A stretch of DNA of 64,000 bases from Photorhabdus luminescens subsp. luminescens (GTDB lineage: Bacteria > Pseudomonadota > Gammaproteobacteria > Enterobacterales > Enterobacteriaceae), in assembly GCF_001083805.1 (NCBI RefSeq), contig NZ_JXSK01000002.1:1-64000 (forward strand), in the 5' to 3' direction. This document shows positions 1 to 64,000 of this stretch, piece after piece. The position numbers and the translations under genes are program-made. Below the pieces are notes generated by a model. That model saw only the letters and a list, made by a program, of their open reading frames with translations, was not told the origin of the DNA and did not search any database. The first letter of the stretch is position 1. Every line of letters begins with the position of its first letter.

Positions 1-1
1 T

Positions 2-961
2 ATTATTCAGCTTACAGATGTGGTTGGTAATAGTAATTCACTCGCTGCAACTCAAAAGCTTGTTTCTGATGTCAATGATAATGCTAACAATAGATTAGCC
101 AAAAACCAAAATGGGGCGGATATTCCCAATAAAAATGAGTTTGTGAAAAATCTCGACTTATTGGAAACCGTCAATTTGGCGAAAAATGCTGTGCCGAATA
201 GTAGGACAATTAATGGTAAATCGCTGACTGGAGATATCAATTTAGGGGCTGGCGATGTGGGAGCATTTAGGCTCGGATTAACAGGAAAATATTCTGTTGA
301 TAACCAAGTCCCGTGGAATGTAGATTCAGGATCATATGACCTACTGCATCCGAAATTTAGTGATCATGTTGTGCACTTCTATAATGGCGTTGGAAGTTGT
401 CCGGCTTTTCAGTTGAAAGTGCATTACAAAAACGGCGGTATTGCTTATCGCTCGGCGCGTGATAATTATGGATTTGAAGAAGATTGGACTAGCATTTATA
501 CAACCAAAAACAAACCTACTGTAAATGAACTTGGTTTATCAGAAACCGTAGCATTGGCGAGAAATGCGGTTCCTAATAGCAGGAGAATTAACGGCAAAGC
601 GTTAACTGAAGACATCAATCTGGTAGCCGGAGATGTGGGGGCGTATTCACGTGCGGAAGTTGACGAACGATATCAAAAGAAAGGCTCTAATCAGAGATGG
701 CAGAAAATAGGAACCAGCAGAGATAGCGGAAGTAGCATATTACTAAGTCAGGACATAAGAGGAAGATGTATATATTTACGTACTGGTAACCCTGGTATAT
801 TTTTACCTTTACAAATGCCTCCGATCGATAATATTTTGGTTGGTACTGGATATGGATCAAAAGGGTGGCTTGTTGTGCATTCGTCAGATGGCGGATTGAG
901 ATTATCTATAGTAAACAAAGAAGATTGCCCTGATATCATAGAAATTTATATTGCTGACTAG
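2..961 (+). CDS. Phage tail-fibre protein, 5' end cut by the window edge
   Basis: The reading frame is open to the first base, and the codons before the first possible GTG (IIQLTD) match the middle of the fibre genes downstream, so the N-terminus lies outside the window. What remains starts inside the shared linker (IQLTD, AATQKL, NQNGADIPNKNEF). It then has two copies of a motif reading roughly VPNSR-INGK-LT-DINL-AGDVGA, near residues 60-80 and 185-210, with a different block of sequence between them. Such repeats are typical of the distal shaft of trimeric tail fibres that bind the target cell. The C-terminus differs from the GWQKLPSGLI tip of the next three fibres. It is the most upstream visible member of the array and is followed at once by a hairpin terminator. 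The host-receptor role is inferred from the family. Confidence 0.8.
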   Translation: MIQLTDVVGNSNSLAATQKLVSDVNDNANNRLAKNQNGADIPNKNEFVKNLDLLETVNLAKNAVPNSRTINGKSLTGDINLGAGDVGAFRLGLTGKYSVDNQVPWNVDSGSYDLLHPKFSDHVVHFYNGVGSCPAFQLKVHYKNGGIAYRSARDNYGFEEDWTSIYTTKNKPTVNELGLSETVALARNAVPNSRRINGKALTEDINLVAGDVGAYSRAEVDERYQKKGSNQRWQKIGTSRDSGSSILLSQDIRGRCIYLRTGNPGIFLPLQMPPIDNILVGTGYGSKGWLVVHSSDGGLRLSIVNKEDCPDIIEIYIAD

Positions 962-967
962 AATTAT

Positions 968-988
968 GGGCTGCATGGCAGCCCTTTT
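968..988 (+). terminator. Rho-independent terminator after fibre 1
   Basis: A 7-bp perfect stem (gggctgc/gcagccc) with a 3-base loop is followed by TTTT, seven bases after the stop codon of the first fibre gene. Confidence 0.8.
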
Positions 989-1312
989 CCCATTTATTTT
1001 TTAGGAGATAATTTATCCCCCTATTTGATAAAGATATTTATCGAACAAACACAAAACAAATATAACAATCCAAATAAGATAAAATAATTTCCAAATGTAA
1101 AATATAAACATTTCGAATATGTTTTAGATTACAAGATGTTAAGCGATTTATTGCCAGCAATTATACACAAATAATTAATCATTTGATTAATATAATCTTA
1201 CCATCCTCTTTTTGGGGTAGACTATAATTGAAATTAATCTCGATAAATTACCTGTACTATAACTCAACATGTTAATTACAGAAGAATATTATTTTACTTA
1301 AGGAAAGTACAT
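989..1312 (+). promoter_or_regulatory. AT-rich leader of fibre 2
   Basis: No gene is seen here. The last 150 bases resemble the leaders of fibres 3 and 4 (see the copies near 3061 and 4670): an ATAATTAA block, a T-rich tract and an 'agact' segment before the gene. A TATAAT hexamer lies at 1223-1228, but I see no good -35 box at the right spacing, so the promoter call is tentative. Confidence 0.35.
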
Positions 1313-2140
1313 ATGAATCTAAAGAATGATTTTAAGGCGTTTTCTATTGGTAATAACGCTAATGTAGTGAGCCAAGAAAGATACGAAGAAAGTCAGAATT
1401 TACAAACTGGGTTTCCCCCAGAAAATATTACCACTCATATATTAAATAAAGCATTACGCCAGTCGTCCACAATAGCCTCTGTTGTAGCTGATTTTATTGC
1501 GACAGAATCTGGCAGTGATGTCTTAGATGATGGTAATACAGCCAAACTTACTACACAATTAAATAAAGCGTTAGAAAAAAAAATTACCACAAAAATTCCC
1601 GATGCCTCATTAACACAGAAAGGTGTTGTTCAGCTTACCAATGTGGTTGGCAATAGTAATACACTGGCTGTAACTCAGAAGCTTGCCTCCGATATAAATG
1701 ATAATGCTAATAAAAGACTAGAGAAAACGCAAAACGGCGCAGATATCCCCAATAAAAATGCATTTGTGAAAAACCTGGGACTAAATGAAGCCGCAAAACG
1801 GGAAGTGGGAACTGGAGTTAATCAAATTCCAGATATGTCGTCTTTCGGCGCAAACTTGGTTCAGAATGGTTGGCAAAAATTACCTTCAGGTTTAATTGAA
1901 ATGTGGGGAATAGCACTAGTTTCTCTCGGTGGAAATCCTAATGGCGGATATGTTAATAACTTTCCAATACCATTCCCAAATAAATGTTTTAGCATCACAT
2001 TAACTCACAATGATTGGGACCCCGGAGCAGCAGGAATATTCGGGGCATCTGTAGTAAGTCAGAGTCAGTTCAAATGTTACAGAAGTTCTACCCCTCATAC
2101 GCCTAATGTTTATACCTATTTTAGGGCAATAGGATATTAA
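1313..2140 (+). CDS. Phage tail-fibre protein (cassette 2)
   Basis: A 275-residue fibre in three parts. The N-terminal attachment region opens with NDFKAFSIG and continues through LNKALRQSS and the DVLDDGN segment. The shared linker runs from about residue 98 to 165 (KGVVQLT, NSNTLAVTQKL, NGADIPNKN). The C-terminal tip contains GWQKLPSGLIEMWG, NNFPIPFPNKC and a final AIGY, matching the gp53-like C-terminal domain of tail fibres. The ATG has a good ribosome site (aagga). A tfa gene follows 55 bases downstream. The N-terminal type is known from P2/Mu-like tails and R-type bacteriocins, so this array may serve a neighbouring tail cluster to the left of the window; that is inference. Confidence 0.88.
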   Translation: MNLKNDFKAFSIGNNANVVSQERYEESQNLQTGFPPENITTHILNKALRQSSTIASVVADFIATESGSDVLDDGNTAKLTTQLNKALEKKITTKIPDASLTQKGVVQLTNVVGNSNTLAVTQKLASDINDNANKRLEKTQNGADIPNKNAFVKNLGLNEAAKREVGTGVNQIPDMSSFGANLVQNGWQKLPSGLIEMWGIALVSLGGNPNGGYVNNFPIPFPNKCFSITLTHNDWDPGAAGIFGASVVSQSQFKCYRSSTPHTPNVYTYFRAIGY

Positions 2141-2195
2141 TTAAAAAAAATTAATTTACCATAATGATTATTTAACTAAAATTGGCAAAAAAATC

Positions 2196-2630
2196 ATGAA
2201 CGATAAAAACTATGTATTCAGTGCATTAAATAAAGCATTTTACCCACTATCATTACAACAGGATTATATTCAAGCAGGTTCATGGCCAAATGATCCTATA
2301 TCTGTAACTGATGACATATTCCATCAATTTTCAGGAATACCGCCAGAAGGAAAAATACTTTCTTCTGGCGAAGATGGTCTTCCTTGTTGGGAAGATATCC
2401 CACCTCCAACAAAAGAGGAATTGATATCGATAGCAGAAGCCCAAAGAGCACAATTCATATCTCTTGCAAATGAGAAAATAACGCCGCTGGCCGATGCTGT
2501 CGAACTTGATATAGCTACAAATGAAGAAACACTATTACTTAAAGAGTGGAAAACATATCGTGTGATGCTTAATCGAATTGATACTTCAACAGCCGCGGAA
2601 ATTGATTGGCCAATTTTACCATTATCGTAA
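2196..2630 (+). CDS. tfa: Tail-fibre assembly chaperone (tfa), cassette 2
   Basis: This 144-residue protein belongs to the caudoviral tail-fibre-assembly family. It has an N-terminal segment ending near SGIPPEG, a central GLPCWEDIPPPTKEE stretch, and a helical C-terminal half with ITPLADAVELDIATNEE, LLLKEWKTYRVMLNRID and a terminal IDWPILPLS. The last part is the classic tfa signature (W-K-Y-R-V-x-L-N-R, then W-P). Tfa proteins bind the tip of the cognate fibre and help it trimerise. It follows its fibre gene directly and is closed by a terminator. It is nearly identical to the tfa of cassette 3, a sign of recent duplication. Confidence 0.9.
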   Translation: MNDKNYVFSALNKAFYPLSLQQDYIQAGSWPNDPISVTDDIFHQFSGIPPEGKILSSGEDGLPCWEDIPPPTKEELISIAEAQRAQFISLANEKITPLADAVELDIATNEETLLLKEWKTYRVMLNRIDTSTAAEIDWPILPLS

Positions 2631-2639
2631 TTAACAAAA

Positions 2640-2671
2640 AGGCCGGGAATAGGATAATACCCGGTCTTTAT
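2640..2671 (+). terminator. Terminator after tfa of cassette 2
   Basis: The inverted repeat ggccggg/cccggtc is followed by TTTATC. The same terminator, with small changes, recurs after the tfa of cassette 3 and after the tfa remnant of cassette 4. Confidence 0.7.
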
Positions 2672-2815
2672 CATTTTATTGATTCTGGTATTTTATAGCC
2701 ACTCAATATCAACAATCATTAAAATATTAAACCAATTCAGTCATACCACATAACGCCCCAGAGAATAAATGAGATTTTATTTATTAAAACATTTATTTTA
2801 GCCTCCTCAATAAGA

Positions 2816-2913
2816 TATAACCCAATATTGAACCCCAGGAAGCATAGCGAACTATGTAATCAGGGTGAGCGAGAACAGCCAACAAAGAAGCAACTTGAAA
2901 GATGACGGATATA
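2816..2913. repeat. ERIC element, internally shortened
   Basis: Beginning with TATAACCCAATA and ending with ACTTGAAAGATGACGGATATA, it carries the hallmark CCCCAGGA-GC and CAGGGTGAGCGA blocks of enterobacterial repetitive intergenic consensus sequences. It is about 98 bp rather than 127 bp, because the arm after CCCAATA (compare the full copy at 7016) is largely missing. It creates a spurious 68-codon frame on the - strand. The rest of the 2631-3206 gap is AT-rich and shows no gene. Confidence 0.8.
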
Positions 2914-3060
2914 CAAATAATTAGAACAAATAGACTTAAATAATAACAATCACTCAACCTTCTCAGACCATAAATTAAATTAATAAAAATCATTTTCAAA
3001 TATAAAATGCAAACATTTCAGATTACAAATCATTAACATATTCATTACCACCAATTATAT

Positions 3061-3120
3061 AAAAATAGTTAACCCTATAAGCTATAAGAATATTCCATTA
3101 TTCTTTTTTCTAACTAAACT
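3061..3120 (+). repeat. Repeated fibre leader, copy before cassette 3
   Basis: This 60-base segment aligns closely with 4670-4730 and more loosely with 1167-1225. All three have an AATTAA or GTTAAC block, 'ataag-tataa', a T-rich tract and an 'a-act' motif about 90 bases before a fibre start codon. The cassettes therefore seem to have been duplicated together with their 5' regions. A promoter is likely inside but cannot be pinned down. Confidence 0.55.
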
Positions 3121-3206
3121 GTAGCTGGCGTGAATAGGGAAAAATTATTTTTATAAAAATTCACTATATTGTTTATAAAATGCAGTACTTAATTGGAGAA
3201 AAATAT

Positions 3207-4025
3207 ATGAGTCAAAAGAATGATTTTAAGGCTTTTTCTGTTAGTGACAATGCAAATATAGTGAAGCAAGAAGCATATGAAAAAGAACAAAAATTGCAAA
3301 CTGGGTTTCCAACAGGAGATATTACCGCTGAACTATTAAATAAGGCATTACGTCAGTCGTCAACCATATCCACTGTCGTCGCTAATTTTATCGCAACACA
3401 ATCTGGCGAAGACGTTCTGGATAATGGGGATATAGACAAACTAACCACCCAATTTAAGAAATCCTTAGAACAAAAAAACACAACAGAAATTCGAGATGCC
3501 TCATTAACAGAAAAAGGAATTATTCAGCTCACAGATCAAATAGGCGACAGTAATACACTCGCTGCAACTCAGAAGCTTGTTTCTGATGTAAGTAATAATG
3601 CTCTGGCAAAAGACCAAAACGGCGCAGACATTCCTAATAAAGCTGAGTTTATAAAGAACCTTGGTTTATCAGATTCAACAAATATAACAATAGGGAATGG
3701 TGAAAATCAGGTACCTAATATGTCGTTTTTCACCTCTAACCTGAATCAGGTCGGATGGCAGAAATTACCTTCAGGTTTAATTGAAATGTGGGGAATAGCA
3801 TCAGTTAAAGGCAATGCTTATGCCGAATCTGGTGCTTTAAATCACTTTCCAATCCCATTCCCGAATAAATGTCTCAACGTCACGTTAACTCACGTTGGTA
3901 ATGCACCTCAACATGCCGGCATATTTTCAATAATGACGGTCAATAATAGCCAATTCCAATGTTTTAGCAGCATTCCAAATTTACAAATTCCTGTAGCAGC
4001 ATTTTATAGAGCAATAGGGTATTAA
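3207..4025 (+). CDS. Phage tail-fibre protein (cassette 3)
   Basis: I start this 272-residue fibre at the ATG that begins MSQKNDFKAFS, because a GGAG ribosome site precedes it and the paralogues start at the same place; an ATG 27 bases upstream is in frame but lacks this. The layout is the same as cassette 2: attachment domain, shared linker (KGIIQLT, SNTLAATQKL, QNGADIPNKAEF) and gp53-like tip (GWQKLPSGLIEMWG, FPIPFPNKC, AIGY). The linker is about four residues shorter than in the paralogues. The tip is the most divergent part relative to cassettes 2 and 4, as expected if the copies target different surface receptors (inference). The stop codon is one base from the tfa start. Confidence 0.88.
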   Translation: MSQKNDFKAFSVSDNANIVKQEAYEKEQKLQTGFPTGDITAELLNKALRQSSTISTVVANFIATQSGEDVLDNGDIDKLTTQFKKSLEQKNTTEIRDASLTEKGIIQLTDQIGDSNTLAATQKLVSDVSNNALAKDQNGADIPNKAEFIKNLGLSDSTNITIGNGENQVPNMSFFTSNLNQVGWQKLPSGLIEMWGIASVKGNAYAESGALNHFPIPFPNKCLNVTLTHVGNAPQHAGIFSIMTVNNSQFQCFSSIPNLQIPVAAFYRAIGY

Positions 4026-4026
4026 T

Positions 4027-4461
4027 ATGAATGATAAAAACTATGTATTTAGCGCATTAAATAAAGCATTTTATCCGCTATCATTACAGCAGGATTACAT
4101 TGAAGCAGACTCATGGCCAAACGATCCCATATCTGTAACTGATGACATATTCCATAAGTTCTCTGGAATACCACCAGAAGGAAAAATACTCTCCTCTGGC
4201 GAAGATAGTCTTCCTTGTTGGGAAGATATTCCACCACAGACAAAAGAGGAATTGATATCTATAGCCGAAAGCCAAAAAGCGCAATTTATATCTCTTGCAA
4301 ATGAAAAAATAACGCCGCTTGCTGATGCGGTCGAACTTGATATAGCAACAGACGAAGAAATGCTATTACTCAAAGAATGGAAAAAATACCGCGTGATGCT
4401 TAATCGGGTTGATACGTCAAACGCACCAGAAATTGACTGGCCAATTACGCCATTATCGTAA
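4027..4461 (+). CDS. tfa: Tail-fibre assembly chaperone (tfa), cassette 3
   Basis: At 144 residues it is almost the same protein as the tfa of cassette 2, sharing SGIPPEGKILSSGED, PCWEDIPP, ITPLADAVELDIAT, the KYRVMLNR signature and a C-terminal IDWPI-PLS. It assists folding and trimerisation of the cassette-3 fibre by analogy with the family. The start codon is one base beyond the fibre stop (TAATATG), so the two are probably translationally coupled. A strong terminator follows. High conservation of tfa beside divergent fibre tips suggests one chaperone type can serve several tips, which share a common C-terminal fold. Confidence 0.9.
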   Translation: MNDKNYVFSALNKAFYPLSLQQDYIEADSWPNDPISVTDDIFHKFSGIPPEGKILSSGEDSLPCWEDIPPQTKEELISIAESQKAQFISLANEKITPLADAVELDIATDEEMLLLKEWKKYRVMLNRVDTSNAPEIDWPITPLS

Positions 4462-4470
4462 TTAACAAAC

Positions 4471-4502
4471 AGACCGGGATTCAGGCAGAACCCGGTCTTT
4501 AT
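4471..4502 (+). terminator. Terminator after tfa of cassette 3
   Basis: An 8-bp perfect stem (agaccggg/cccggtct) with a 12-base loop is followed by a T-rich tail. Confidence 0.8.
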
Positions 4503-4669
4503 CATTTTATTATTGCCAATACTACAGCGGTAAATATCCTGTCATCATATAAGCTATCCTCCGCCAATATTTTTTAGCTTATGCGATATTAGTGAATCAT
4601 ATGTCATTGAAATTTACTTTCCAGAACAAACCTTTCAACATGGAAATTATTTATTACTAAAATATATGA

Positions 4670-4730
4670 AAAATAATTAACCCCATAAGATATAAAAACA
4701 TTTAATTATTATTTTTTATCTCTAGACTAT
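4670..4730 (+). repeat. Repeated fibre leader, copy before cassette 4
   Basis: The segment aligns base for base over most of its length with 3061-3120 (aattaaccc-ataag-tataa, then a T-rich tract). It marks the duplicated 5' end of the cassette. The remaining bases between 4503 and 4807 are AT-rich with no gene visible. Confidence 0.55.
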
Positions 4731-4807
4731 GAGCGATAGTAAATTATCTTTACAATAATTTAAAAAATCACCTATAAAACCCACTATTGAATTTTAGGGA
4801 AATATAT

Positions 4808-5635
4808 ATGAATCTCAAGAATGATTTTAAAGCGTTTTCTGTTAGAGATGGTGCTAATGTGGTGGCTCAAAATTTATATGAAGAGCTTCCAGAATTACAG
4901 TCTGGATTTCCGCCAAGAGATCTTACCACTCATATATTAAATAAGGCATTACGTCAGTCATCAACAATATCATCGGTTGTAGCTGATTTTATTTCAACAG
5001 AATCTGGTAGTGATGTTTTGGATGATGGTAATATCGCCAAACTCACGGCACAATTAAATAAAGCATTAGAGAAAAAAATCACAACAAAAATTTCTGATGC
5101 CTCATTAACACAAAAAGGTATTGTTCAACTCACAGATGGAATTGGCAATAGTAATACATTGGCTGCAACACAGAAGCTTGTCTCCGATATAAATAATAAT
5201 GCCAATAACAGACTAGAAAAAACGCAAAACGGCGCAGATATTCCTGATAAAAATGAGTTTGTGAAAAACTTAGGTTTAGATAAAGCTGCAAACCTGAAAG
5301 TAGGCAATGGAATTAATCAGATTCCAGATATGTCGTTTTTCACCGCAGACTTGGTTAAGAATGGCTGGCAAAAATTGCCTTCGGGTTTAATTATCATGTG
5401 GGGATTAGCACAAGTTTATAACCATAGCAGCCCTCAATCTGGGTATTTAAATAACTTTCCAATCCCATTTCCAAATCAATGCGTTAGCATCACATTGACT
5501 CACCGTGGTAATGATCCTCAAGCAGCAGGTATATTCTCATCAACGATAGAAAATAAGAATCAGTTTCGGTGTTATAAAAATCTTAATTACCATAAACTCA
5601 CTACTTTTACATTTTTTATGGCAATAGGATATTAA
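4808..5635 (+). CDS. Phage tail-fibre protein (cassette 4)
   Basis: The chosen ATG (MNLKNDFKAFSV, 275 residues) has an AGGGA ribosome site and matches cassette 2; a TTG 21 bases upstream is in frame but less likely. The order is the same: attachment region, linker (KGIVQLTDGIG, SNTLAATQKL, QNGADIPDKNEF) and gp53-like tip (GWQKLPSGLIIMWG, NNFPIPFPNQC, AIGY). The N-terminal two thirds is very close to cassette 2, while the tip carries its own variable loops. The downstream chaperone gene is broken, so this fibre would depend on one of the intact tfa copies if it is made at all. Confidence 0.88.
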   Translation: MNLKNDFKAFSVRDGANVVAQNLYEELPELQSGFPPRDLTTHILNKALRQSSTISSVVADFISTESGSDVLDDGNIAKLTAQLNKALEKKITTKISDASLTQKGIVQLTDGIGNSNTLAATQKLVSDINNNANNRLEKTQNGADIPDKNEFVKNLGLDKAANLKVGNGINQIPDMSFFTADLVKNGWQKLPSGLIIMWGLAQVYNHSSPQSGYLNNFPIPFPNQCVSITLTHRGNDPQAAGIFSSTIENKNQFRCYKNLNYHKLTTFTFFMAIGY

Positions 5636-5680
5636 TTAAAAAAATTATTTTTATTATTTAATTAAAACTGGCAAAGAATT

Positions 5681-5998
5681 ATGAATAACAAAAACCATGT
5701 ATTCAGTGCATTAAATAAAGCATTTTATCCGCTATCATTACAGCAAGATTATATTCAAGCAAGCTGATGGCCAAATGACCCTATATCTGTAACTGATGAT
5801 ATATTCCATAAGTTCTCAGGAATACCGCCAGAAGGAAAAATACTCTCCTCTGGCGAAGATAATCTTCCTTGTTGGGAAGATATTCCACCACCGACAAAAG
5901 AGGAATTGATATCCATAGCATAAAGCCAAAAAGCACAATTTATATTTCTTGCAAATGAAAAAATAACGCCGCTTGCTGATGCGGTCGAACTTGATATA
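5681..5998 (+). pseudogene. Broken tfa of cassette 4, N-terminal two thirds
   Basis: Translation gives a clear tfa (MNNKNHVFSALNKAFYPLS, SGIPPEGKILSSGED, PCWEDIPP, ITPLADAVELDI). It is interrupted by an in-frame TGA after QDYIQAS and a TAA after EELISIA. The homology then stops abruptly after VELDI, where the leader of the next fibre gene begins. The missing C-terminal end (EFDW-PLS and the terminator) is found about 900 bases further on, after that fibre gene. So the gene has both point decay and an interruption by cassette 5. Confidence 0.85.
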
Positions 5999-6028
5999 AA
6001 CAAAACATTAAATATTAGGAAAATTGAC

Positions 6029-6859
6029 ATGAGTCACAAGAATGATTTTAAAGCATTTTCTATTAAAGATGGTGCTAATGTGGTGGATCAATATTTATAT
6101 GAAAATAGTCCAGAGTTGCAGACTGGATTTCCACCAGATGGTTTTATCCCCCATATATTAAATAAGGCATTACGTCAGTCATCAACAATATCATCTGTTG
6201 TAGCTGATTTTATTGCGACAGAATCTGGCAGTGATGTTTTGGATGATGGTAATATCACCAAACTCACTGCACAATTAAATAAAGCATTAGAGAAAAAAAC
6301 CTCAACAAAAATTCCTGATGCCTCATTAACACAAAAAGGTATTGTTCAATTCACAGATATCATTGGCAATAGTAATACACTGGCCGCAACTCAGAAACTT
6401 GTTTCCGATATAAATGATAATGCTAACGGCAGATTGGCCAAAAACCAAAATGGCGCAGACATTCCTAACAAAAATGAGTTTGTGAAAAATCTCGGTTTAT
6501 TGGAATTATTATTGGCAGGTACTCCTTTGTTTACACAAGGGGATAATTTTATGACCTTTAAAATTCCATTTTTTAGTGGATTAAAAAGAAAATATCTCTT
6601 ATTCCAATCTGTATATGCAAAGGCTCCAAATTTAGCTAACGAGGGGAAATTCACTATCACATACCCAATTGCATACTCTTATGAACCTCATGCTATACTT
6701 TCCAGCATGGGAGGATATATCAGTGGCGGTAACTATGGCGAAGGAGCTGATATATTAAAAATCAACAAAGAAAATCTAGTAATAATATCACATTGGCAGT
6801 CTCGCAATACAACCTTTCCGCCTGTACGCATATTTGTAGTAGGGGTATCAGATAATTAA
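6029..6859 (+). CDS. Phage tail-fibre protein with a different tip (cassette 5)
   Basis: The 276-residue product has the usual attachment region (MSHKNDFKAFSI, LNKALRQSS) and linker (KGIVQFTD, SNTLAATQKL, QNGADIPNKNEFVKNLGL). After about residue 155 the sequence is unrelated to the gp53-like tips: it begins LLELLLAGTPLFTQGDNF and continues with a beta-rich, glycine-containing segment (GGYISGGNYGEGAD) to the end. It looks like a tip swap behind a conserved linker, the usual way tail fibres change host range. It has no full repeated leader, starts only 30 bases after the truncated tfa, and lies between the two pieces of that gene. Confidence 0.85.
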   Translation: MSHKNDFKAFSIKDGANVVDQYLYENSPELQTGFPPDGFIPHILNKALRQSSTISSVVADFIATESGSDVLDDGNITKLTAQLNKALEKKTSTKIPDASLTQKGIVQFTDIIGNSNTLAATQKLVSDINDNANGRLAKNQNGADIPNKNEFVKNLGLLELLLAGTPLFTQGDNFMTFKIPFFSGLKRKYLLFQSVYAKAPNLANEGKFTITYPIAYSYEPHAILSSMGGYISGGNYGEGADILKINKENLVIISHWQSRNTTFPPVRIFVVGVSDN

Positions 6860-6908
6860 CTTTCAACATTCATAGTTGTTATCTATCTCAGATTTTAGAA
6901 TTATTTTG

Positions 6909-6953
6909 ATAAAGCATCGGAATTTGATTGGTCAATTGCGCCATTATCGTAAT
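6909..6953 (+). pseudogene. C-terminal remnant of a tfa gene
   Basis: Fifteen codons read DKASEFDWSIAPLS and stop. They match the last residues of the intact tfa genes (EIDWPI-PLS) and are followed by the same tfa terminator. This is the missing tail end of the broken tfa at 5681. Confidence 0.75.
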
Positions 6954-6961
6954 TAACAAAA

Positions 6962-6993
6962 AGACCGGGATTAAAGTAATACCCGGTCTTTAT
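6962..6993 (+). terminator. Terminator closing the fibre array
   Basis: The stem agaccggg/cccggtct is followed by TTATCATTTTA. It is the third copy of the tfa-type terminator. Confidence 0.8.
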
Positions 6994-7015
6994 CATTTTA
7001 TTTATTCTAATACTA

Positions 7016-7142
7016 TATATCCTTCATCTTTCAAGTTTCTGCTTTGTTGGCTGCTTTCACTTACCCCAGTCACATAGTTATCTATGCTCCTGGGGATGCG
7101 TTCACTTGCCGCCGCGCTGCAAATTGAAATCTATTGGGTATA
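7016..7142. repeat. Full-length ERIC element (127 bp)
   Basis: It begins TATATCCTTCATC and ends CTATTGGGTATA, and is an imperfect palindrome. It contains the ERIC core blocks GCTCCTGGGGATGCGTTCAC and CACTTACCCCAGTCACATAG. Length and motifs fit the enterobacterial repetitive intergenic consensus exactly. Confidence 0.9.
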
Positions 7143-7439
7143 GGTTGTAAATATTCTGTTACTATTCAAGCTATTTTCTCTCAAGACCTATTAACTACAT
7201 AATATTGGAAATTTTACACGTCCTCGACATATTTCCTATATAGCTAACTGAATAATAAAGTTCACATATAAGCGTTTTCTAAGATAGAAAAAATTTCATA
7301 TATTATGGTTTTTTATTGCCATATTTAGTTTTTCAATGTAGTTTATGCCGTATAAAAATACAATAGGTGTGTAAGAGTAAGAAATTAAAACTGACGATAA
7401 CACACTGGTATAAAATGAAAAATAAACTAAGTTATTAAA
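7143..7439. other. Intergenic region before yfhL
   Basis: AT-rich sequence of about 300 bases with no gene. The yfhL promoter should lie here, but I cannot name convincing boxes; the bases just before the yfhL ATG (agttattaaa) contain no good Shine-Dalgarno site. Confidence 0.4.
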
Positions 7440-7700
7440 ATGTCGTTATTAATCAAAAAGAGCTGTATCAATTGTGATATGTGTGAACCCGAATGTCCCA
7501 ATCAGGCGATATCGATGGGAGATGAAATTTATGAGATTGATGCCGACCGTTGTACTGAATGCATCGGTCATTATGATACGCCAACCTGTCAATCAGTCTG
7601 TCCGATAAATAATACTATTATCACCGATCCAGACCGACAGGAAACAGAAGAACAATTGTGGGATAAATTTGTATTACTGCATCATGCAGATAAAATCTGA
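7440..7700 (+). CDS. yfhL: YfhL-type 4Fe-4S ferredoxin
   Basis: The 86-residue protein has two cysteine clusters of the bacterial 2[4Fe-4S] ferredoxin type: C-x2-C-x2-C-x3-C-P near residues 9-20, and C-x2-C-x8-C-x3-C-P near residues 38-55. This wide second spacing is typical of the YfhL/Allochromatium-type ferredoxins. It is a small soluble electron carrier in the cytosol; its partner in enterobacteria is not firmly known. It sits next to acpS as in E. coli, here converging on it with three bases between the stop codons. Confidence 0.93.
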   Translation: MSLLIKKSCINCDMCEPECPNQAISMGDEIYEIDADRCTECIGHYDTPTCQSVCPINNTIITDPDRQETEEQLWDKFVLLHHADKI

Positions 7701-7702
7701 AA

Positions 7703-8083
7703 TTAACGCTCAAGAATAACAGTCGCACAGGCATAGCGGCGCTCATCGGCCAATGTCACATGCAAGGAGGTCGCCCCTAATTGCTTTGCTAACGCGGCCG
7801 CCGCGCCATAGAGCCGCAAAATCGGTTTTCCCAGTGCGTCATTGACCACTTCAAATTGGTTAAATGCCAGCCCATTACGGATACCGGTTCCCAATGCCTT
7901 TGCTGCGGCTTCTTTTACCGCAAAACGTTTAGCCAAAAAACGAACCGGTTTTTCATGTTGCTGATATTGTTCCCATTCTAATTCACTGAGAATGCGTTTT
8001 GCCAAGCGCTCGCCTGAGCGCTCGACAACCCCTTCAATACGGGCAATTTCAACAATATCTGTACCTAACCCAATAATAGCCAT
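7703..8083 (-). CDS. acpS: Holo-[acyl-carrier-protein] synthase
   Basis: AcpS transfers 4'-phosphopantetheine from CoA to the serine of apo-ACP, activating fatty-acid synthesis. The 126 residues match the family length. The N-terminal GLGTDIVEI contains the Mg-binding Asp9, and [15 protein letters not shown] contains the second ligand Glu58. The C-terminal beta strand ends [16 protein letters not shown]. Its ATG overlaps the pdxJ stop codon by one base (TAATG), so the two genes are translationally coupled, the arrangement seen across enterobacteria. Confidence 0.97.
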
Positions 8084-8814
8084 TAACGGCGAGCTTTCCG
8101 CATTTGAGTTTTCATATCTGCCACAGCCGCAGTCAAACCACTGAATACCGCCCGTCCAATAATGGCATGACCAATATTCAACTCATAAATTTCTGGCAGA
8201 GCAGCAATACGTTGTACATTATGATATGTCAGCCCATGACCGGCATTAACCGTCAACCCAATACTCGCTGCATAAGTCGCGGCGTCTTTAATACGATGAA
8301 ATTCTTTTTCCTGTTCTACTTCATTTTCTGCATCGGCATAAGCACCTGTATGAATTTCAATGAAAGGTGCGCCAACTTCACTAGCCGCATCAATTTGTCG
8401 ATGTTCCGCATCAATAAATAGCGAGACAAGAATACCCGCATCAGATAGACGCTTAACCGCCGCAGCAACCTTATCTTTCTGACCAATAACATCTAAGCCC
8501 CCTTCTGTTGTCACTTCCTGCCGTTTTTCAGGCACCAAACAGCAAAATTCAGGTTTAATACGACAGGCAATATCTACCATTTCATCTGTCACGGCCATCT
8601 CAAGATTCATCCGAGTCTGGATGGTTTTTTTCAACAGTTCTACATCTCGATCGGTAATATGACGGCGATCTTCACGTAAATGAATGGTGATACCATCTGC
8701 TCCCGCCTGTTCCGCAACAAAAGCCGCTTGAACCGGATCAGGATAATTGGTGCCGCGCGCATTGCGCACCGTCGCAATATGATCGATATTCACGCCTAAT
8801 AATACTTCAGCCAT
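8083..8814 (-). CDS. pdxJ: Pyridoxine 5'-phosphate synthase
   Basis: PdxJ condenses 1-deoxy-D-xylulose 5-phosphate with 3-amino-2-oxopropyl phosphate to form pyridoxine phosphate, the last ring-forming step of DXP-dependent vitamin B6 synthesis. The 243-residue TIM barrel shows the family start [21 protein letters not shown], the [16 protein letters not shown] strand, [16 protein letters not shown], and the phosphate-binding [15 protein letters not shown] near the C-terminus. It is the gene upstream of acpS and follows recO after a 69-base gap. Confidence 0.97.
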
Positions 8815-8883
8815 ATTTATCTCCTGTAGTCATATTAGAATATGACAAGTTTACACTTTCCATCTTGAAGAGAAACAAATTCA

Positions 8884-9609
8884 TTAGTTTTCTTTCTGCT
8901 CTGGCTTCTGGCGTACAAGCTGCCGGAATAATTCGCGACTTTTTAGCGGTTTACCACCGAGATAAGGTTTTAATGCAATTCTCGTGAAGCGCTTTGCTGC
9001 CTTTAATGTCGCAGAATCAGGAAATTCACGGGTCGCCAATGATTTTAATTCGCGCCCGGTAAAACTGTAATGATCAACAACCAAGCTAGCGATAAAACCT
9101 TTTTCTTCTCTATAACGGTAGGTCATCATGTCAGCTACAGGTTCACCACTGCCCGCACAATGAAGATAATCAACGCCATAACCAAGATTTGCCAGCAACG
9201 CCAGTTCAAACCGACGTAATGCATATTCCGGCGTATGTTCACTGGCAGCAAGAACCTGCAAACATTGGAGATAATCAAAGAATAAGGCGGGATAAGCCGT
9301 TCCTTGTTCAAGCACTCTTGACAACAATTCATTGATATATAAACCGCTGTACAACACACTGCCGGTAAGAGGAAGGGCCAGAGAGATAGGATCTGCATCA
9401 CGCAGAGTTTTAATTGCCCCTCGCCCACTCCAACGAACCAGCAATGGAGTAAAGGGCTGCAAGCAGCCTTTCAAATTGGAACGACGGCTACGCGCGCCTT
9501 TTGCCAACACGCTAATTCGCCCTTCATTTTCAGTGAACAGATCCAGTAACAGGCTGGTTTCACTGTAAGGACGCCCATGCAGAACAAAAACACGTTGCCA
9601 ACCGTCCAC
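8884..9609 (-). CDS. recO: DNA repair protein RecO
   Basis: RecO works with RecR in the RecFOR pathway, displacing SSB and loading RecA on gapped DNA. The 241-residue product begins [31 protein letters not shown], the OB-fold of the family, followed by the helical domain with [13 protein letters not shown]. The final part contains the conserved YR segment and the [10 protein letters not shown] helix. Length matches E. coli RecO (242). It lies 10 bases after era in the lepA-lepB-rnc-era-recO block. Confidence 0.95.
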
Positions 9610-9619
9610 AGGTGATGCC

Positions 9620-10528
9620 TTATTTCAAATCATCGACGTAGCCCAAGCTACGTAACGCTCGCTCATCATCAGCCCACCCCGCTTTAACTTTAACCCACAG
9701 TTCTAAGTGGATTTTTACATCAAACAGCCTTTCCATATCCTGACGGGCTTCAATACCAATGGTCTTGATCTTACTGCCTTTATTGCCAATAACCATTTTC
9801 TTCTGGCCTTCACGCTCAACCAGAATCAAACCGTGGATCTTGTAACCACCGCGCTCATTCGCCACAAACTGCTCAATTTCAACCGTGACAGAATACGGCA
9901 GTTCATCACCAAGAAAACGCATAAGCTTTTCTCGGATAATCTCAGAAGCCATAAATCGCTGAGAACGGTCAGTAATATAATCTTCCGGGAAATGGTGAGT
10001 CGCTTTCGGGATATATCCGCGCACAATTTTGGCAATCGTATCGACATTCATGCCTTTTTCAGCGCTCATCGGGACAACATCAAGAAAACTCATCTGTTTA
10101 CTGAGAAAACCAATATGCGGCAACAAACTGGTTTTATCGGTTACGTTATCTACTTTATTGATAGCCAGTAAAACCGGACAACGCAGATTACGCAATTTGT
10201 TCAGTACCATTTCGTCATCCGGGGTCCAATGAGTCCCTTCGACAACAAAAATAACTAACTCCACATCACCGATAGAACTGCTAGCTGCCCGGTTCATCAG
10301 CCGGTTAATCGCCCGTTTTTCTTCAATATGTAATCCAGGCGTATCCACATAAATAGTCTGATACGCACCTTCTGTATGGATACCCATAATACGGTGACGA
10401 GTCGTCTGCGGTTTACGGGAAGTGATAGATACTTTCTGACCTAAAAGCTGATTTAGCAGCGTGGATTTCCCCACATTAGGCCGTCCAACTATTGCAACGA
10501 ATCCGCAATAGGTTTCTTGTTCGCTCAT
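9620..10528 (-). CDS. era: GTPase Era
   Basis: Era is an essential GTPase that binds the 3' end of 16S rRNA and helps mature the 30S subunit. The G domain shows the P-loop GRPNVGKST at residues 15-23, switch DTPGLH, and the NKVD base-recognition motif. The C-terminal KH domain follows ([21 protein letters not shown] is its GXXG-bearing part). The 302 residues match E. coli Era (301). It overlaps the rnc stop by four bases, the usual coupled arrangement. Confidence 0.97.
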
Positions 10529-11205
10529 TCAAGCTCCAGTTGTTTTAATGCTTGCTCAGCCGCTGCCTGTTCCGCTTTGCGGCGGCTGGAGCCTGTTCCT
10601 TTAACCGGCTGATCAATACCACTCACTTGACAGTGAATAGTAAACTCTTGGTCGTGAGCTTCACCACGAACCATAACAACCAGATATGATGGCAGGGGCA
10701 GATGATGCCCTTGCAAATATTCCTGTAAACGAGTTTTTGGATCTTTCTGTTTATCACCAGGACTGATTTCATTTAGGCGGGTTTCGTACCATCTCAAGAT
10801 AATTCTTTCAACCATCTGGATGTCGCTATCAAGGAAAATCGCGCCAATCAGCGCTTCAACCGTATCAGCCAGTATTGATTCACGACGGTAACCGCCGCTT
10901 TTCAATTCTCCCGGCCCCAGGCGAAGGCATTCACCTAATTCAAATTCCCTTGCCAACTCAGCCAGCGTATTACCACGCACCAATGTGGCACGCATGCGGC
11001 TCATATCTCCCTCATCAACACGAGGAAAACGATGATACAACGCATTGGCAATAACAAAACTCAGGATTGAGTCACCAAGAAATTCCAGCCGTTCGTTATG
11101 TTTACTGCTTGCACTACGATGAGTTAATGCTTGTATCAGCAGATCATGCTGATCAAAAGTGTACCCCAGCTTACGCTGCAATCTGTTAATTACGATGGGA
11201 TTCAT
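10525..11205 (-). CDS. rnc: Ribonuclease III
   Basis: RNase III cuts double-stranded RNA during rRNA maturation and mRNA turnover. The catalytic domain carries the signature [14 protein letters not shown] with the acidic metal ligands, and [10 protein letters not shown] with the second acidic pair. The C-terminal dsRNA-binding domain runs from about residue 155 ([12 protein letters not shown]) to the end ([17 protein letters not shown]). The 226 residues are the exact family length. The upstream leader is strongly structured, as in E. coli, where RNase III cuts its own leader. Confidence 0.97.
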
Positions 11206-11248
11206 GTGCTACCAATATCGGTCAGAATTCGTCAAGTAAAAACGCACA

Positions 11249-11318
11249 CGCAACAGACCTGTTACAGAAATCCCTGACAAAACTGTTGCGTTTGCACTGG
11301 CTCCTTGTAGGAGCCAGT
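11249..11318 (-). promoter_or_regulatory. Structured rnc leader, candidate RNase III self-cleavage site
   Basis: Between lepB and rnc two hairpins can form: a 9-bp perfect stem (actggctcc/ggagccagt, loop of 5) at 11296-11318, and an 8-bp stem (cgcaacag/ctgttgcg) joining 11249-11256 with 11283-11290. In E. coli RNase III cleaves a stem-loop in the rnc leader and thereby represses itself. The position here is equivalent; the function is inferred. Confidence 0.5.
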
Positions 11319-11381
11319 CATTAAGTTTGAAAGGACATTCTACACTGCGAGTAAAATTAATGCTTCGCTAATATAAAAATA

Positions 11382-12362
11382 TTAATTAATTCCACCAATA
11401 CGGCTGAAGCGAACTCCGGTAGGCCATTCCCCTTCCTGTTTTTCAAAACTCATCCAGATGGCTGAAGCGCGACCGACCAGATTTTTCTCCGGGACAAAGC
11501 CCCATACACGGCTATCAGCGCTATTATCACGGTTATCACCCATCATAAAATAGTGGCCTTCGGGCACAATCCACATTCCCTCCGGCAAGCCAGGTTGACG
11601 GAAATTAGGTACCGATAGTACACCCGGTATCTCCAAAATATGGTGGGTTACCGCGTCCAGATTCTCAATCCGTTCACCCTGCCGCATACTGTAAGGCGGC
11701 AACGTTTCTTCAACAGGGATTTGGAAAACGCCTACCTTTTTCAAACTTTCACCCTTGGAATCGACACCATACTGCTGCATTGTCCATTCACTCGGGAATA
11801 GTGAACCGTAAGAAACCGGTAATTCTTCCTGACAATTCCCTGTTTTGCTGCAATTAGAAAAAATACGCAACTCTTTCTTCGCCGGATCATAAATAATTTT
11901 ATCGCCCGGTAAACCCACCACCCGTTTGATATAGTCAAAACTCGGATCTAGCGGGTATTTAAATACAGCAACATCACCACGCTTTGGTTTGCCAGTCTTA
12001 ATCAATGTTGTTTGAGTGATGGGATCTTTCAATCCGTATGAATATTTCTCTACCAGAATGAAATCGCCAATCAATAAAGTCGGCATCATGGAACCCGATG
12101 GGATCTGAAAAGGCTCATAAACAAAGGAGCGCAGGATCAGAACCACGGCTAACACAGGAAAAATAGATGAACAAGTATCCACCCATGTCGGCTTGTTAAT
12201 AGTCTCAGCCAGATGCTCCTGATCCATTGTACCTTCAGTCAACTCTTGCAATCGGGCAAGTTTTTTCTTGCGCGCTGGTGCCCATTTGAAACGATCAATA
12301 CACCAAATAATGCCGGTGACTAACGTTGCCAGCGTTAGGATCAGGGCAAAAGTGTTAGCCAT
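11382..12362 (-). CDS. lepB: Signal peptidase I
   Basis: LepB removes signal peptides from exported proteins at the outer face of the inner membrane. Two N-terminal membrane segments are visible (about residues 4-22 and 62-80). They are followed by the catalytic-serine box IPSGSMMPTLLIGD with Ser91, and the general-base lysine in DYIKRVVGLPGD (Lys146). Box E, GDNRDNSADSRVWG, lies near residue 275. Length 326 against 324 in E. coli. The start is 20 bases after the lepA stop, so both are co-transcribed. Confidence 0.97.
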   Translation of the reverse strand: MANTFALILTLATLVTGIIWCIDRFKWAPARKKKLARLQELTEGTMDQEHLAETINKPTWVDTCSSIFPVLAVVLILRSFVYEPFQIPSGSMMPTLLIGDFILVEKYSYGLKDPITQTTLIKTGKPKRGDVAVFKYPLDPSFDYIKRVVGLPGDKIIYDPAKKELRIFSNCSKTGNCQEELPVSYGSLFPSEWTMQQYGVDSKGESLKKVGVFQIPVEETLPPYSMRQGERIENLDAVTHHILEIPGVLSVPNFRQPGLPEGMWIVPEGHYFMMGDNRDNSADSRVWGFVPEKNLVGRASAIWMSFEKQEGEWPTGVRFSRIGGIN

Positions 12363-12382
12363 TTAGACTCCTTACAAGCTTA

Positions 12383-14179
12383 TTAATTGTCTTTACCAAC
12401 ATGAAGAATGGCTAAGAAAGCTTCCTGTGGCAACTCAACGTTACCCACCTGTTTCATTCGTTTCTTACCCTCTTTCTGTTTCTGCAATAGCTTTTTCTTA
12501 CGGCTGACGTCACCACCATAACACTTCGCCAAGACGTTTTTACGCAATTGCTTCACTGTTGAGCGAGCAATAATATGATTACCAATCGCAGCCTGAATTG
12601 CGATATCGAACTGCTGACGAGGAATAAGTTCTTTCATCTTCTCCACCAGCTCCCGGCCACGGTACTGTGCATTGCCACGGTGAGTAATCAACGCCAATGC
12701 ATCAACTCGTTCACCGTTAATCAATACATCCACACGAACCATATCAGATGACTGGAAACGAGTGAAATTATAATCCAGAGAAGCATAACCGCGAGAGGTA
12801 GATTTCAATCGATCGAAGAAGTCCAAAACCACTTCTGCCATCGGTATTTCGTAAGTCAGTGCAACCTGTTTACCGTGGTAAACCATATTGGTTTGCACAC
12901 CGCGTTTTTCAACACATAATGTAATGACGTTCCCCAAGTACTCCTGAGGCAACAGCATATGACACTCAGCAATGGGTTCACGCAGCTCTTCAATATTATT
13001 CAGCGGCGGTAATTTAGAGGGGCTATCCACATAGAGAGTATCGTGGCTAGTTGTCTCCACTTCATAAACAACCGTCGGCGCCGTTGTAATAAGGTCGAGA
13101 TCATATTCACGTTCCAGACGTTCTTGAATAATCTCCATATGCAACAGACCAAGGAAGCCGCAACGGAAACCAAAACCCAATGCAGAAGAACTTTCTGGCT
13201 CATAAAATAGCGAAGCGTCATTCAGGCTCAATTTACCTAATGCATCGCGGAATGCTTCATAGTCATCAGAACTGACAGGGAACAACCCTGCATAAACCTG
13301 TGGCTTCACTTTTTTAAAGCCCGGAAGCGGTTTTTCCGCAGGTTGACGAGCCAATGTCAAGGTATCCCCGACAGGCGCGCCAAGAATGTCTTTAATCGCA
13401 CAAACTAACCAGCCCACTTCGCCACAACCTAACACATCGCGATCAACACGCTTAGGAGTGAAAATGCCAAGGCGATCGGCGTTATATACCTGACCGGTAC
13501 TCATTACCTTAATTTTATCACCCTTACGCAAGGTACCGTTTTTAATCCGCACCAGGGAGACAACACCAAGGTAATTATCAAACCATGAGTCAATGATAAG
13601 CGCCTGTAATGGCGCATCAGGATCGCCTTCCGGCGCTGGAATCTCTTTAACCAAGCGCTCAATGACGTCTTGTACGCCAACACCCGTTTTGGCTGAACAG
13701 CGTACTGCATCAGTAGCATCAATACCGACAATATCTTCGATCTCTTCCGCTACGCGCTCAGGCTCTGCCGCTGGCAAATCGATTTTGTTCAGCACTGGAA
13801 CAACTTCTAGATCCATATCCAACGCGGTATAACAGTTAGCCAGCGTCTGGGCTTCCACTCCCTGTCCCGCATCAACCACCAGCAACGCCCCTTCGCAGGC
13901 AGCTAGTGAACGGGAAACTTCATATGAGAAATCAACGTGCCCCGGCGTATCGATAAAGTTTAATTGATAAAGTTGCCCATCATTCGCCTTGTAATCCAAG
14001 GTAACACTTTGGGCCTTAATGGTGATACCACGCTCACGCTCAAGATCCATTGAATCTAGCACTTGCTCTGCCATCTCACGATCTGTTAAGCCGCCACAAA
14101 TTTGAATAATACGGTCAGATAACGTCGACTTACCGTGGTCAATGTGAGCAATAATGGAGAAATTTCGTATTTGCTTCAT
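12383..14179 (-). CDS. lepA: Elongation factor 4 (LepA), ribosome back-translocase
   Basis: LepA is a membrane- and ribosome-associated GTPase related to EF-G, now linked to 30S biogenesis and initiation. I chose the ATG giving [20 protein letters not shown] (598 residues; E. coli 599). A frame extension of 40 codons upstream has no family similarity. The G domain has [17 protein letters not shown] and NKIDLP. The family-specific C-terminal domain, rich in lysine, includes [23 protein letters not shown]. It is the first gene of the lepA-lepB-rnc-era-recO block. Confidence 0.97.
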
Positions 14180-14372
14180 TATAAATATTTTTCTGCCTTG
14201 ATATTTCTGAATCATTCGCCTAATGGACACACAGAGGGACATAAAGCGACAGTTTATTAGGTCGGCCACCGGCCTGAAAGGCTGTATTCTACATGCCAAA
14301 TCTACGAAAACCTAGTCATGCCTGCGGCTTTAAGGTACGAATTATTAGACGTTTTGGACGATTAAAATAGAT

Positions 14373-14837
14373 TTATTCTCGATGCTGAATGTGAATGGCA
14401 TCAGGAGGCAAGCCGATTTGTAAAACGACAGGTTGATATTCCTGCCGATTATCCCAGTAAGCGGCGATTCTGCGGGCAAAGAAGAATCCTAATGCACCTC
14501 CTAAAACACCACCACAAAATACCCACAATTGATTGGTTACCCATAACTGAAAAAGTGCGCCGCCAAGGAATAACCCAATAAGTGGGGTCAGATAAACCAA
14601 CAACGCCGAACGTAGTAAGCTTCCTTCCGGGATACCAACTTCTACTTTTTGCCCCGGTTGCAACGGTTGTAAAATCTCAAGTTCAAGCTGATGTATGCCA
14701 TCAGGCCCTAATTTATTGAGTAAATAAGAACCACATGTTGCTCGCGCCTGACAACTGCCACAACCAGAAGAGGAACCATAACGTAATAATGCCCGTCCCT
14801 GTTGCCAGTGAATTACTGTTGCCCACTCTTTGACCAT
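14373..14837 (-). CDS. rseC: RseC, SoxR-reducing / sigma-E regulator protein
   Basis: A 154-residue inner-membrane protein. The N-terminal cytoplasmic part has a four-cysteine cluster C-x2-C-x5-C (CGSCQARATCGSY), a likely iron-sulphur site. Two membrane segments follow near residues 75-93 and 100-118. RseC is a minor positive modulator of sigma-E and part of the Rsx/RseC system that reduces SoxR in E. coli. It is the last gene of the rpoE operon and overlaps the rseB stop by one base. Confidence 0.94.
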   Translation of the reverse strand: MVKEWATVIHWQQGRALLRYGSSSGCGSCQARATCGSYLLNKLGPDGIHQLELEILQPLQPGQKVEVGIPEGSLLRSALLVYLTPLIGLFLGGALFQLWVTNQLWVFCGGVLGGALGFFFARRIAAYWDNRQEYQPVVLQIGLPPDAIHIQHRE

Positions 14838-15793
14838 CAGCCAGCTCCTATAAATGCGACGCCAGCAGCAATACGCTTAGCGGTTGCCAATGGCAATTCA
14901 CCAATAATTGTCACCTCATTTGCTCCACGTATCACACTATAAATCGTTCGGGGTCCACCACGGAGAGGATATTCCAACTTACCGGTTTTATCCGTGTTAG
15001 TCACATTCACAGAAAAGCTAAACAAGCCATCACTGAACATAATAGATTCAAGCGAGTCACTATTTGACAATTTACGACGGTTACGCGAAACCTCAACGAA
15101 ACCAGCCGGTAATTTACCCACTTTCCAATTGAATACGACCTTCTCTGACGGTGGAATGACCAACATTGGCGGCATATTCAAACGCGTAATCACACTCATT
15201 GCATCATTGATATCCCCACCGATGGTGGAAGAAACAACCCTAAATTGCTCAAGCGCCTCACTATCACGATCAAGTAAGTCAATACGTAATGGTAAATGAG
15301 TTTCTTCGTCGATCAGTAAAATATAATTATAACGCACTTCATCTTTGGAGGTGATGCGTACAACCCGACAAGGCCTGTCACCGATATGGGTTCGACCAGC
15401 ATCAATAAAATTGTAATATTTTTTCAACTGATTAAAGTCAGCAAAAATGACGGCCGGCAAATAATCAATAATGTGATTACCGCTAAGACTGAAAGCATCC
15501 AATCCAGGTTCAAAATAACTGATCTCATTACCTCGCTGGACAATCTCTCTACGAGAACCATCCATCTGCATAATCTGAGCAATTGGAATATCATTGATAA
15601 CGGCGTGGCGATAACGAACGGAGACGATCGACTGCTGGTTAAGATTAATAAAAGCAAGCTCGTAAGTCAGAGACTGAGTAGCATTACTCATCTCCTGCAA
15701 CAAAACCTCAGCGCTGCTGAGCTGCGCCGAGGCTTGTAACGGAGCAAACAAACAACCCGCCAGCAAACAGACGGAAAACCAAATATGTTTCAT
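14837..15793 (-). CDS. rseB: RseB, periplasmic sensor of the sigma-E pathway
   Basis: The protein starts with a clear signal peptide (MKHIWFSVCLLAGCLFAP, cleavage near ASA-Q). The 318-residue product is the MucB/RseB family, with a lipoprotein-fold N-terminal domain and a smaller C-terminal domain that binds the periplasmic part of RseA. RseB protects RseA from DegS and responds to off-pathway lipopolysaccharide. It lies five bases after rseA in the operon. Confidence 0.95.
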   Translation of the reverse strand: MKHIWFSVCLLAGCLFAPLQASAQLSSAEVLLQEMSNATQSLTYELAFINLNQQSIVSVRYRHAVINDIPIAQIMQMDGSRREIVQRGNEISYFEPGLDAFSLSGNHIIDYLPAVIFADFNQLKKYYNFIDAGRTHIGDRPCRVVRITSKDEVRYNYILLIDEETHLPLRIDLLDRDSEALEQFRVVSSTIGGDINDAMSVITRLNMPPMLVIPPSEKVVFNWKVGKLPAGFVEVSRNRRKLSNSDSLESIMFSDGLFSFSVNVTNTDKTGKLEYPLRGGPRTIYSVIRGANEVTIIGELPLATAKRIAAGVAFIGAG

Positions 15794-15798
15794 TACTG

Positions 15799-16449
15799 CT
15801 ATTGCGTTCCTAAAGATTGCGTTCCGGGAACCGGAATCGCAACCTGTGATGGAATTCCCCGTTCGTCATTTTGCTTAAAATGCACACGGCGATCGAGTTC
15901 ATATTGTTGCAGCATGATGTTAATACGTTTATTACGCTCCTGCATTTGAATGCGTTGATCACTACCAAACATATCGTCACCGGAAGGCACTCCCAAACTC
16001 ACCGGAGAAGCCGATCCCATCATTGGCAAAGTATTAAATGCAGGCGTATCAGATTGATATTCAAGATCCTCAGCACTATGACTGTTGTACTGCTGCACAC
16101 CAACCAATACTGCCAGCGAAACACAGGCTGCGACACTCACCTGGACCATTTGACTCGCCCAAGGGCGGAGTTTTTGCCAGAATGGCATTTTTTGCCAGCT
16201 CTCTGGTTGAGGCTGAGATTCAGGAATAGCCCCAGGAGCGGAATGAACCGGCTCTTTTTCAAGCGCCAATGCAACCCGACTAGCAATATCCAGATGCAAT
16301 ACTTCTGTCACATCACCGCGCAATGTGTCACGGATCAAGTGGTAATTTTCCCAGCGTTTCTGCATTACAGAATCTTTAGACAAAATACTAACGACTTCAC
16401 TATCAAGAGTTTCGCCATCCATCAACGCGGAAAGTTTTTCTCTTTGCAT
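15799..16449 (-). CDS. rseA: RseA, anti-sigma-E factor
   Basis: RseA is a single-pass inner-membrane protein whose cytoplasmic N-terminus holds sigma-E inactive. The 216 residues start MQREKLSALMDGE, the sigma-binding helix. One membrane segment lies at about 100-119. The periplasmic part has LPMMGSASPVSLGVPS: the DegS cleavage site known in E. coli (between V and S of SPVSLG) is conserved here at Val150-Ser151. The C-terminus PGTQSLGTQ is like E. coli. Stress cleavage by DegS and RseP would release sigma-E. Confidence 0.96.
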   Translation of the reverse strand: MQREKLSALMDGETLDSEVVSILSKDSVMQKRWENYHLIRDTLRGDVTEVLHLDIASRVALALEKEPVHSAPGAIPESQPQPESWQKMPFWQKLRPWASQMVQVSVAACVSLAVLVGVQQYNSHSAEDLEYQSDTPAFNTLPMMGSASPVSLGVPSGDDMFGSDQRIQMQERNKRINIMLQQYELDRRVHFKQNDERGIPSQVAIPVPGTQSLGTQ

Positions 16450-16488
16450 GCCAAAGTACCCTTCAGTATTGTTCCACTATTTTTAATT

Positions 16489-17058
16489 TTAAATCAGTGG
16501 TTGAATGTTATCATCAATGGCTTCCCTTGCACGGAAGATGCGGGAACGAACCGTACCAACCGGACAACCCATAATAGTAGCTATTTCTTCATAGCTTAAC
16601 CCATCTAATTCCCTCAGCGTTATTGCTATTCGCAAATCTTCGGGAAGAGATTCAATGGTACGGAAAACCACCTGCCTCAATTCTTCTGACAACATTAAAT
16701 TCTCAGGGTTCGAAATTTCTTTTAATGCGCTCGAAATTTCGTAATTTTCTGCGTCACTGGCATCCAAATCACTGGATGGCGGACGGCGCCCTTGAGCGGT
16801 CAGATAATTCTTCGCAGTATTTACTGCTATACGATACAACCAAGTATAAAAAGCACTATCGCCACGAAACGAAGCCAATGCCCGATAGGCTTTAATAAAT
16901 GCCTCCTGAGCAACGTCAGGAACATCACCCTGCGGAATATAGCGGGATAAGAGACTCGCCACTTTATGCTGATATCTGACTACCAGTAGGTTAAACGCCT
17001 TTTGGTCACCTTTCTGCGCTCGCTCGACCAGCATTTGATCCGTTAACTGCTCGCTCAT
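16489..17058 (-). CDS. rpoE: RNA polymerase sigma factor RpoE (sigma-E)
   Basis: This ECF sigma factor directs the envelope-stress regulon. Region 2 contains YQHKVASLLSRYIPQGDVPDVAQEAFIKAYRAL and the -10 recognition helix F-TWLYRIAVNTAKNYL. Region 4 has LRELDGLSYEEIATIMGCPVGTVRSRIFRAREAI, the -35 binding helix-turn-helix. At 189 residues it is two shorter than the E. coli protein. It heads the rpoE-rseA-rseB-rseC operon and is divergent from nadB, as in E. coli. Confidence 0.97.
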   Translation of the reverse strand: MSEQLTDQMLVERAQKGDQKAFNLLVVRYQHKVASLLSRYIPQGDVPDVAQEAFIKAYRALASFRGDSAFYTWLYRIAVNTAKNYLTAQGRRPPSSDLDASDAENYEISSALKEISNPENLMLSEELRQVVFRTIESLPEDLRIAITLRELDGLSYEEIATIMGCPVGTVRSRIFRAREAIDDNIQPLI

Positions 17059-17141
17059 CCGAGGTTAAATCTCCCGAAGCAAAGCTCCACATTGATATTT
17101 ACTGAACCAACCATGATGTCCTATTCCTGAGCAAGCATGGC

Positions 17142-17168
17142 TTTGAGTAATAAAATTCTGCGAAGTTC
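17142..17168 (-). promoter_or_regulatory. Candidate sigma-E promoter of rpoE
   Basis: On the - strand GAACTT is followed after 16 bases by TCAAA, close to the sigma-E consensus GGAACTT-N16-TCTGA. It lies about 85 bases before the rpoE start. Autoregulation of rpoE from such a promoter is established in E. coli; only the match is seen here. Confidence 0.5.
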
Positions 17169-17261
17169 AATTTTTGTCATCATTTTGTTGCAATCATAGC
17201 TTTGATCATATCTGATAGGCTAACATGATTTTTACCCATCTTCATTCATACATCATCAATT

Positions 17262-18866
17262 ATGCAATCATTATTCTCTCAACATTACAGCGATGTACTT
17301 ATTATCGGCAGCGGCGTCGCCGGCCTATCTCTGGCTTTACGGCTAGCCTCACAATATCAAGTCACTGTATTAAGTAAGAGTATTCTTAGCGAAGGCGCCT
17401 CCTATTATGCGCAGGGTGGTATCGCCGCTGTATTTGATAAAACAGACAGTATCGCATCTCATGTTGAAGATACCCTTATCGCCGGAGCAGGGCTTTGCGA
17501 TAAAAACGCTGTTGAGTTTATCACCAGCAATGCCCGCCATTGCGTACAATGGTTGATTGATCAAGGTGTCATGTTTGATACAGAAACCAGCGAAGATGGA
17601 GAAAAACAATATCATCTGACCCGCGAAGGCGGTCATAGCCATCGGCGTATTCTGCATCATGCGGATACAACCGGCAAAGAAGTAGAAACCACGCTGGTTG
17701 ATAAAGCGATATCTCATCCGAATATTACGGTAAGAGAGCGCTGCAATGCGGTTGATTTAATTACGTCAAATAAAGCCCGGTTAGATGGTAGTAATCGAGT
17801 CGTCGGCGCTTATATCTGGAACCGTCAACAAGAACAGGTGGAAACTTATCGCGCTAAGGTCGTGGTACTGGCAACAGGCGGTGCGGCTAAAGTCTATCAA
17901 TATACGACAAATCCCGATATCTCATCCGGTGATGGCGTTGCAATGGCATGGCGCGCGGGTTGCCGTATCGCCAATCTGGAATTTAACCAGTTTCATCCGA
18001 CCTGTCTTTTCCATCCACTGGCGCGCAATTTCCTGTTGACAGAAGCCCTGCGAGGTGAAGGAGCATATCTGAAACGACCTGATGGTAGCCGTTTTATGCT
18101 TGATTTCGATGAACGTGCTGAACTAGCCCCTCGCGATATCGTAGCACGAGCGATTGACCATGAAATGAAACGCCTTGGCGCCGACTGCATGTTTCTGGAT
18201 ATCAGCCATAAACCAGCGGATTTCATTATCCAGCACTTTCCGATGATTTATGAAAAATTGCTGACACTGGGCTTTGATCTAACAAAAGAACCGATTCCAA
18301 TCGTTCCTGCCGCGCATTACACCTGTGGCGGTATTGTTGTCGATCATCAAGGACATACTGACCTCAACAACTTATACGCTATCGGTGAAGTCAGCTATAC
18401 AGGTCTGCACGGCGCAAACCGTATGGCATCTAACTCACTGCTGGAGTGCCTGGTGTATGGCTGGTCTGCTGCGGAAAATATCCAACAACAGATCGAAACA
18501 ATAGAAGAAGTACCGCTACTCCCCTTCTGGGATGAGAGCCGGGTTGACAATTCAGATGAACAGGTCGTCATTCAGCATAACTGGCACGAATTACGTCTAT
18601 TTATGTGGGATTACGTCGGCATTGTGCGTACAACCAAGCGCCTGGAACGAGCGCTGCGCCGTATTAATATGCTACAACAAGAGATTCACGACTATTACTC
18701 CAATTTCAGGATTTCCAACAATCTGCTGGAATTACGAAATTTGGTGCAAGTCGCTGAATTAATCGTGCGTTGTGCGTTAGAAAGGAAAGAGAGCCGAGGC
18801 CTGCATTTCACACTGGATTATCCCGATTTACTGCCAGAATCAAAACCAACGATTTTGACACCCTGA
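17262..18866 (+). CDS. nadB: L-aspartate oxidase
   Basis: NadB oxidises L-aspartate to iminoaspartate with FAD, the first step of de novo NAD synthesis. The FAD fold starts at once with [18 protein letters not shown] (GxGxxG), followed by [15 protein letters not shown], the histidine-rich [12 protein letters not shown] active-site region, and [10 protein letters not shown]. The C-terminal three-helix domain ends in the family style. The 534 residues compare with 540 in E. coli. A terminator follows the stop. Confidence 0.97.
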
Positions 18867-18890
18867 TTTTTGCCGGCAAAACCTCTGCAT

Positions 18891-18914
18891 AACCACGCTC
18901 CGGCGTGGTTTTCT
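18891..18914 (+). terminator. Terminator after nadB
   Basis: An 8-bp perfect stem aaccacgc/gcgtggtt with a tccg loop is followed by TTCTC. It sits between converging nadB and trmN6. Confidence 0.8.
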
Positions 18915-18935
18915 CAATAATTCAATAAATATAAT

Positions 18936-19685
18936 TCAATAATAAAGATAGAAATCCGTCACCCATTGCTGAAATTCTTGCGTATATGCGCCATCTGGCT
19001 GACGAATAGTCAATTCACTGATTAAGCCCGTTTTTTCCTGACGGGAAAATGCCAATAACATCCGATGCAACGGCTTGCCTTGCCTGTCGCGAATATTGAC
19101 CCGATGATGGGAAAACCAGCCCAGACGACATGCCATTATTTCAAATGCCTCGCCAATGGCATATGGCAATACCACACAAAACAGACCACCCGGCGTAATC
19201 AACTTCTCCGCGTATTGTAATAACCGCTGGTGAGTCAGCGACCCCGTATAACGAGCCTGTTCCCTTGCCTCATTTCGACAAGCAACAGCCGGTTCAAAAT
19301 AGGGTGGATTACTGACAATTAAGTCATAACATTGTGAATACTGCTCAGAGAAATCACCAATATCCTGCTGATAAACAGCTATTTTTCTCTGCCACGGAGA
19401 TTGCTCTGCATTATCCTGTGCCTGCAATGCGGCCTCTATATCCAGCTCCACTGCATCAATTTTGGTATTTTCATCCGTACGCTGTGCCAGCATCAACGCA
19501 ATGAGCCCGCTGCCACAGCCAATATCTAAAATCGCTTTTTTGTCACTCACTGGAGCCCATACCCCCAATAAAACTCCATCAGTTCCAACTTTCATCGCAC
19601 AGCGATCATGACCAACAAAAAATTGCTTGAAAGTAAATCCATCTCGGCGTAAAGGTCGTTCCTGTTTCAAATTAATAACCTGCAT
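18936..19685 (-). CDS. trmN6: tRNA1(Val) adenine-37-N6 methyltransferase
   Basis: The protein (YfiC) methylates A37 of tRNA1-Val. A Rossmann-fold SAM site is visible as ILDIGCGSGLIALMLAQR (about residues 51-68), and the N6-adenine motif NPPYF lies at about 123-127. The 249 residues match E. coli YfiC (245). It lies alone between nadB (converging) and srmB (diverging), the enterobacterial order. Confidence 0.94.
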   Translation of the reverse strand: MQVINLKQERPLRRDGFTFKQFFVGHDRCAMKVGTDGVLLGVWAPVSDKKAILDIGCGSGLIALMLAQRTDENTKIDAVELDIEAALQAQDNAEQSPWQRKIAVYQQDIGDFSEQYSQCYDLIVSNPPYFEPAVACRNEAREQARYTGSLTHQRLLQYAEKLITPGGLFCVVLPYAIGEAFEIMACRLGWFSHHRVNIRDRQGKPLHRMLLAFSRQEKTGLISELTIRQPDGAYTQEFQQWVTDFYLYY

Positions 19686-19823
19686 CTATTTAGCACAAAA
19701 AATTTCGCCATAGGATAAGGGTTATTATGTTTCGGTAAAAGCTATCTACCTTAATTGACTGCTTTAATAGATGAACAATACGCCCAACCTGTTTATAATC
19801 GGCGGCCTAAACAGAGGTATATA

Positions 19824-21161
19824 ATGACTGCAACAAACTTTTCTGAACTTGAGCTTGATGAACGCCTGCTTGACGCCCTGAATGATAAAGGTTACTCCCG
19901 CCCAACAGCAATTCAGGCTGCGGCTATTCCAGCAGCAATGGACGGGCGTGATGTATTAGGATCAGCGCCTACCGGTACCGGCAAAACCGCAGCTTACCTG
20001 CTGCCAGCTATGCAACATTTATTGGATTTTCCACGCAAAAAATCTGGACCACCACGTATTTTGATCCTGACGCCTACCCGTGAACTGGCTATGCAAGTGG
20101 CAGATCAAGCAAAAGAATTCGCTGCGCATACCAATTTGGATATCGCTACCATTACTGGCGGCGTAGCCTATATGAATCACGCAGAAATTTTCAGCGAAAA
20201 TCAAGATATTGTCGTCGCCACTACAGGCCGTCTGCTGCAATATATCAAGGAAGAAAACTTTGATTGCCGGGCAGTTGAAACACTAATCCTTGATGAAGCC
20301 GATCGTATGCTGGATATGGGTTTTGCCAACGATATTGAAACCATAGCGGGTGAAACCCGTTGGCGCAAACAGACCATGTTGTTCTCTGCGACGCTGGAAG
20401 GGGAAGCCATTCGTGATTTTGCTGAACGCTTACTGGAAGATCCAGTTGAGATTGATGCTGAACCATCACGTCGTGAACGCAAAAAAATCCAGCAATTTTA
20501 CTACCGTGCAGATAATTTGGCACACAAAACAGCCCTACTTTGCCATTTACTGAAACAACCTGATGTCACTAAATCTATTATTTTTGTTCGCAAACGTGAA
20601 CGTGTACACGAACTTGTGGATGAATTGCATCAAGCCGGCATTAAAGCCCGGTTTCTTGAAGGGGAAATGGTACAGGCTAAAAGGACGGAAGCGGTCAAGC
20701 TCCTGAATGATGGCAGTGTCACTGTTCTGGTTGCAACAGATGTTGCTGCCCGTGGATTAGATATTGATGATATCAGCCATGTTTTCAATTTCGATTTACC
20801 GCGCACCGCTGATGTTTATCTACACCGTATTGGTCGGACGGCTCGTGCAGGTCGCAAAGGTACTGCAATTACCTTAGTGGAAGCGCATGATCATCCTTTA
20901 TTAGGCAAAATCAGTCGCTATCTGAATGAGCCACTAAAGTCGCGGATGGTTGATGAACTTCGCCCAACAACCAAAACACCAAGTGACAAAGCCCGCAATA
21001 AGCCTTCGAAAAAAGTATTGGCTAAACGCAAAGAGAAAAAGAAAGCGGAAGAATCAAAGAAAAAAGTCAAAATACGTCATCGAGATAGCAAAAATATCGG
21101 TAAACGCCGTAAACCTTCTGGTAATGGAAAACCAGAAACCCCAGCCAGTAGCGATGAGTGA
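19824..21161 (+). CDS. srmB: ATP-dependent RNA helicase SrmB
   Basis: SrmB is a DEAD-box helicase that acts early in 50S subunit assembly. I start at the ATG giving MTATNFSELELDERLLDAL (445 residues; E. coli 444), which has an agagg ribosome site; an in-frame upstream ATG adds 23 residues of unrelated sequence. Motifs in order: Q motif RPTAIQAAAIP, APTGTGKTAA (I), TPTRELA (Ia), DEAD (II), SAT (III), ARGLDIDD (V), HRIGRTARAG (VI). The C-terminal tail is lysine-rich and basic, as in the family. Confidence 0.96.
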   Translation: MTATNFSELELDERLLDALNDKGYSRPTAIQAAAIPAAMDGRDVLGSAPTGTGKTAAYLLPAMQHLLDFPRKKSGPPRILILTPTRELAMQVADQAKEFAAHTNLDIATITGGVAYMNHAEIFSENQDIVVATTGRLLQYIKEENFDCRAVETLILDEADRMLDMGFANDIETIAGETRWRKQTMLFSATLEGEAIRDFAERLLEDPVEIDAEPSRRERKKIQQFYYRADNLAHKTALLCHLLKQPDVTKSIIFVRKRERVHELVDELHQAGIKARFLEGEMVQAKRTEAVKLLNDGSVTVLVATDVAARGLDIDDISHVFNFDLPRTADVYLHRIGRTARAGRKGTAITLVEAHDHPLLGKISRYLNEPLKSRMVDELRPTTKTPSDKARNKPSKKVLAKRKEKKKAEESKKKVKIRHRDSKNIGKRRKPSGNGKPETPASSDE

Positions 21162-21168
21162 ATCTTTA

Positions 21169-21188
21169 AACGGGCCGATTGGCCCGTT
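21169..21188 (+). terminator. Terminator after srmB
   Basis: An 8-bp perfect stem aacgggcc/ggcccgtt with loop gatt, seven bases after the stop codon. The T-run is poor (acattaattttt). Confidence 0.65.
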
Positions 21189-21605
21189 ACATTAATTTTT
21201 ATCCAAAAACCTGATGCCCTTCGAATATATTTCCAAACTGAAAGTACCGATATTTAATATTCATAAATATATCAGATTATTCCCTAACAATATCATACCA
21301 ATGTAAGTTTTTTATAAGCAAAAAAATCTGTCATCGCCACAGTTATTATGTAAGTAATTTTTTACCTGAAAACTTCGTTACGAACATAAAAATAATTAAA
21401 TAGCTTTAAATAAGTTTTCTAGATCTATTTTATTTTCACTTTCTTAAAAATTACACTTTATTTTATGACTAATAAAGTCATTATGAGATTTTGTATATTA
21501 TGATTCAATATTTAAACTCTATTCAAACTCTCTTAAAATGAAACGAAAACCTATTCAAGGCATATTAAATCCTCTTCATTAGATTCAAACATGCCATATA
21601 AAAAT
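21189..21605. other. AT-rich intergenic region, no gene seen
   Basis: About 415 bases of very AT-rich sequence mark the left edge of the accessory island between srmB and ung. No convincing frame, repeat or RNA gene is visible. Confidence 0.5.
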
Positions 21606-22403
21606 CTAATCGCATTTATAAACAATAATACCTTCAATTGTTGCGATTTTATTATTTTTCATATATCGAAACATATAGTTTAATCCAATAAAAGGGGATG
21701 TCAGATCTTTACCAAAAGCATAAAGAGAATATCTTGCATCATTATTATTTATATCCGTCGTTGTCTCACCGATATCAGAACTCTTTTTAAACTCAACCAT
21801 TCTATTACCGATAGAAAACCCAATAGTAAAATCAAAAATCCCAGTTTCGAGATTTAACTTTCCAGATGTTTCTATTCTTTGCAATATATTAGTACCTACA
21901 TTCAATAAAGTTGGTTGAGAAGCATCTACAAACTTACATTCTTTAATTCCACCTTTACCTTTTGGCAAGGTACCATATGCAGTAAGGGGCTTACCAACAA
22001 TATAATGAATAGGATATTCGATTCTTACTATTTCGTTTGTTCCTCCCCAATCAAGACGATACATTCCCATCACCCAACGCCCTATCGTATAATCATTATT
22101 AAACGCATCGACTTCAACAGATTTTTTAAGATCTGACAATAAAGTGAGAGAATAATCAGAGCCTGACATACATAATTTCATGAAAGAAAGCTCTCCTACC
22201 GAAGATATTTTAACGTCATTAATACTTCCCGTTACTCCCCCCATTTCATGTCCAAAGCCACCTGTAGCTTCAAAAGACAACATAACCTCATCTTTACTAA
22301 GAAATGAATCATTATTCTTTATCTCGCCTGAAAGGAATAATGAAGCTGAGCTAATCAGTATCGTTGATGTAATAAATAAGTCTTTCAGCAAAATTTCCAG
22401 CAT
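21606..22403 (-). CDS. Predicted exported protein of unknown function
   Basis: I do not recognise this 265-residue protein. It begins with a short charged stretch and a hydrophobic segment (residues 5-25, DLFITSTILISSASLFLSG) that could be a signal peptide or anchor. The rest is beta-rich with alternating polar and aromatic residues, glycine turns (EATGGFGHEMGGVTG, DWGGTNE) and a C-terminal YKCD. There are only three cysteines after the leader. It is alone in its orientation block, about 400 bases beyond the ankyrin gene, and the surrounding DNA is very AT-rich, which suggests horizontal origin. A secreted or outer-membrane-associated role is a guess from the leader. Confidence 0.6.
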   Translation of the reverse strand: MLEILLKDLFITSTILISSASLFLSGEIKNNDSFLSKDEVMLSFEATGGFGHEMGGVTGSINDVKISSVGELSFMKLCMSGSDYSLTLLSDLKKSVEVDAFNNDYTIGRWVMGMYRLDWGGTNEIVRIEYPIHYIVGKPLTAYGTLPKGKGGIKECKFVDASQPTLLNVGTNILQRIETSGKLNLETGIFDFTIGFSIGNRMVEFKKSSDIGETTTDINNNDARYSLYAFGKDLTSPFIGLNYMFRYMKNNKIATIEGIIVYKCD

Positions 22404-22772
22404 TAATTTTTCCTCTGAGTTTACAAACCCTAATCAGTTTATATTTTTCCCTTCAATTATAAAATACCCTAGTCTTTTCATAAACCCAGTATCAATAATA
22501 TCTATGCATTTCTCATTGAGTTTGATGAAGGTAAAATATAATTTAAAATCATATACATGTATAGTAATTTCCTTCAATTTTCTATCAATAATTGATATCT
22601 TCAATCACATAAGAACTCATCACATACGATGTCTGGGTAAATTATTAGTTTTCTCACCAAAAATTACAATGATGGCAGATTTTGCACATCAAAGTGCATT
22701 ATAAATAAATCTCCATCTGTTAGCATCAATACTCAAATAGTTACTTATTTATTTGATATTTAAATAACAAAT
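22404..22772. other. AT-rich intergenic region, no gene seen
   Basis: Roughly 370 bases between the exported protein and the ankyrin gene. A + strand frame crosses it but is mostly the antisense of the exported-protein gene and has no family features. Confidence 0.45.
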
Positions 22773-22795
22773 AACGGGCCAAATAGCCCGTTTTT
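22773..22795. terminator. Bidirectional terminator after the ankyrin gene
   Basis: The stem aacgggc/gcccgtt has a 6-base loop, with TTTTAT on the + side and a T-rich tract on the - side. Confidence 0.7.
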
Positions 22796-22798
22796 ATC

Positions 22799-23386
22799 TT
22801 ACTTCAAATAATACCGGTTGATTTGCTGAGCTTTCAGCCAATGATTGACTTTTTCATATTCCGCTTGCATCTCACAGCTCCGCGCTTTTAGCGGTGTGAG
22901 ATTGAAATACATCTGGAACGTTGATTGCTGCTTGTTTTGCAATTTAGGATCAGCGCCTGACTTCAACAATATCAGCACCAGTTCTGGCGAATTAATTTTG
23001 GCTGCAATATGTAACGGAGTATCTCCAATCCGATTAGCCTGATTAGGATTAGCGCCGGCAGCCAACAATAATTCAACCTGCATTTTTCTCCCTACCTGAA
23101 CCGCAACTTGTAAAGGTGTCGCTAAGGTTACAGGATGCATAATATTCACATCAGGCGCCACTGATAATAAAGATTTGAGATAATCAGAGTTGCCAATTTT
23201 CGCAGCCGTATGTAAAGCACTTTCTTGTTGTAAACCAAGTTGAGTAGGATCAGCGCCTTCCTTCAGTAAATTATTAACATCATCCATTCGCTGATTGAAT
23301 ATCGCCCATTGTAACGGAGTTATATTTTCTTCACTCCGCTGACAATCCAGTTCCGATTCAGGCTCAATTACTTCGCCAATTTTCAT
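22799..23386 (-). CDS. Ankyrin-repeat protein, possible immunity partner of the lipase
   Basis: The 195-residue cytosolic protein consists largely of ankyrin repeats. Successive units read TPLQWAIFNQRMDDVNNLLKEGADP, ALHTAAKIGNSDYLKSLL, TPLQVAVQVGRKMQVELLLAAGANP and TPLHIAAKINSPELVLILLKSGADP. No signal peptide is present. It lies 15 bases downstream of the lipase gene with its own ribosome site (agagagg). Small ankyrin proteins next to secreted lipase-like effectors are known to act as their cognate immunity or adaptor proteins in several Proteobacteria; that role is inferred here from position only. Confidence 0.8.
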   Translation of the reverse strand: MKIGEVIEPESELDCQRSEENITPLQWAIFNQRMDDVNNLLKEGADPTQLGLQQESALHTAAKIGNSDYLKSLLSVAPDVNIMHPVTLATPLQVAVQVGRKMQVELLLAAGANPNQANRIGDTPLHIAAKINSPELVLILLKSGADPKLQNKQQSTFQMYFNLTPLKARSCEMQAEYEKVNHWLKAQQINRYYLK

Positions 23387-23401
23387 CGCGCCTCTCTTTA
23401 A

Positions 23402-24418
23402 TTATGCGGAAACACTCAAATCAGGTGCATTAAGCATGACTAGAGATTCTTCTTGCGGTTCATCATTTAAAGATGACCAAGGTTTGTATATCGTTAATAA
23501 TTCCAGCATCTTTTTAAGAGAATGTGCTTTTAGTCCACGTATCAGATTATGAGGAAACCCTTGATCTGATTCTCCTGAATTATCATTATATTTCAGTAAG
23601 ATTTTATGTCCTATCGGCTGAGATACGGGCAGTTTCTGTTGTAATACATCAAGCAAATCATGTTCCACAACATAATGACGTACTAATCCATTTTCAGCGA
23701 TAGCCCTCCCCTCTTGAGGTGAAAGACCTAAATTTTTCATCATATTGTCAGAAACACCGGCTGAATTAAATATTACCGCAGGCTTTCCAACTGATAATGC
23801 GGCTGTTGCGGCTAATCCCCCTCCCAAAGAGTGCCCGGTAAATAATAAGTTTTCCCCAAATGCCATTCTGGCGGTACGAGCTAAATCAATGGCTTGATGA
23901 TATTGAGCTTCATCAAATCCAAAACCTTGTCGTAAATTAGTTAATATATCCTTCAAATCATTAGTGCCCACAAAAGCAACTATATAGAGATCGTCATTCC
24001 GATAAATACCTGCCTGAAAACCCGTTGTCTCATCCCTTAAATTTGCCGGTTCTATTCCTGCCTTTAATAATTCACCATCAGAAAGACGAACATAATCACC
24101 TATTCCCATCGTGGTGCGTATGTAGACATCATCAGAAATTAAGGTCAACATATAATCAATTTCATGAGATTGCTTACCACTAATTTGTTCAGACTTAATT
24201 CCTGTGATTGATTTTAAATTAATGTTAATATTTTGTTCATTAATTAATGATTGATAGACTCTATTACTTTGTTTAGTTGTTTCAGAGAGGGAAAAAACTT
24301 CTGTGGTCGCTTTTTCAATATTCTGGCCTGGAACAGAAGACGGTGTAACAAGTTGAAGATTATTTAAAACGGGAAAACTTGAATCGACTGATAGATTCAT
24401 TTCAATTGATAAACTCAT
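23402..24418 (-). CDS. GxSxG lipase-like alpha/beta hydrolase, candidate toxin effector
   Basis: A 338-residue protein with a class-3/DUF2974-like lipase core. The nucleophile elbow is GHSLGGGLAA with Ser197, preceded by a strand LLFTGHS. A likely acid is Asp254 in VVEHDLLD, and a likely base is His299 in KAHSLKKML, giving the usual Ser-Asp-His order. An upstream FVGTNDLKD resembles the oxyanion-side GT(N/D) motif of these lipases. The first 85 residues are low in structure and have no signal peptide, so export, if any, would need a type VI or similar route. The ankyrin gene follows at once. Whether the protein is a phospholipase effector or a cytosolic esterase cannot be decided from sequence. 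Confidence 0.78.
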   Translation of the reverse strand: MSLSIEMNLSVDSSFPVLNNLQLVTPSSVPGQNIEKATTEVFSLSETTKQSNRVYQSLINEQNININLKSITGIKSEQISGKQSHEIDYMLTLISDDVYIRTTMGIGDYVRLSDGELLKAGIEPANLRDETTGFQAGIYRNDDLYIVAFVGTNDLKDILTNLRQGFGFDEAQYHQAIDLARTARMAFGENLLFTGHSLGGGLAATAALSVGKPAVIFNSAGVSDNMMKNLGLSPQEGRAIAENGLVRHYVVEHDLLDVLQQKLPVSQPIGHKILLKYNDNSGESDQGFPHNLIRGLKAHSLKKMLELLTIYKPWSSLNDEPQEESLVMLNAPDLSVSA

Positions 24419-25064
24419 AAAATTCCCCTAAAGATAGCTGAAAATAATCGACGATCTAATTAGTACAACTAATCTATCGGCAGGGGATGCTATTAAGTTA
24501 AATCAATGTTTAAATTTTGTTAATAAAATTAATCAATTGTGATTCTTCTCCCTAATAACAGAGAAATTTCTACCTATTATTTGTCAATAAATAGCCAGAA
24601 AAGAGTCAAAGGAACTGACTACTTACAACAAATACTGTTTTAGCTTCATACAATATTCAAACGATCCAGCTTATCCTTAACCACAATCTGGCCCTTCACT
24701 GTGTTGAATACCTTTAATCATTTCTATCTCTACGTTCGCACAATAAACCAAATTATCAATGAGTTATCTTAATTATTGGGTCAAGCCAATATGTCCGATT
24801 CCTATATACCCGCACAAATGAGGATACTCATTGATTCAGAACAGTTAATTTCATATAGTTACTATAAAACATATTGCTACCTTATGTTTTAAATAAGTTT
24901 CTATAGCTAACCACAAAGCAATTCTTTGGATAAACTTTCAAAAATACTTTACAGCATTGAAATAGTTATCAAAAAGTTAGTTTTAGTGTGCATCAAAGGT
25001 TTTCCTCTGATTTTGTAATCGGTAAGCTAATATCCATTTGGTAATCATATAAAAAGGATTTGCT
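24419..25064. other. Long intergenic region between the lipase gene and ung
   Basis: Some 645 bases of AT-rich sequence with no frame over about 35 codons that looks coding. The promoters of ung and the lipase gene must lie at its two ends, but I see no clear boxes. It may hold decayed DNA of the island. Confidence 0.45.
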
Positions 25065-25745
25065 ATGCCCGCACCTCTCACATGGCACGACGTAATCGGT
25101 AACGAGAAAAAACAACCTTACTTTCTCGACACACTGGCCTATGTCGCAAAAGAACGTCAGGCAGGTAAAACTATTTATCCGCCACAACAAGATGTATTTA
25201 ATGCATTCCGCTACACCGAATTGGCTGATATTAAGGTGGTAATACTTGGGCAAGACCCTTACCACGGCCCTAATCAAGCACACGGCCTCTCTTTTTCTGT
25301 GCAACCGGGTATCCCTGCACCACCGTCACTGGTTAATATGTACAAAGAACTGGCATCCGATATACCTGACTTTCAGTATCCAAATCATGGCTGCCTAATC
25401 AGTTGGGCTAAACAAGGAGTGTTACTACTCAATACCGTACTCACCGTAGAACGTGGTAATGCACACTCCCACGCGAATCTGGGGTGGGAAACTTTCACGG
25501 ATAAAGTCATTGCCGCTATCAACGAGCACCGTTCAGGCGTCGTTTTTCTGCTTTGGGGGTCCCATGCTCAGAAAAAGGGCTACTTTATTGATGCTAATAA
25601 ACACCATGTTCTCAAAGCGCCTCATCCATCGCCGTTATCGGCCCACAGAGGGTTCTTTGGCTGCAAACACTTTTCAAAAGCCAATGCATTGCTAGAAAAA
25701 CAAGGCATCGCACCAATTAACTGGACACCTGAGTTGCCACAGTAA
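25065..25745 (+). CDS. ung: Uracil-DNA glycosylase
   Basis: Ung removes uracil from DNA and starts base-excision repair. The 226-residue family-1 enzyme shows the water-activating motif [14 protein letters not shown], the strand [21 protein letters not shown], and the minor-groove loop [14 protein letters not shown]. The ATG follows a weak aaagga ribosome site by about nine bases. It converges on grpE with a shared terminator. Confidence 0.97.
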
Positions 25746-25748
25746 AGA

Positions 25749-25774
25749 AATGCCGCCCCTGTTGGAGCGGCATT
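25749..25774. terminator. Terminator between converging ung and grpE
   Basis: An 8-bp perfect stem aatgccgc/gcggcatt with a 10-base loop lies three bases after the ung stop. It probably works in both directions. Confidence 0.7.
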
Positions 25775-25796
25775 GATACTTATTACTGAACTAAAA

Positions 25797-26378
25797 TTAC
25801 TTCGATACGGCTACCATTGCCGGGCGCAACAAACGGCCATTTAAGGTATACCCTTTCTGCATGACCATCATGACATGATTCGGTTCATGCTGATCGGATT
25901 CCATCATGGTCATGGCCTGATGAATTTCAGGATTAAAAGGAATATTTGTGTCGCCAACAACTTCAATACCAAATTTCCCCACAGCCCCAAGGAAAGACTT
26001 CAACGTCAGCTCGATGCCTTCAACCATAGGCGCTATTTCGGTATTAGTACGATCTACTGCCTCCAAAGCGCGCTCAAGATTATCAATCACTGGTAGCAGT
26101 TCATTGGCAAACCTTTCTAACGCAAACTTATGGGCTTTTTCCACATCTTGTTCAGTACGACGACGGATATTTTCAACTTCAGCCTTAGCACGCAAAATGG
26201 CATCACGTTCACGCTGTTGCGCCTGCTTGAGCTGTTCTTCCAACTCTGCGACACGCGAATCAACAACGCTTTCAGTCTCTGATGCTTCTGCTTTATCCGC
26301 ACTGTTTTGCTGTTCAGATACAACTTCCATATCTTCCGAGACTTGCTCGTCAGGCATTTTTTGTTCTTTACTACTCAT
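25797..26378 (-). CDS. grpE: GrpE, nucleotide-exchange factor of DnaK
   Basis: GrpE releases ADP from DnaK and acts as a thermosensor of the chaperone cycle. The 193 residues have an acidic, disordered start, a long coiled-coil helix (about 40-90, with [32 protein letters not shown]), a helical bundle around [11 protein letters not shown], and the C-terminal beta domain [38 protein letters not shown], which contacts DnaK. A heat-shock promoter lies directly upstream. Confidence 0.97.
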
Positions 26379-26420
26379 GAATATCTCCGCGTATTTGGCA
26401 TTAATCTCGCTACTTAGCCT

Positions 26421-26451
26421 ATTATGGGGATCTAAACTAGGGATTCAAGGG
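26421..26451 (-). promoter_or_regulatory. Sigma-32 heat-shock promoter of grpE
   Basis: On the - strand CCTTGAA is followed after 14 bases by CCCCATAAT, an almost perfect match to the RpoH consensus (CTTGAA, 13-15 bases, CCCCATnT). It ends about 43 bases before the grpE start codon. Confidence 0.85.
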
Positions 26452-26503
26452 AACCCGCCATATTGTGAGGATAAAACCTCTTGCTAGGAAGGAAATTACA
26501 ACG

Positions 26504-27382
26504 ATGAATAAAAGATTCAAATGCATAGGTATTGTTGGTCATCCTCGCCACCCAGAAGCACTTGCTACTCATGAGATGCTGTATCATTGGTTAAAATCCA
26601 AAGGTTACTCTGTCATTATTGATCGTCAAGTCGCCAAAGACATTGGTTTAAAAGATGCACAGACTGGTGGTCTGACCGAAATTGGTAAACAAGCTGATTT
26701 AGCTGTCGTCGTTGGTGGCGACGGCAATATGTTGGGTGCTGCCCGGGTCCTTTCCCGTTATGACATTAAAGTCATTGGCATAAACAGAGGCAATCTAGGT
26801 TTTCTGACGGACTTAGATCCTGATAATGCCCTACAGCAACTTTCTGAAGTATTAGATGGTGAATACCGAAATGAACACCGCTTCCTGCTAGAAGCCCAAG
26901 TCAGAAGAAACGGCCAAAAACCCCGTATTAGTACCGCAATCAACGAAGTCGTGCTCCATCCAGGGAAAGTGGCGCATATGATTGAATTCGAAGTCTATAT
27001 TGATGAACGTTTTGCCTTTTCCCAACGTTCTGACGGACTGATTATCGCAACGCCAACTGGTTCCACAGCTTACTCACTTTCCGCAGGTGGGCCAATTCTG
27101 ACTCCAAATCTGGATGCTATCGTCCTGGTGCCAATGTTTCCACATACATTGTCTTCCCGGCCATTGGTCATCAGTAGTGAAAGCAGCATCAGGCTGAAAT
27201 TTTCCCAAAATAGCAACGACTATGAAGTTAGTTGTGATAGCCAAATAGTTCTGCCTATACAGGATGGAGAAGATGTAATTATTAGCCGCAGTAAACAGAA
27301 ACTCAATCTCATTCATCCTAAAGACTATAATTACTTCAACACATTAAGTACAAAACTAAGCTGGTCTAAAAAAATGTTCTAA
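26504..27382 (+). CDS. nadK: NAD kinase
   Basis: NadK phosphorylates NAD to NADP with ATP. The chosen ATG ([20 protein letters not shown], 292 residues as in E. coli) has an aggaagg ribosome site; an in-frame start 13 codons upstream is not supported by the family. Motifs: [13 protein letters not shown] (the GGDG phosphate motif), the [13 protein letters not shown] region, and the glycine-rich [16 protein letters not shown] loop. It diverges from grpE, and the E. coli order nadK-recN follows. Confidence 0.97.
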
Positions 27383-27403
27383 AAAAATTAGGCTTCACTA
27401 CTT

Positions 27404-27445
27404 TACTGTATAAAAAACCAGTTTATACTGTATGAAGATACAGAG
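27404..27445 (+). promoter_or_regulatory. Two tandem LexA boxes and promoter of recN
   Basis: Two SOS boxes with the CTG-N10-CAG pattern lie at 27406-27421 (CTGTATAAAAAACCAG) and 27428-27443 (CTGTATGAAGATACAG). A TATACT -10 hexamer overlaps the junction of the boxes (27424-27429), so LexA binding would block RNA polymerase. E. coli recN also has more than one LexA site. Confidence 0.88.
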
Positions 27446-27471
27446 GTGTTTTTATACACAGGAGAAGTGTG

Positions 27472-29133
27472 ATGATTACCCAGTTAACCATTAACAATTT
27501 TGCCATTGTTCGTGAGCTTGAAATAGACTTCCAGCCAGGTATGACAGCCATCACGGGTGAAACCGGCGCGGGTAAATCCATCGCAATTGATGCATTAGGG
27601 TTATGTTTGGGTAATCGTGGCGAGGCCAATATGGTACGTAGCGGGGCTTCTCGTGCTGATATTTGCGCCCGCTTTTCTCTTTCTGATACGCCTTCTGCTC
27701 GTCAATGGTTAGAAGCACACCAACTGGATGACAGTAATGAATGCTTACTACGCCGCACAATAACGTCAGATGGCCGCTCCAGAGGCTTTATTAATGGCAC
27801 TGCCGTACCGATTTCCCAATTACGTGAACTAGGTACCCACCTTATTCAAATTCACGGTCAACACGCTCATCAATTACTATTGAATAATGGTCACCAAAAA
27901 CGCCTGCTTGATACTTACGCTAATCAATCCAACCTACAAAATGAAATGAAACAGGCATATCAGCAATGGCACCAAAGCTGTCAGGATCTGGCTCGATTCC
28001 AACAACAGGCGCTTGAACGTCAATCTCGTCAACAGTTACTGGAGTATCACTTAAAAGAGCTCAATGAGTTGGCGCCGCAACCAGGTGAATATCAGGAACA
28101 AGATAATGAATATAAACGGCTAGCAAACCGTGGTCAGTTACTCTCTGTCAGCCAAACCGCACTCCAATTACTCAGTGACAACGATGAACAAAATATTATC
28201 AGCCTATTGAATTACGCCAAACACGAACTGACAGAACTCATCACTATGGATGATAAATTCAGTCAACTACTCACTATGTTGGAAGAAGCATCCATTCAGA
28301 TTAATGAAGTCAGCGATGAACTCCGCCACTACGGTGATCAACTGGATATGGACCCAAATCGTCTCTTTGAACTGGAACAAAAAATTTCACAACAAATTAG
28401 AGTGGCCCGTAAACACCACGTTGCACCGGAAGAACTTCCTTCACTGCATCAACAACTACTGGAAGAACAACAATTGTTGGCGCAACAAGAAGATGACTGT
28501 ACCCACCTTAGTGAGCAAGTTAATAAACACTATAAACAAGCACTGGAAGTTGCAGAAAAATTGCATCTGGTTCGTCAGCAATATGCCAAAGAACTAAGTG
28601 GGCTCATTACTCACAGTATGCATCAACTCGCTATGCCTCATGGTCGCTTTACCATTGATGTCTCTTTTGCACCTGAACATCTAAATGCCGATGGTTCAGA
28701 TAAAGTTGAATTTAATGTCACCACTAACCCCGGTCAGCCACATCAAGCTCTCGCAAAAGTCGCTTCAGGTGGTGAACTTTCCCGTATTGCACTGGCGATT
28801 CAGGTTATAACAGCTAAGAAAATGGAAACTTCCGCCTTGATTTTCGATGAAGTGGATGTCGGTATCAGCGGTCCGACAGCCGCAATCGTCGGCCGTATGT
28901 TACGTGAATTAGGCGAATCTACGCAGGTTATGTGTGTCACTCACCTGCCTCAAGTAGCCGGTTGCGGTCACCAACATTTTTATGTCAGTAAACAGACTGA
29001 CGGTGAAGAAACTGAAACCCAAATGCAGCTGCTGGATAAAAAAGCCAGATTACAAGAGCTGGCGCGGCTTCTCGCAGGCAGTGAAGTGACAAAAAATACC
29101 CTGGCAAACGCCAAAGAGCTGCTAGCAGCGTAA
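27472..29133 (+). CDS. recN: DNA repair protein RecN
   Basis: RecN is an SMC-like ATPase induced by DNA damage that helps hold and repair double-strand breaks. The ATG giving [20 protein letters not shown] (553 residues, the E. coli length) has GGAG eight bases upstream; a GTG one codon earlier is possible. Walker A is GETGAGKS (about residues 30-37). A long coiled-coil region covers about 150-370. The C-terminal signature [14 protein letters not shown] and Walker [13 protein letters not shown] follow. Control by LexA is visible upstream. Confidence 0.97.
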
Positions 29134-29246
29134 TTTGACACAACTTTTGCGTATATTTAGGGTCATAGCTAAAGCTTGTAAAGGTTTTCAATCTCGTCAA
29201 GGTCTATTATTATCAACACCCTGACTCCTAAAGGAATGTAATTACC

Positions 29247-29594
29247 ATGCGCTGTAAAATGTTGACTGCCGCTGCTGTATCATTTGTCATGCTGACTGCG
29301 GGTTGCTCTACGTTGGAACGGGCTGTTTATCGCCCTGACATTAATCAGGGGAACTACCTAACACCTGCTAGTGTATCAAAAATCCACAAGGGAATGACCC
29401 AGCAACAGGTAGCTTACACATTAGGAACACCAATGTTACAAGACCCGTTTGGGACTCAAACGTGGTTTTATGTATTTCGTCAACAACCTGGGCACGAAAA
29501 AGTGACTCAGCAAACTCTGACACTGACATTTGACAGTAATGGTGTACTGACTGACATTAAAAACGAAAACTCACTTACCGAAGATCTCCAATAA
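29247..29594 (+). CDS. bamE: BamE (SmpA), outer-membrane assembly lipoprotein
   Basis: BamE is a small lipoprotein of the BAM complex that folds outer-membrane proteins. The signal ends in the lipobox LTAGC (Cys20). The mature part has the SmpA/OmlA fold with [31 protein letters not shown] and [12 protein letters not shown]. It is 115 residues, as in relatives. It lies after recN in the standard order and faces ratB, with a strong hairpin between them. Confidence 0.96.
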
Positions 29595-29608
29595 CCAAAG
29601 AGATATAA

Positions 29609-29648
29609 ATAGACAGTCAGTCAAAAAAATAGATGGCTGACTGTCTAT
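29609..29648. terminator. Bidirectional terminator between bamE and ratB
   Basis: A 12-bp perfect stem atagacagtcag/ctgactgtctat encloses a loop with a run of seven A. It sits between converging genes. Confidence 0.75.
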
Positions 29649-29653
29649 GGTCA

Positions 29654-29947
29654 TTATTGAGCATTATTTTTAGCCCGCTCAGCACGCTTACGACGCATTT
29701 CTTTTGGATCAGCCAATAATGGGCGGTAAATTTCCACCCTATCACCTTCTTCCAAAATATCCGTCAACTTGACAGGGCGGCTATAAACTCCGATTTTATT
29801 CTTTTGCAGATCAATATCATTACGCAAAGTCAGCAAGCCTGATGCAACTATTGCCTGTTCAACAGTTGCGCCTTGAGCTAATTTCACCGTACGCAGATAT
29901 TGGCGATCAGGCAATGCATAAACGACTTCAATATTGATATCAGACAC
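29654..29947 (-). CDS. ratB: RatB / RnfH-family ubiquitin-like protein
   Basis: I start at a GTG ([17 protein letters not shown], 97 residues; E. coli YfjF has 96) with gagg upstream; a longer in-frame extension runs back through the ratA gene and is not family-like. It has the beta-grasp fold of RnfH proteins, with [36 protein letters not shown], and the typical end [23 protein letters not shown]. Its function is not firmly known. It overlaps the end of ratA by eight bases. Confidence 0.92.
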
Positions 29948-30374
29948 GATAAACCTCGCGTGCACGCAGGGTAAAAGCTTGCACCATACTTCCAGCCAAT
30001 TCCTTAAATATCTTACCGAAAGCCAGTTCAATCAGTTTATTAGTGAATTCAAAATCAAGGTGCAACTCAACTTTACAGGCACTTTCACTCAGTGGTATAA
30101 ACTGCCAGCCTCCCATCAACTTACGAAACGGCCCGTCTACCAGTTGCATATTGATACTTTGATTATCGGCCAGAATATTCCGGGTAACAAAAGTCTTGCT
30201 TATACCCGCTTTTGAAACATCGACTGATGCGGTCATTTCATTACTGCTAACACTCAACACCCGACTACCGACACATCCCGGTAAAAAATCCGGGTAAGAA
30301 CCGATATCATTGACCAATCTGTACATTTGTTCCACGCTGAATGGTACTAACGCAGAGCGACTAATCTGTGGCAT
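29940..30374 (-). CDS. ratA: RatA, START-domain protein (ribosome association toxin / CoQ-binding homologue)
   Basis: The 144 residues form a polyketide-cyclase/START (Coq10-like) domain beginning [34 protein letters not shown], with the [15 protein letters not shown] strand and a long C-terminal helix. In E. coli RatA was reported to block 70S formation when overproduced; Coq10 homology suggests a role with ubiquinone. The pair ratA-ratB diverges from smpB, as in E. coli. Confidence 0.94.
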
Positions 30375-30530
30375 ATAATTTCCTGTAAGGCTTAATTGTA
30401 GTGAATAATATCACCTATACGTGATCAAAGAAAAATCTGTCAGCGTATAATGCAATAAACACTCATTAATCAGCAAATATGCGCGGGAAAAGATTTCTTT
30501 CACCAAAGCATTCAGTATAATGCATACACT

Positions 30531-31013
30531 ATGACAAAGAAAAAAGCACACAAACCCGGTTCGGCAACCATTGCCATGAATAGACGAGCTCGTCACGAAT
30601 ACTTCATTGAAGAAGAATTTGAAGCGGGTCTCTCGTTACAAGGATGGGAAGTCAAATCACTGCGCGCTGGTAAAGCCAACATCAGCGACAGTTACGTTTT
30701 GCTCAAAGATGGCGACGCTTATCTTTTTGGCGCCACCATCACCCCGTTAAATGTAGCTTCTTCCCATGTCGTCTGTGATCCAATGCGTTCACGCAAACTC
30801 TTACTTAACCAGCGCGAACTTGACTCATTATACGGTCGAGTTAATCGTGAAGGTTATACCGTTGTTGCCTTATCTCTCTATTGGAAAAACGCCTGGTGCA
30901 AGGTCAAAATTGGCGTAGCAAAGGGTAAAAAGGCACACGACAAACGTTCGGACATTAAAGAACGTGAATGGAAATTAGACAAAGCACGTATTATGAAGAA
31001 TGCTGGGCGATAA
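30531..31013 (+). CDS. smpB: SmpB, tmRNA-binding protein
   Basis: SmpB binds the tRNA-like domain of tmRNA and is needed for trans-translation on stalled ribosomes. The 160 residues show the OB-fold ([38 protein letters not shown]) and the basic C-terminal tail [17 protein letters not shown], which enters the mRNA channel. The gene lies 50 bases before ssrA, the standard pairing. Confidence 0.97.
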
Positions 31014-31063
31014 ATTCTGGCATTATAGTTTAATATTCTGATATACTTGCTTTTAAGACACTT

Positions 31064-31427
31064 GGGGCTGATTCTGGATTCGACGGGATTCGCGAAACCC
31101 AAGGTGCATGCCGAGGGGCGGTTGGCCTCGTAAAAAGCCGCAAAAAAATAGTCGCAAACGACGAAAAATACGCACTGGCAGCTTAATAACCTGCGCAGAG
31201 CCCTCTCTCCCTAGCCTCCGCTCTTAGGACGGGGATCAAGAGAGGTCAAACCCAAAAGAGATCGCGTGGATGCCTTGCCTGGGGTTGAAGCGTTAAACCT
31301 AATCAGGCTAGTTTGTTAGTGGCGTGTCTATCCGCAGCTGGCAAGCGAATGTAAAGATTAGACTAAGCATGTAGTACCAAGGATGTAGGAATTTCGGACG
31401 CGGGTTCAACTCCCGCCAGCTCCACCA
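31064..31427 (+). ncRNA. ssrA: tmRNA
   Basis: The 364-base RNA starts GGGGCTGATTCTGGATTCGA and ends with a T-arm (GGTTCAACTCC) and CCGCCAGCTCCACCA, the tRNA-like domain with encoded CCA. The reading frame for the tag starts at GCA (31154) and reads ANDEKYALAA followed by TAATAA; E. coli has ANDENYALAA. The internal pseudoknot regions are nearly identical to E. coli. A TATACT -10 hexamer lies at 31042-31047. The 3' end borders the prophage. Confidence 0.98.
31395..31427 (+). other. Probable prophage attachment site in the 3' end of ssrA
   Basis: The 3' end of ssrA is a known integration target for tyrosine recombinases in enterobacteria, and phage genes start about 500 bases beyond it. The second copy of this segment and the integrase are not in the window, so the exact core cannot be set. 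Confidence 0.5.
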
Positions 31428-31548
31428 AATTAGTAGGGACAGTGATAGGACAACAGCTTTAAAAACAGCGAGTTAGCAAAGTTGATTGGACACTGACCGG
31501 ACGATGAAGGGACACAAAAGAATACGCAAAGGAGCCGCGGAGCTTTTG

Positions 31549-31580
31549 GAAAAACCAACCATAATTAGGTTGGTTTTTTT
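31549..31580 (+). terminator. Terminator downstream of ssrA
   Basis: A 9-bp perfect stem aaaccaacc/ggttggttt with a 7-base loop ends in a run of T. Confidence 0.9.
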
Positions 31581-31937
31581 ATGCCCGTAGCACAGCAACC
31601 AACTCCTCACAGTCAGGTGTTAATACTATACTCATTAACAAGGGCCAACACCTCTATCATAATGCGTAGTGCAAAATAAAATGCTTCATCAGATCTCTGC
31701 TTCATATGGCATTATTTATAAATCCAGCACCTGATACCACCAGCTTCTGATGCACACATGTAACTCAACTTCATATACAATCGCCTTAGTAATCGGTATT
31801 TCTGGTGTGGCATATCCTATGTTCATGGAGTTCGGTTTGTGCCACTTAAACGGTCATTTTATTTACCAATGTCACCCTATCGGCGAAATGGCTATACTAT
31901 GATGTGCCGATAAACAGTTTATATTTGTGGAGTAATT
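31581..31937. other. Left end of the prophage, non-coding
   Basis: About 355 bases with no gene. A TATACT hexamer near 31891 lies 40-50 bases before the small HTH gene and could be its -10 box. The border between host and phage DNA lies somewhere after ssrA and cannot be fixed without an empty-site sequence. Confidence 0.4.
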
Positions 31938-32123
31938 TTGAAACGTATACCGCCAGAATTGTTTAAGTCTGAAATGAAACGAAAAGGCTGGACGCGCCGC
32001 GAACTGGCTATACGGTGGGGCAAATCAGAAACATGGATCAGCAAAATAGTGAATAATATAGAACGGGATCAACACTGGAATGATGCCCTCAATGGACTAC
32101 CTGAAAACGAAAAGTCTAGGTAA
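31938..32123 (+). CDS. Small helix-turn-helix protein
   Basis: A 61-residue basic protein starting at TTG with a good gtggag ribosome site. The segment WTRRELAIRWGKSETWISKIVNNIER forms a clear helix-turn-helix of the XRE/Cro type, and little else is present. It probably binds DNA, perhaps as a regulator of SymE or of the prophage border region. It is read opposite to the late phage operon. The exact role is unknown. Confidence 0.6.
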   Translation: MKRIPPELFKSEMKRKGWTRRELAIRWGKSETWISKIVNNIERDQHWNDALNGLPENEKSR

Positions 32124-32265
32124 ACTATAGGTCACATTTTTATTGCAGAAAAGTGACCTATCGTTCATAATCCAACATTGAGAGACTATTTTCACTGACG
32201 CAGAGCTACCGGGCTGCAACCCGATAACCCTGCTTACCACAACTAACTATATAAGGTAGTTAATT

Positions 32266-32550
32266 ATGGCTAAACGCGATAATAAAACAATTCAGCGAAT
32301 TTCCCAAGCTGAACGTTTTGGCAAGGTAGCTAAAAACGGTATTTCTTTAAAAGGAAAATGGTTACAGGAGGCGGGATTTACCTTCGGAATGCCACTAAAA
32401 ATCCGGGTGATGCCGGACTGTATTGTTATTACCGCCCAGAACACCCAGGAACTCTGGCAATGCCTGGAAGGACTGAGTATTGAGCCATTTAACCCCAATG
32501 CTGCTATTGACTGGATTAAGTATTATCCTGGTGGGTTGATGATTATCTAA
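32266..32550 (+). CDS. SymE-like toxin
   Basis: The 94 residues contain the SymE family core LKGKWLQEAGFTFGMPLKIRVMPDCIVI, an AbrB-like fold, followed by a C-terminal stretch less like E. coli SymE. In E. coli SymE is an SOS-induced toxin, held down by the antisense RNA SymR, that condenses nucleoids or cleaves RNA. No SymR-like gene is obvious here, though an antisense promoter in the leader cannot be excluded. It sits between ssrA and the phage tail genes, opposite to them, as cargo at the prophage end. Confidence 0.82.
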   Translation: MAKRDNKTIQRISQAERFGKVAKNGISLKGKWLQEAGFTFGMPLKIRVMPDCIVITAQNTQELWQCLEGLSIEPFNPNAAIDWIKYYPGGLMII

Positions 32551-32581
32551 TAGACTAAAGCATAAATGGACTACACCTTTA

Positions 32582-32607
32582 AATGTTGGATGGTTATCCA
32601 ACATTTT
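32582..32607. terminator. Hairpin after the SymE-like gene
   Basis: A 10-bp perfect stem aatgttggat/atccaacatt with loop ggtt, followed by TT. It could stop the SymE transcript and, read from the other side, the late phage transcript. Confidence 0.6.
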
Positions 32608-32688
32608 GATGACGATTCAATCAGAGTAGTGCAGAAAAACCACATTTGATTAGACTTATCTAGCTATTGGGGGTCGGTTCAATTGGCC

Positions 32689-33144
32689 CTAATTCCATGA
32701 TTCTAAGGGTTTTTCGGGCCAGTTAATATCTGAGGCTGAATTAACATCAACGCGGTTCAATAATACTCTATATTTTTTTAACTCTGCTAACAGCGATTTT
32801 TCCTCATCACTCGACATCCCCAAATCTACAGCATCTTGTAACGGAGCGATCTGTTTACTTACAGTGAGCATAAGTTGCTGTTTCTTATGTTCTGCTTGCT
32901 GCTGCTGTTCCCGTCTGAGCTTTATTTTATCACTTTCTGATATTATCCACTTTTCACTATCCCATTTGTGGTAAACAGATGGCGCTTGTTTTGTAAGAAT
33001 GGGATAACCGTCTTTATCACTGACGATAGCAAAACCGCGCGATTGACCGTCAAGTAATTCATTATGTTTTTCTGCTGTTATTTCAACACACTCTTCATGA
33101 GCTTCATTATAAAAAACACATTCTTTTCTGGAAAAATAGACCAT
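32689..33144 (-). CDS. tfa: Tail-fibre assembly protein of the prophage
   Basis: A 151-residue tfa-family protein. The N-terminal part differs from the tfa genes of the array at the left of the window. The C-terminal part keeps the family signature IAPLQDAVDLGMSSDEEKSLLAELKKYRVLLNRVD, then INWPEKPL. A glutamine-rich helix (REQQQQAEHKKQQ) lies in the middle. It directly follows the prophage fibre gene with no gap and is the last gene of the late operon. Confidence 0.88.
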   Translation of the reverse strand: MVYFSRKECVFYNEAHEECVEITAEKHNELLDGQSRGFAIVSDKDGYPILTKQAPSVYHKWDSEKWIISESDKIKLRREQQQQAEHKKQQLMLTVSKQIAPLQDAVDLGMSSDEEKSLLAELKKYRVLLNRVDVNSASDINWPEKPLESWN

Positions 33145-34488
33145 TTATACCCCCCAAAATAATATATGTACAACTTTGCCTGGATTCTCATCATTGTTGG
33201 GAGTGCCTGCTTGATATTCAAATGTCGATAGTGTTGCATTACGTACTAATGTGTGACCAGTTGATGTATTGATACTCGACATGCTTGCAATATAGCCAAA
33301 AAGCTTATTTTTAAAAGAAATTGGATAATTTACCTTTATCCATGATTGTTGAGCTGATGGGACTTTAACCCATTGAATAATTATCCCCGTATCTCCACAT
33401 TGCCACCAACCATTTTCGGATTTTATAGCTGTATTTTGTAATGCAAGAGTACCACTTTTCTCAGGCGTTAATATATTGTAACGCCGCTGATTTTTGGGAT
33501 CGTCAGAATAGATATGCAACAATTTCCCTTCAGAACCGTTAATTCCCAATACATACCCATCTTTCGATTTGAAACGCAATTTAGGAAAAGGAGTTTTACT
33601 GTCAATCAGTAAACTGCCAACAGTTGCGGTTTTATTGCTAGAAATACGCAAGAAAGTATTATCGCTCTCAGATTTAGCATAACTTCCCACATCTTCAGCA
33701 TTCAAACTAATATCCCCAGCCAACGGCTTCCCGTTAATTTTCCGACTACTCGGCACGGCACTTTTCGCCAATTCTACCGTTTCCGATAAACCGATATTTT
33801 TTACAAATTCAGTTTTATTGAAGATGTCAGCGCCATTTTGATTTTTAGCGAGTTTACTATTTGCATTATCATTTACATCGGAAGCAAGTTTCTGAGTTGC
33901 TGCAAGTATATTACTGTTGCCTGTTTTGTCAGTAAGCTGAATAATTCCTTTTTGGGCTAATGTGGCATCGGGAATAAAATCTTGAGTTGCAAGCTCTCCC
34001 AGTCCTAAATTATTACGCGCTGTCGCTTTGTTATTAATATCAGATAAGTTATTGGCTTTCTGTAGAAATAACCCGTTAGGATCTGCTAACAGATTTTTCC
34101 AACCGGAAGCTAATGTACTATCCGGATCTGTATTGTTATCTTCTACCCCATTCCACCAAATTTTACTTCCATCATAACTGGCAACAATAGCCCCTTTAGG
34201 ATAACCATCAGTGGCAGCGCTAAAATCAGCATCATACGAATACAGGCCACCAGACATTGAATAACGTATTGCGGCAGTAATATCATTCAATATCCCGTTC
34301 ATATCCTTGCCAGATGGGGCAATTCCACCAGCAGATATTGCTGTCATCGTTAACGGGGGAAAACCGCTCTGATATGTAGCTATGCCTTTCGCCAAACTAT
34401 TTTCAGTAGACTTTGTTGCAATTTCGTTATAATTCCCATCTTTTGCGAACGGAACAGTAATAAGAATAGGCTTTTCAGTTGATTTCAC
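33145..34488 (-). CDS. Prophage tail-fibre protein
   Basis: I start at a GTG (MKSTEKPILITVPFAKDG, 447 residues), because AAAGGA lies in front of it; a frame 24 codons longer overlaps the previous gene. The N-terminal baseplate-binding part (to about residue 160) includes SGFPPLTMTAISAGGIAPSGKDMNGIL. It is unrelated to the array fibres. The middle (about 175-265) is the same linker as in the array at 1-6859: KGIIQLTDKTGNSN, ILAATQKLASDVNDNAN, NGADIFNKTEF, then SSRKINGKPLAGDI. The C-terminus is another gp53-like variant ending in FWGV. It lies in opposite orientation to the array. Confidence 0.88.
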   Translation of the reverse strand: MKSTEKPILITVPFAKDGNYNEIATKSTENSLAKGIATYQSGFPPLTMTAISAGGIAPSGKDMNGILNDITAAIRYSMSGGLYSYDADFSAATDGYPKGAIVASYDGSKIWWNGVEDNNTDPDSTLASGWKNLLADPNGLFLQKANNLSDINNKATARNNLGLGELATQDFIPDATLAQKGIIQLTDKTGNSNILAATQKLASDVNDNANSKLAKNQNGADIFNKTEFVKNIGLSETVELAKSAVPSSRKINGKPLAGDISLNAEDVGSYAKSESDNTFLRISSNKTATVGSLLIDSKTPFPKLRFKSKDGYVLGINGSEGKLLHIYSDDPKNQRRYNILTPEKSGTLALQNTAIKSENGWWQCGDTGIIIQWVKVPSAQQSWIKVNYPISFKNKLFGYIASMSSINTSTGHTLVRNATLSTFEYQAGTPNNDENPGKVVHILFWGV

Positions 34489-35080
34489 TTGTTGGTATCC
34501 TTTGAACGATTGAGACACTAACACCTGCCGGATATGGCAGCGCTCCTGATGTTTGAACAATTGCTAATTCTGCTGTTGATAGCTGAAATTCAAATACATA
34601 ACTCATCTTCATATTTCCATCATCAGTGATATATGCGCGTCCGCTATCGCTAAACATATAAACAAGCATTCTGTTGATGTTTGGTATAGTGCAATCAGAT
34701 ATATTTGACATGGCTTTCATCATAATCAGCTTTCGATACATCTGATCTGATAGTTCAATAGTTTTTGTTTTTGATTCCCCGGCGTAAAATGGCGCCTGGT
34801 CAAATGGATTTGGATCTGTTGTTGTCGGGACGCCCAGCAAAGCTTCACCAAAGCCCAAATATTTTGCATTTTCATTAACAGTCAGCCGCCTGCTAACATT
34901 CACTATTTTTCCCCACACATCCAGCCCATACGTGTTTGCCGTGTCAATATTCCAAATCAGGTCGTAAAATGTATTAATAAATTCATTAGAGGAAACAGCA
35001 GCATTGAAACTTCGAATAAGTGAGTTGAGTTTTGGGCTAGCGGCATACTGAGCAAGAATAGTTGCTTCCACATTTTCCAT
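34475..35080 (-). CDS. Baseplate/tail protein, DUF2612-like
   Basis: The 201 residues resemble the DUF2612/YmfQ-like proteins that lie between baseplate protein J and the tail fibre in myophages. The pattern YDLIWNIDTANTYGLDVWGKIVNVSR is typical: each fibre-adaptor protein of this class has a W-Iv-DT-a-G-GLD-WG motif. It probably links baseplate and fibre. The start abuts the J gene stop, and its end overlaps the fibre start by 14 bases. Confidence 0.8.
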   Translation of the reverse strand: MENVEATILAQYAASPKLNSLIRSFNAAVSSNEFINTFYDLIWNIDTANTYGLDVWGKIVNVSRRLTVNENAKYLGFGEALLGVPTTTDPNPFDQAPFYAGESKTKTIELSDQMYRKLIMMKAMSNISDCTIPNINRMLVYMFSDSGRAYITDDGNMKMSYVFEFQLSTAELAIVQTSGALPYPAGVSVSIVQRIPTSEIN

Positions 35081-36322
35081 TTATGAGCCTACTAATTTCA
35101 CGAATATATTATCTGTGTCAAGCGTTGGGATTTCATCAATACCAAAACTAATTGATGTTGAATAAGTAGTACCGTCACGGCTAAGTGTAATGCTGTAAAT
35201 ATCAACACTTGATGTATCTATGTTATAAACGCCTGAATAATATCTACCAGCAAATAATGTAGATGCTATTCTTGCTCGCGTTCCACCATCTTCACCGTTA
35301 AATGCTTGCGCTATAGCTGATTTAACTTGCGTTTCAATATCAGCAGGAAGGTAATCGCTATCAGCAAGTGAGACGTCAACATAAACACGAATGGGCGTCG
35401 GTATCACATATTTAATTTCATATTCAGGGTAAGGCTGAACATAGTTTTCATCATCCACAATGGTGTGAGTTGTATTCCCGTTCGTAGGAATACCTGGAGG
35501 CTTTTTCTTCCAGATTGCTCTAGCGACATCCTCAGTCTTTCCCCCATACACAGCAATATAAAGAGAGTTTGGCGCTATTTTGTATTTTGATACCCCGACT
35601 GTTTTTACTACCGAAGTATCATTTGAAATAACGTATGAATCTGCTACCCCATTTACTGCTAATATTGCCGCATAAATGGCATGTAATGAGTTTGTCGCAT
35701 TTTTAGCAACAGATTGTTTACGACGATACTCAAAATTAGCACGAGTTTCCTCATCTGTGCCAGGTACGCCAGCACTCGCATTACTGATACCAGACCAGCC
35801 TGGTACCGAGCTATAAATCGTGTTCAAATCATCAATTTGGCATGCTAACGGCCCTGTTGTTGAGTTTTGGAAAACAACATCAACAGAGCCGCTGTCAGGG
35901 ATCTTAGCCTCTGTTATTGAATGATAAAGATACCCTTTTTTATCTTGAGCAATACTACCAATTGGAATAACTGTATTAACGAACCCAGTGCATGTTGCTG
36001 TTACCGTTGTTCCCGATGCTGGAATTCGGTCTAAAAAATAAATCCGCCCAATGGCATCTTGGAAACGTCCGGTTGCATAATCCGGGTTAATTTGATTGAC
36101 GATAGCAAGTAACTGATCGTTCTTGTCAGCAATGACAGCCGTATCACTCATTGCCATTTGACCCTGCGGTGTTGTTAAACTGGTACTCATTGCACCGCCC
36201 ATTGCGGTAGCTAAATCATTTAGCCGCCCATTTAAAATATCAACTTCGTCGGGTACAGTTAGACCTGTCTTTGTAAAGGTTACACTTGGAACACTTGTTG
36301 TCAGTACTACAGAGTTAGTCAT
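35081..36322 (-). CDS. Baseplate J-like protein
   Basis: The 413-residue product matches the baseplate J / gp47 family, which forms the wedge of contractile-tail baseplates. Seen features are the N-terminal helix QMAMSDTAVIADKNDQLLAIVNQINPDYATGRFQDAIGRIYFLDR-PASGTTVTATCTG, the GVPGTDEETRANFEYRRKQSVAKNATNSLHAI segment, and the C-terminal beta domain. Its start codon overlaps the stop of the gp25-like gene, and the DUF2612 gene follows with no gap. Confidence 0.9.
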   Translation of the reverse strand: MTNSVVLTTSVPSVTFTKTGLTVPDEVDILNGRLNDLATAMGGAMSTSLTTPQGQMAMSDTAVIADKNDQLLAIVNQINPDYATGRFQDAIGRIYFLDRIPASGTTVTATCTGFVNTVIPIGSIAQDKKGYLYHSITEAKIPDSGSVDVVFQNSTTGPLACQIDDLNTIYSSVPGWSGISNASAGVPGTDEETRANFEYRRKQSVAKNATNSLHAIYAAILAVNGVADSYVISNDTSVVKTVGVSKYKIAPNSLYIAVYGGKTEDVARAIWKKKPPGIPTNGNTTHTIVDDENYVQPYPEYEIKYVIPTPIRVYVDVSLADSDYLPADIETQVKSAIAQAFNGEDGGTRARIASTLFAGRYYSGVYNIDTSSVDIYSITLSRDGTTYSTSISFGIDEIPTLDTDNIFVKLVGS

Positions 36323-36678
36323 CAGAAATTTACCACCGTTGATTGATTATTCATGTCCGTTATTGTCATCGTGCCCGCAATAGTTCTTTCGTTCCCGTTT
36401 ATAACCTTACAAATGGCAGATTGAACATAAGGTAGCTTCACTGCTTCTTGTTGCATTTTGCTGTTGATTAGTTGAGTTCCCGGCCAATGTCCCAAAATTC
36501 GCTGGTAATAAGGAATACCCAATGTTGTGTCGTACCAACACTCACCCAGATATGTACTACAGGCACAAGCGACATCCTGAGCCACAGCATAAGGGTTATC
36601 AGTAATAGCGATATTTCCAGAATCATCTAACGTTAAATCCCATGATTTGATATCAAGAAGAAATGAGTGAGTTTGCAT
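36322..36678 (-). CDS. Baseplate wedge protein, gp25/W-like
   Basis: At 118 residues it fits the short phage proteins found directly before baseplate J. DLTLDDSGNIAITDNPYAVAQDVACAC, GECWYDTTLGIPYYQRILG and the C-terminal beta strands match the gp25-like superfamily. In contractile tails this protein starts sheath polymerisation at the baseplate. A terminator-like hairpin and the higBA module lie upstream, so this gene may need its own promoter or readthrough. Confidence 0.75.
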   Translation of the reverse strand: MQTHSFLLDIKSWDLTLDDSGNIAITDNPYAVAQDVACACSTYLGECWYDTTLGIPYYQRILGHWPGTQLINSKMQQEAVKLPYVQSAICKVINGNERTIAGTMTITDMNNQSTVVNF

Positions 36679-36697
36679 TTTCGATCCTTATAGAAAT

Positions 36698-36718
36698 AAA
36701 AAAACCGCAATTAGCGGC
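36698..36718 (-). terminator. Weak terminator-like hairpin upstream of the gp25-like gene
   Basis: On the - strand a short stem ccgc/gcgg is followed by seven T. It could stop antisense transcription coming through higBA. Confidence 0.4.
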
Positions 36719-36734
36719 ATAAACAGTTGCTTTT

Positions 36735-36749
36735 GTCCCAAATTGGGAC
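36735..36749 (+). promoter_or_regulatory. Palindromic operator of higBA
   Basis: The 15-base perfect palindrome GTCCCAAATTGGGAC lies 12 bases before the higB start and next to a TATAAC -10-like hexamer. Operators of this kind are bound by HigA-type antitoxins, which repress their own operon. Confidence 0.65.
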
Positions 36750-36761
36750 TAATATAACTTT

Positions 36762-37064
36762 ATGAAAATCATCTCAGTCAGTACATTAAAACAGTTCTGG
36801 GAAACGTATCCCGATGCTGAACAACAGTTAAAAGCATGGTTTGACGAGGCCAAGAAAGCAACTTGGAAAACCCCTGCTGAAATTAAAGCCCAGTACCGCA
36901 ATGCGAGTATTCTAAAAAACAATCGCGTGGTATTTAACATTAAAGGGAATAGCTACCGCCTGATAGTTTCCATCTTTTACCCCGCTGGCTGGGTGTACGT
37001 AAAATTCATTGGCACACATAAGCAATACGATGCTATAGATGCCAATACCGTAGAACCGGAGTAA
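36762..37064 (+). CDS. higB: HigB-family toxin (ribosome-dependent mRNA interferase)
   Basis: The 100 residues match the HigB toxin family. The core VVFNIKGNSYRLIVSIFYPAGWVYVKFIGTHKQYDAID shows the conserved N-x-YR--- strand and the terminal HK-YD motif that forms the catalytic face. These toxins cut mRNA in the ribosome A site. No Shine-Dalgarno sequence is visible before the ATG. The gene lies inside the prophage tail operon but in opposite orientation, with the antitoxin gene three bases downstream. Confidence 0.9.
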   Translation: MKIISVSTLKQFWETYPDAEQQLKAWFDEAKKATWKTPAEIKAQYRNASILKNNRVVFNIKGNSYRLIVSIFYPAGWVYVKFIGTHKQYDAIDANTVEPE

Positions 37065-37067
37065 ATC

Positions 37068-37439
37068 ATGCATATTAAACCCATCCGCACCGAACAAGAC
37101 TATCAAGCAGCATTGAAGGCTGTTTCGCCACTTTTTGATAACCAACCAGAAATCGGTTCTCCTGAATTTGATTACATAGAAGTCATGGTTTTGCTGATTG
37201 AAGCATATGAGACTGAGCATTTTCCGATTGACCCGCCAGACCCGATTGAAGCTATAAAATTCAGAATGGAACAATCTGGGTTAACAGCAAAAGACCTGGT
37301 ACCCGCCATCGGTAAAGTCAATCGTGTATACGAAATACTTAATCGCAAACGTAGCCTTACGCTACCGATGGTATGGAATTTACATAAAATGTTCGGAATA
37401 CCAGCGGAAAGCTTAATCAAACCCGCTAAACACGCTTAG
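37068..37439 (+). CDS. higA: HigA-family antitoxin
   Basis: The 123-residue protein has a helical N-terminal part that binds the toxin (HIKPIRTEQDYQAALKAVSPLF) and a C-terminal XRE helix-turn-helix (MEQSGLTAKDLVPAIGKVNRVYEILNRKRSLTLPMVWNLHKMFGIP). This is the usual HigA type found downstream of HigB. It would bind both the toxin and the palindrome before higB. A 9-bp hairpin (gatggctca/tgagccatc) follows the stop codon at 37443-37464 but has no T-run. Confidence 0.92.
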   Translation: MHIKPIRTEQDYQAALKAVSPLFDNQPEIGSPEFDYIEVMVLLIEAYETEHFPIDPPDPIEAIKFRMEQSGLTAKDLVPAIGKVNRVYEILNRKRSLTLPMVWNLHKMFGIPAESLIKPAKHA

Positions 37440-37495
37440 CATGATGGCTCAGATTTGAGCCATCCTTGGCCTGGAGGTTTAAAAACCAACAGATT

Positions 37496-37951
37496 CTATA
37501 TTTTTCCCGCTGCTTTTAACGTGTTGTAGCTAGGAAGATAACGCTTTGGATTAACGACACATAGCTGCTGAAAAACGGATGAAGCCTCTTCTCCCTGAGA
37601 CAACATTGCTTCATCACGGTTCTCATAGTAATACCGGATAACATTCATTACTTGTTTCTCGTTTAGCATCAATTTTATTCCTTGATTTACAGCATTTTCC
37701 TTTTGAGCTTTATATACCGGGCTTTCAATCGAGTAACTTCCTGTTCGTAACAGGACCTCTTCTGCGGGAGTAGAAGGATCTATATAGTTCAGTCCTGCAC
37801 TCGCGGCATACTGCTGGAATATAGACTGGGACATACACATAGCGGAAATCTTTTCCTGCCGAGAAATGTCACTGTTTTCTGCCCCGGCGCTAAACACGCT
37901 GGCAAACAAAGCCCCCGCAACAATAATATTTAATGTTAGATTTCTACACAT
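37496..37951 (-). CDS. Small exported protein inside the baseplate operon
   Basis: I do not recognise the family. The 151 residues begin with a clear signal peptide (MCRNLTLNIIVAGALFASVFSAGA, cleavage after AGA). The mature part is helical and has two cysteines, one in SAMCMSQS and one near the end in QLCVVNP, which could form a disulphide in the periplasm. It lies four bases after the spike gene, in the same direction as the tail genes. Exported proteins are not tail parts, so this is probably a lysogenic-conversion or exclusion cargo gene; that is inference. Confidence 0.65.
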   Translation of the reverse strand: MCRNLTLNIIVAGALFASVFSAGAENSDISRQEKISAMCMSQSIFQQYAASAGLNYIDPSTPAEEVLLRTGSYSIESPVYKAQKENAVNQGIKLMLNEKQVMNVIRYYYENRDEAMLSQGEEASSVFQQLCVVNPKRYLPSYNTLKAAGKI

Positions 37952-37955
37952 ATTT

Positions 37956-38657
37956 TTATTCCGGTTTGTTGGTTTTTGAACCTCCAGATTTTACACCGCC
38001 ATGAATGTGCGATGAAAGTCTAACCCCATCTCCTGTAATTTCACCCTTCGCTGTTACGGTTCCACCGAATGTTGCATTTCCACCGTTACCACCACCACCT
38101 TGAATAACCGCACCATTTAATATAATAGATGGTGAGTTCATTGTGATTGAATTTGACGAAGTAATTTCCGTTGTCGGTGCGACTACGTTAATTTTATTCG
38201 GTGAAACAATATTTATCTGATTATCTGAAAATTCAATATATTGTTGTGGCTCTGCGTTTAAAACACCCCCCAGATAAATTGCATCTGAATAATTATGTGT
38301 TCTTTTTGAACCTGGCAATGCCGGTGCTTTTGTTGCTCTGACGCTACTGATATCACGATCACAGATAGCAATTAGACCAATATCACCAATCACTGGATTC
38401 ATAATGACAGCACTGTTACCACGCTGGAGGCGAAATATTGGAACATTATAGATTATTCCATTCTCGATTTTTCTCCCGGTTCCCGTCATATTATGCACCA
38501 TCGGCTTGACATCTACGGTTTTCCCATTCGATTTAATGATAAGACCCAAAGTGATAAAAACATGCTGACTAAGAAATTGCCTCATAACAAAATCAAGGGT
38601 ATTCGCCTCACTATAAAAATCAGCCGGCTTTGTTGTTAATTTTGGCATTGTTGTCAC
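37956..38657 (-). CDS. Baseplate spike protein, gp138/gpV-like
   Basis: A 233-residue spike with the phage Gp138 N-terminal OB domain (VKPMVHNMTGTGRKIENGIIYNVPIFRLQRGNSAVIMNPVIGDIGLIAICDRDIS). A beta-helical repeat region follows (INIVSPNKINVVAPTTEITSSNSITMNSPSIILNG), with a tip carrying an HIHGG motif that likely holds the metal ion of the spike apex. Such proteins pierce the outer membrane. It overlaps the end of the hub gene by 38 bases. Confidence 0.85.
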   Translation of the reverse strand: MTTMPKLTTKPADFYSEANTLDFVMRQFLSQHVFITLGLIIKSNGKTVDVKPMVHNMTGTGRKIENGIIYNVPIFRLQRGNSAVIMNPVIGDIGLIAICDRDISSVRATKAPALPGSKRTHNYSDAIYLGGVLNAEPQQYIEFSDNQINIVSPNKINVVAPTTEITSSNSITMNSPSIILNGAVIQGGGGNGGNATFGGTVTAKGEITGDGVRLSSHIHGGVKSGGSKTNKPE

Positions 38658-39504
38658 CCTCCTCTTTTACGGGAGTACCATTAAATGATGTGTGCCACTG
38701 ACCACCATCAAGCCAGGATGTAAGATAGTGCTCCGCCCCTGTTATCAGATAAGTGCCGCTAGCATTCGGTAAAGAGGTTTCTATTTGTATCTTACGACCT
38801 AAAATAATTTCATTACTGAAAAGAATAGTTGCTGTTATTCCCACGCCAGTAAATATGGGATAGCCAATCAACCCATATTTGGAAGACGTAAATAACAATT
38901 TTTCAACTTTCGGTTGACCATGCGGCCAAATAGTCACTTTATCAATCCTGAAGTCAGTGTCTATATCTAACGCATTTGCGGCTTGCTGGATTTGATTAAC
39001 AACATTTCCAGTAAAATTAGGATTTGAGATAACACCTTTGGCGCCATAGTTTTCAACCGTTAGATCGGCTTTTTTAGCCATCGCAGTAATAATATCGACA
39101 ATATCGACATCTCCCGATGCAGTGAACGGTTCAACTTCCTTTGCTCTCAGGCCAAACATCACACTGGCTGTTATCGTCAGGGGGGTGTCAGGTAACTGAT
39201 TAAAATCTGCATAAGCATCACTGATAAAACCCTCGAATATGGCATTACCATCCGCCCATACACGCATTAAGTTGAATTTTGCACTACCAATCCAGATCCC
39301 TCGATAGCTCAACGTTGCCATTTGACTGGTTGTTAACCCCCAGATTTGTAATGTTATTTGTGTCCCTGATATGCCGCCCCACGCCGCTATGTTGACATAA
39401 GCGCGTGCATTTTCGATAGTCAGTATATTGTTACCGCTATCATCAAATGTCTTGCCGTCAACTAGCTGAAATTCAACTTTGATATTGCGTTGCTTGTACG
39501 TCAT
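38620..39504 (-). CDS. Baseplate hub protein (gp44/gpD-like)
   Basis: I start at the ATG of [14 protein letters not shown] (294 residues), which overlaps the stop of the gene before it (ATGA). The protein shows the mixed-beta layout of myophage hubs, with [15 protein letters not shown] and [27 protein letters not shown] in the middle, and ends [26 protein letters not shown], a LysM-like/hub closing pattern. It should form the trimer that holds the spike. A 20-codon upstream extension overlaps the previous gene and is not used. Confidence 0.78.
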
Positions 39505-39806
39505 GGAGTCACCTCTCTTGGGAAAAGGTAATATAATTTGTAGCGCTGCCCTAACCCTTCCCAAAGGGGATCAGATGAACCATCCAGATCAGCAAAAAAC
39601 AACTCACCCTGGAATCGTAAGTAACTGTAACGAACCATTTTATTGCAGTTGAGACACACAACTCCCTGCAATACAGGTTTATCATTTACAGTTAAGTCCA
39701 TATATAAACCGGTGCTACGTTGATTGAGACGTATCATGCATGACTGCTCATTCAATGTCACCGTGAACTCTTGAGCCTTGGCCGCCCTGAGCGCTATTTC
39801 AATCAC
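39501..39806 (-). CDS. Small baseplate protein (baseplate plug-like)
   Basis: This 101-residue protein lies between the Dit-like protein and the hub, where myophages of this type carry a small baseplate plug protein. It has a beta-sandwich character with [29 protein letters not shown] and a conserved-looking [36 protein letters not shown]. It overlaps its neighbours by four bases on both sides, so translation is coupled. Exact role is inferred by position. Confidence 0.7.
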
Positions 39807-40624
39807 GTCAATTTCCTCGATAATTCTTCTACTGCATCATTGAGGTGGTTAGTGGCACTCAATACAGAATCATTTAACGGACCGGTAATCGTCTCTGTCG
39901 CACGCTGGAAGCCGGATGAAACTTTATCGGCAACTTGTGTTGCAGCACTGGAAACCGATTTTTTTAATCCGGTCAGGGCCTTTTTGACATCGGATAATGT
40001 GGCGTGTTTTGTTGCACCTGTTTTTTGTTCAGTGTTTTTGCTTGGACCTTTAGCCGTCTCATTCTTTGTTGTATTTGACTTATTAGCAACATTGCTGCTC
40101 ATCGTCACTTCAGCAATGTCTTGTACGGCTTGGAAAACTGCGGTCACAATCAGCAATGTGACGCCGTTATCCTGCTTTATCCGATAATCGTACTTAATCA
40201 AATCGTAACTTGTGTAAGTGGTATCGGGTGTTTCGATATCGTAAATTTCGGCACTGGATACCATCTTATCTAACGCTTCAAGAACATCAGAACGCGAAGT
40301 TAGGGTGAGGTTTGTTAAGTTAGGCACAGAACCAGAAAAACCGGTCCATCCTTCAAATGAAAATGTCACATGAACTTCACCGGGCCGCTGCACTTTGTTG
40401 TACGATGTGTAGCCACCTTTCTCTATCGGTGCAGTGGTGATAGATGCCTCTCGTGTGACTTCTACTGCAATGAATGAGGTGGGCGTAAACGGCTTATCAC
40501 CAACGTTCTGTCCGGATGCATAATAAATACCATACCCTGGGGATATCATACTGTTAACAGCAGACAGCAGATTGCCGCTACGGAACGCGCTAAGTACCGT
40601 TGTTTGATTGAGAGAAAATGCCAT
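39803..40624 (-). CDS. Dit-like / baseplate tail protein
   Basis: The N-terminal 150 residues ([70 protein letters not shown]) look like the Dit-like tail-protein domain that joins the tube to the baseplate hub. The rest (from about 175) is polar and rich in K, S and T with low complexity, ending in helices. It starts one base before the tape-measure stop (coupled). Confidence 0.72.
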
Positions 40625-42759
40625 TATCCGGTTACCCCCGTTGAATAGCTTGTTGCCAGCGTTGATCCACCTATTTTCTGTCGGGCATCGTCAACCACGC
40701 CTTTTACGTTGTTAGCGTTAGAGCTGACTTGAATAGTTCCGATATGGTAACTCTCAGAAACAGAGGAGGTTCGGTTGTTATTTACCGTATTCGAATAACG
40801 TTGTGCCGCCACATGAGCGCCAGGTTGCGGCATATTCGCCAAGACTTTTGGAATATAATCGCGGGTTTCTTTTGGTGCGGCACCCAGTCCTTTACGAAGA
40901 ACATTTCCCTGTCCCCAGTTATAAGCCGCCAGCGCTTTACTCAAATCGCCATCAAACATTCTCATTAGCTGAGATAAATATTTTGCCGCAGCCTCCGAAG
41001 ATTTCACCGGATCAAAGACGTCATCATCCTTTAACCCAAAATTTCTAGCTGTACCTGGCATAAATTGAAATAAGCCCCTGGCACCTGCTTTGGATACAGC
41101 ATACTGATTACCTCCCGATTCCGTCATGGCAACACTACGTAACAAACCCTCCGGTAACCCGAACTGCTGCTCAAGCTGCGCTAATTTCGGTGATAGCCAA
41201 CCCAGTAATTTCATGCCGGTAGTATTTGATGTATTATCAAAGGATGACATTTCATCTGTCACAGCTTGAGGGATCAACAAATCAATTAACTTATTAATTG
41301 AATCGGTCAGCTTATCTAACGCGGTTTTTAACCAATTATTGCTGTATTCCAGCCGCTGCTGTCGTTCATCTTCTGCCCGAATAATCCGGTCGTTTTCGCT
41401 GCGTTTTTCTTCCTCTTTGACTTCTTTAACTACGGTCTTATCTGGCTTAGAGGCTTTGCCCTCCAGTTTTGCCTGATAAGCTTCATATTCTTTTTTACTA
41501 AAAAAAGGCGTCCAGTCGCTTGCCAGATAAACCCCATACGAATCCAGTGTATTTTTGGCCTCCTCTCCGACAATCGAAGTCGCGACTGACTCTACAGGAT
41601 CATATAACGCATACCCGATAGCGCCATATATCCCAGCTTTCCCTATAGCCCCTTTGCCTAGCAATCCGCCGCCACCTTTCCCCATTTTCAGCATGGATGA
41701 AGCCGCGCGATAAATTCCCCATAGCCATCCCGCAAACTTCAACCCAATCAGACCAATGATGACATTACTCCAACCGCCTACCGCATCCGCAGCCTGATTA
41801 GCGACTGAAATAATAACACTCATCTTATCGAGAAAACCGCTGACCGCTTTTTTAATCTCTTCCGGATGCTTATTCATCCAATCGGCTAAATCCTTCAGCC
41901 AGATATTGAATTGATTGATGTATGGCAAAAGGGCATTAAACAGAATGTAGCCTGTTTTCTCAAAACTCTGGCTTATCTCTGTCCACTGTTCACGGAAACG
42001 ACGCGCAGCGACAACAGATTTATCATCTACACCTGAATTGGCTGTAAATTTATCCACATCTTTGAGTGCATGACCGGATGAGAACCACTGCTGCGCGGCG
42101 TAACCGAATCCCAGTTCACCGCCATAAGCTTGTTGTTGATCTTTATTGAGCCTGGGAAAAACACCGGTCAGCTTGCGCATGATGGATTCGGTACTTTCTG
42201 AGGTAATATCAATATCCACACCCGCTTGTGACGCCGTTTTTAACAGCGTCTCAAGAGCCGGATCAAGCGCAACACCTGATTTTAACCGGGCTTTGGCATC
42301 ATTAATGCGTGAAAATGCCCCGACAATCTCATTTGCGCTCACCCCGAATGCTTGACCCGCTTTTGTCCAGCCATCAAGCGCCTTAGCCGACATGCCGAAT
42401 GCATCAGCAGCAGTACTTAACTGATTGAGATTGCCGGTAAAGCTGGTCACAAAACTTTTCAGTCCACCGAGTGAGACCGTAACACCCGCCAAAGCCAGGA
42501 TCTGACCCTTTATGCTGGAAAAGAAAGAGGCGGCTTTCTTTCCTGCCGTCTCCATTTCTTTTGCCACTTTTTCAGTTTTCTTGCCGGTTTTGTCTAATGA
42601 TTTACTGGTTTTCTTTTCGCCATCATTAAACGAGTCAACCAGTTTTTGCATCACCTGAGCCAAACCACCGATCCCGGCAATTACCGCGGTTTCACCTGCA
42701 CTAAATTCAGTCGCGTCCAGTCCCAGAGTTATAACAAGTTCATCTATAATGTTTGCCAT
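40624..42759 (-). CDS. Tape-measure protein with C-terminal lytic transglycosylase domain
   Basis: At 711 residues this is a short tape measure. It has a long helical start with coiled coil (KKTSKSLDKTGKKTEKVAKEMETAGKKAASFF), a glycine-rich hydrophobic segment near 330-375 and charged helices after it. From about residue 540 an SLT (lysozyme-like) domain follows: LPEGLLRSVAMTESGGNQYAVSKAGARGLFQFMPGTARNFGL, with the catalytic Glu in MTESGG, and ALAAYNWGQGNV. The domain would open peptidoglycan during DNA entry. The start overlaps the end of the frameshifted chaperone (TGATG). Confidence 0.9.
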   Translation of the reverse strand: MANIIDELVITLGLDATEFSAGETAVIAGIGGLAQVMQKLVDSFNDGEKKTSKSLDKTGKKTEKVAKEMETAGKKAASFFSSIKGQILALAGVTVSLGGLKSFVTSFTGNLNQLSTAADAFGMSAKALDGWTKAGQAFGVSANEIVGAFSRINDAKARLKSGVALDPALETLLKTASQAGVDIDITSESTESIMRKLTGVFPRLNKDQQQAYGGELGFGYAAQQWFSSGHALKDVDKFTANSGVDDKSVVAARRFREQWTEISQSFEKTGYILFNALLPYINQFNIWLKDLADWMNKHPEEIKKAVSGFLDKMSVIISVANQAADAVGGWSNVIIGLIGLKFAGWLWGIYRAASSMLKMGKGGGGLLGKGAIGKAGIYGAIGYALYDPVESVATSIVGEEAKNTLDSYGVYLASDWTPFFSKKEYEAYQAKLEGKASKPDKTVVKEVKEEEKRSENDRIIRAEDERQQRLEYSNNWLKTALDKLTDSINKLIDLLIPQAVTDEMSSFDNTSNTTGMKLLGWLSPKLAQLEQQFGLPEGLLRSVAMTESGGNQYAVSKAGARGLFQFMPGTARNFGLKDDDVFDPVKSSEAAAKYLSQLMRMFDGDLSKALAAYNWGQGNVLRKGLGAAPKETRDYIPKVLANMPQPGAHVAAQRYSNTVNNNRTSSVSESYHIGTIQVSSNANNVKGVVDDARQKIGGSTLATSYSTGVTG

Positions 42760-43375
42760 CAGTTTTTACCCTGCTGTAAAACGTAAGCATTGTGATTATC
42801 GACCTGAACAATCTCAATTAACTGCCAAAGATCCTCCACGCCATAAACTGTATCCAGCTCATGGAGTGTCGCTCTTCCTGATGAGATAACGGTCGCTATT
42901 GTGCCTGGGACATTTGTATAACTGACGATACCGAATGGCTTTGAGATACTGGAATAGCGCGGCGGGATTACGATTGGTCGGCGGTTTTGAAAAAACCCAC
43001 GTGTAACTTAAGCACCTCTGCACGCAATTTCAGCCGGGTAACAATTTCTTCAATGTCACTGTCGATCAGTTCACGCTTGATTTTTTTATCTGCCGGGTTC
43101 GGGACCATCTGTACACAGCCCATCAGTTCATCAAGTAGTGGCCTGGCTTCATCAGGAGCAATGCGAGAAATTGCTTTCAATCCAACCACCGCTAATGCAG
43201 CCATGCCTAAATCCCGAAAATTATCGGGGATATCCAACCCTTCTCTCCCCATTGCCATCAATGCACGAATAGCCCACCATTCAGCCTGTGAAGCGGGCAT
43301 TTCCTGAATGTAAAAAAGCTTTCCTTTGTCGCGGTTATCATCATTCATAGTGATGAAGGTTTCTTTACGTGCCAT
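42759..43375 (-). CDS. Tail assembly chaperone GT, made by -1 frameshift
   Basis: After the slippery T TTT TTC (42989-42995) the -1 frame stays open for 76 codons and stops exactly on the tape-measure start. The product of the shifted frame contains LHELDTVYGVEDLWQLIEIVQVDNHNAYVLQ, which looks like the T domain of lambda-type GT chaperones. Total length about 205 residues. The shift joins 129 codons of the first frame to this extension. Such fusion proteins bind the tape measure and recruit tube subunits. The frame was read by hand and has no stop; the shift itself is inferred. Confidence 0.8.
42968..43375 (-). CDS. Tail assembly chaperone G (unshifted product)
   Basis: A 135-residue helical protein located between the tube and the tape measure, the fixed place of the tail chaperone. 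It includes FYIQEMPASQAEWWAIRALMAMGREGLDIPDNFRDLGMAAL. Its C-terminal VGFFKTADQS is produced only when ribosomes do not shift at the T6C site. Its start abuts the tube stop. By analogy with lambda gpG, a fixed ratio of G to GT is needed for tail assembly. Confidence 0.8.
   Translation of the reverse strand: MARKETFITMNDDNRDKGKLFYIQEMPASQAEWWAIRALMAMGREGLDIPDNFRDLGMAALAVVGLKAISRIAPDEARPLLDELMGCVQMVPNPADKKIKRELIDSDIEEIVTRLKLRAEVLKLHVGFFKTADQS
42989..42995 (-). promoter_or_regulatory. Slippery heptamer T TTT TTC
   Basis: The pattern fits X XXY YYZ in the reading frame of the G gene (GGT TTT TTC). It lies 19 bases before the zero-frame stop codon. Confidence 0.75.
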
Positions 43376-43812
43376 TAGCTATATGCCTCACCTGTTATTG
43401 ATTCCCACTCAATGACGGCCTGTGCCGCTTGTAAAACCTTTCCTGCGTCCGGCATAGTTTTCCATTGCTTCAGAACGCCGTTCACCAATGTGTATTTACG
43501 CCCGATGGCCGGAAGAATAACCGTCGCATTACATCTGAACACAGCAACGCTAGTACGTGATGTCGTCGCCCAAGTATCAAAAATGGTGCGACTTTCCGAA
43601 TCAGGCATAATATGGATCGTCTGATTGATATTGCCGTAGATAAAACCCGCTGACAGTTTACCGTCCGCCCCACGTACCGTTTCAGCCAAATCTAACGCCT
43701 CAGTTTCGAAAATGTTATCTGCCGCAAATCCCTGTAATTGCACACCAGACGGATATAAATTAGTGACTGTCAGGGTAATGACCGCATCAGCAGAAGTGAT
43801 TGTGTCTGACAT
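43375..43812 (-). CDS. Tail tube protein
   Basis: I start at [23 protein letters not shown] (145 residues), because its ATG overlaps the sheath stop as TAATG; a longer frame reaches 20 codons back into the sheath gene. It has the beta-rich content of contractile-phage tube subunits (IHIMPDSESRTIFDTWATTSRTSVAVFRCNATVILPAIGRKYTLVNGVLKQW). It lies directly after the sheath gene. Assignment rests on position and fold style. Confidence 0.78.
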   Translation of the reverse strand: MSDTITSADAVITLTVTNLYPSGVQLQGFAADNIFETEALDLAETVRGADGKLSAGFIYGNINQTIHIMPDSESRTIFDTWATTSRTSVAVFRCNATVILPAIGRKYTLVNGVLKQWKTMPDAGKVLQAAQAVIEWESITGEAYS

Positions 43813-45299
43813 TATTGAACCTCCGTAGATGCCATTTCGAATTTCTGAATACTGCCACCGTCGCAATACCACAGTGTACAGCTTGGGCTGGTGCGATTTG
43901 CACGCATAGAAGCAGACATTTCCCCGATATACAAGTAATAACCCTTCGCGATTATTGACGTTGAAACATCAGTTCCCACGGCGTTAATAATTTCCAGCTT
44001 TTGTGCAGCCGATAATGTTACGCCTGATCGGATACCGCCCCACAACTTAAACCGCTGGATAACATCACTCATTGAGGCTTCCACCAGCGCACGGCCAGCC
44101 GTGTTATAAGGGATAGTCTTGTTGGATTTGAACAAGGCAATAACCGCACCTTGCAAGTTCGCATTCAACCAGATTTGACCACAGAAGGAATCTAACCACT
44201 TAAAATCACCGGTTATTGTGCCATCAGCCCAATAATTTTCGGTGATGTTATTGGCGGCATAATTGCCATAGAAGTTATATCCATTAGCAATCAATGCATC
44301 ATAAACATCAGAATCGATCACATCCGGACTGAGGCCATTCAATTCTCTGAATTTAAACGGAACACGCCCCTCCGTTCGCTCAAAATCCAGTACTGCCGCA
44401 TAACCTAATACCGCTGCCGGTTTCATATTATCAGAGCAGAAAACAGGAACGACACTCCCGTAGCGATTAATACCAATAATTTTATGGGCGAGAGTTTCCT
44501 GGCTGCCTTTCACTTTTGCCGTGCCGCTTGTTGTCCAGGCAACATAGAAATAGCGATATGCCTGACTACTAGCCCACGCGGATAATGCAAGATGCTGTTC
44601 ATCTGTGCATTCAAATACCGTCGTAAAACCGGCCCATTGCTGAGACTGCGTTTTAATCACGGCAAATAGATCAGGAACCGCCGACACCGTAGCCCCCTGA
44701 GAAACCGTTGCCCCTAGTGCGCCAGTGAACTTAAGAGCCTCGGCCCCATCACCAGTACCATAGGTGATACTTGTATCTTCCGGTTTAATGCTGCCAGAGG
44801 CAACATTGATGATGAAAGCTTTACGGGTGGTATCGAACACAACCGTTACTGCCTTACCAATTGCTGTTTCAATGCTCTTTGCTGCATCCGCAAAGGATTT
44901 AACCCCATCAAGATTGATTGCGGCATTTATTGCTGCACCATTGATATTGAGTTTCAACGTACCGGACATTTTTTGCAGATCGGTAATGGCTACCCCATTA
45001 AAAGAACCTGAACGTAACCAGGCCGATACTGCCGCTCGATTAAATCGCGAAAACAGTAATTGGCCGGGTGTCTTTGTACAGTTGTTGTACCCTGAAAAAT
45101 AAATAGCCGCCATGCTATATTCTTCGGATGCACCACCGAAATATGCCGCCACATCTTCTTTAGTCGAGAATGACAACACCGCACCAACGGGTGCATATAT
45201 ATTATCTGTCAGTAATAATCCATTGAGATCAACAGCATTACCCGCTGCCGACAGCACCCCCGGATTAATTCTCACGTCTTTACTGATTGGAATTGCCAT
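43812..45299 (-). CDS. Tail sheath protein (DUF3383 type)
   Basis: The 495-residue protein starts [34 protein letters not shown] and has [24 protein letters not shown], the pattern of DUF3383 sheath proteins of myophages. Later features are [47 protein letters not shown] and an end near FEMASTEVQ. It shows that the prophage has a contractile tail. Its start overlaps the end of the gene before it by 20 bases. Confidence 0.88.
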
Positions 45300-45822
45300 G
45301 AATAGACTCCACTGTTTTAGTATTCAGCGTAATACTGTCGAAAAATAGTTGCTCTGTTGTCACAACGGGGTTGATTTGAGCGGTAAATTCAAATGTCCAA
45401 CGCGACTCATATTGCTGTTCACCATTAATCATCGTCGTCTGAATCGGATCGCTTGCATAGAGCGGTACCATATCGATACCTGATCTCTTGAATAGCTCAC
45501 TTGCATGTTCAGTACGCACTGTCGTTGCAATAATGTAAGCATCCTCATGAGCGAACTGACCGTAACAGTCAATTTGACATGTCCAGCGTGTCGTCCGAGT
45601 GATTAGATTCTCCCCCATACCTGCCGCTGCTGGTGCGTTATAGATCACTACACTTGTTGATAAACCAGTGCTGTTCAATGGTGTCATAACAATAAAATCA
45701 CTATCCGGCATCGGTGAGCGATTTATTTGAGACAAAATAACGCTACGCTTAGGTATTAAGGCCATTAAAAAACCGCGTAATGCGGTTGTTATATCGTCTT
45801 GTGTTACACTTATCGTTGCCAC
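45280..45822 (-). CDS. Neck / tail terminator-like protein
   Basis: I use the GTG of [19 protein letters not shown] (180 residues), which has a GGGG-AG ribosome site; the longer frame runs into the gene before it. The content ([67 protein letters not shown]) matches the phage neck-terminator type (gp12/LIC_12616-like), which closes the tail tube. It is followed by the sheath gene with an overlap. Confidence 0.7.
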
Positions 45823-45824
45823 TA

Positions 45825-46193
45825 TTACTCCCCACGCTGCAATGTAACAGCGAATTTGCACCAATCCGGCCACGCTTCCAAAATCTGCACTATCAACCAC
45901 ACTTCACCATTAATAATCAGCAGATCACCCCCTTGCTGCCTGGGGCGGTTGACAGCATTAAAATTGCCATTCACATAAGCCGCTTTGAGTATGCCCTGAA
46001 TATTCAAACCGTTTGTATGTTGCAGATCAGTAAAAGTAAGTGGCTGGATTTGTGCGGTAACGGGTGTTGTAATGTATTTCGGGATTTGCTTGCCACTGGG
46101 TGCTATATCATATCCCACACTTACCCGTATCTCTCCAGGCGAGTGAGGATTAACAACCCCAACAGCACCAGATACAATATGGTGCAGGTTCAT
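45825..46193 (-). CDS. Phage head-tail connector-region protein
   Basis: A 122-residue beta-rich protein (PHSPGEIRVSVGYDIAPSGKQIPKYITTPVTAQIQPLTFTDLQHTNGLNIQGILKAAYVNG, then GGDLLIINGEVWLIVQILEAWPDWCKFAVTLQ). It lies in the group of small connector genes between capsid and sheath. No precise function can be given. It overlaps the gene before it by four bases. Confidence 0.65.
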   Translation of the reverse strand: MNLHHIVSGAVGVVNPHSPGEIRVSVGYDIAPSGKQIPKYITTPVTAQIQPLTFTDLQHTNGLNIQGILKAAYVNGNFNAVNRPRQQGGDLLIINGEVWLIVQILEAWPDWCKFAVTLQRGE

Positions 46194-46648
46194 TCGTTCC
46201 CCTCATCAACCACATAATCAACACTATTTAGCATATGTTTTGTGTGACGTAACGGCGCATCAAATCCCTTTTTAGCTATAGTTGATTTTTCATTAGCCGG
46301 TGAAGTGAAAGAACGAATGGATTGCTGAATTTGCCCCTTAATAACTTCCCCGGTCATTCGTAATGCCACATCTCCGCTCATACCATTATCCCTCAGACAC
46401 TGTGCGACAGTATCACCCCATTCATTAGCATGTTCGTTGATAGTGTTACGAAAAAACGGGCGGGGCCGCCTGTTGCGACTCGGATCACCAATCTCATTAC
46501 TGATTGCCACCATTGCAACCGAAGTGCCATCGGGATAAGTCACATTTTTGAAAAAACCAGCCCGCAATTTTTTGCCTTCACCCACTCTTTTAGCTAATTG
46601 CTTTAAGTAGCGTTTTGCTGCATCACCCCCCTTGATACTGCTCGACAT
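46190..46648 (-). CDS. Head-tail joining protein, HK97 gp10-like
   Basis: I start at [22 protein letters not shown] (152 residues), whose ATG overlaps the previous stop (TTA/CAT on the + strand). RRPRPFFRNTINEHANEWGDTVAQCLRDNGMSGDVALRMTGEVIKGQIQQSI is the helical pattern of gp10-like minor head-tail proteins (RPFFR... followed by G-ik-Q-q-I). The longer frame of 197 codons runs antiparallel to nothing known. Confidence 0.7.
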   Translation of the reverse strand: MSSSIKGGDAAKRYLKQLAKRVGEGKKLRAGFFKNVTYPDGTSVAMVAISNEIGDPSRNRRPRPFFRNTINEHANEWGDTVAQCLRDNGMSGDVALRMTGEVIKGQIQQSIRSFTSPANEKSTIAKKGFDAPLRHTKHMLNSVDYVVDEGNE

Positions 46649-47097
46649 TAGCGCCTCCATTGAGTCCGTGGATAGTAATATGACGGATAGTGAGAGGGAG
46701 AGCTGCCGGGGATGTAACGCATAGTTCTGTATTGCGCTGTTGCCTGCCAGTACATAGCCCCGTATTTCGTCTGCAAGAACCAAGCAGCACGTTCACTCAC
46801 AGCGCCCATATCAGCCGAAACGGAAACAGGCCCCTCGCTTGCGCTGCTAACCCGCCCCACGAGCGGATTGGCCGCTGTTCCGCTAGCAGATAAACGATTA
46901 AGTTCAGCAATATGAGCAACAAGTATATTCAGTAACATTGCGCGTTGCTCAAGATCACTAACTGGGCTTTGGGCCGTATTGTTAAGATAGAGTGTTGCTT
47001 CAGTAAAATAGGTATCCAGCAGAACATCACTGACAGAAGAAAACTCTGGGTAACGAATGCGAAACTTCACGACATCAAAAACAACAACAAAGCCCAT
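46648..47097 (-). CDS. DUF4054 head-tail connector protein
   Basis: The 149-residue protein has the DUF4054 start [34 protein letters not shown] and [15 protein letters not shown], an all-helical adaptor similar to gp6/gp15-type connectors that sit under the portal. It ends in a tyrosine-rich, basic tail ([17 protein letters not shown]). Confidence 0.82.
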
Positions 47098-47101
47098 TAG
47101 C

Positions 47102-47428
47102 TTAATCCTCTTCTTTTCGCTGCTCGATATTCTTACCCGGCTTTTTGGGATCGATAGGCTCCAACCCGTTCTTTAACTCGGCTTTTTCCTCAGCTTCCGT
47201 CCGGGCCTCTTTGAGCTTTTCCTGAGCAAAAATAAGCCCATTTTTGACTAATTTCGTATCGGCATGGAGTTCCAGATATTTGTCAAAAAATGCTTTATCA
47301 ACATCATATGTCAATCCATAACCACCAATAATTGTTGATGAATTTATCCCGTTTAGCGTCACGCGATTCTCATCAATTTCAATCGTTAACCCGTGGGGCA
47401 ATTTACACCCCACAATGACTGTCGCCAT
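47102..47428 (-). CDS. Conserved phage protein after the capsid gene
   Basis: A 108-residue protein beginning [19 protein letters not shown] with a [35 protein letters not shown] centre and a charged, lysine- and glutamate-rich tail. Proteins of this kind lie between the DUF2184 capsid protein and DUF4054 in related myophages; the function is not known. It directly abuts the capsid gene stop. Confidence 0.65.
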
Positions 47429-48463
47429 TTAAACCCCCAACATTTGTGCAATAGCGTGTGGATAACGAATAATCGCCCCCCACGTACCGGCTGATTTCTT
47501 TTGTTTAAAACTGGATGAACTCACAACAACCGCGTGTGCCCGCATTTTTTCAGTAAATGAGGCATAAGCCGTTTTTTCACCATCAAGCGTATCGGCAATC
47601 AATTGAACCAGCTCCCCTGCTTCTGTACTGTATTCAACCGCCGTTTCAATCGTCAGATTCGGAAAATTCTTTTTCAACTGATCGGTAACATTAACGTTGT
47701 ATTGGTTGGTTTTTGTCAGATTGACTTCCGCTGTTGGCGACATACAAAGTTTCAATGGATCTGTTCGCTCCACCAGCCCTTCTGTCTGTTTTGTAAGCTG
47801 TTTGAATAGACGTTGGGAAATATCGTCATAAATTGCCTGCCCGTCTTTGGTTTCCCACGTTGTACCATTGGATTTTCCGTTTGCCGCCGGTATTACCGGC
47901 GCACTTAACCCCGGATCATTCAACAGTCCATAGTTTTTAAGTCCCGCAATACCATAGAAATAAGACTTATTCATAAACTTGTTTAGGGTTAATGCGCTTG
48001 CGGTATTAAGTTGCGCCGCTCGATTGATACGGGCCGTACCGTACATATCCAGCTCACGCTCCCCCCAGACAGTAAATGTTTGGAAATGATAGCTCTGGCG
48101 TTCCACCCAGTTCACGTTAGCATCTGACATGCCATTATTGCTGTGATCACCGTATGAGCTCACTTCACCTGTTGATTCTTCAACTGGGAACTGGGTTGTC
48201 AGCGTTGTCCAGTCACCTTTTTTATTTTCACCGATAATTTCAGCCGCTCTCATCGGCGTGACCAACACACGAACCAACTCAGGATCGAGATAGTTAGTCA
48301 AATACACAGGAACCCCGGCGTTACTCACGGTCACCATAGCAGGCTGTGCATCCATAGCGAATGTATAGTTATTAGCATATTGGGGATTTAAGTAATCGAC
48401 GGCCTGTGGTACTACAATGCCGTATTCCCCTTTAATATATTGAAAATCTGCGTGTCGTTTCAT
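47429..48463 (-). CDS. Major capsid protein (DUF2184)
   Basis: The 344-residue protein matches DUF2184 capsids: [33 protein letters not shown] near the start, [39 protein letters not shown], and a C-terminal [28 protein letters not shown]. The AMDA at residues 36-39 may be a processing site (see findings), which would remove an N-terminal peptide of about 38 residues. It starts on the last base of the cement gene. Confidence 0.9.
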
Positions 48464-48939
48464 TAGCTCCAGGTCCCCATTTTGACTAATTCACCCGCAC
48501 CAGCAGCGGTACCAGCAACGAATTTGGTTTCGATAAAATCAGTGATAGTTTTTCCCGCTGCGGCGGTCTGTACCTCACCCGTTTTTAAGGATGCGTAAAT
48601 CTTATCCCCAACTTTTGCGGGCGTACTTGTTCGTACCGTAAAATCACCCGCAGTAAATAAAGTGACTTCACGTCCGGGTTGGATCAGCATAGATGCTTCA
48701 CCCAGCCAAAGAGTGATAGATGCTTGTCCGTCACGCCCCACAAAACCAGACGGAGCACCCGCCCCCTTGTTCGAGACGACACCATCAATCACCCAAGCAA
48801 AACGCCCAACAGTCACACCGTCCTTACCCGCAATCAGTGCGCCTTCCCCTGCCAGCAAAATGGCGTTAGGGTTAGTACTGGCAAATGCCCCCTCAATACC
48901 GGGGGCTGGATAGTGATTAATTTTGTTCGGAAAACCCAT
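48463..48939 (-). CDS. Capsid cement/decoration protein (DUF2190-like)
   Basis: The 158-residue product is glycine- and alanine-rich with beta strands: [77 protein letters not shown]. This is the style of the structural cement proteins that lie next to the major capsid gene. It overlaps the capsid start by one base. Confidence 0.75.
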
Positions 48940-48941
48940 AG

Positions 48942-50267
48942 TTAAACCCTCACTAATTTAGATGCGGTGGGAAAACGTTTTTCAAAAGAATCTATAGCCG
49001 CAGAATCCATTGCCAGGCGGGCTTTCGGTTTTGCTGACTCGGCTATACTGATCTGCATTTTCACTAAAGAACGATAAGCGGACGGATGAACGCCGGTTGT
49101 ATCAACACCCACCTCATCAAGCGCAACTCTGTAAATTTCGTCAGCAGAATCCATTGCTACTACATCACCGATGAGGGGTTTAACCTCAGCCTCAGCAATG
49201 CGAATAACATTAATGCGATTCACTGTATCTTTCTCTATCTTCCGAGTAGCTGCACAAATAGCCGCATCCATTGCGGGCTTACTAACACTATCCTCTTCCT
49301 TTGGTTCTGGTTCATTATCGGGATCATCGTCCTGCGCAGGCGTGCCTGAAATTAACGCCCGGATTTTTTCCAAGTCTTCCTCTGGCAATTTACCCGCAAG
49401 CAGTTCGAGCACTTGCGCACAGATATCATCATCCTGCGCGGGTGGCTCCGCTGGCTCCTGTGTCTCCGCATCATCAGCAACAGCTTCAATGATTGAGGCA
49501 AGCTCCGCTGAGTCGATTTCCATATCCTGAGCCAGAAGGGTACCGAATTTATTTTTCGCCGCTTCCGCTATACTTTTCGCGCTATCACCCGCTTTCAGTA
49601 ATGAGGCAATTTCTTTCGGTGCGGCATCTTGTGCTAATTTCGGCTGCAAGTATGCCCCCAGCGCTGCACGTACAGCGACAGCCACCATTTTTTTATTTAA
49701 CTTCATGTGTTTTAACTCCAGAGGGAGGGAATCGCAGACAACAACATCTGCACCGGCTCGCCCTTCTTCAACAAGAGCGACATGGTTCCCGACGATATCG
49801 CGCATAACACCATCATGATGAATTCCGTCATACGTGCCGGGGGTCATATCAGCTACGTAGTGATACGCCGCTGACAATTCTTTTTGTTCATCCGATTCAA
49901 TACCCGCTATAGATTCAGCATCCCAAATTGCCAAGCTGTTTTTCAGGTATGTACCATCGAACATGGAATTTGATCCCGTTGTACCGACAATCAATTCTGT
50001 TGAAGGTTTGGCCGCCGTGACGGGAATGTGTTTTTTCAATAACGGCAGGTTATTGAAGGTTGCAGCCCCTTTTTTTATTTCATCAGGGTCACGCAACAGT
50101 TTGTACATACGATTAGGATCGAGTCCTAATCTTTGCCAGTTCGGGATTTTTCTTCCGTAATACGATGATACCGTCGCCTTAGAGATAGGACTTTCAGCAA
50201 CATGCAAACGCCCGTCTCTGTCGTATGAGCGTACAGAAGCCCGATCTAACGCCAGACCGTGATTCAT
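48942..50267 (-). CDS. DUF2213 prohead protease / scaffold fusion
   Basis: The 441 residues have two parts. The first 180 match DUF2213, with VRSYDRDGRLHVAESPISKA, NNLPLLKKHIPVTA, ELSAAYHYVADMTPGTYDG and IVGNHVALVEEGRAGADVVV, where His161 is the likely catalytic histidine. The second part is a long, acidic, alanine- and glutamate-rich scaffold (PAQDDD, PEPKEEDS). Seven A-[MQ]-D sites occur between about residues 212 and 421. The protein likely builds the prohead and then digests itself and other head proteins. Confidence 0.85.
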   Translation of the reverse strand: MNHGLALDRASVRSYDRDGRLHVAESPISKATVSSYYGRKIPNWQRLGLDPNRMYKLLRDPDEIKKGAATFNNLPLLKKHIPVTAAKPSTELIVGTTGSNSMFDGTYLKNSLAIWDAESIAGIESDEQKELSAAYHYVADMTPGTYDGIHHDGVMRDIVGNHVALVEEGRAGADVVVCDSLPLELKHMKLNKKMVAVAVRAALGAYLQPKLAQDAAPKEIASLLKAGDSAKSIAEAAKNKFGTLLAQDMEIDSAELASIIEAVADDAETQEPAEPPAQDDDICAQVLELLAGKLPEEDLEKIRALISGTPAQDDDPDNEPEPKEEDSVSKPAMDAAICAATRKIEKDTVNRINVIRIAEAEVKPLIGDVVAMDSADEIYRVALDEVGVDTTGVHPSAYRSLVKMQISIAESAKPKARLAMDSAAIDSFEKRFPTASKLVRV

Positions 50268-50284
50268 AATATTTCTCGGATTAA

Positions 50285-51076
50285 TTAGTTGTTTAGTTTA
50301 GGAATGACGACCTGCCAACCACACCCGCAATTGATTTCCTCACCAGGCATGATCCATTTTCCGTCAATATAAAGCCCTTTTGATAAATCGAACTCTTTAC
50401 CATCCGCTTTCAAGTGTGATTGACGAAATTTTTTTGCTGCACGACTGTGCCGCCAGATACCCGTTTTAAAACCGATTGAACGCTGCCGGGCAGATTGCAT
50501 AACAGAAGTCGCTTTGTTGTTCTGGTCACGAGCAATCAGTGCTGCGCGGCGCTTAGTCATGCCGTAACGCTCTTGCAAGGCTTTTGTCAGCGTTCCAAGA
50601 TCACTCCCTCTTGCTACGGATTGCATTACTAGCGTTTCAACTTGCAACAAATATTGCCGTGGAATACTTTTAATCAACCCAACATTCTCACCAATAACCG
50701 CCTGTAGCGCGTTATTCATTTCTGTCGTCATCGTGAAGGGTATCGAAATATGTGCAGCATCTAACGCATGGATTAACGAGGCATCCATGTTATCCATTGA
50801 TAAAGCCGCGAATTTTTTCGCCAGTTTGTCAGCTAAAGCATCAAACCGCTTTAACCAACGCCGGGTTAATTTTCGCATTGCTGAACGCATCAACATCGCC
50901 GGGCTAGCATCCATTGCCATTGCTGCACCGCTGTTCTTATAGTTGGCGGATACCCAGTAAATCACTGAGTTATTCATCTCATCCACCAGCTTATATAGCT
51001 GCCTGCTGTACCATACCCGAACGCCCGCATTAGGTTTAATTTGCCGGAGCACTTGGTTTCTCGTTGGTTTCCTCAT
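50285..51076 (-). CDS. Phage head morphogenesis protein (SPP1 gp7 / MuF-like)
   Basis: A 263-residue minor head protein located after the portal. Helical N-terminal part; then GSDLGTLTKALQERYGMTKRRAALIARDQNNKATSVMQSARQR, and the MuF-type end IWRHSRAAKKFRQSHLKADGKEFDLSKGLYIDG, closing with PGEEINCGCGWQVVIP. These proteins enter the prohead with the portal and may be injected. It overlaps the portal gene by 41 bases. Confidence 0.88.
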   Translation of the reverse strand: MRKPTRNQVLRQIKPNAGVRVWYSRQLYKLVDEMNNSVIYWVSANYKNSGAAMAMDASPAMLMRSAMRKLTRRWLKRFDALADKLAKKFAALSMDNMDASLIHALDAAHISIPFTMTTEMNNALQAVIGENVGLIKSIPRQYLLQVETLVMQSVARGSDLGTLTKALQERYGMTKRRAALIARDQNNKATSVMQSARQRSIGFKTGIWRHSRAAKKFRQSHLKADGKEFDLSKGLYIDGKWIMPGEEINCGCGWQVVIPKLNN

Positions 51077-52793
51077 GTATTGAGCCTGCCGTTATTCCAG
51101 TGAATAGTTTTTTGGCATCATCTTCATCAATTGGAAACGCTGTAGTCACTATCGCTATGGCGCTTTCAAGTGAGAGTAATCCCTCCGCATATTTTGTAAC
51201 TACATCCACGATACTGGATACCTGAGCACCGTTCAGGGATTCTTTTGCCATTCCTTGACTATCATGATCTGATTTATGTTCTGTATTACTGATATCGTCA
51301 TCATCATTAAATGAGTCCTTAACATCCTCGCTGTCGTTTTCGATATCATTAATCTCAAGGGAGTGATACGGGCTGTTTTCATCATTGGCTAGACGTTCGC
51401 GGGCTTCATCTGTACTAATCACATTTGCAGCAATTAATACTGAATCAGTATCTGCATCGGTCTTACGTATGTTGGCTTTTTGTTCATCAGTCATTTGATA
51501 TAGCGGTTCGAATGTAAAGCTAATATCAGGATCAATTTCGCCAAATTCGGATAATTGAATAATATCAATCATTCGTGCCAGCCCATCTTTCACCAACATT
51601 TGCAAGGTAGCAATAAAGTCATAGAAAACACGGATTTCCCCATCAGATGACGCATTTAGCCCACTCGGTGTGATACCGGTAAAAATAACTAACGGTATGC
51701 TACTGACTGAACTCATATGTTCCTGAGACTGGGCTTGCAGTGAATCAAGGCCGCTCAGCGGTGTATTGAACTGGAAAAACTCCTCTTCATTATCCAGCAT
51801 CATTACTCCTCGGTTATCACGCATCTTATTAAACAATTCTGCACGATAAATTAACTGATCGGGACTATTCGTCTGTCCTTGTAATGTAGATTGAAGATTG
51901 GTTTTAAATCCAGACACAGAGAATGAATGGATCAAATCAGATACGCTATCACGTGTCCTATACCAGTTTTGTACATAAGATTCTGCAATCTGAGTCAGTG
52001 ATAAGCCGCCGAAATTATACGCAGGTTTAAGCATATCGGTTAATGGCCGGGTGATAAATGTAATCAAACGACTGTCATGTACAGTCTTTGCCATCACATA
52101 CCAACTTGACGGCTTATAGAAGTCATTGCTCAACGGGTTGTTAGCGTTATAAATCCCCGGATATGTCCATATTGGTTCAATAACGTTAAAACCAATAAGA
52201 CTTCCTTTTGTGATTTTTTTAGGTGACAGAAATAATCTAGACTCAAGTTCAACCGGATCGGTTGCAGCAAGCACACCTTTTGATGTTCGCACGTCAATAT
52301 AAATCTGACCGCGCCCAAAAAAGCCATCATGCTCAATGGCCTTTTTTAACCGTTCACGAACGTGGAATTTTTCAATAGCCTCATTAAGCACTTTGATTTT
52401 ATCGGATTTGTCATCATCCCCCACTGATGTTAGCTTTATCCACTTACGAGTCATTTCTCCTGCAATGGTGCCTACCATTTTCCGATATTCGGGTAATTGT
52501 GACAGTTGGGCCAGATAAGGATAACCGGGAAAACCCACATCTCCCGATATACCACCTGTCCCCGTCACATATTCATAAGGCGTAGAATCCATTGCCATTA
52601 ATGCGGACAACTGTTCAGTGGGAACAACACCAGGAGGGGGCCTGTACGGTTCAATAGGCCGAGCTATTTTTCGCTCTGTTATCGATCCGACAGTATCCGG
52701 ATGTATATTCATCGGCTGAGGCGCTGATTGATCAATAGCCTGTTCAACTGGCAAAGCCTCCGCTTTCTTTTTATGTCTGAATCTGAAAAACAT
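51036..52793 (-). CDS. Portal protein (DUF1073 type)
   Basis: The 585-residue protein forms the DNA entry ring of the capsid. It matches the DUF1073 portal family: GGISGDVGFPGYPYLAQLSQLPEYRKMVGTIAGEMTRKWIKL, KAIEHDGFFGRGQIYIDV, and RGVMMLDNEEEFFQFNTPLSGLDSLQAQSQEHMSSVSSIPLVIFTGITPSGLNASSDGEIRVFYDFIA. A disordered acidic C-terminus follows. Its ATG overlaps the terminase stop by one base. Confidence 0.9.
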   Translation of the reverse strand: MFFRFRHKKKAEALPVEQAIDQSAPQPMNIHPDTVGSITERKIARPIEPYRPPPGVVPTEQLSALMAMDSTPYEYVTGTGGISGDVGFPGYPYLAQLSQLPEYRKMVGTIAGEMTRKWIKLTSVGDDDKSDKIKVLNEAIEKFHVRERLKKAIEHDGFFGRGQIYIDVRTSKGVLAATDPVELESRLFLSPKKITKGSLIGFNVIEPIWTYPGIYNANNPLSNDFYKPSSWYVMAKTVHDSRLITFITRPLTDMLKPAYNFGGLSLTQIAESYVQNWYRTRDSVSDLIHSFSVSGFKTNLQSTLQGQTNSPDQLIYRAELFNKMRDNRGVMMLDNEEEFFQFNTPLSGLDSLQAQSQEHMSSVSSIPLVIFTGITPSGLNASSDGEIRVFYDFIATLQMLVKDGLARMIDIIQLSEFGEIDPDISFTFEPLYQMTDEQKANIRKTDADTDSVLIAANVISTDEARERLANDENSPYHSLEINDIENDSEDVKDSFNDDDDISNTEHKSDHDSQGMAKESLNGAQVSSIVDVVTKYAEGLLSLESAIAIVTTAFPIDEDDAKKLFTGITAGSIHEETNEKPSAPAN

Positions 52794-54094
52794 TAAATTC
52801 GCCCCAACAGATTTTTAGATATACGAAGTGGGTTGTTTTTACCTGTGATATAACCATCCAGCGAATAACGTACCGCATCCCAACAATGGTTATGTTTGTC
52901 GAGCACCACCGGCAGGACTTCACCGGTCAGACGGTCGGTCTTGTATGAATAGAGTCTTGCCTCATCAATCATGTGCTTACAGCGTTCATGAATAATGATT
53001 TCTTCAAAGCCTTTAAGGTAAGTGATCCCGTCTTCGACACTTCCGGGCCATTTTGTGGCGCCGTCAATGATGAACCCCTGACGCGACAAGTAACTGATTG
53101 TTTCAGGTCGGCTGCAATCACCATGAATAGGCCACTTTCTAGCCTCTGGAATTGAGTCATAGAACTGGGGCATCTCGTCCAATTCAACTCCGACGCCATA
53201 GGCTTCATATTCAATATATAGTTTGGTACCGATAATGAAGCAGCGAATTAATGTTGACGGGTCATTCGCGAAACCAAAGTCAGCCCCATAGAAAAGTCGA
53301 TCAGCTTCTAGCCATAGCTCATCAGAAAATGCTTCAACCCGGTACTTGCCAGAGAAAATAACCGCTTCACTGAGTGCTTTTGGCAATCCAAGCCAAATAT
53401 GCTCATACGCTTCATAGTCGATGCGTTTGCAATATTCCATCTCTTGTCGGAGTACGTCAGGGAAAAAAGCGTTATCGCAATAGTTAACTTTTCGAATAAT
53501 CACACCACCATCGGGCGGATCTTCCTGATGCCGGATCATCAGTTTGTATGTCGGGTCTTCCTCCTCGCGAGGATTAAAAGAAACCCAGACTTCGGATTTA
53601 TTGGCGCGAACTGTCGGACCGAGGATATCCCAACTATCTTGTGATACCGTTTGAGCTTCCTCTACCCAACAGATCTTAATGCCATGCATCGACTTGATGC
53701 TTTGAATATTGTTTCGAAGACCTTTAAACGTGAAACGAGTGCCATTCCGACCTTCTATCTCGTTATTCTTGACTTTGTAGAAGTGGGACAGCCCAAGATC
53801 AATAACTTGTGCCTCAAGCAGCGCAAGGACGGAATCGTTAATAGAGTTTTGGAATTCGCGCGCGCAGAGAATCGTCATTGGTTCTATTACGCCCAACAAT
53901 ACCAGCGCACGAGCAATCTCTACCGATTTACCGCCACCCCGCCCGCCATACGTCCAACGCCAACGGACAGAACCTAATGCACGGTCATATAAAACCTCTG
54001 TCGCCCAGTCACTACTAAAGGCGTACAGAACACCATCAATTATGACCGGGCTATCTGTTTTCCCTCGCGGAGCTTCTCCATGTGAGAAGCCCAC
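52793..54094 (-). CDS. Terminase large subunit
   Basis: TerL packages DNA with ATP and cuts concatemers. The 433 residues show the adenine/Walker A region [21 protein letters not shown] (GGRGGGKS), the Walker B strand [13 protein letters not shown], and the C-terminal nuclease with [15 protein letters not shown] (first Asp) and [11 protein letters not shown]. The start overlaps terS by 55 bases. The family is the TerL of headful-packaging phages such as P22/Sf6-like; the packaging type is inferred. Confidence 0.92.
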
Positions 54095-54756
54095 ACATCA
54101 GCCGGGCAATTCGCAGGGGTCACAATGCAGACTTTTCCGTAACTCAGTCCAGCAAGATCGACATTGACCTCAGCCTTATTGCTGCTCATGTCGATACCGG
54201 TAAGCTGCGCAGCGTTCTTAATATTCGGCGCAACTTGTCCGAATTTCTTATCTGCTAACGCTTCTTTCCCGGCGCGAAATGACAATTCAGCTAAATGTCC
54301 AGCATTGAATGAAACAAGTAACGCCGCTTCGTTTCTCAGTTCTCGAATGCGGGCTTTTATTTCAGGTCTGCGCATCAATATGGATGATTGAGAATCAGCG
54401 CGAGCCGGAGAGTAACCCGCGCATATTGCCGCCTCTTTCATCGGCATACCCGCCGCTATATTCTGAGCAAACTGTTCGTATTGCGGTTTTAGAATCCCTG
54501 CGGTTCCCTGCGAACTTTCTGCGAACTTCTCAAGTTCATGTATATTGCTAACACTGCCTATTGTCTGACTTTGCGCCTGGTTCGCATCAGGTTCGCACTG
54601 CGTACTTTCAACAATAGTGCGAACCCACTCCTCAGTCTTTGCCCTCTTGCGGATTGCGGCATCACTAATACCGTGTTGTTTGGCAATCTCCCTGATTGAG
54701 AGAAGGCCAAAACGGTAATCACGCTCTATTCTCTCCCAGTCAGTATTTTTTGCCAT
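54040..54756 (-). CDS. Terminase small subunit
   Basis: The 238-residue protein opens with a DNA-binding helix-turn-helix ([32 protein letters not shown]). It continues with a terminase_2-like domain ([45 protein letters not shown]) and ends with a short strand-rich part that contacts TerL. It recognises the pac or cos site. It is the first gene of the head operon here. Confidence 0.88.
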
Positions 54757-54771
54757 CTCTTTACCTTAAAA

Positions 54772-54796
54772 TAAAAAAACCACCGTGAAAGGTGGT
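54772..54796 (-). terminator. Terminator before terS
   Basis: On the - strand the stem accacc/ggtggt is followed by seven T. It would stop transcripts coming from the secreted-protein gene. Confidence 0.65.
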
Positions 54797-54834
54797 CAAC
54801 ATGCAATATTTATTCAATAACAAAGAATCATCAC

Positions 54835-55155
54835 TCAGTTATTGCTTAATTCGGCTTTCCGTCTGATATTTACCATTCGAACATAAAAATCATGCATATA
54901 TTTATAATTTTCTTCACGTTTATCAATAGCCTCAAAAGGCTTAAGCCACTCATCAACCTGAGATTTGCACGTAATAAAAGCATCATTCACTAACTTCTCA
55001 GGCAGTATGTCTGCTGATAATTTAGGAAGAACATAATCATTTAGACATGTTGTCATAGGATCTGCGTATTGGGTTTCCGAGTACCCAATACAAGGTAAAA
55101 TAAAAACAATCAGCAATCCGATAAGTTTTACGCAATTGAATATTTTTAACATCAC
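54835..55155 (-). CDS. Small exported protein, unknown function
   Basis: The 106 residues begin with a signal peptide (MLKIFNCVKLIGLLIVFILPCIGYS, cleavage near YSE). The mature helical part has two cysteines (TTCLNDY and FITCKSQ), as in the other exported protein at 37496. It has its own terminator and lies beside the sce7726/beta pair, so it probably belongs to the cargo rather than the virion. I do not recognise the family. Confidence 0.6.
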   Translation of the reverse strand: MMLKIFNCVKLIGLLIVFILPCIGYSETQYADPMTTCLNDYVLPKLSADILPEKLVNDAFITCKSQVDEWLKPFEAIDKREENYKYMHDFYVRMVNIRRKAELSNN

Positions 55156-55452
55156 TTCCTCCTTGCATGGGAGGATTATACATTAGGATTATCACTAGTA
55201 TGCGATAGATACAAAACGCCACCACGAGATGTGATGGCATGGGGATATTCCTGTAGCTACTCAGGGAATGGACACAGAAATAAGAATTTATCGTTAGAAA
55301 ATTATGTTAGTGAGGAAACATGAATAACATCACGATTATTAATTCATATCTTCATCTATATTAAGAAAATACGATCCAGCTCTCTATGTGTTATCTAACG
55401 AAAGGTAATAGACTGTCTATTCTTTAACCTTATCAAAATTAGGAGATAAACA
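55156..55452. other. Intergenic region before the beta-protein gene
   Basis: Some 297 bases of AT-rich sequence hold no gene. The promoters for the secreted-protein gene (-) and for the beta-protein gene (+) should lie here. A good ribosome site (aggag) precedes the latter. Confidence 0.4.
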
Positions 55453-56556
55453 GTGCTTGAAACAATTTCATATATCCCTATCTTAAAGACCAAAAGAGCT
55501 GAATTTAATGCATTAAATCAACTCGACACTTTTACGAAATCAAAGATTATTCCTCTATTAGAAATTGAGCCAGTTCCCATAGACCCTGACACAGATATCC
55601 CAGATAAAACATATAATGAAATGTTAAATGGGTTTGAGAGAAAAATTCTTTCTGGGTGTGATGGTATTCCTATAGTATTTTTAGATGGGATTTTAATCGA
55701 AGAGCAATTTATTGCTTCAACAGACACATATCCAATTGAAAATGCGATAATCCAAGCAAGAAACGCTGGGTTTAGAGTGATTCCGGTAACATCTCCGACC
55801 AGATCAGTTGATTATAAACAATCTATCAGCACCCTTGTGCAGAGCGAAATTTGCTTCAGATTAACAACCACTGATTTAGTCAATCCTCAGCTAATTACTG
55901 ATTATATCCATGAATTACAAATTACCCCTGAGCATATTGATGTAATTATCGATCTACGAGATATGCTATCAGAAAGTGATGTCAGCTCAGGGCATAGCAA
56001 AATACTTGCGTTGGGCTTGATTAATAACTTTAGCAACCTCCAGAGATTCCGTTCTATATCATTAGCATCAGGATCTTTCCCTATTGATTTGAGCGGCATA
56101 TCATTAGGAACTTACTCTCAAACTCGCTTGGAATGGACATTGTGGCAAGCTCTTCACTCTAGCGGACAGTTATTAAGAAACGTCATTTATAGTGACTATG
56201 GTATACAGCACCCTGATTATTCTCGCCTTGCAACTCGATTCCCCAGTGTTACCGCCAGTGTTCGATATACTGCCGATAGTGATTTTTTAGTATTTAGAGG
56301 GCAAGTTGCGAATCGATATGGCTATGAACAGTATGGCGCTCATAGTAAAGCAATTGTGACCCACCCTGAATACTCAGGAAATTCATTCTCTACGGGTGAT
56401 AAAGATATTGATAATTACGCGAGAGAATACACGCAATACCTTCAAGATCCTGAGGGAAATCACAAATTTGGCAGTCCAGAAGTTTGGAGGAGAATTGGAC
56501 AAAACCACCATATTACTAAGGTAGTCTCTCAGCTCTCCAATTTGTACGGGCTTTAA
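55453..56556 (+). CDS. Beta family protein (T4 beta-protein-like, sce7725-type)
   Basis: The 367-residue protein resembles the phage T4 beta-protein family. It begins LETISYIPILKTKRAEFNALNQLDTFTKSKIIPLLEIEPV, the barrel-like start of the family. Further motifs are GIPIVFLDG, VIIDLRDM, and a C-terminal SDFLVFRGQVANRYGYEQYGAHSKAIVTHPEYSG, ending in WRRIGQNHHI. No signal peptide. It starts at GTG or an equivalent start after AGGAG. The biochemical role of the family is not known to me. It faces the sce7726 nuclease-like gene and overlaps its end by 41 bases, a fixed partner in many genomes. Confidence 0.78.
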   Translation: MLETISYIPILKTKRAEFNALNQLDTFTKSKIIPLLEIEPVPIDPDTDIPDKTYNEMLNGFERKILSGCDGIPIVFLDGILIEEQFIASTDTYPIENAIIQARNAGFRVIPVTSPTRSVDYKQSISTLVQSEICFRLTTTDLVNPQLITDYIHELQITPEHIDVIIDLRDMLSESDVSSGHSKILALGLINNFSNLQRFRSISLASGSFPIDLSGISLGTYSQTRLEWTLWQALHSSGQLLRNVIYSDYGIQHPDYSRLATRFPSVTASVRYTADSDFLVFRGQVANRYGYEQYGAHSKAIVTHPEYSGNSFSTGDKDIDNYAREYTQYLQDPEGNHKFGSPEVWRRIGQNHHITKVVSQLSNLYGL

Positions 56557-57094
56557 GCTTTTTCCTGACCAAATCACGAAGCTCATCTGTATCTACAGTT
56601 TCTGCTAATTTATTCCATAACACACGCCGTGGTTTGCTTTTTAGACCACGGTCTTTACCTAAATCAGAGAAAATTTCCAGCATTTCCTCTTTCCATAGCA
56701 ACATAGAAAGGGATACTTTATCTATAGACGGATTAAGGCGATTGTGGCGCTCAGTATGTAAATGTATACCATTTCTTGTACCTTGCGTTACTATCTTAAC
56801 TCCCCACCAATCAGGAATAATCTCCATTGCTGGCTTAGAGTGAGTTTCAGAAACAACAAGAGTTACCTTATCCATAACCGATGAATAATATTGAATCTGT
56901 AATGGTAAACGGAGCAAGTTATCACTTTTACTTTTGATTTCATAACCATGCATAAGTCCATTAATCACCGTAATATCAGCACGGCTTGCTCCGAGACTCA
57001 TTGTAAACTCGTCAATAATCAATGTATCTGGATCTTTGTGATGCTCCTTCAGTATCTTAGAATGAACAGCACGCCGCACGTCTATGTCTTTCAT
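56516..57094 (-). CDS. sce7726-like protein with a PD-(D/E)XK nuclease core
   Basis: A 192-residue protein of the sce7726 type. The restriction-nuclease-like core is clear: Glu29 in IIDEFTMSLG, Asp40 in SRADITVING, and Glu52-x-Lys54 in GYEIKSKSDNLLRL, i.e. E - RAD - EIK. The following LRLPLQIQYYSSVMDKVTLVVSE continues the beta-alpha fold. It likely cleaves or binds DNA or RNA. It converges on the beta-protein gene. Together they look like an inserted module between the lysis genes and terminase, read as defence or exclusion by inference. Confidence 0.78.
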   Translation of the reverse strand: MKDIDVRRAVHSKILKEHHKDPDTLIIDEFTMSLGASRADITVINGLMHGYEIKSKSDNLLRLPLQIQYYSSVMDKVTLVVSETHSKPAMEIIPDWWGVKIVTQGTRNGIHLHTERHNRLNPSIDKVSLSMLLWKEEMLEIFSDLGKDRGLKSKPRRVLWNKLAETVDTDELRDLVRKKLKARTNWRAERLP

Positions 57095-57229
57095 TATCTT
57101 GTCTTTCTTTCCAAGGTGTTAATGTAACCGTTTTTGAGGCCAGGAACTTTAAACGCTAACTAAATATATAGCACTATTTTTTTCTTCGTCCTCTGACGTA
57201 AAGCCGATTTTAAGAAAAAATTCCAATAC

Positions 57230-57376
57230 TCAGTTAATGCACTGCCCCCTAACATACTCCAGCCACCCCAGTATCATTTGCTCTGAGGTGGCAATGTGTT
57301 CTATTCCTCAATTAGAAGGAGCTGCCTCTGGATGCGGTATCTTATCCTGCCAGTGTTCTTTTATCACTTCACTCAT
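57230..57376 (-). pseudogene. Small phage ORF broken by an in-frame TGA
   Basis: From an ATG that overlaps the stop of the previous small frame it reads MSEVIKEHWQDKIPHPEAAPSN, then TGA (57308-57310), then in the same frame GIEHIATSEQMILGWLEYVRG to a stop. The unbroken frame on both sides of one stop suggests a decayed small gene. Confidence 0.4.
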
Positions 57377-57605
57377 ACGTTTCATCCAGTCCGCCAGTTT
57401 TAATTGCTGTCTCTTTCTCTGATTTCAGTTTAGGGACATTAGTAAACGCCATTTTTGCAATGTATTTACCGAATTCGTCTTTGCTGATGATAAGCGTTTG
57501 ATCAAGGATCGTCTCTGAATTGTTGTGCTATACATAGTATTTACTGAGTCGTGTTTGCGTTTCCCTGTCTTTCTCGAAGTAAATCAGATCAACTTCTGTT
57601 TTCAT
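57369..57605 (-). pseudogene. Small phage ORF broken by an in-frame TAG
   Basis: The ATG overlaps the Rz stop (ATGA) and has an AAGGTG ribosome site. The frame reads MKTEVDLIYFEKDRETQTR, then after 25 codons TAG (57528-57530), then ETILDQTLIISKDEFGKYIA to a final stop at codon 79. It looks like a coupled gene of the lysis operon that has one amber codon; a suppressed or mutated state cannot be told apart. Confidence 0.5.
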
Positions 57606-58063
57606 TTTGTCACCTTGTAACATTCAGTTTTTATGTAATCCTGCAAATATCTTAATTTTGCTCGGTCATTGATGATGCCTTCTCGGATATCAAGAACAGT
57701 TGATCCAGTTTCTCCAGTGAGTTCGACTGTGGTTGTAGTGCCCACGCCGCCGGAGGTAGTGGCCTCACACACGGGACAGGTGGCCGCGATGCGCAACCGA
57801 CGACGACCGGCAGCAACATCATCACGCAGAGCATCATTTTCAGATTTAGCATTAGCAAGTTCCTTCGTATGTTTCACATCCAACTCGTTCAACATCGTGA
57901 TGTGAGAGTTCTGATAGTCGATAGTGTCTATGAGTTGCTGAATGTCTTCTTGCTGCTGCTTTGTAACACGTTGCTCTCTCTGTAACTCAGAGTGATGACA
58001 ATACGCTGTCAATGAAATAAGGATCAACGCTAGTATCGTGTAGTAATGAAAGCTAAATTTCAT
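57602..58063 (-). CDS. Rz-like i-spanin
   Basis: I start at MKFSFHYYTILALILISLTAYC (153 residues); a longer frame adds 11 residues without support. It has one N-terminal membrane anchor, then a periplasmic coiled coil (REQRVTKQQQEDIQQLIDTIDYQNSHITMLNELDVKHTKELANAKSENDALRDDV) and the Rz cluster ATCPVC. Rz spans the periplasm with Rz1 and fuses the membranes in the last step of lysis. It follows the endolysin gene. Confidence 0.85.
   Translation of the reverse strand: MKFSFHYYTILALILISLTAYCHHSELQREQRVTKQQQEDIQQLIDTIDYQNSHITMLNELDVKHTKELANAKSENDALRDDVAAGRRRLRIAATCPVCEATTSGGVGTTTTVELTGETGSTVLDIREGIINDRAKLRYLQDYIKTECYKVTK
57652..57837 (-). CDS. Rz1-like o-spanin, embedded in Rz
   Basis: In another frame inside Rz lies a short lipoprotein: MMLCVMMLLPVVVGC, with a lipobox ending in the lipidated Cys, followed by a proline-rich start (PPVP, PLPPAA) and a short C-terminal part. 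Mature length is 47 residues. Embedded, proline-rich Rz1 genes are normal in lambda-type phages. The exact start (first or second Met of MM) is open. Confidence 0.78.
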   Translation of the reverse strand: MMLCVMMLLPVVVGCASRPPVPCVRPLPPAAWALQPQSNSLEKLDQLFLISEKASSMTEQN

Positions 58064-58155
58064 AGCAACAACGCCCCAGAAACCAACCCCATCCATCTTT
58101 ACCTATCAAAGTAAGAACAAAACCAAACAGAAACAATCTTCCGGCCAACGAATGT

Positions 58156-58692
58156 CTATTCACCCAACCCCCAGCAAGTTAATTCCGATTCCTGGGCGCG
58201 TCGCTCAACCTGACCATAACAGCCGTTTGCCTGCCCTTTGGTTTGTCGGCAATCTCGACCATCGTCAAATACCCAGCGCTTTATCTCAGCACAAGCGCCT
58301 TTCTTATCTCCGGCATTCAGCTTTCGATAGAACGTGGAAGAGAAGCATTTCGATGGGCCAATGTTATACGGGCAAAAGCTGGCAATACCTGCTATCTGAG
58401 GTTCAGTTAATGGCACCCACACATTGCGTTTTACCCATGCGATGGACTGCTTTGCTTCTTGTGCATTGAGGTCACGGCACTGATTCGGTATTAACCTCAT
58501 CCCTTGACGAACAGGAGCTCCATCAATCCGAGTCACACCTCGGCAGATTGTCCAGACTCCACCCGCATCCTGATACGTTGATAACCGGTTACCCTCTTTC
58601 TCGTCCAAAAACTGAGACAGTATCGCCATAGCACCTGCACCAGAGAGAGCCAGACCGATAACCGCAGCACTTAACTTACTGGTCTTTGTCAT
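58156..58692 (-). CDS. SAR endolysin (R21-like lysozyme)
   Basis: The chosen ATG (MTKTSKLSAAVIGLALSGAGA, 178 residues) has GGAG upstream and overlaps the holin end. The N-terminal hydrophobic, glycine/alanine-rich segment (about 8-27) fits a signal-anchor-release domain. It is followed by the R21 triad with exact spacing: Glu-8 residues-Asp-5 residues-Thr in EGNRLSTYQDAGGVWTICRG. Eight or so cysteines suggest disulphide control. It cuts peptidoglycan after release from the membrane. Confidence 0.88.
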   Translation of the reverse strand: MTKTSKLSAAVIGLALSGAGAMAILSQFLDEKEGNRLSTYQDAGGVWTICRGVTRIDGAPVRQGMRLIPNQCRDLNAQEAKQSIAWVKRNVWVPLTEPQIAGIASFCPYNIGPSKCFSSTFYRKLNAGDKKGACAEIKRWVFDDGRDCRQTKGQANGCYGQVERRAQESELTCWGLGE

Positions 58693-58858
58693 TGCGGCTA
58701 AACTCCCGATGCTTGTAGTACCAGTTGACCCCAAAGGTACCAACAGTGCAGATAATGCCAATAATGATGGCCCAGTCGTTCAGCGACAGAGCGCCAAGCA
58801 TTGCTGTAAAAGCGCCCCAAGTATATGCAATGGGGCTGGTGTATTTGTCCATACGCAT
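58676..58858 (-). CDS. Holin / pinholin with dual start
   Basis: A 60-residue protein with two membrane segments (about 8-25 and 29-47) and a charged end (YYKHREFSRNDKDQ). It begins Met-Arg-Met-Asp-Lys, with two possible starts as in S21 (MKSMDK) and lambda S (MKM); this is known to give a holin and an antiholin. The ribosome site TAGGATGG lies four bases before the first ATG. The pairing with a SAR endolysin points to a pinholin. Confidence 0.82.
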   Translation of the reverse strand: MRMDKYTSPIAYTWGAFTAMLGALSLNDWAIIIGIICTVGTFGVNWYYKHREFSRNDKDQ

Positions 58859-59018
58859 AATTCCATCCTACTGATGGGGTGATCATTTAGTTAATTTAAT
58901 TGTTTGGGCTGATTTGCCCGGTATTGATTTAAAAGACTCAGTGAGAATCAGACTTCACTGTATTAAGAGAAGAACGTATACTTATAACAAATTTGCATTA
59001 CCTGACATACACATTTTT

Positions 59019-59420
59019 ATGAGCTTAATTTACATACGACTATATATTAATAAAATTGTTGTTCGCAACGTCAGTACTGGTAAAGAAGTCTCTGGTACCC
59101 CCGACACTCCCTTTGCTACATCTCGTTTATTGCTAGGGCAAATGATACCTGCAATGTTTTTGCTTAAAAAACTAATAAAAAAAGTGAGGAAAAATACTTG
59201 GTATAACTTTTTTTTATCAAACCATCATGTGATTATTCAGCCGATGGAAATGAATGAAGGTGGACACAGTCAAGTTGAATTCAGAGCTTATATAGATCTC
59301 GCTAAGAGCATTACTTCAAGTCAAAACGTTAATCTCTGTTCACCGCGATTACTACCACTTTCTGACGATGAAATCCGCCAAATACTATCCAACAATTCAT
59401 TATTTCGCCATAACAACTAA
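59019..59420 (+). CDS. YjaA family stress-response protein
   Basis: I start at MSLIYIRLYINKIVVRNVSTGKEVSG (133 residues), which lines up with E. coli YjaA (127 residues, MSVLYIQIRRNQITVRDLES). The conserved block PMEMNEGGHSQVEFRAYIDLA matches ALEMNEGGLSQVEERILHEV of YjaA. A longer frame upstream is unsupported. YjaA is reported to be induced by stress such as acid and peroxide. Here it is an inserted gene facing the methyltransferase within the phage late region and probably has its own promoter. Confidence 0.75.
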   Translation: MSLIYIRLYINKIVVRNVSTGKEVSGTPDTPFATSRLLLGQMIPAMFLLKKLIKKVRKNTWYNFFLSNHHVIIQPMEMNEGGHSQVEFRAYIDLAKSITSSQNVNLCSPRLLPLSDDEIRQILSNNSLFRHNN

Positions 59421-59463
59421 TGAGAGAAACTCAAATAACCCCTCACCGCAGCGAGGTAGTTAT

Positions 59464-60507
59464 TCATATCATCGCCCCAATTTCCTGCTTAGTTTGATTA
59501 AAGTATTCTTCTTCTAATTCTACACCCAAGACACGACGATTCAGCTTTAGTGCTGCTTTTAGTGTTGCGCCCGATCCCATAAAGAAATCTGCCACTAGAT
59601 CTCCTTCCCGGCTGCTAGACTGGATAATATGTGCCATCAAATCGGCTGGCTTTTCACAAGGGTGTTTGCCAGGGTAATACTGAACAGAGGGAAACATCCA
59701 TACATCGGTATAGGGAACATCAACAGTTACAGAAAACGGGCGACGCAGCAGCCCATATTCCCGACTCAATTCTTCATACTGGCGTGATAAAGTAAGATGA
59801 GATTCTACTAACTCATGATACAACCTGTTTAATTCTCCGTTCTGGTGTTTTTCTCTGGCTATCCGAGCGAACAGTACTCGCAGCTTTTGGTAATCCACTT
59901 CATTGGGTAATTGCCACTGGCTATCACTGAACCAGTGACTGGCCATCTGTTTTCCCGTAGCAGCGTTAATTTCTTTTGCTGTGACACCCAACGCCTTTCG
60001 TGCATCGCGAAAATAGTCCACAAGAGGTTTAAAGACATATTGCTTAAGCTCGCGGCATTTGTGGAAATATCCATCACCTTTAGGTTGATAAGGCCCCTGA
60101 TAATGTTCAGCAAATATGATCCGTTCCGTGGAAGGGAAATAAGCCCTTAAACTTTCTTTATTCTGTCTGCGCCACGGACCAGAAGGTTTTGCCCAGATAA
60201 TGTGGTTAAGCACATTGAACCGTTCACGAACAAGGATTTCCGTATCAGACGCCAGACGCGAACCACAAAACATATACAAACTGCCGTTGGGTTTCAGCAC
60301 ACGCCAGAATTCAGTCAGTACTTCATCCAGCCATGCAAGATAAACCGTTACATCCTCCCATTGTCTGTCCCAACCACACTCTTTTACCCGAAAATAGGGC
60401 GGATCAGTGGCAATTAAGTCTATGCAGTTGTCTGGTAACATTTTGATAAATCGTAGAGAGTCGTCATTAATTAATGTGATATCACTTAAATTCACAATAT
60501 TTTCCAT
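59464..60507 (-). CDS. DNA adenine/cytosine-N4 methyltransferase (beta class)
   Basis: The 347-residue enzyme has the catalytic motif TDPPYFR at about 34-40 and the SAM-binding FMGSG near 307, an order that marks the beta class of N6-A/N4-C methyltransferases. HIIWAKPSGPWRRQNKESLRAYFPSTERIIFAEH lies between, and KHPCEKPADLMAHIIQSSSREGDLVADFF near the end. The central part contains a target domain with LGVTAKEINAATG. I prefer the ATG of MENIVN: a GTG 22 codons upstream is inside a hairpin. No restriction partner is seen, so it is likely an orphan that guards phage DNA. Confidence 0.88.
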   Translation of the reverse strand: MENIVNLSDITLINDDSLRFIKMLPDNCIDLIATDPPYFRVKECGWDRQWEDVTVYLAWLDEVLTEFWRVLKPNGSLYMFCGSRLASDTEILVRERFNVLNHIIWAKPSGPWRRQNKESLRAYFPSTERIIFAEHYQGPYQPKGDGYFHKCRELKQYVFKPLVDYFRDARKALGVTAKEINAATGKQMASHWFSDSQWQLPNEVDYQKLRVLFARIAREKHQNGELNRLYHELVESHLTLSRQYEELSREYGLLRRPFSVTVDVPYTDVWMFPSVQYYPGKHPCEKPADLMAHIIQSSSREGDLVADFFMGSGATLKAALKLNRRVLGVELEEEYFNQTKQEIGAMI

Positions 60508-60608
60508 AAATCGATACTGGCTTACTCTCTGGTTAGCACAGAACAGGCGAATGGCTGGTGTTGTCAACTCCACCAGCCGTCCATTTCACCGCTTAAGAAG
60601 TTACCCCA

Positions 60609-60809
60609 TCAGGGGCAACGCTTGAAAAAGGTGTCGTTGTCCCGGCTTTCCATCAATCCAGCCAGACAAAATTGAGTTAAAAGTAATTGGCAACGCGGCG
60701 TTGATAGCCCCGTCAGAGTTGAAACATCAGGAATAGAAACCCAGTCATACATCGGTACGGTTTCTAAAACACATGAGGCTATTGTTGTCATATCTTCATG
60801 TTTTAGCAT
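60609..60809 (-). CDS. Small winged-helix-like phage protein
   Basis: A 66-residue protein (or 60 from the second Met). VSIPDVSTLTGLSTPRCQLLLTQFCLAGLME reads like the helix-turn-helix and wing of small regulatory proteins. It lies between the Q-like gene and the methyltransferase. No family is recognised; a hairpin (ggctggtg/caccagcc) follows at 60553-60578. Confidence 0.55.
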   Translation of the reverse strand: MLKHEDMTTIASCVLETVPMYDWVSIPDVSTLTGLSTPRCQLLLTQFCLAGLMESRDNDTFFKRCP

Positions 60810-60900
60810 GATAATTTAAACCTTTGGTCAGTTAATGTGCATAGACACACATGTAACTCTGACCGATGACAACAGCAAGTTTTATCTGGATTTCAGGCAA

Positions 60901-60925
60901 TAAAAAACCCCGCACTGGGCGAGGC
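60901..60925 (-). terminator. Terminator just after the Q-like gene (tR'-like)
   Basis: On the - strand the stem cctcgc/gcgggg (one G-U pair) is followed by six T. Its place, just downstream of a Q-like gene and before the lysis and head genes, fits a late terminator read through with Q. Confidence 0.65.
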
Positions 60926-60988
60926 TATCAGTCACGAATGCTACTATCACAACATATACTAAAATAGTGGCTCATAAGTTCAAAGATG

Positions 60989-61504
60989 TCAACACGTTCG
61001 TGACAAAAGTTTTGATTTTCTTTCCTGTTCCCGTCTTATAAAGGCATCTTGCAATGGTTGATAAATCAAATATTCCGTTGCTCTTAATATTTCCTCAACC
61101 TCACGCCGACAAGTTGACATTGATGGCTTTCGCTTACGCAACATACCATTTCTGCGGATCATAATTCTTGGCTGAACCGTTGCATGATAATGCCTGGCAA
61201 TTGCTCTATCAGATACACAATAAACATATCGACTAAGCAACATCCCAAATGCAACCCGATCAATATGGTAAATATGGTCTACTACCCTAGCGATTAACAT
61301 ACCATCATCATCATTACATATCGGACGTTCTGGATAACCTCTCGGCTCTACTGTCGCCATAAACTCAGCAATCATACTGCTCTGACGTTTATCAAACCTG
61401 CCAGAGTAAACCCACGCGCCAAACTTAGATAACCAATCCTGCAACCAGATTTCTTGTGATTGGCTCAACTGTAGCCCATCCGTTGGAAACATCACACCCG
61501 ACAT
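60989..61504 (-). CDS. Q-like antitermination protein (DUF1133 type)
   Basis: The 171-residue protein has SQSQEIWLQDWLSKFGAWVYSGRFDKRQSSMIAEFMATVEPRG, the start typical of the DUF1133/Q-like family, and a central helix-turn-helix type region (SRYVYCVSDRAIARHYHATVQPRIMIRR). The end is basic. Q proteins modify RNA polymerase at the late promoter so that it reads through terminators into lysis and head genes, and such a terminator follows directly. Confidence 0.78.
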   Translation of the reverse strand: MSGVMFPTDGLQLSQSQEIWLQDWLSKFGAWVYSGRFDKRQSSMIAEFMATVEPRGYPERPICNDDDGMLIARVVDHIYHIDRVAFGMLLSRYVYCVSDRAIARHYHATVQPRIMIRRNGMLRKRKPSMSTCRREVEEILRATEYLIYQPLQDAFIRREQERKSKLLSRTC

Positions 61505-61558
61505 AGCCGTACCTCTTCAACTTCCTTTTTCACTTTTGGTCATTAGTCTCGCTCTGCA

Positions 61559-62155
61559 TTAAATAAAATCGAACAGCTGAGAGGCGACATTCTCAGCAGC
61601 TTCTCTAGTCGGGAAATTGCGATACAATATAAAGTTCCAAAGCACGTTTAATGTGGCTTTATAAAGTTCCTGAAATTCCAGCTCTTCCATTTTGGCAAAG
61701 CTGATTGAACGAGGTTCACGATATAGACTTCCGTTAGGCATCTCGTAAGTGTCATAGTGCCCTGACTCCACTGTTGCCCAGCGCCGAAAGGTATCAAAGG
61801 ATTTGGTGGCAGTAATGTTCTGGGCTCGGTTTTTGGATATGCCAGCAAGATATTCATCCGCAGCGGATTGTAAGACATCTTCACTGCCCGCGAAGTGTGC
61901 AAGAAATTGTACGTAGCCACGCACAAGCGCTTTCTCTTTCGGGGAAATAGTGCCTCCAGTAGGTTGCCAGTATTCATAGCCAAGATTCAGAAGGGCAAAA
62001 TATTTACGATGGAAACGCGGGTTACGTGCTTTCTTAAAATCCGCATAAAGCACATCGCCACACTTCACTTTGAAGTGCAGGTATTCCCTGGCTGCGGGAG
62101 TCGCCGGTCTCAGGGTGTCATTCGAGATTTTGATAAAACTATGCTGCGTCATCAC
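61559..62155 (-). CDS. DUF1367 phage protein
   Basis: The 198 residues match the DUF1367 family: LHFKVKCGDVLYADFKKARNPRFHRKYFALLNLGYEYW, then SFDTFRRWATVESGHYDTYEMPNGSLYREPRSISFAKMEELEFQELY. These proteins lie in the replication or delayed-early region of lambdoid prophages. Their role is not established, though a recombination or nuclease-like function is suspected. It precedes the Q-like gene, the usual order. Confidence 0.82.
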   Translation of the reverse strand: MMTQHSFIKISNDTLRPATPAAREYLHFKVKCGDVLYADFKKARNPRFHRKYFALLNLGYEYWQPTGGTISPKEKALVRGYVQFLAHFAGSEDVLQSAADEYLAGISKNRAQNITATKSFDTFRRWATVESGHYDTYEMPNGSLYREPRSISFAKMEELEFQELYKATLNVLWNFILYRNFPTREAAENVASQLFDFI

Positions 62156-62252
62156 TTATCCTCAAAGTTATGACACAGCAGCTTTTGTTTAGGTTATCGG
62201 ATGTTCAGGCCGATACGAATAGAATAACAGGTGTTAGTATTAATTCCCAATT

Positions 62253-63452
62253 TTACTTTTTATTAAATAAGTTAACGACGTTTGTATCTTGTTGTGTCGT
62301 AGATATATTAATACTATTCTTCAATTGTATTCTGGATTGAAAATCAAGTACCTGTGATTCTGAAAAAAATCCCTTAGGAACTGAACATAAATCCTCTAAA
62401 TCTCCTTTTGGGAAACCAAATTCCTCAAGAAGCGTTTTTTTACTAAAAGTTCCAGAATCCAATAATAGGTTCAAGCACCTAGGTAACAAACGAACCGACT
62501 CTGGTTTTCTAAGATCATCAAGCGGCTCTCCTTTTCGCCAACCTCTAGCAGAAATATTTTTATATAACCTCTGATATTCCAGAGAAGATATTAACTCTAA
62601 ATTTCTCGCTCTAAGGATCATAGATTGTGCCGACATCCCCCAGCGATTTTTTAAAGATATGAAATTCTGTAATGTAGGATATGGCGGAAGCTCTACAGAA
62701 AATGACTCTTCCGGCAACATGAAACTCGACGCAAACTTATGTGCTTGCTCTTCTATTGGATTAAAATTAATAGTATCAAATTTATTTATATATCGATGTA
62801 AGACTATATGACCTAATTCATGAGCAGCATCAAATCGACTACGATAGTAGTTATCTTTGTCACTAGCTAAAACCACATACGGTCTATTATCTAAATCATT
62901 CCATTGAGAATAGCCATCCATTACAGAACTACCTTGTTCAAATCTGGAACAGACTATCCCCGCATTCTCCATTACAAGCAATAGATCATCTATCGGTGCA
63001 ATACCTAATCCCCAAGCTTTCCTACACTCAAAAGCCATTCTTTCAATCAACTGATCATCTATCGCTCTGTAATCCTTTACGCTAAGATGAGGAATGTTAA
63101 CTTCTGGATAATCAAGATATTCTTGCATCTTACATGATAACTCTTGAAACCATCCCATGTATCGCTCTGAAGCAATACATAAGTCTTTTGCCGTGGTTGA
63201 AAGTGTTCGGAAGAATACTGGTTTTTTTTCGTACTTAACAATAGGCTTTGTGAACCAACTTACCGGGCAATTAAGAATCTGACTTAAGCTATGCAATACT
63301 TCTGCATCGGGGGAATGATTACCGTTTTCCCATTTGGTAATAGTTGATGGCGAACGATCCACTAACCTACCAAGGTTAATTTTCGATAATCCCCTCGCTT
63401 CTCTTATCTGTGTCAACCTTTCAGATTGGAAACCAGAAATTCCCACTCTCAT
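62253..63452 (-). CDS. XRE regulator fused to an ImmA/IrrE metallopeptidase
   Basis: The 399-residue protein has an N-terminal helix-turn-helix (about 8-62: LTQIREARGLSKINLGRLVDRSPSTITKWENGNHSPDAEVLHSLSQIL). The centre holds an ImmA/IrrE zinc peptidase with HELGH at 211-215 and a downstream NPIEEQAHKFASSFMLPEES that provides the third ligand. Proteins of this kind cleave a partner repressor or antitoxin on a signal. It lies 15 bases after the gene at the right edge and is probably co-transcribed with it. Confidence 0.88.
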   Translation of the reverse strand: MRVGISGFQSERLTQIREARGLSKINLGRLVDRSPSTITKWENGNHSPDAEVLHSLSQILNCPVSWFTKPIVKYEKKPVFFRTLSTTAKDLCIASERYMGWFQELSCKMQEYLDYPEVNIPHLSVKDYRAIDDQLIERMAFECRKAWGLGIAPIDDLLLVMENAGIVCSRFEQGSSVMDGYSQWNDLDNRPYVVLASDKDNYYRSRFDAAHELGHIVLHRYINKFDTINFNPIEEQAHKFASSFMLPEESFSVELPPYPTLQNFISLKNRWGMSAQSMILRARNLELISSLEYQRLYKNISARGWRKGEPLDDLRKPESVRLLPRCLNLLLDSGTFSKKTLLEEFGFPKGDLEDLCSVPKGFFSESQVLDFQSRIQLKNSINISTTQQDTNVVNLFNKK

Positions 63453-63467
63453 AATGTCTCACCTATT

Positions 63468-64000
63468 CTATTTTTCCTGATCCTTCAGGCGCTTCTTGAG
63501 CTTAGGTAAAACCATATCAGGAATGACTATCTTTTTCTCTCCAGTATAGAGCGCTAAAAGCTCCGTTACAGATTTATTATAGTGAAAACCTTTCATATTG
63601 GTAAAAGGAACCACAATCCTTAAATCCATCATGCTGGCCTGAGATTCATGATATGGTGGATTAATATTTATTAACAACACACCTAACGTATCAATGTCAT
63701 TATGATGTTTACTATCTTCTTCTCTAAAAAGATCTGGAGTATAGCCTTCAAATTTTTCATTCAATTGGGCTATCAATGAACGATGTTTCGCGCCCCTTAT
63801 GTGGCGCTCATCGTGATTTAACCCAATACGGCTAATTTTAACACCTTCTGAATCAATAATAATATAATGCTCCCCTTTCGGGGATGTATCAGCATCGTAA
63901 CAAAGATAACCTGAACGACTTGCAGCTTCCCTCAAAGCTGAGTTAAGGCCATAGTGCCTAGCCTGAGGCCTAAATCTACGTTGCTCCGGCTCACCAAGTT
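63468..64000 (-). CDS. Partner gene of the XRE-ImmA/IrrE protein, 5' end off the window
   Basis: The frame is open to the last base (reading RRFRPQARHYGLNSAL before MREAAS), so the start lies beyond the window. I do not recognise the family. The visible part has YLCYDADTSPKGEHYIIIDSEGVKISRIG and LRIVVPFTNMKGFHYNKSVTELLALYTGEKKIVIPDMVLPKLKKRL. It is a mixed alpha/beta protein with no signal peptide. The 15-base spacing to the XRE-ImmA/IrrE gene suggests a two-gene unit, perhaps a substrate or toxin; that is inference. Confidence 0.65.
   Translation of the reverse strand, partial: LGEPEQRRFRPQARHYGLNSALREAASRSGYLCYDADTSPKGEHYIIIDSEGVKISRIGLNHDERHIRGAKHRSLIAQLNEKFEGYTPDLFREEDSKHHNDIDTLGVLLININPPYHESQASMMDLRIVVPFTNMKGFHYNKSVTELLALYTGEKKIVIPDMVLPKLKKRLKDQEK

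Follow-up and report, generated by a model that had tools for sequence, protein, structure and literature searches.

The first 64,000 nucleotides of contig NZ_JXSK01000002.1 (assembly GCF_001083805.1; hereafter the window) contain part of a Photorhabdus luminescens prophage in which two facing genes, one encoding a protein of the beta family and the other a small protein of the sce7726 family, here called cII, stand between lysis and terminase genes, and the question raised by this locus is what such a pair does there. The reading favoured here, at about even confidence, is that the two genes form an anti-phage module carried by the prophage and represent the core, without the toxin, of a superfamily that comprises gop-beta-cII and PD-lambda-2, in which beta would act as the sensor and would license cII.

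Gene pair and prophage setting

The locus had been singled out for two convergent ORFs with a 41-base overlap, and their coordinates and strands agree with that description (Table 1). The families named for them are likewise borne out, the longer ORF matching Beta_protein in Pfam (PF14350, 1.7e-56) and the shorter one sce7726 in NCBIfam (NF033832, 6.2e-56; 189 bits, with a cut-off of 70), and the E-RAD-EIK residues read in the latter are all there (E29, R38-A39-D40, E52-I53-K54). The label T4-beta-like has to be corrected, given that the annotated namesake is the beta protein of satellite phage P4; T4 looks like a slip for P4. Among the PADLOC models, the beta protein aligns with PD-Lambda-2_C almost from end to end (1e-42) and weakly with the P4 beta model (6e-7 over 42 residues), the latter model scoring 8e-188 on P4 beta itself, and the 192-aa protein matches cII of gop-beta-cII (8e-26).

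The setting is a Photorhabdus-type prophage, with the pair lying between lysis and packaging genes as the original prediction had it: Rz and lysozyme genes are on one side, and terminase-type ORFs on the other. Of the named organisms in the genome collection, Photorhabdus thracensis (98% for sce7726) and Xenorhabdus lircayensis (94%) come closest, and the gene order lysozyme, Rz, cII/beta, terminase is kept in the P. thracensis locus (L102) and in L009. A scan of positions 55150-57600 gave eight promoter-like sites, against 9.0 ± 3.2 in shuffled sequences, and one terminator-like site, against 1.3.

Table 1. Positions of the gene pair and of other features of the window, counted from its first nucleotide
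Feature	Position	Strand	Remarks
beta gene (PF14350, PD-Lambda-2_C-like)	55453-56556	+	367 aa; GTG start, AGGAG a few bases 5'; predicted TIM barrel and C-terminal helical extension
cII / sce7726 gene	56516-57094	-	192 aa; ATG start; PD-(D/E)XK-type motif E29...D40...E52-I-K54...Q66
Tail-to-tail overlap beta/cII	56516-56556		41 bases; encodes both C-termini
Rz	57602-58096		Flank on one side of the pair; family scan
Lysozyme	58156-58761		Same flank as Rz; family scan
Terminase-type ORFs	52793-54756		Opposite flank; named by reading translations
ORF between beta and terminase genes	54835-55155	-	106 aa; N-terminus hydrophobic, signal-like
N6/N4 DNA methyltransferase	59464-60573	-	PF01555, 5e-44; beyond the lysis genes
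HigB-size ORF, then 123-aa protein	36762-37439	+	Second protein matches the first 122 of 402 PD-Lambda-2_B positions (2e-44)
RmrA (RosmerTA-like)	62253-63452	-	PADLOC 3e-191; Xre and M78 peptidase (Pfam)
RmrT (RosmerTA-like)	63468 to beyond window end		1.6e-61 for the part in the window

Comparison with described systems

Rousset et al. (2022, PMC9122126) found that the gop-beta-cII system protects Escherichia coli from both lambda and P1. A toxin-antitoxin action is proposed for it in that paper, which cites Ghisotti 1990 for the toxicity of Gop without beta, and the available parts of the paper give cII no role. In the P4 annotation (NC_001609), gop and beta share one direction, which cII opposes (beta 651-1718 on the plus strand, cII 1746-2540 on the minus strand), so that the tail-to-tail layout of the beta and cII homologues in the window is that of P4; P4 cII is moreover annotated as sce7726 and has the motif residues in common with the protein studied here. 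The two loci differ in that the window genes overlap, whereas those of P4 are separated by a 27-base gap with an annotated terminator, in that window beta has 22% identity with its P4 counterpart and a better score for PD-Lambda-2_C, and in the length of cII, which has 264 residues in P4. No gop was found among the window ORFs of at least 40 aa or, at 1e-3, in the genome, the same model detecting gop in a positive control (G142, 1e-68), and because this test fails the pair is not a three-gene system of the P4 type. Its action would resemble that of beta and cII within gop-beta-cII.

Vassallo et al. (2022, PMC9519451) describe the third component of PD-lambda-2, which window beta resembles most, as "related to a P4 phage antitoxin" and report that it is dispensable for toxin neutralisation and required for defence against lambda vir. 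Unlike PD-lambda-2, the window has neither a HigB-like A nor an Xre-peptidase B gene beside beta, no co-directional ORF of at least 60 aa ending within 150 bases upstream of it, and a cII that faces it instead; conversely, the PD-lambda-2-like loci L047 and L048 have no cII within about 1.4 kb on each side. The defence role proposed for the pair rests on homology to two validated systems, through cII to one and through PD-Lambda-2_C to the other. An undescribed anti-phage or anti-plasmid system had been suspected at this locus, and the anti-phage part of that suspicion gains from the homology to published systems, while "undescribed" has to be given up, the kind being known.

Two further arrangements share these families. 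The sce7726-sce7725 pairs (NF033832/NF033831) have the same nuclease family as the window, and sce7725 is a shortened, distant relative of beta (hhalign probability 98% in global and 96% in local mode, about 16% identity); there, in contrast, the genes are co-directional with sce7726 first, and NF033831 gives no match on window beta at E 0.1. The beta and "CII phage-like protein" genes of Rac-SA53 (KU052037) are also two convergent, overlapping genes with no gop annotated, and at 62.6% and 68.2% identity they represent essentially the same variant as the window pair, at a different prophage position. Near-identical copies of this Rac-type pair occur in 93 of 5426 E. coli genomes, at 94 places.

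Linkage of the two families across genomes

The linkage of sce7726 with beta was surveyed in 394 genomes of the order and 398 genomes of the phylum. In the order sample, 22 genomes contain sce7726, at 23 places in total, and all 23 places adjoin a beta or beta-like gene: at 15 the two genes face each other, and at 8 sce7726 is followed by a co-directional beta-like gene, identified as sce7725 in all five partners scanned with NCBIfam. In the phylum sample, every one of the 14 places above the family cut-off is linked (11 convergent, 3 co-directional); among the five below it, L077 and L078 have no beta within 1.1-1.5 kb on either side, and the other three (L079-L081) are unmatched by the cII model built for this analysis. 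Since three sce7726 places are common to both samples, 34 distinct places lie above the cut-off, and all 34 are beside beta or a beta-like (sce7725) gene, 33 with an overlap or at most 27 bases between the genes and one with 482 bases. The original prediction had spoken of frequent neighbours, and the survey makes this association stronger than was claimed.

Viewed from beta, 16 of 21 places in the order sample adjoin sce7726, the other five being two contig ends, two PD-lambda-2-like loci and one beta that stands alone. Near-full beta genes without cII within about 1.4 kb on each side number five, and four of them have a protein with an HExxH motif directly upstream (L061 is the lone one). 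Both families also occur on mobile elements: among 72,556 plasmid records beta is found in 16 and sce7726 in 47, counts that fit equally well with and without the anti-plasmid role suggested for the pair, and among 50,697 phage records window beta matches only 5 and window cII 14 at 1e-5. The distances between beta proteins and those between their cII partners are correlated over 54 convergent loci (r 0.89), and also over the 24 loci with cII below 50% identity (r 0.57), with none of 1000 permutations as high in either case.

Conserved residues and predicted structure

Across 30 sce7726 (cII) proteins drawn from gop-linked, M78-linked, orphan and sce7725-linked loci, E29, D40, E52, K54, D58 and Q66 are invariant. 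We take E29, D40, E52 and K54 to be the E / D / (D/E)-x-K motif of the PD-(D/E)XK fold. The model of beta is a TIM barrel (pLDDT 91), in which eight alternating strand-helix units close a barrel; D248 is invariant among 30 beta proteins, D78 and D167 are present in at least 90% of them, and in the model strand 8 ends at D248, strand 3 at D78 and strand 6 at D167. An aspartate at these three strand ends is kept from P4 beta to the PD-lambda-2 C protein. A sequence search for solved relatives gave none for beta up to E 1, and for cII the best two matches are only at E 0.39 and 0.66.

Layout, overlap and the slot upstream of beta

After removal of identical proteins, 71 distinct sce7726 proteins were kept, many of them from near relatives and so not independent events: 55 are convergent with beta, 12 run in the same direction as an sce7725-type gene, and for 4 no beta was detected. 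Overlap is found in 47 of the 55 convergent pairs and reaches at least 30 bases in 35, of which 34 are in one register, spanning Enterobacterales, Bacillota and actinophages; common descent is enough to account for this shared register. Third codon positions inside the 41-base overlap are more conserved among ten close relatives (0.75 vs 0.51 for beta, 0.90 vs 0.47 for cII), as expected if both frames code. In the sce7726 tree, which is unrooted and has some long branches of unsure placement, the co-directional kind forms one clade of 12 (100/100), and orphan, M78-linked and gop-linked pairs require several changes (8 for all labels, with a shuffled mean of 30); L103, whose beta is a 109-aa piece, was left out of the tree and of the slot counts, so that 70 rows remain.

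What lies upstream of beta was classified at 54 convergent loci whose beta has 290 aa or more. This slot holds an HExxH protein of the M78/ImmA-IrrE type at 14 and a gop or gop-like gene at 3, including L007, which was assigned manually on its size, its place and its hydrophobic N-terminus and gives no match to the PADLOC gop model. The remaining 37, the window among them, have neither, meaning no gop and no HExxH protein above 120 aa ending -70 to 150 bases from the beta start; L055, L082 and L090 in this class have other upstream genes, and L099 offers only 362 bases upstream. These 37 loci include some from Enterobacterales, Aeromonas, Bacillota and actinophages. Orphan pairs with open genes are thus present in Pseudomonadota and Bacillota as well as in actinophages, which suggests that beta and its nuclease can stand without a toxin. 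A bridging locus, L083, has PD-Lambda-2_B (1e-75), beta and a convergent cII together, and the slot protein of L046 is closest to PADLOC capP (2e-26).

Loci without an intact beta and alternative readings

In some loci cII is intact and beta is not, although the searches that yielded these cases started from cII or from the pair and so favour that outcome. Among the 60 listed of 93 E. coli records, two prophages have a beta interrupted by IS1, with differing sites and opposite orientations, and each of the remaining 58 is annotated with a single beta and a single sce7726; on an Acinetobacter plasmid, beta is short at its N-terminus beside IS30, a Lysinibacillus locus has lost the N-terminal part of beta, and in Mx4 and Xenorhabdus koppenhoeferi no beta was found in the flanking DNA examined. 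The IS1-split genes imply that cII is tolerated in nature without a whole beta. Such loci bear on the reading of the pair as a two-component toxin-antitoxin system acting by abortive infection, in which cII would be a toxic nuclease released from its antitoxin beta upon infection: going by gene content, and with cII only presumed to be expressed there, they would make it less likely that cII is simply a toxin kept in check by beta. The intact nuclease motif of cII fits that reading, as does the toxicity of P4 Gop without beta (cited in PMC9122126), which gives the family an antidote history; usual type II loci, however, are operons, whereas beta and cII converge, and on balance a toxin-antitoxin pair seems unlikely. 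The same antidote history, P4 beta countering Gop (as cited in PMC9122126), could instead mean that beta protects against rival elements, whose Gop-like or M78-type toxins would otherwise harm the prophage or the host, with cII as a hitch-hiking helper, and the genome of the window, in which no gop was detected, agrees with this. Such an orphan antidote would leave the linkage at all 34 places, the invariant motif in all 30 cII proteins and the beta-cII distance correlation unexplained, and is considered very improbable.

A housekeeping role, in which the pair would serve DNA processing, recombination or packaging for the prophage itself rather than defence, would suit its position, which in Photorhabdus is between the lysis genes and the terminase genes and in Xenorhabdus beside Rz. 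Placement varies, however: the pair stands between hok and genes of the replication side in Rac-SA53, between the tail genes and the integrase gene in Gordonia phage Powerball, and on a conjugative plasmid in Rhodococcus, and the few matches among phage records indicate an optional gene, so that housekeeping is quite improbable. Finally, the missing gop or M78 partner beside beta might mark a decayed remnant of a three-gene system that has lost its function; both genes are open with their conserved residues present, and the lack of a recognised upstream partner is shared by 37 of the 54 convergent loci, from Enterobacterales to actinophages, which makes decay a slight prospect.

Proposed mechanism and meaning

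The anti-phage module is given its even chance on the homology to two systems, the linkage, the cII motif, the beta aspartates, L083, the correlated distances, the HExxH proteins at four of five cII-less beta genes and the IS1 cases. In the mechanism that we infer, the lysogen would contain both proteins, cII being a PD-(D/E)XK nuclease that is harmless alone, and beta, a predicted TIM barrel with conserved acidic residues on the catalytic side, would recognise a product of infection such as a small molecule, an altered nucleotide or a phage protein. Through binding or chemistry beta would then license cII to cut nucleic acid, which would stop the incoming phage or the infected cell. Beta may, in other lineages, also hold or trigger an extra effector encoded upstream, either Gop or an Xre/M78-peptidase toxin-antitoxin module. 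Acidic residues at the mouth of the beta barrel, as well as E52 and K54 of cII, are predicted to be needed, and the orphan pair makes the function of beta and cII directly testable with two genes.

More tentatively, beta-cII may be the functional core of one large immune superfamily now filed under gop-beta-cII, PD-lambda-2 and sce7725-sce7726, with a TIM-barrel sensor or enzyme licensing a nuclease, Gop and Xre/M78 modules as interchangeable add-ons, and the antisense overlap as an old, conserved coupling. If true, this would overturn the view of beta as merely the antitoxin of Gop. A search that requires gop would overlook related loci. The systems of both families are already published, and the gop-less pair is annotated as beta and CII in Rac-SA53; as far as the searches show, what is new is the joining of three systems around one linked pair, the TIM-barrel prediction with its acidic residues, and the case against beta as an antitoxin only. 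In the literature searched, which lies mostly outside subscription journals, no paper was recognised on the gop-less pair or on a role for cII. In the available parts of the papers concerned, sce7725/sce7726 proteins are merely listed in strain-specific or mobile regions (PMC12457778, PMC9394441) and gop beta cII is merely named in a list (PMC11291487).

Neighbouring genes and further observations

Several other genes of the window touch on these systems. The HigB-size ORF and the PD-Lambda-2_B-like fragment after it lie 18 kb from beta-cII, on the strand opposite to their long neighbours, and have neither the peptidase part nor a beta. A RosmerTA-like pair whose RmrT is open at full length in the genome (223 aa, L148 468-1139) belongs to this prophage too, some 5 kb away from beta-cII. 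A split PD-lambda-2 with such an Xre/M78 partner acting in trans was considered and rejected as a general rule: within the DNA examined, an M78/Rmr match was found in 2 of 37 orphan convergent loci, namely the window and the P. thracensis locus, and these are still the only two among the 24 loci of at least 12 kb. The 106-aa ORF between beta and the terminase genes is without a match in Pfam and PHROG and is present, among the loci searched, only in the window (L001), L009/L017, L022 and L102; relatives of the methyltransferase beyond the lysis genes are found near several related pairs.

Elsewhere, at the beta-cII pair L090:1444-3296, a staphylococcal-nuclease/Excalibur protein is encoded 65 bases upstream of beta and may be a third kind of slot effector. 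HicAB lies within 1.2 kb of the pair in Gordonia phage Powerball (L003), and on the Rhodococcus conjugative plasmid (L145) the pair is near a DEAD/DEAH helicase gene and a DUF3800 gene.
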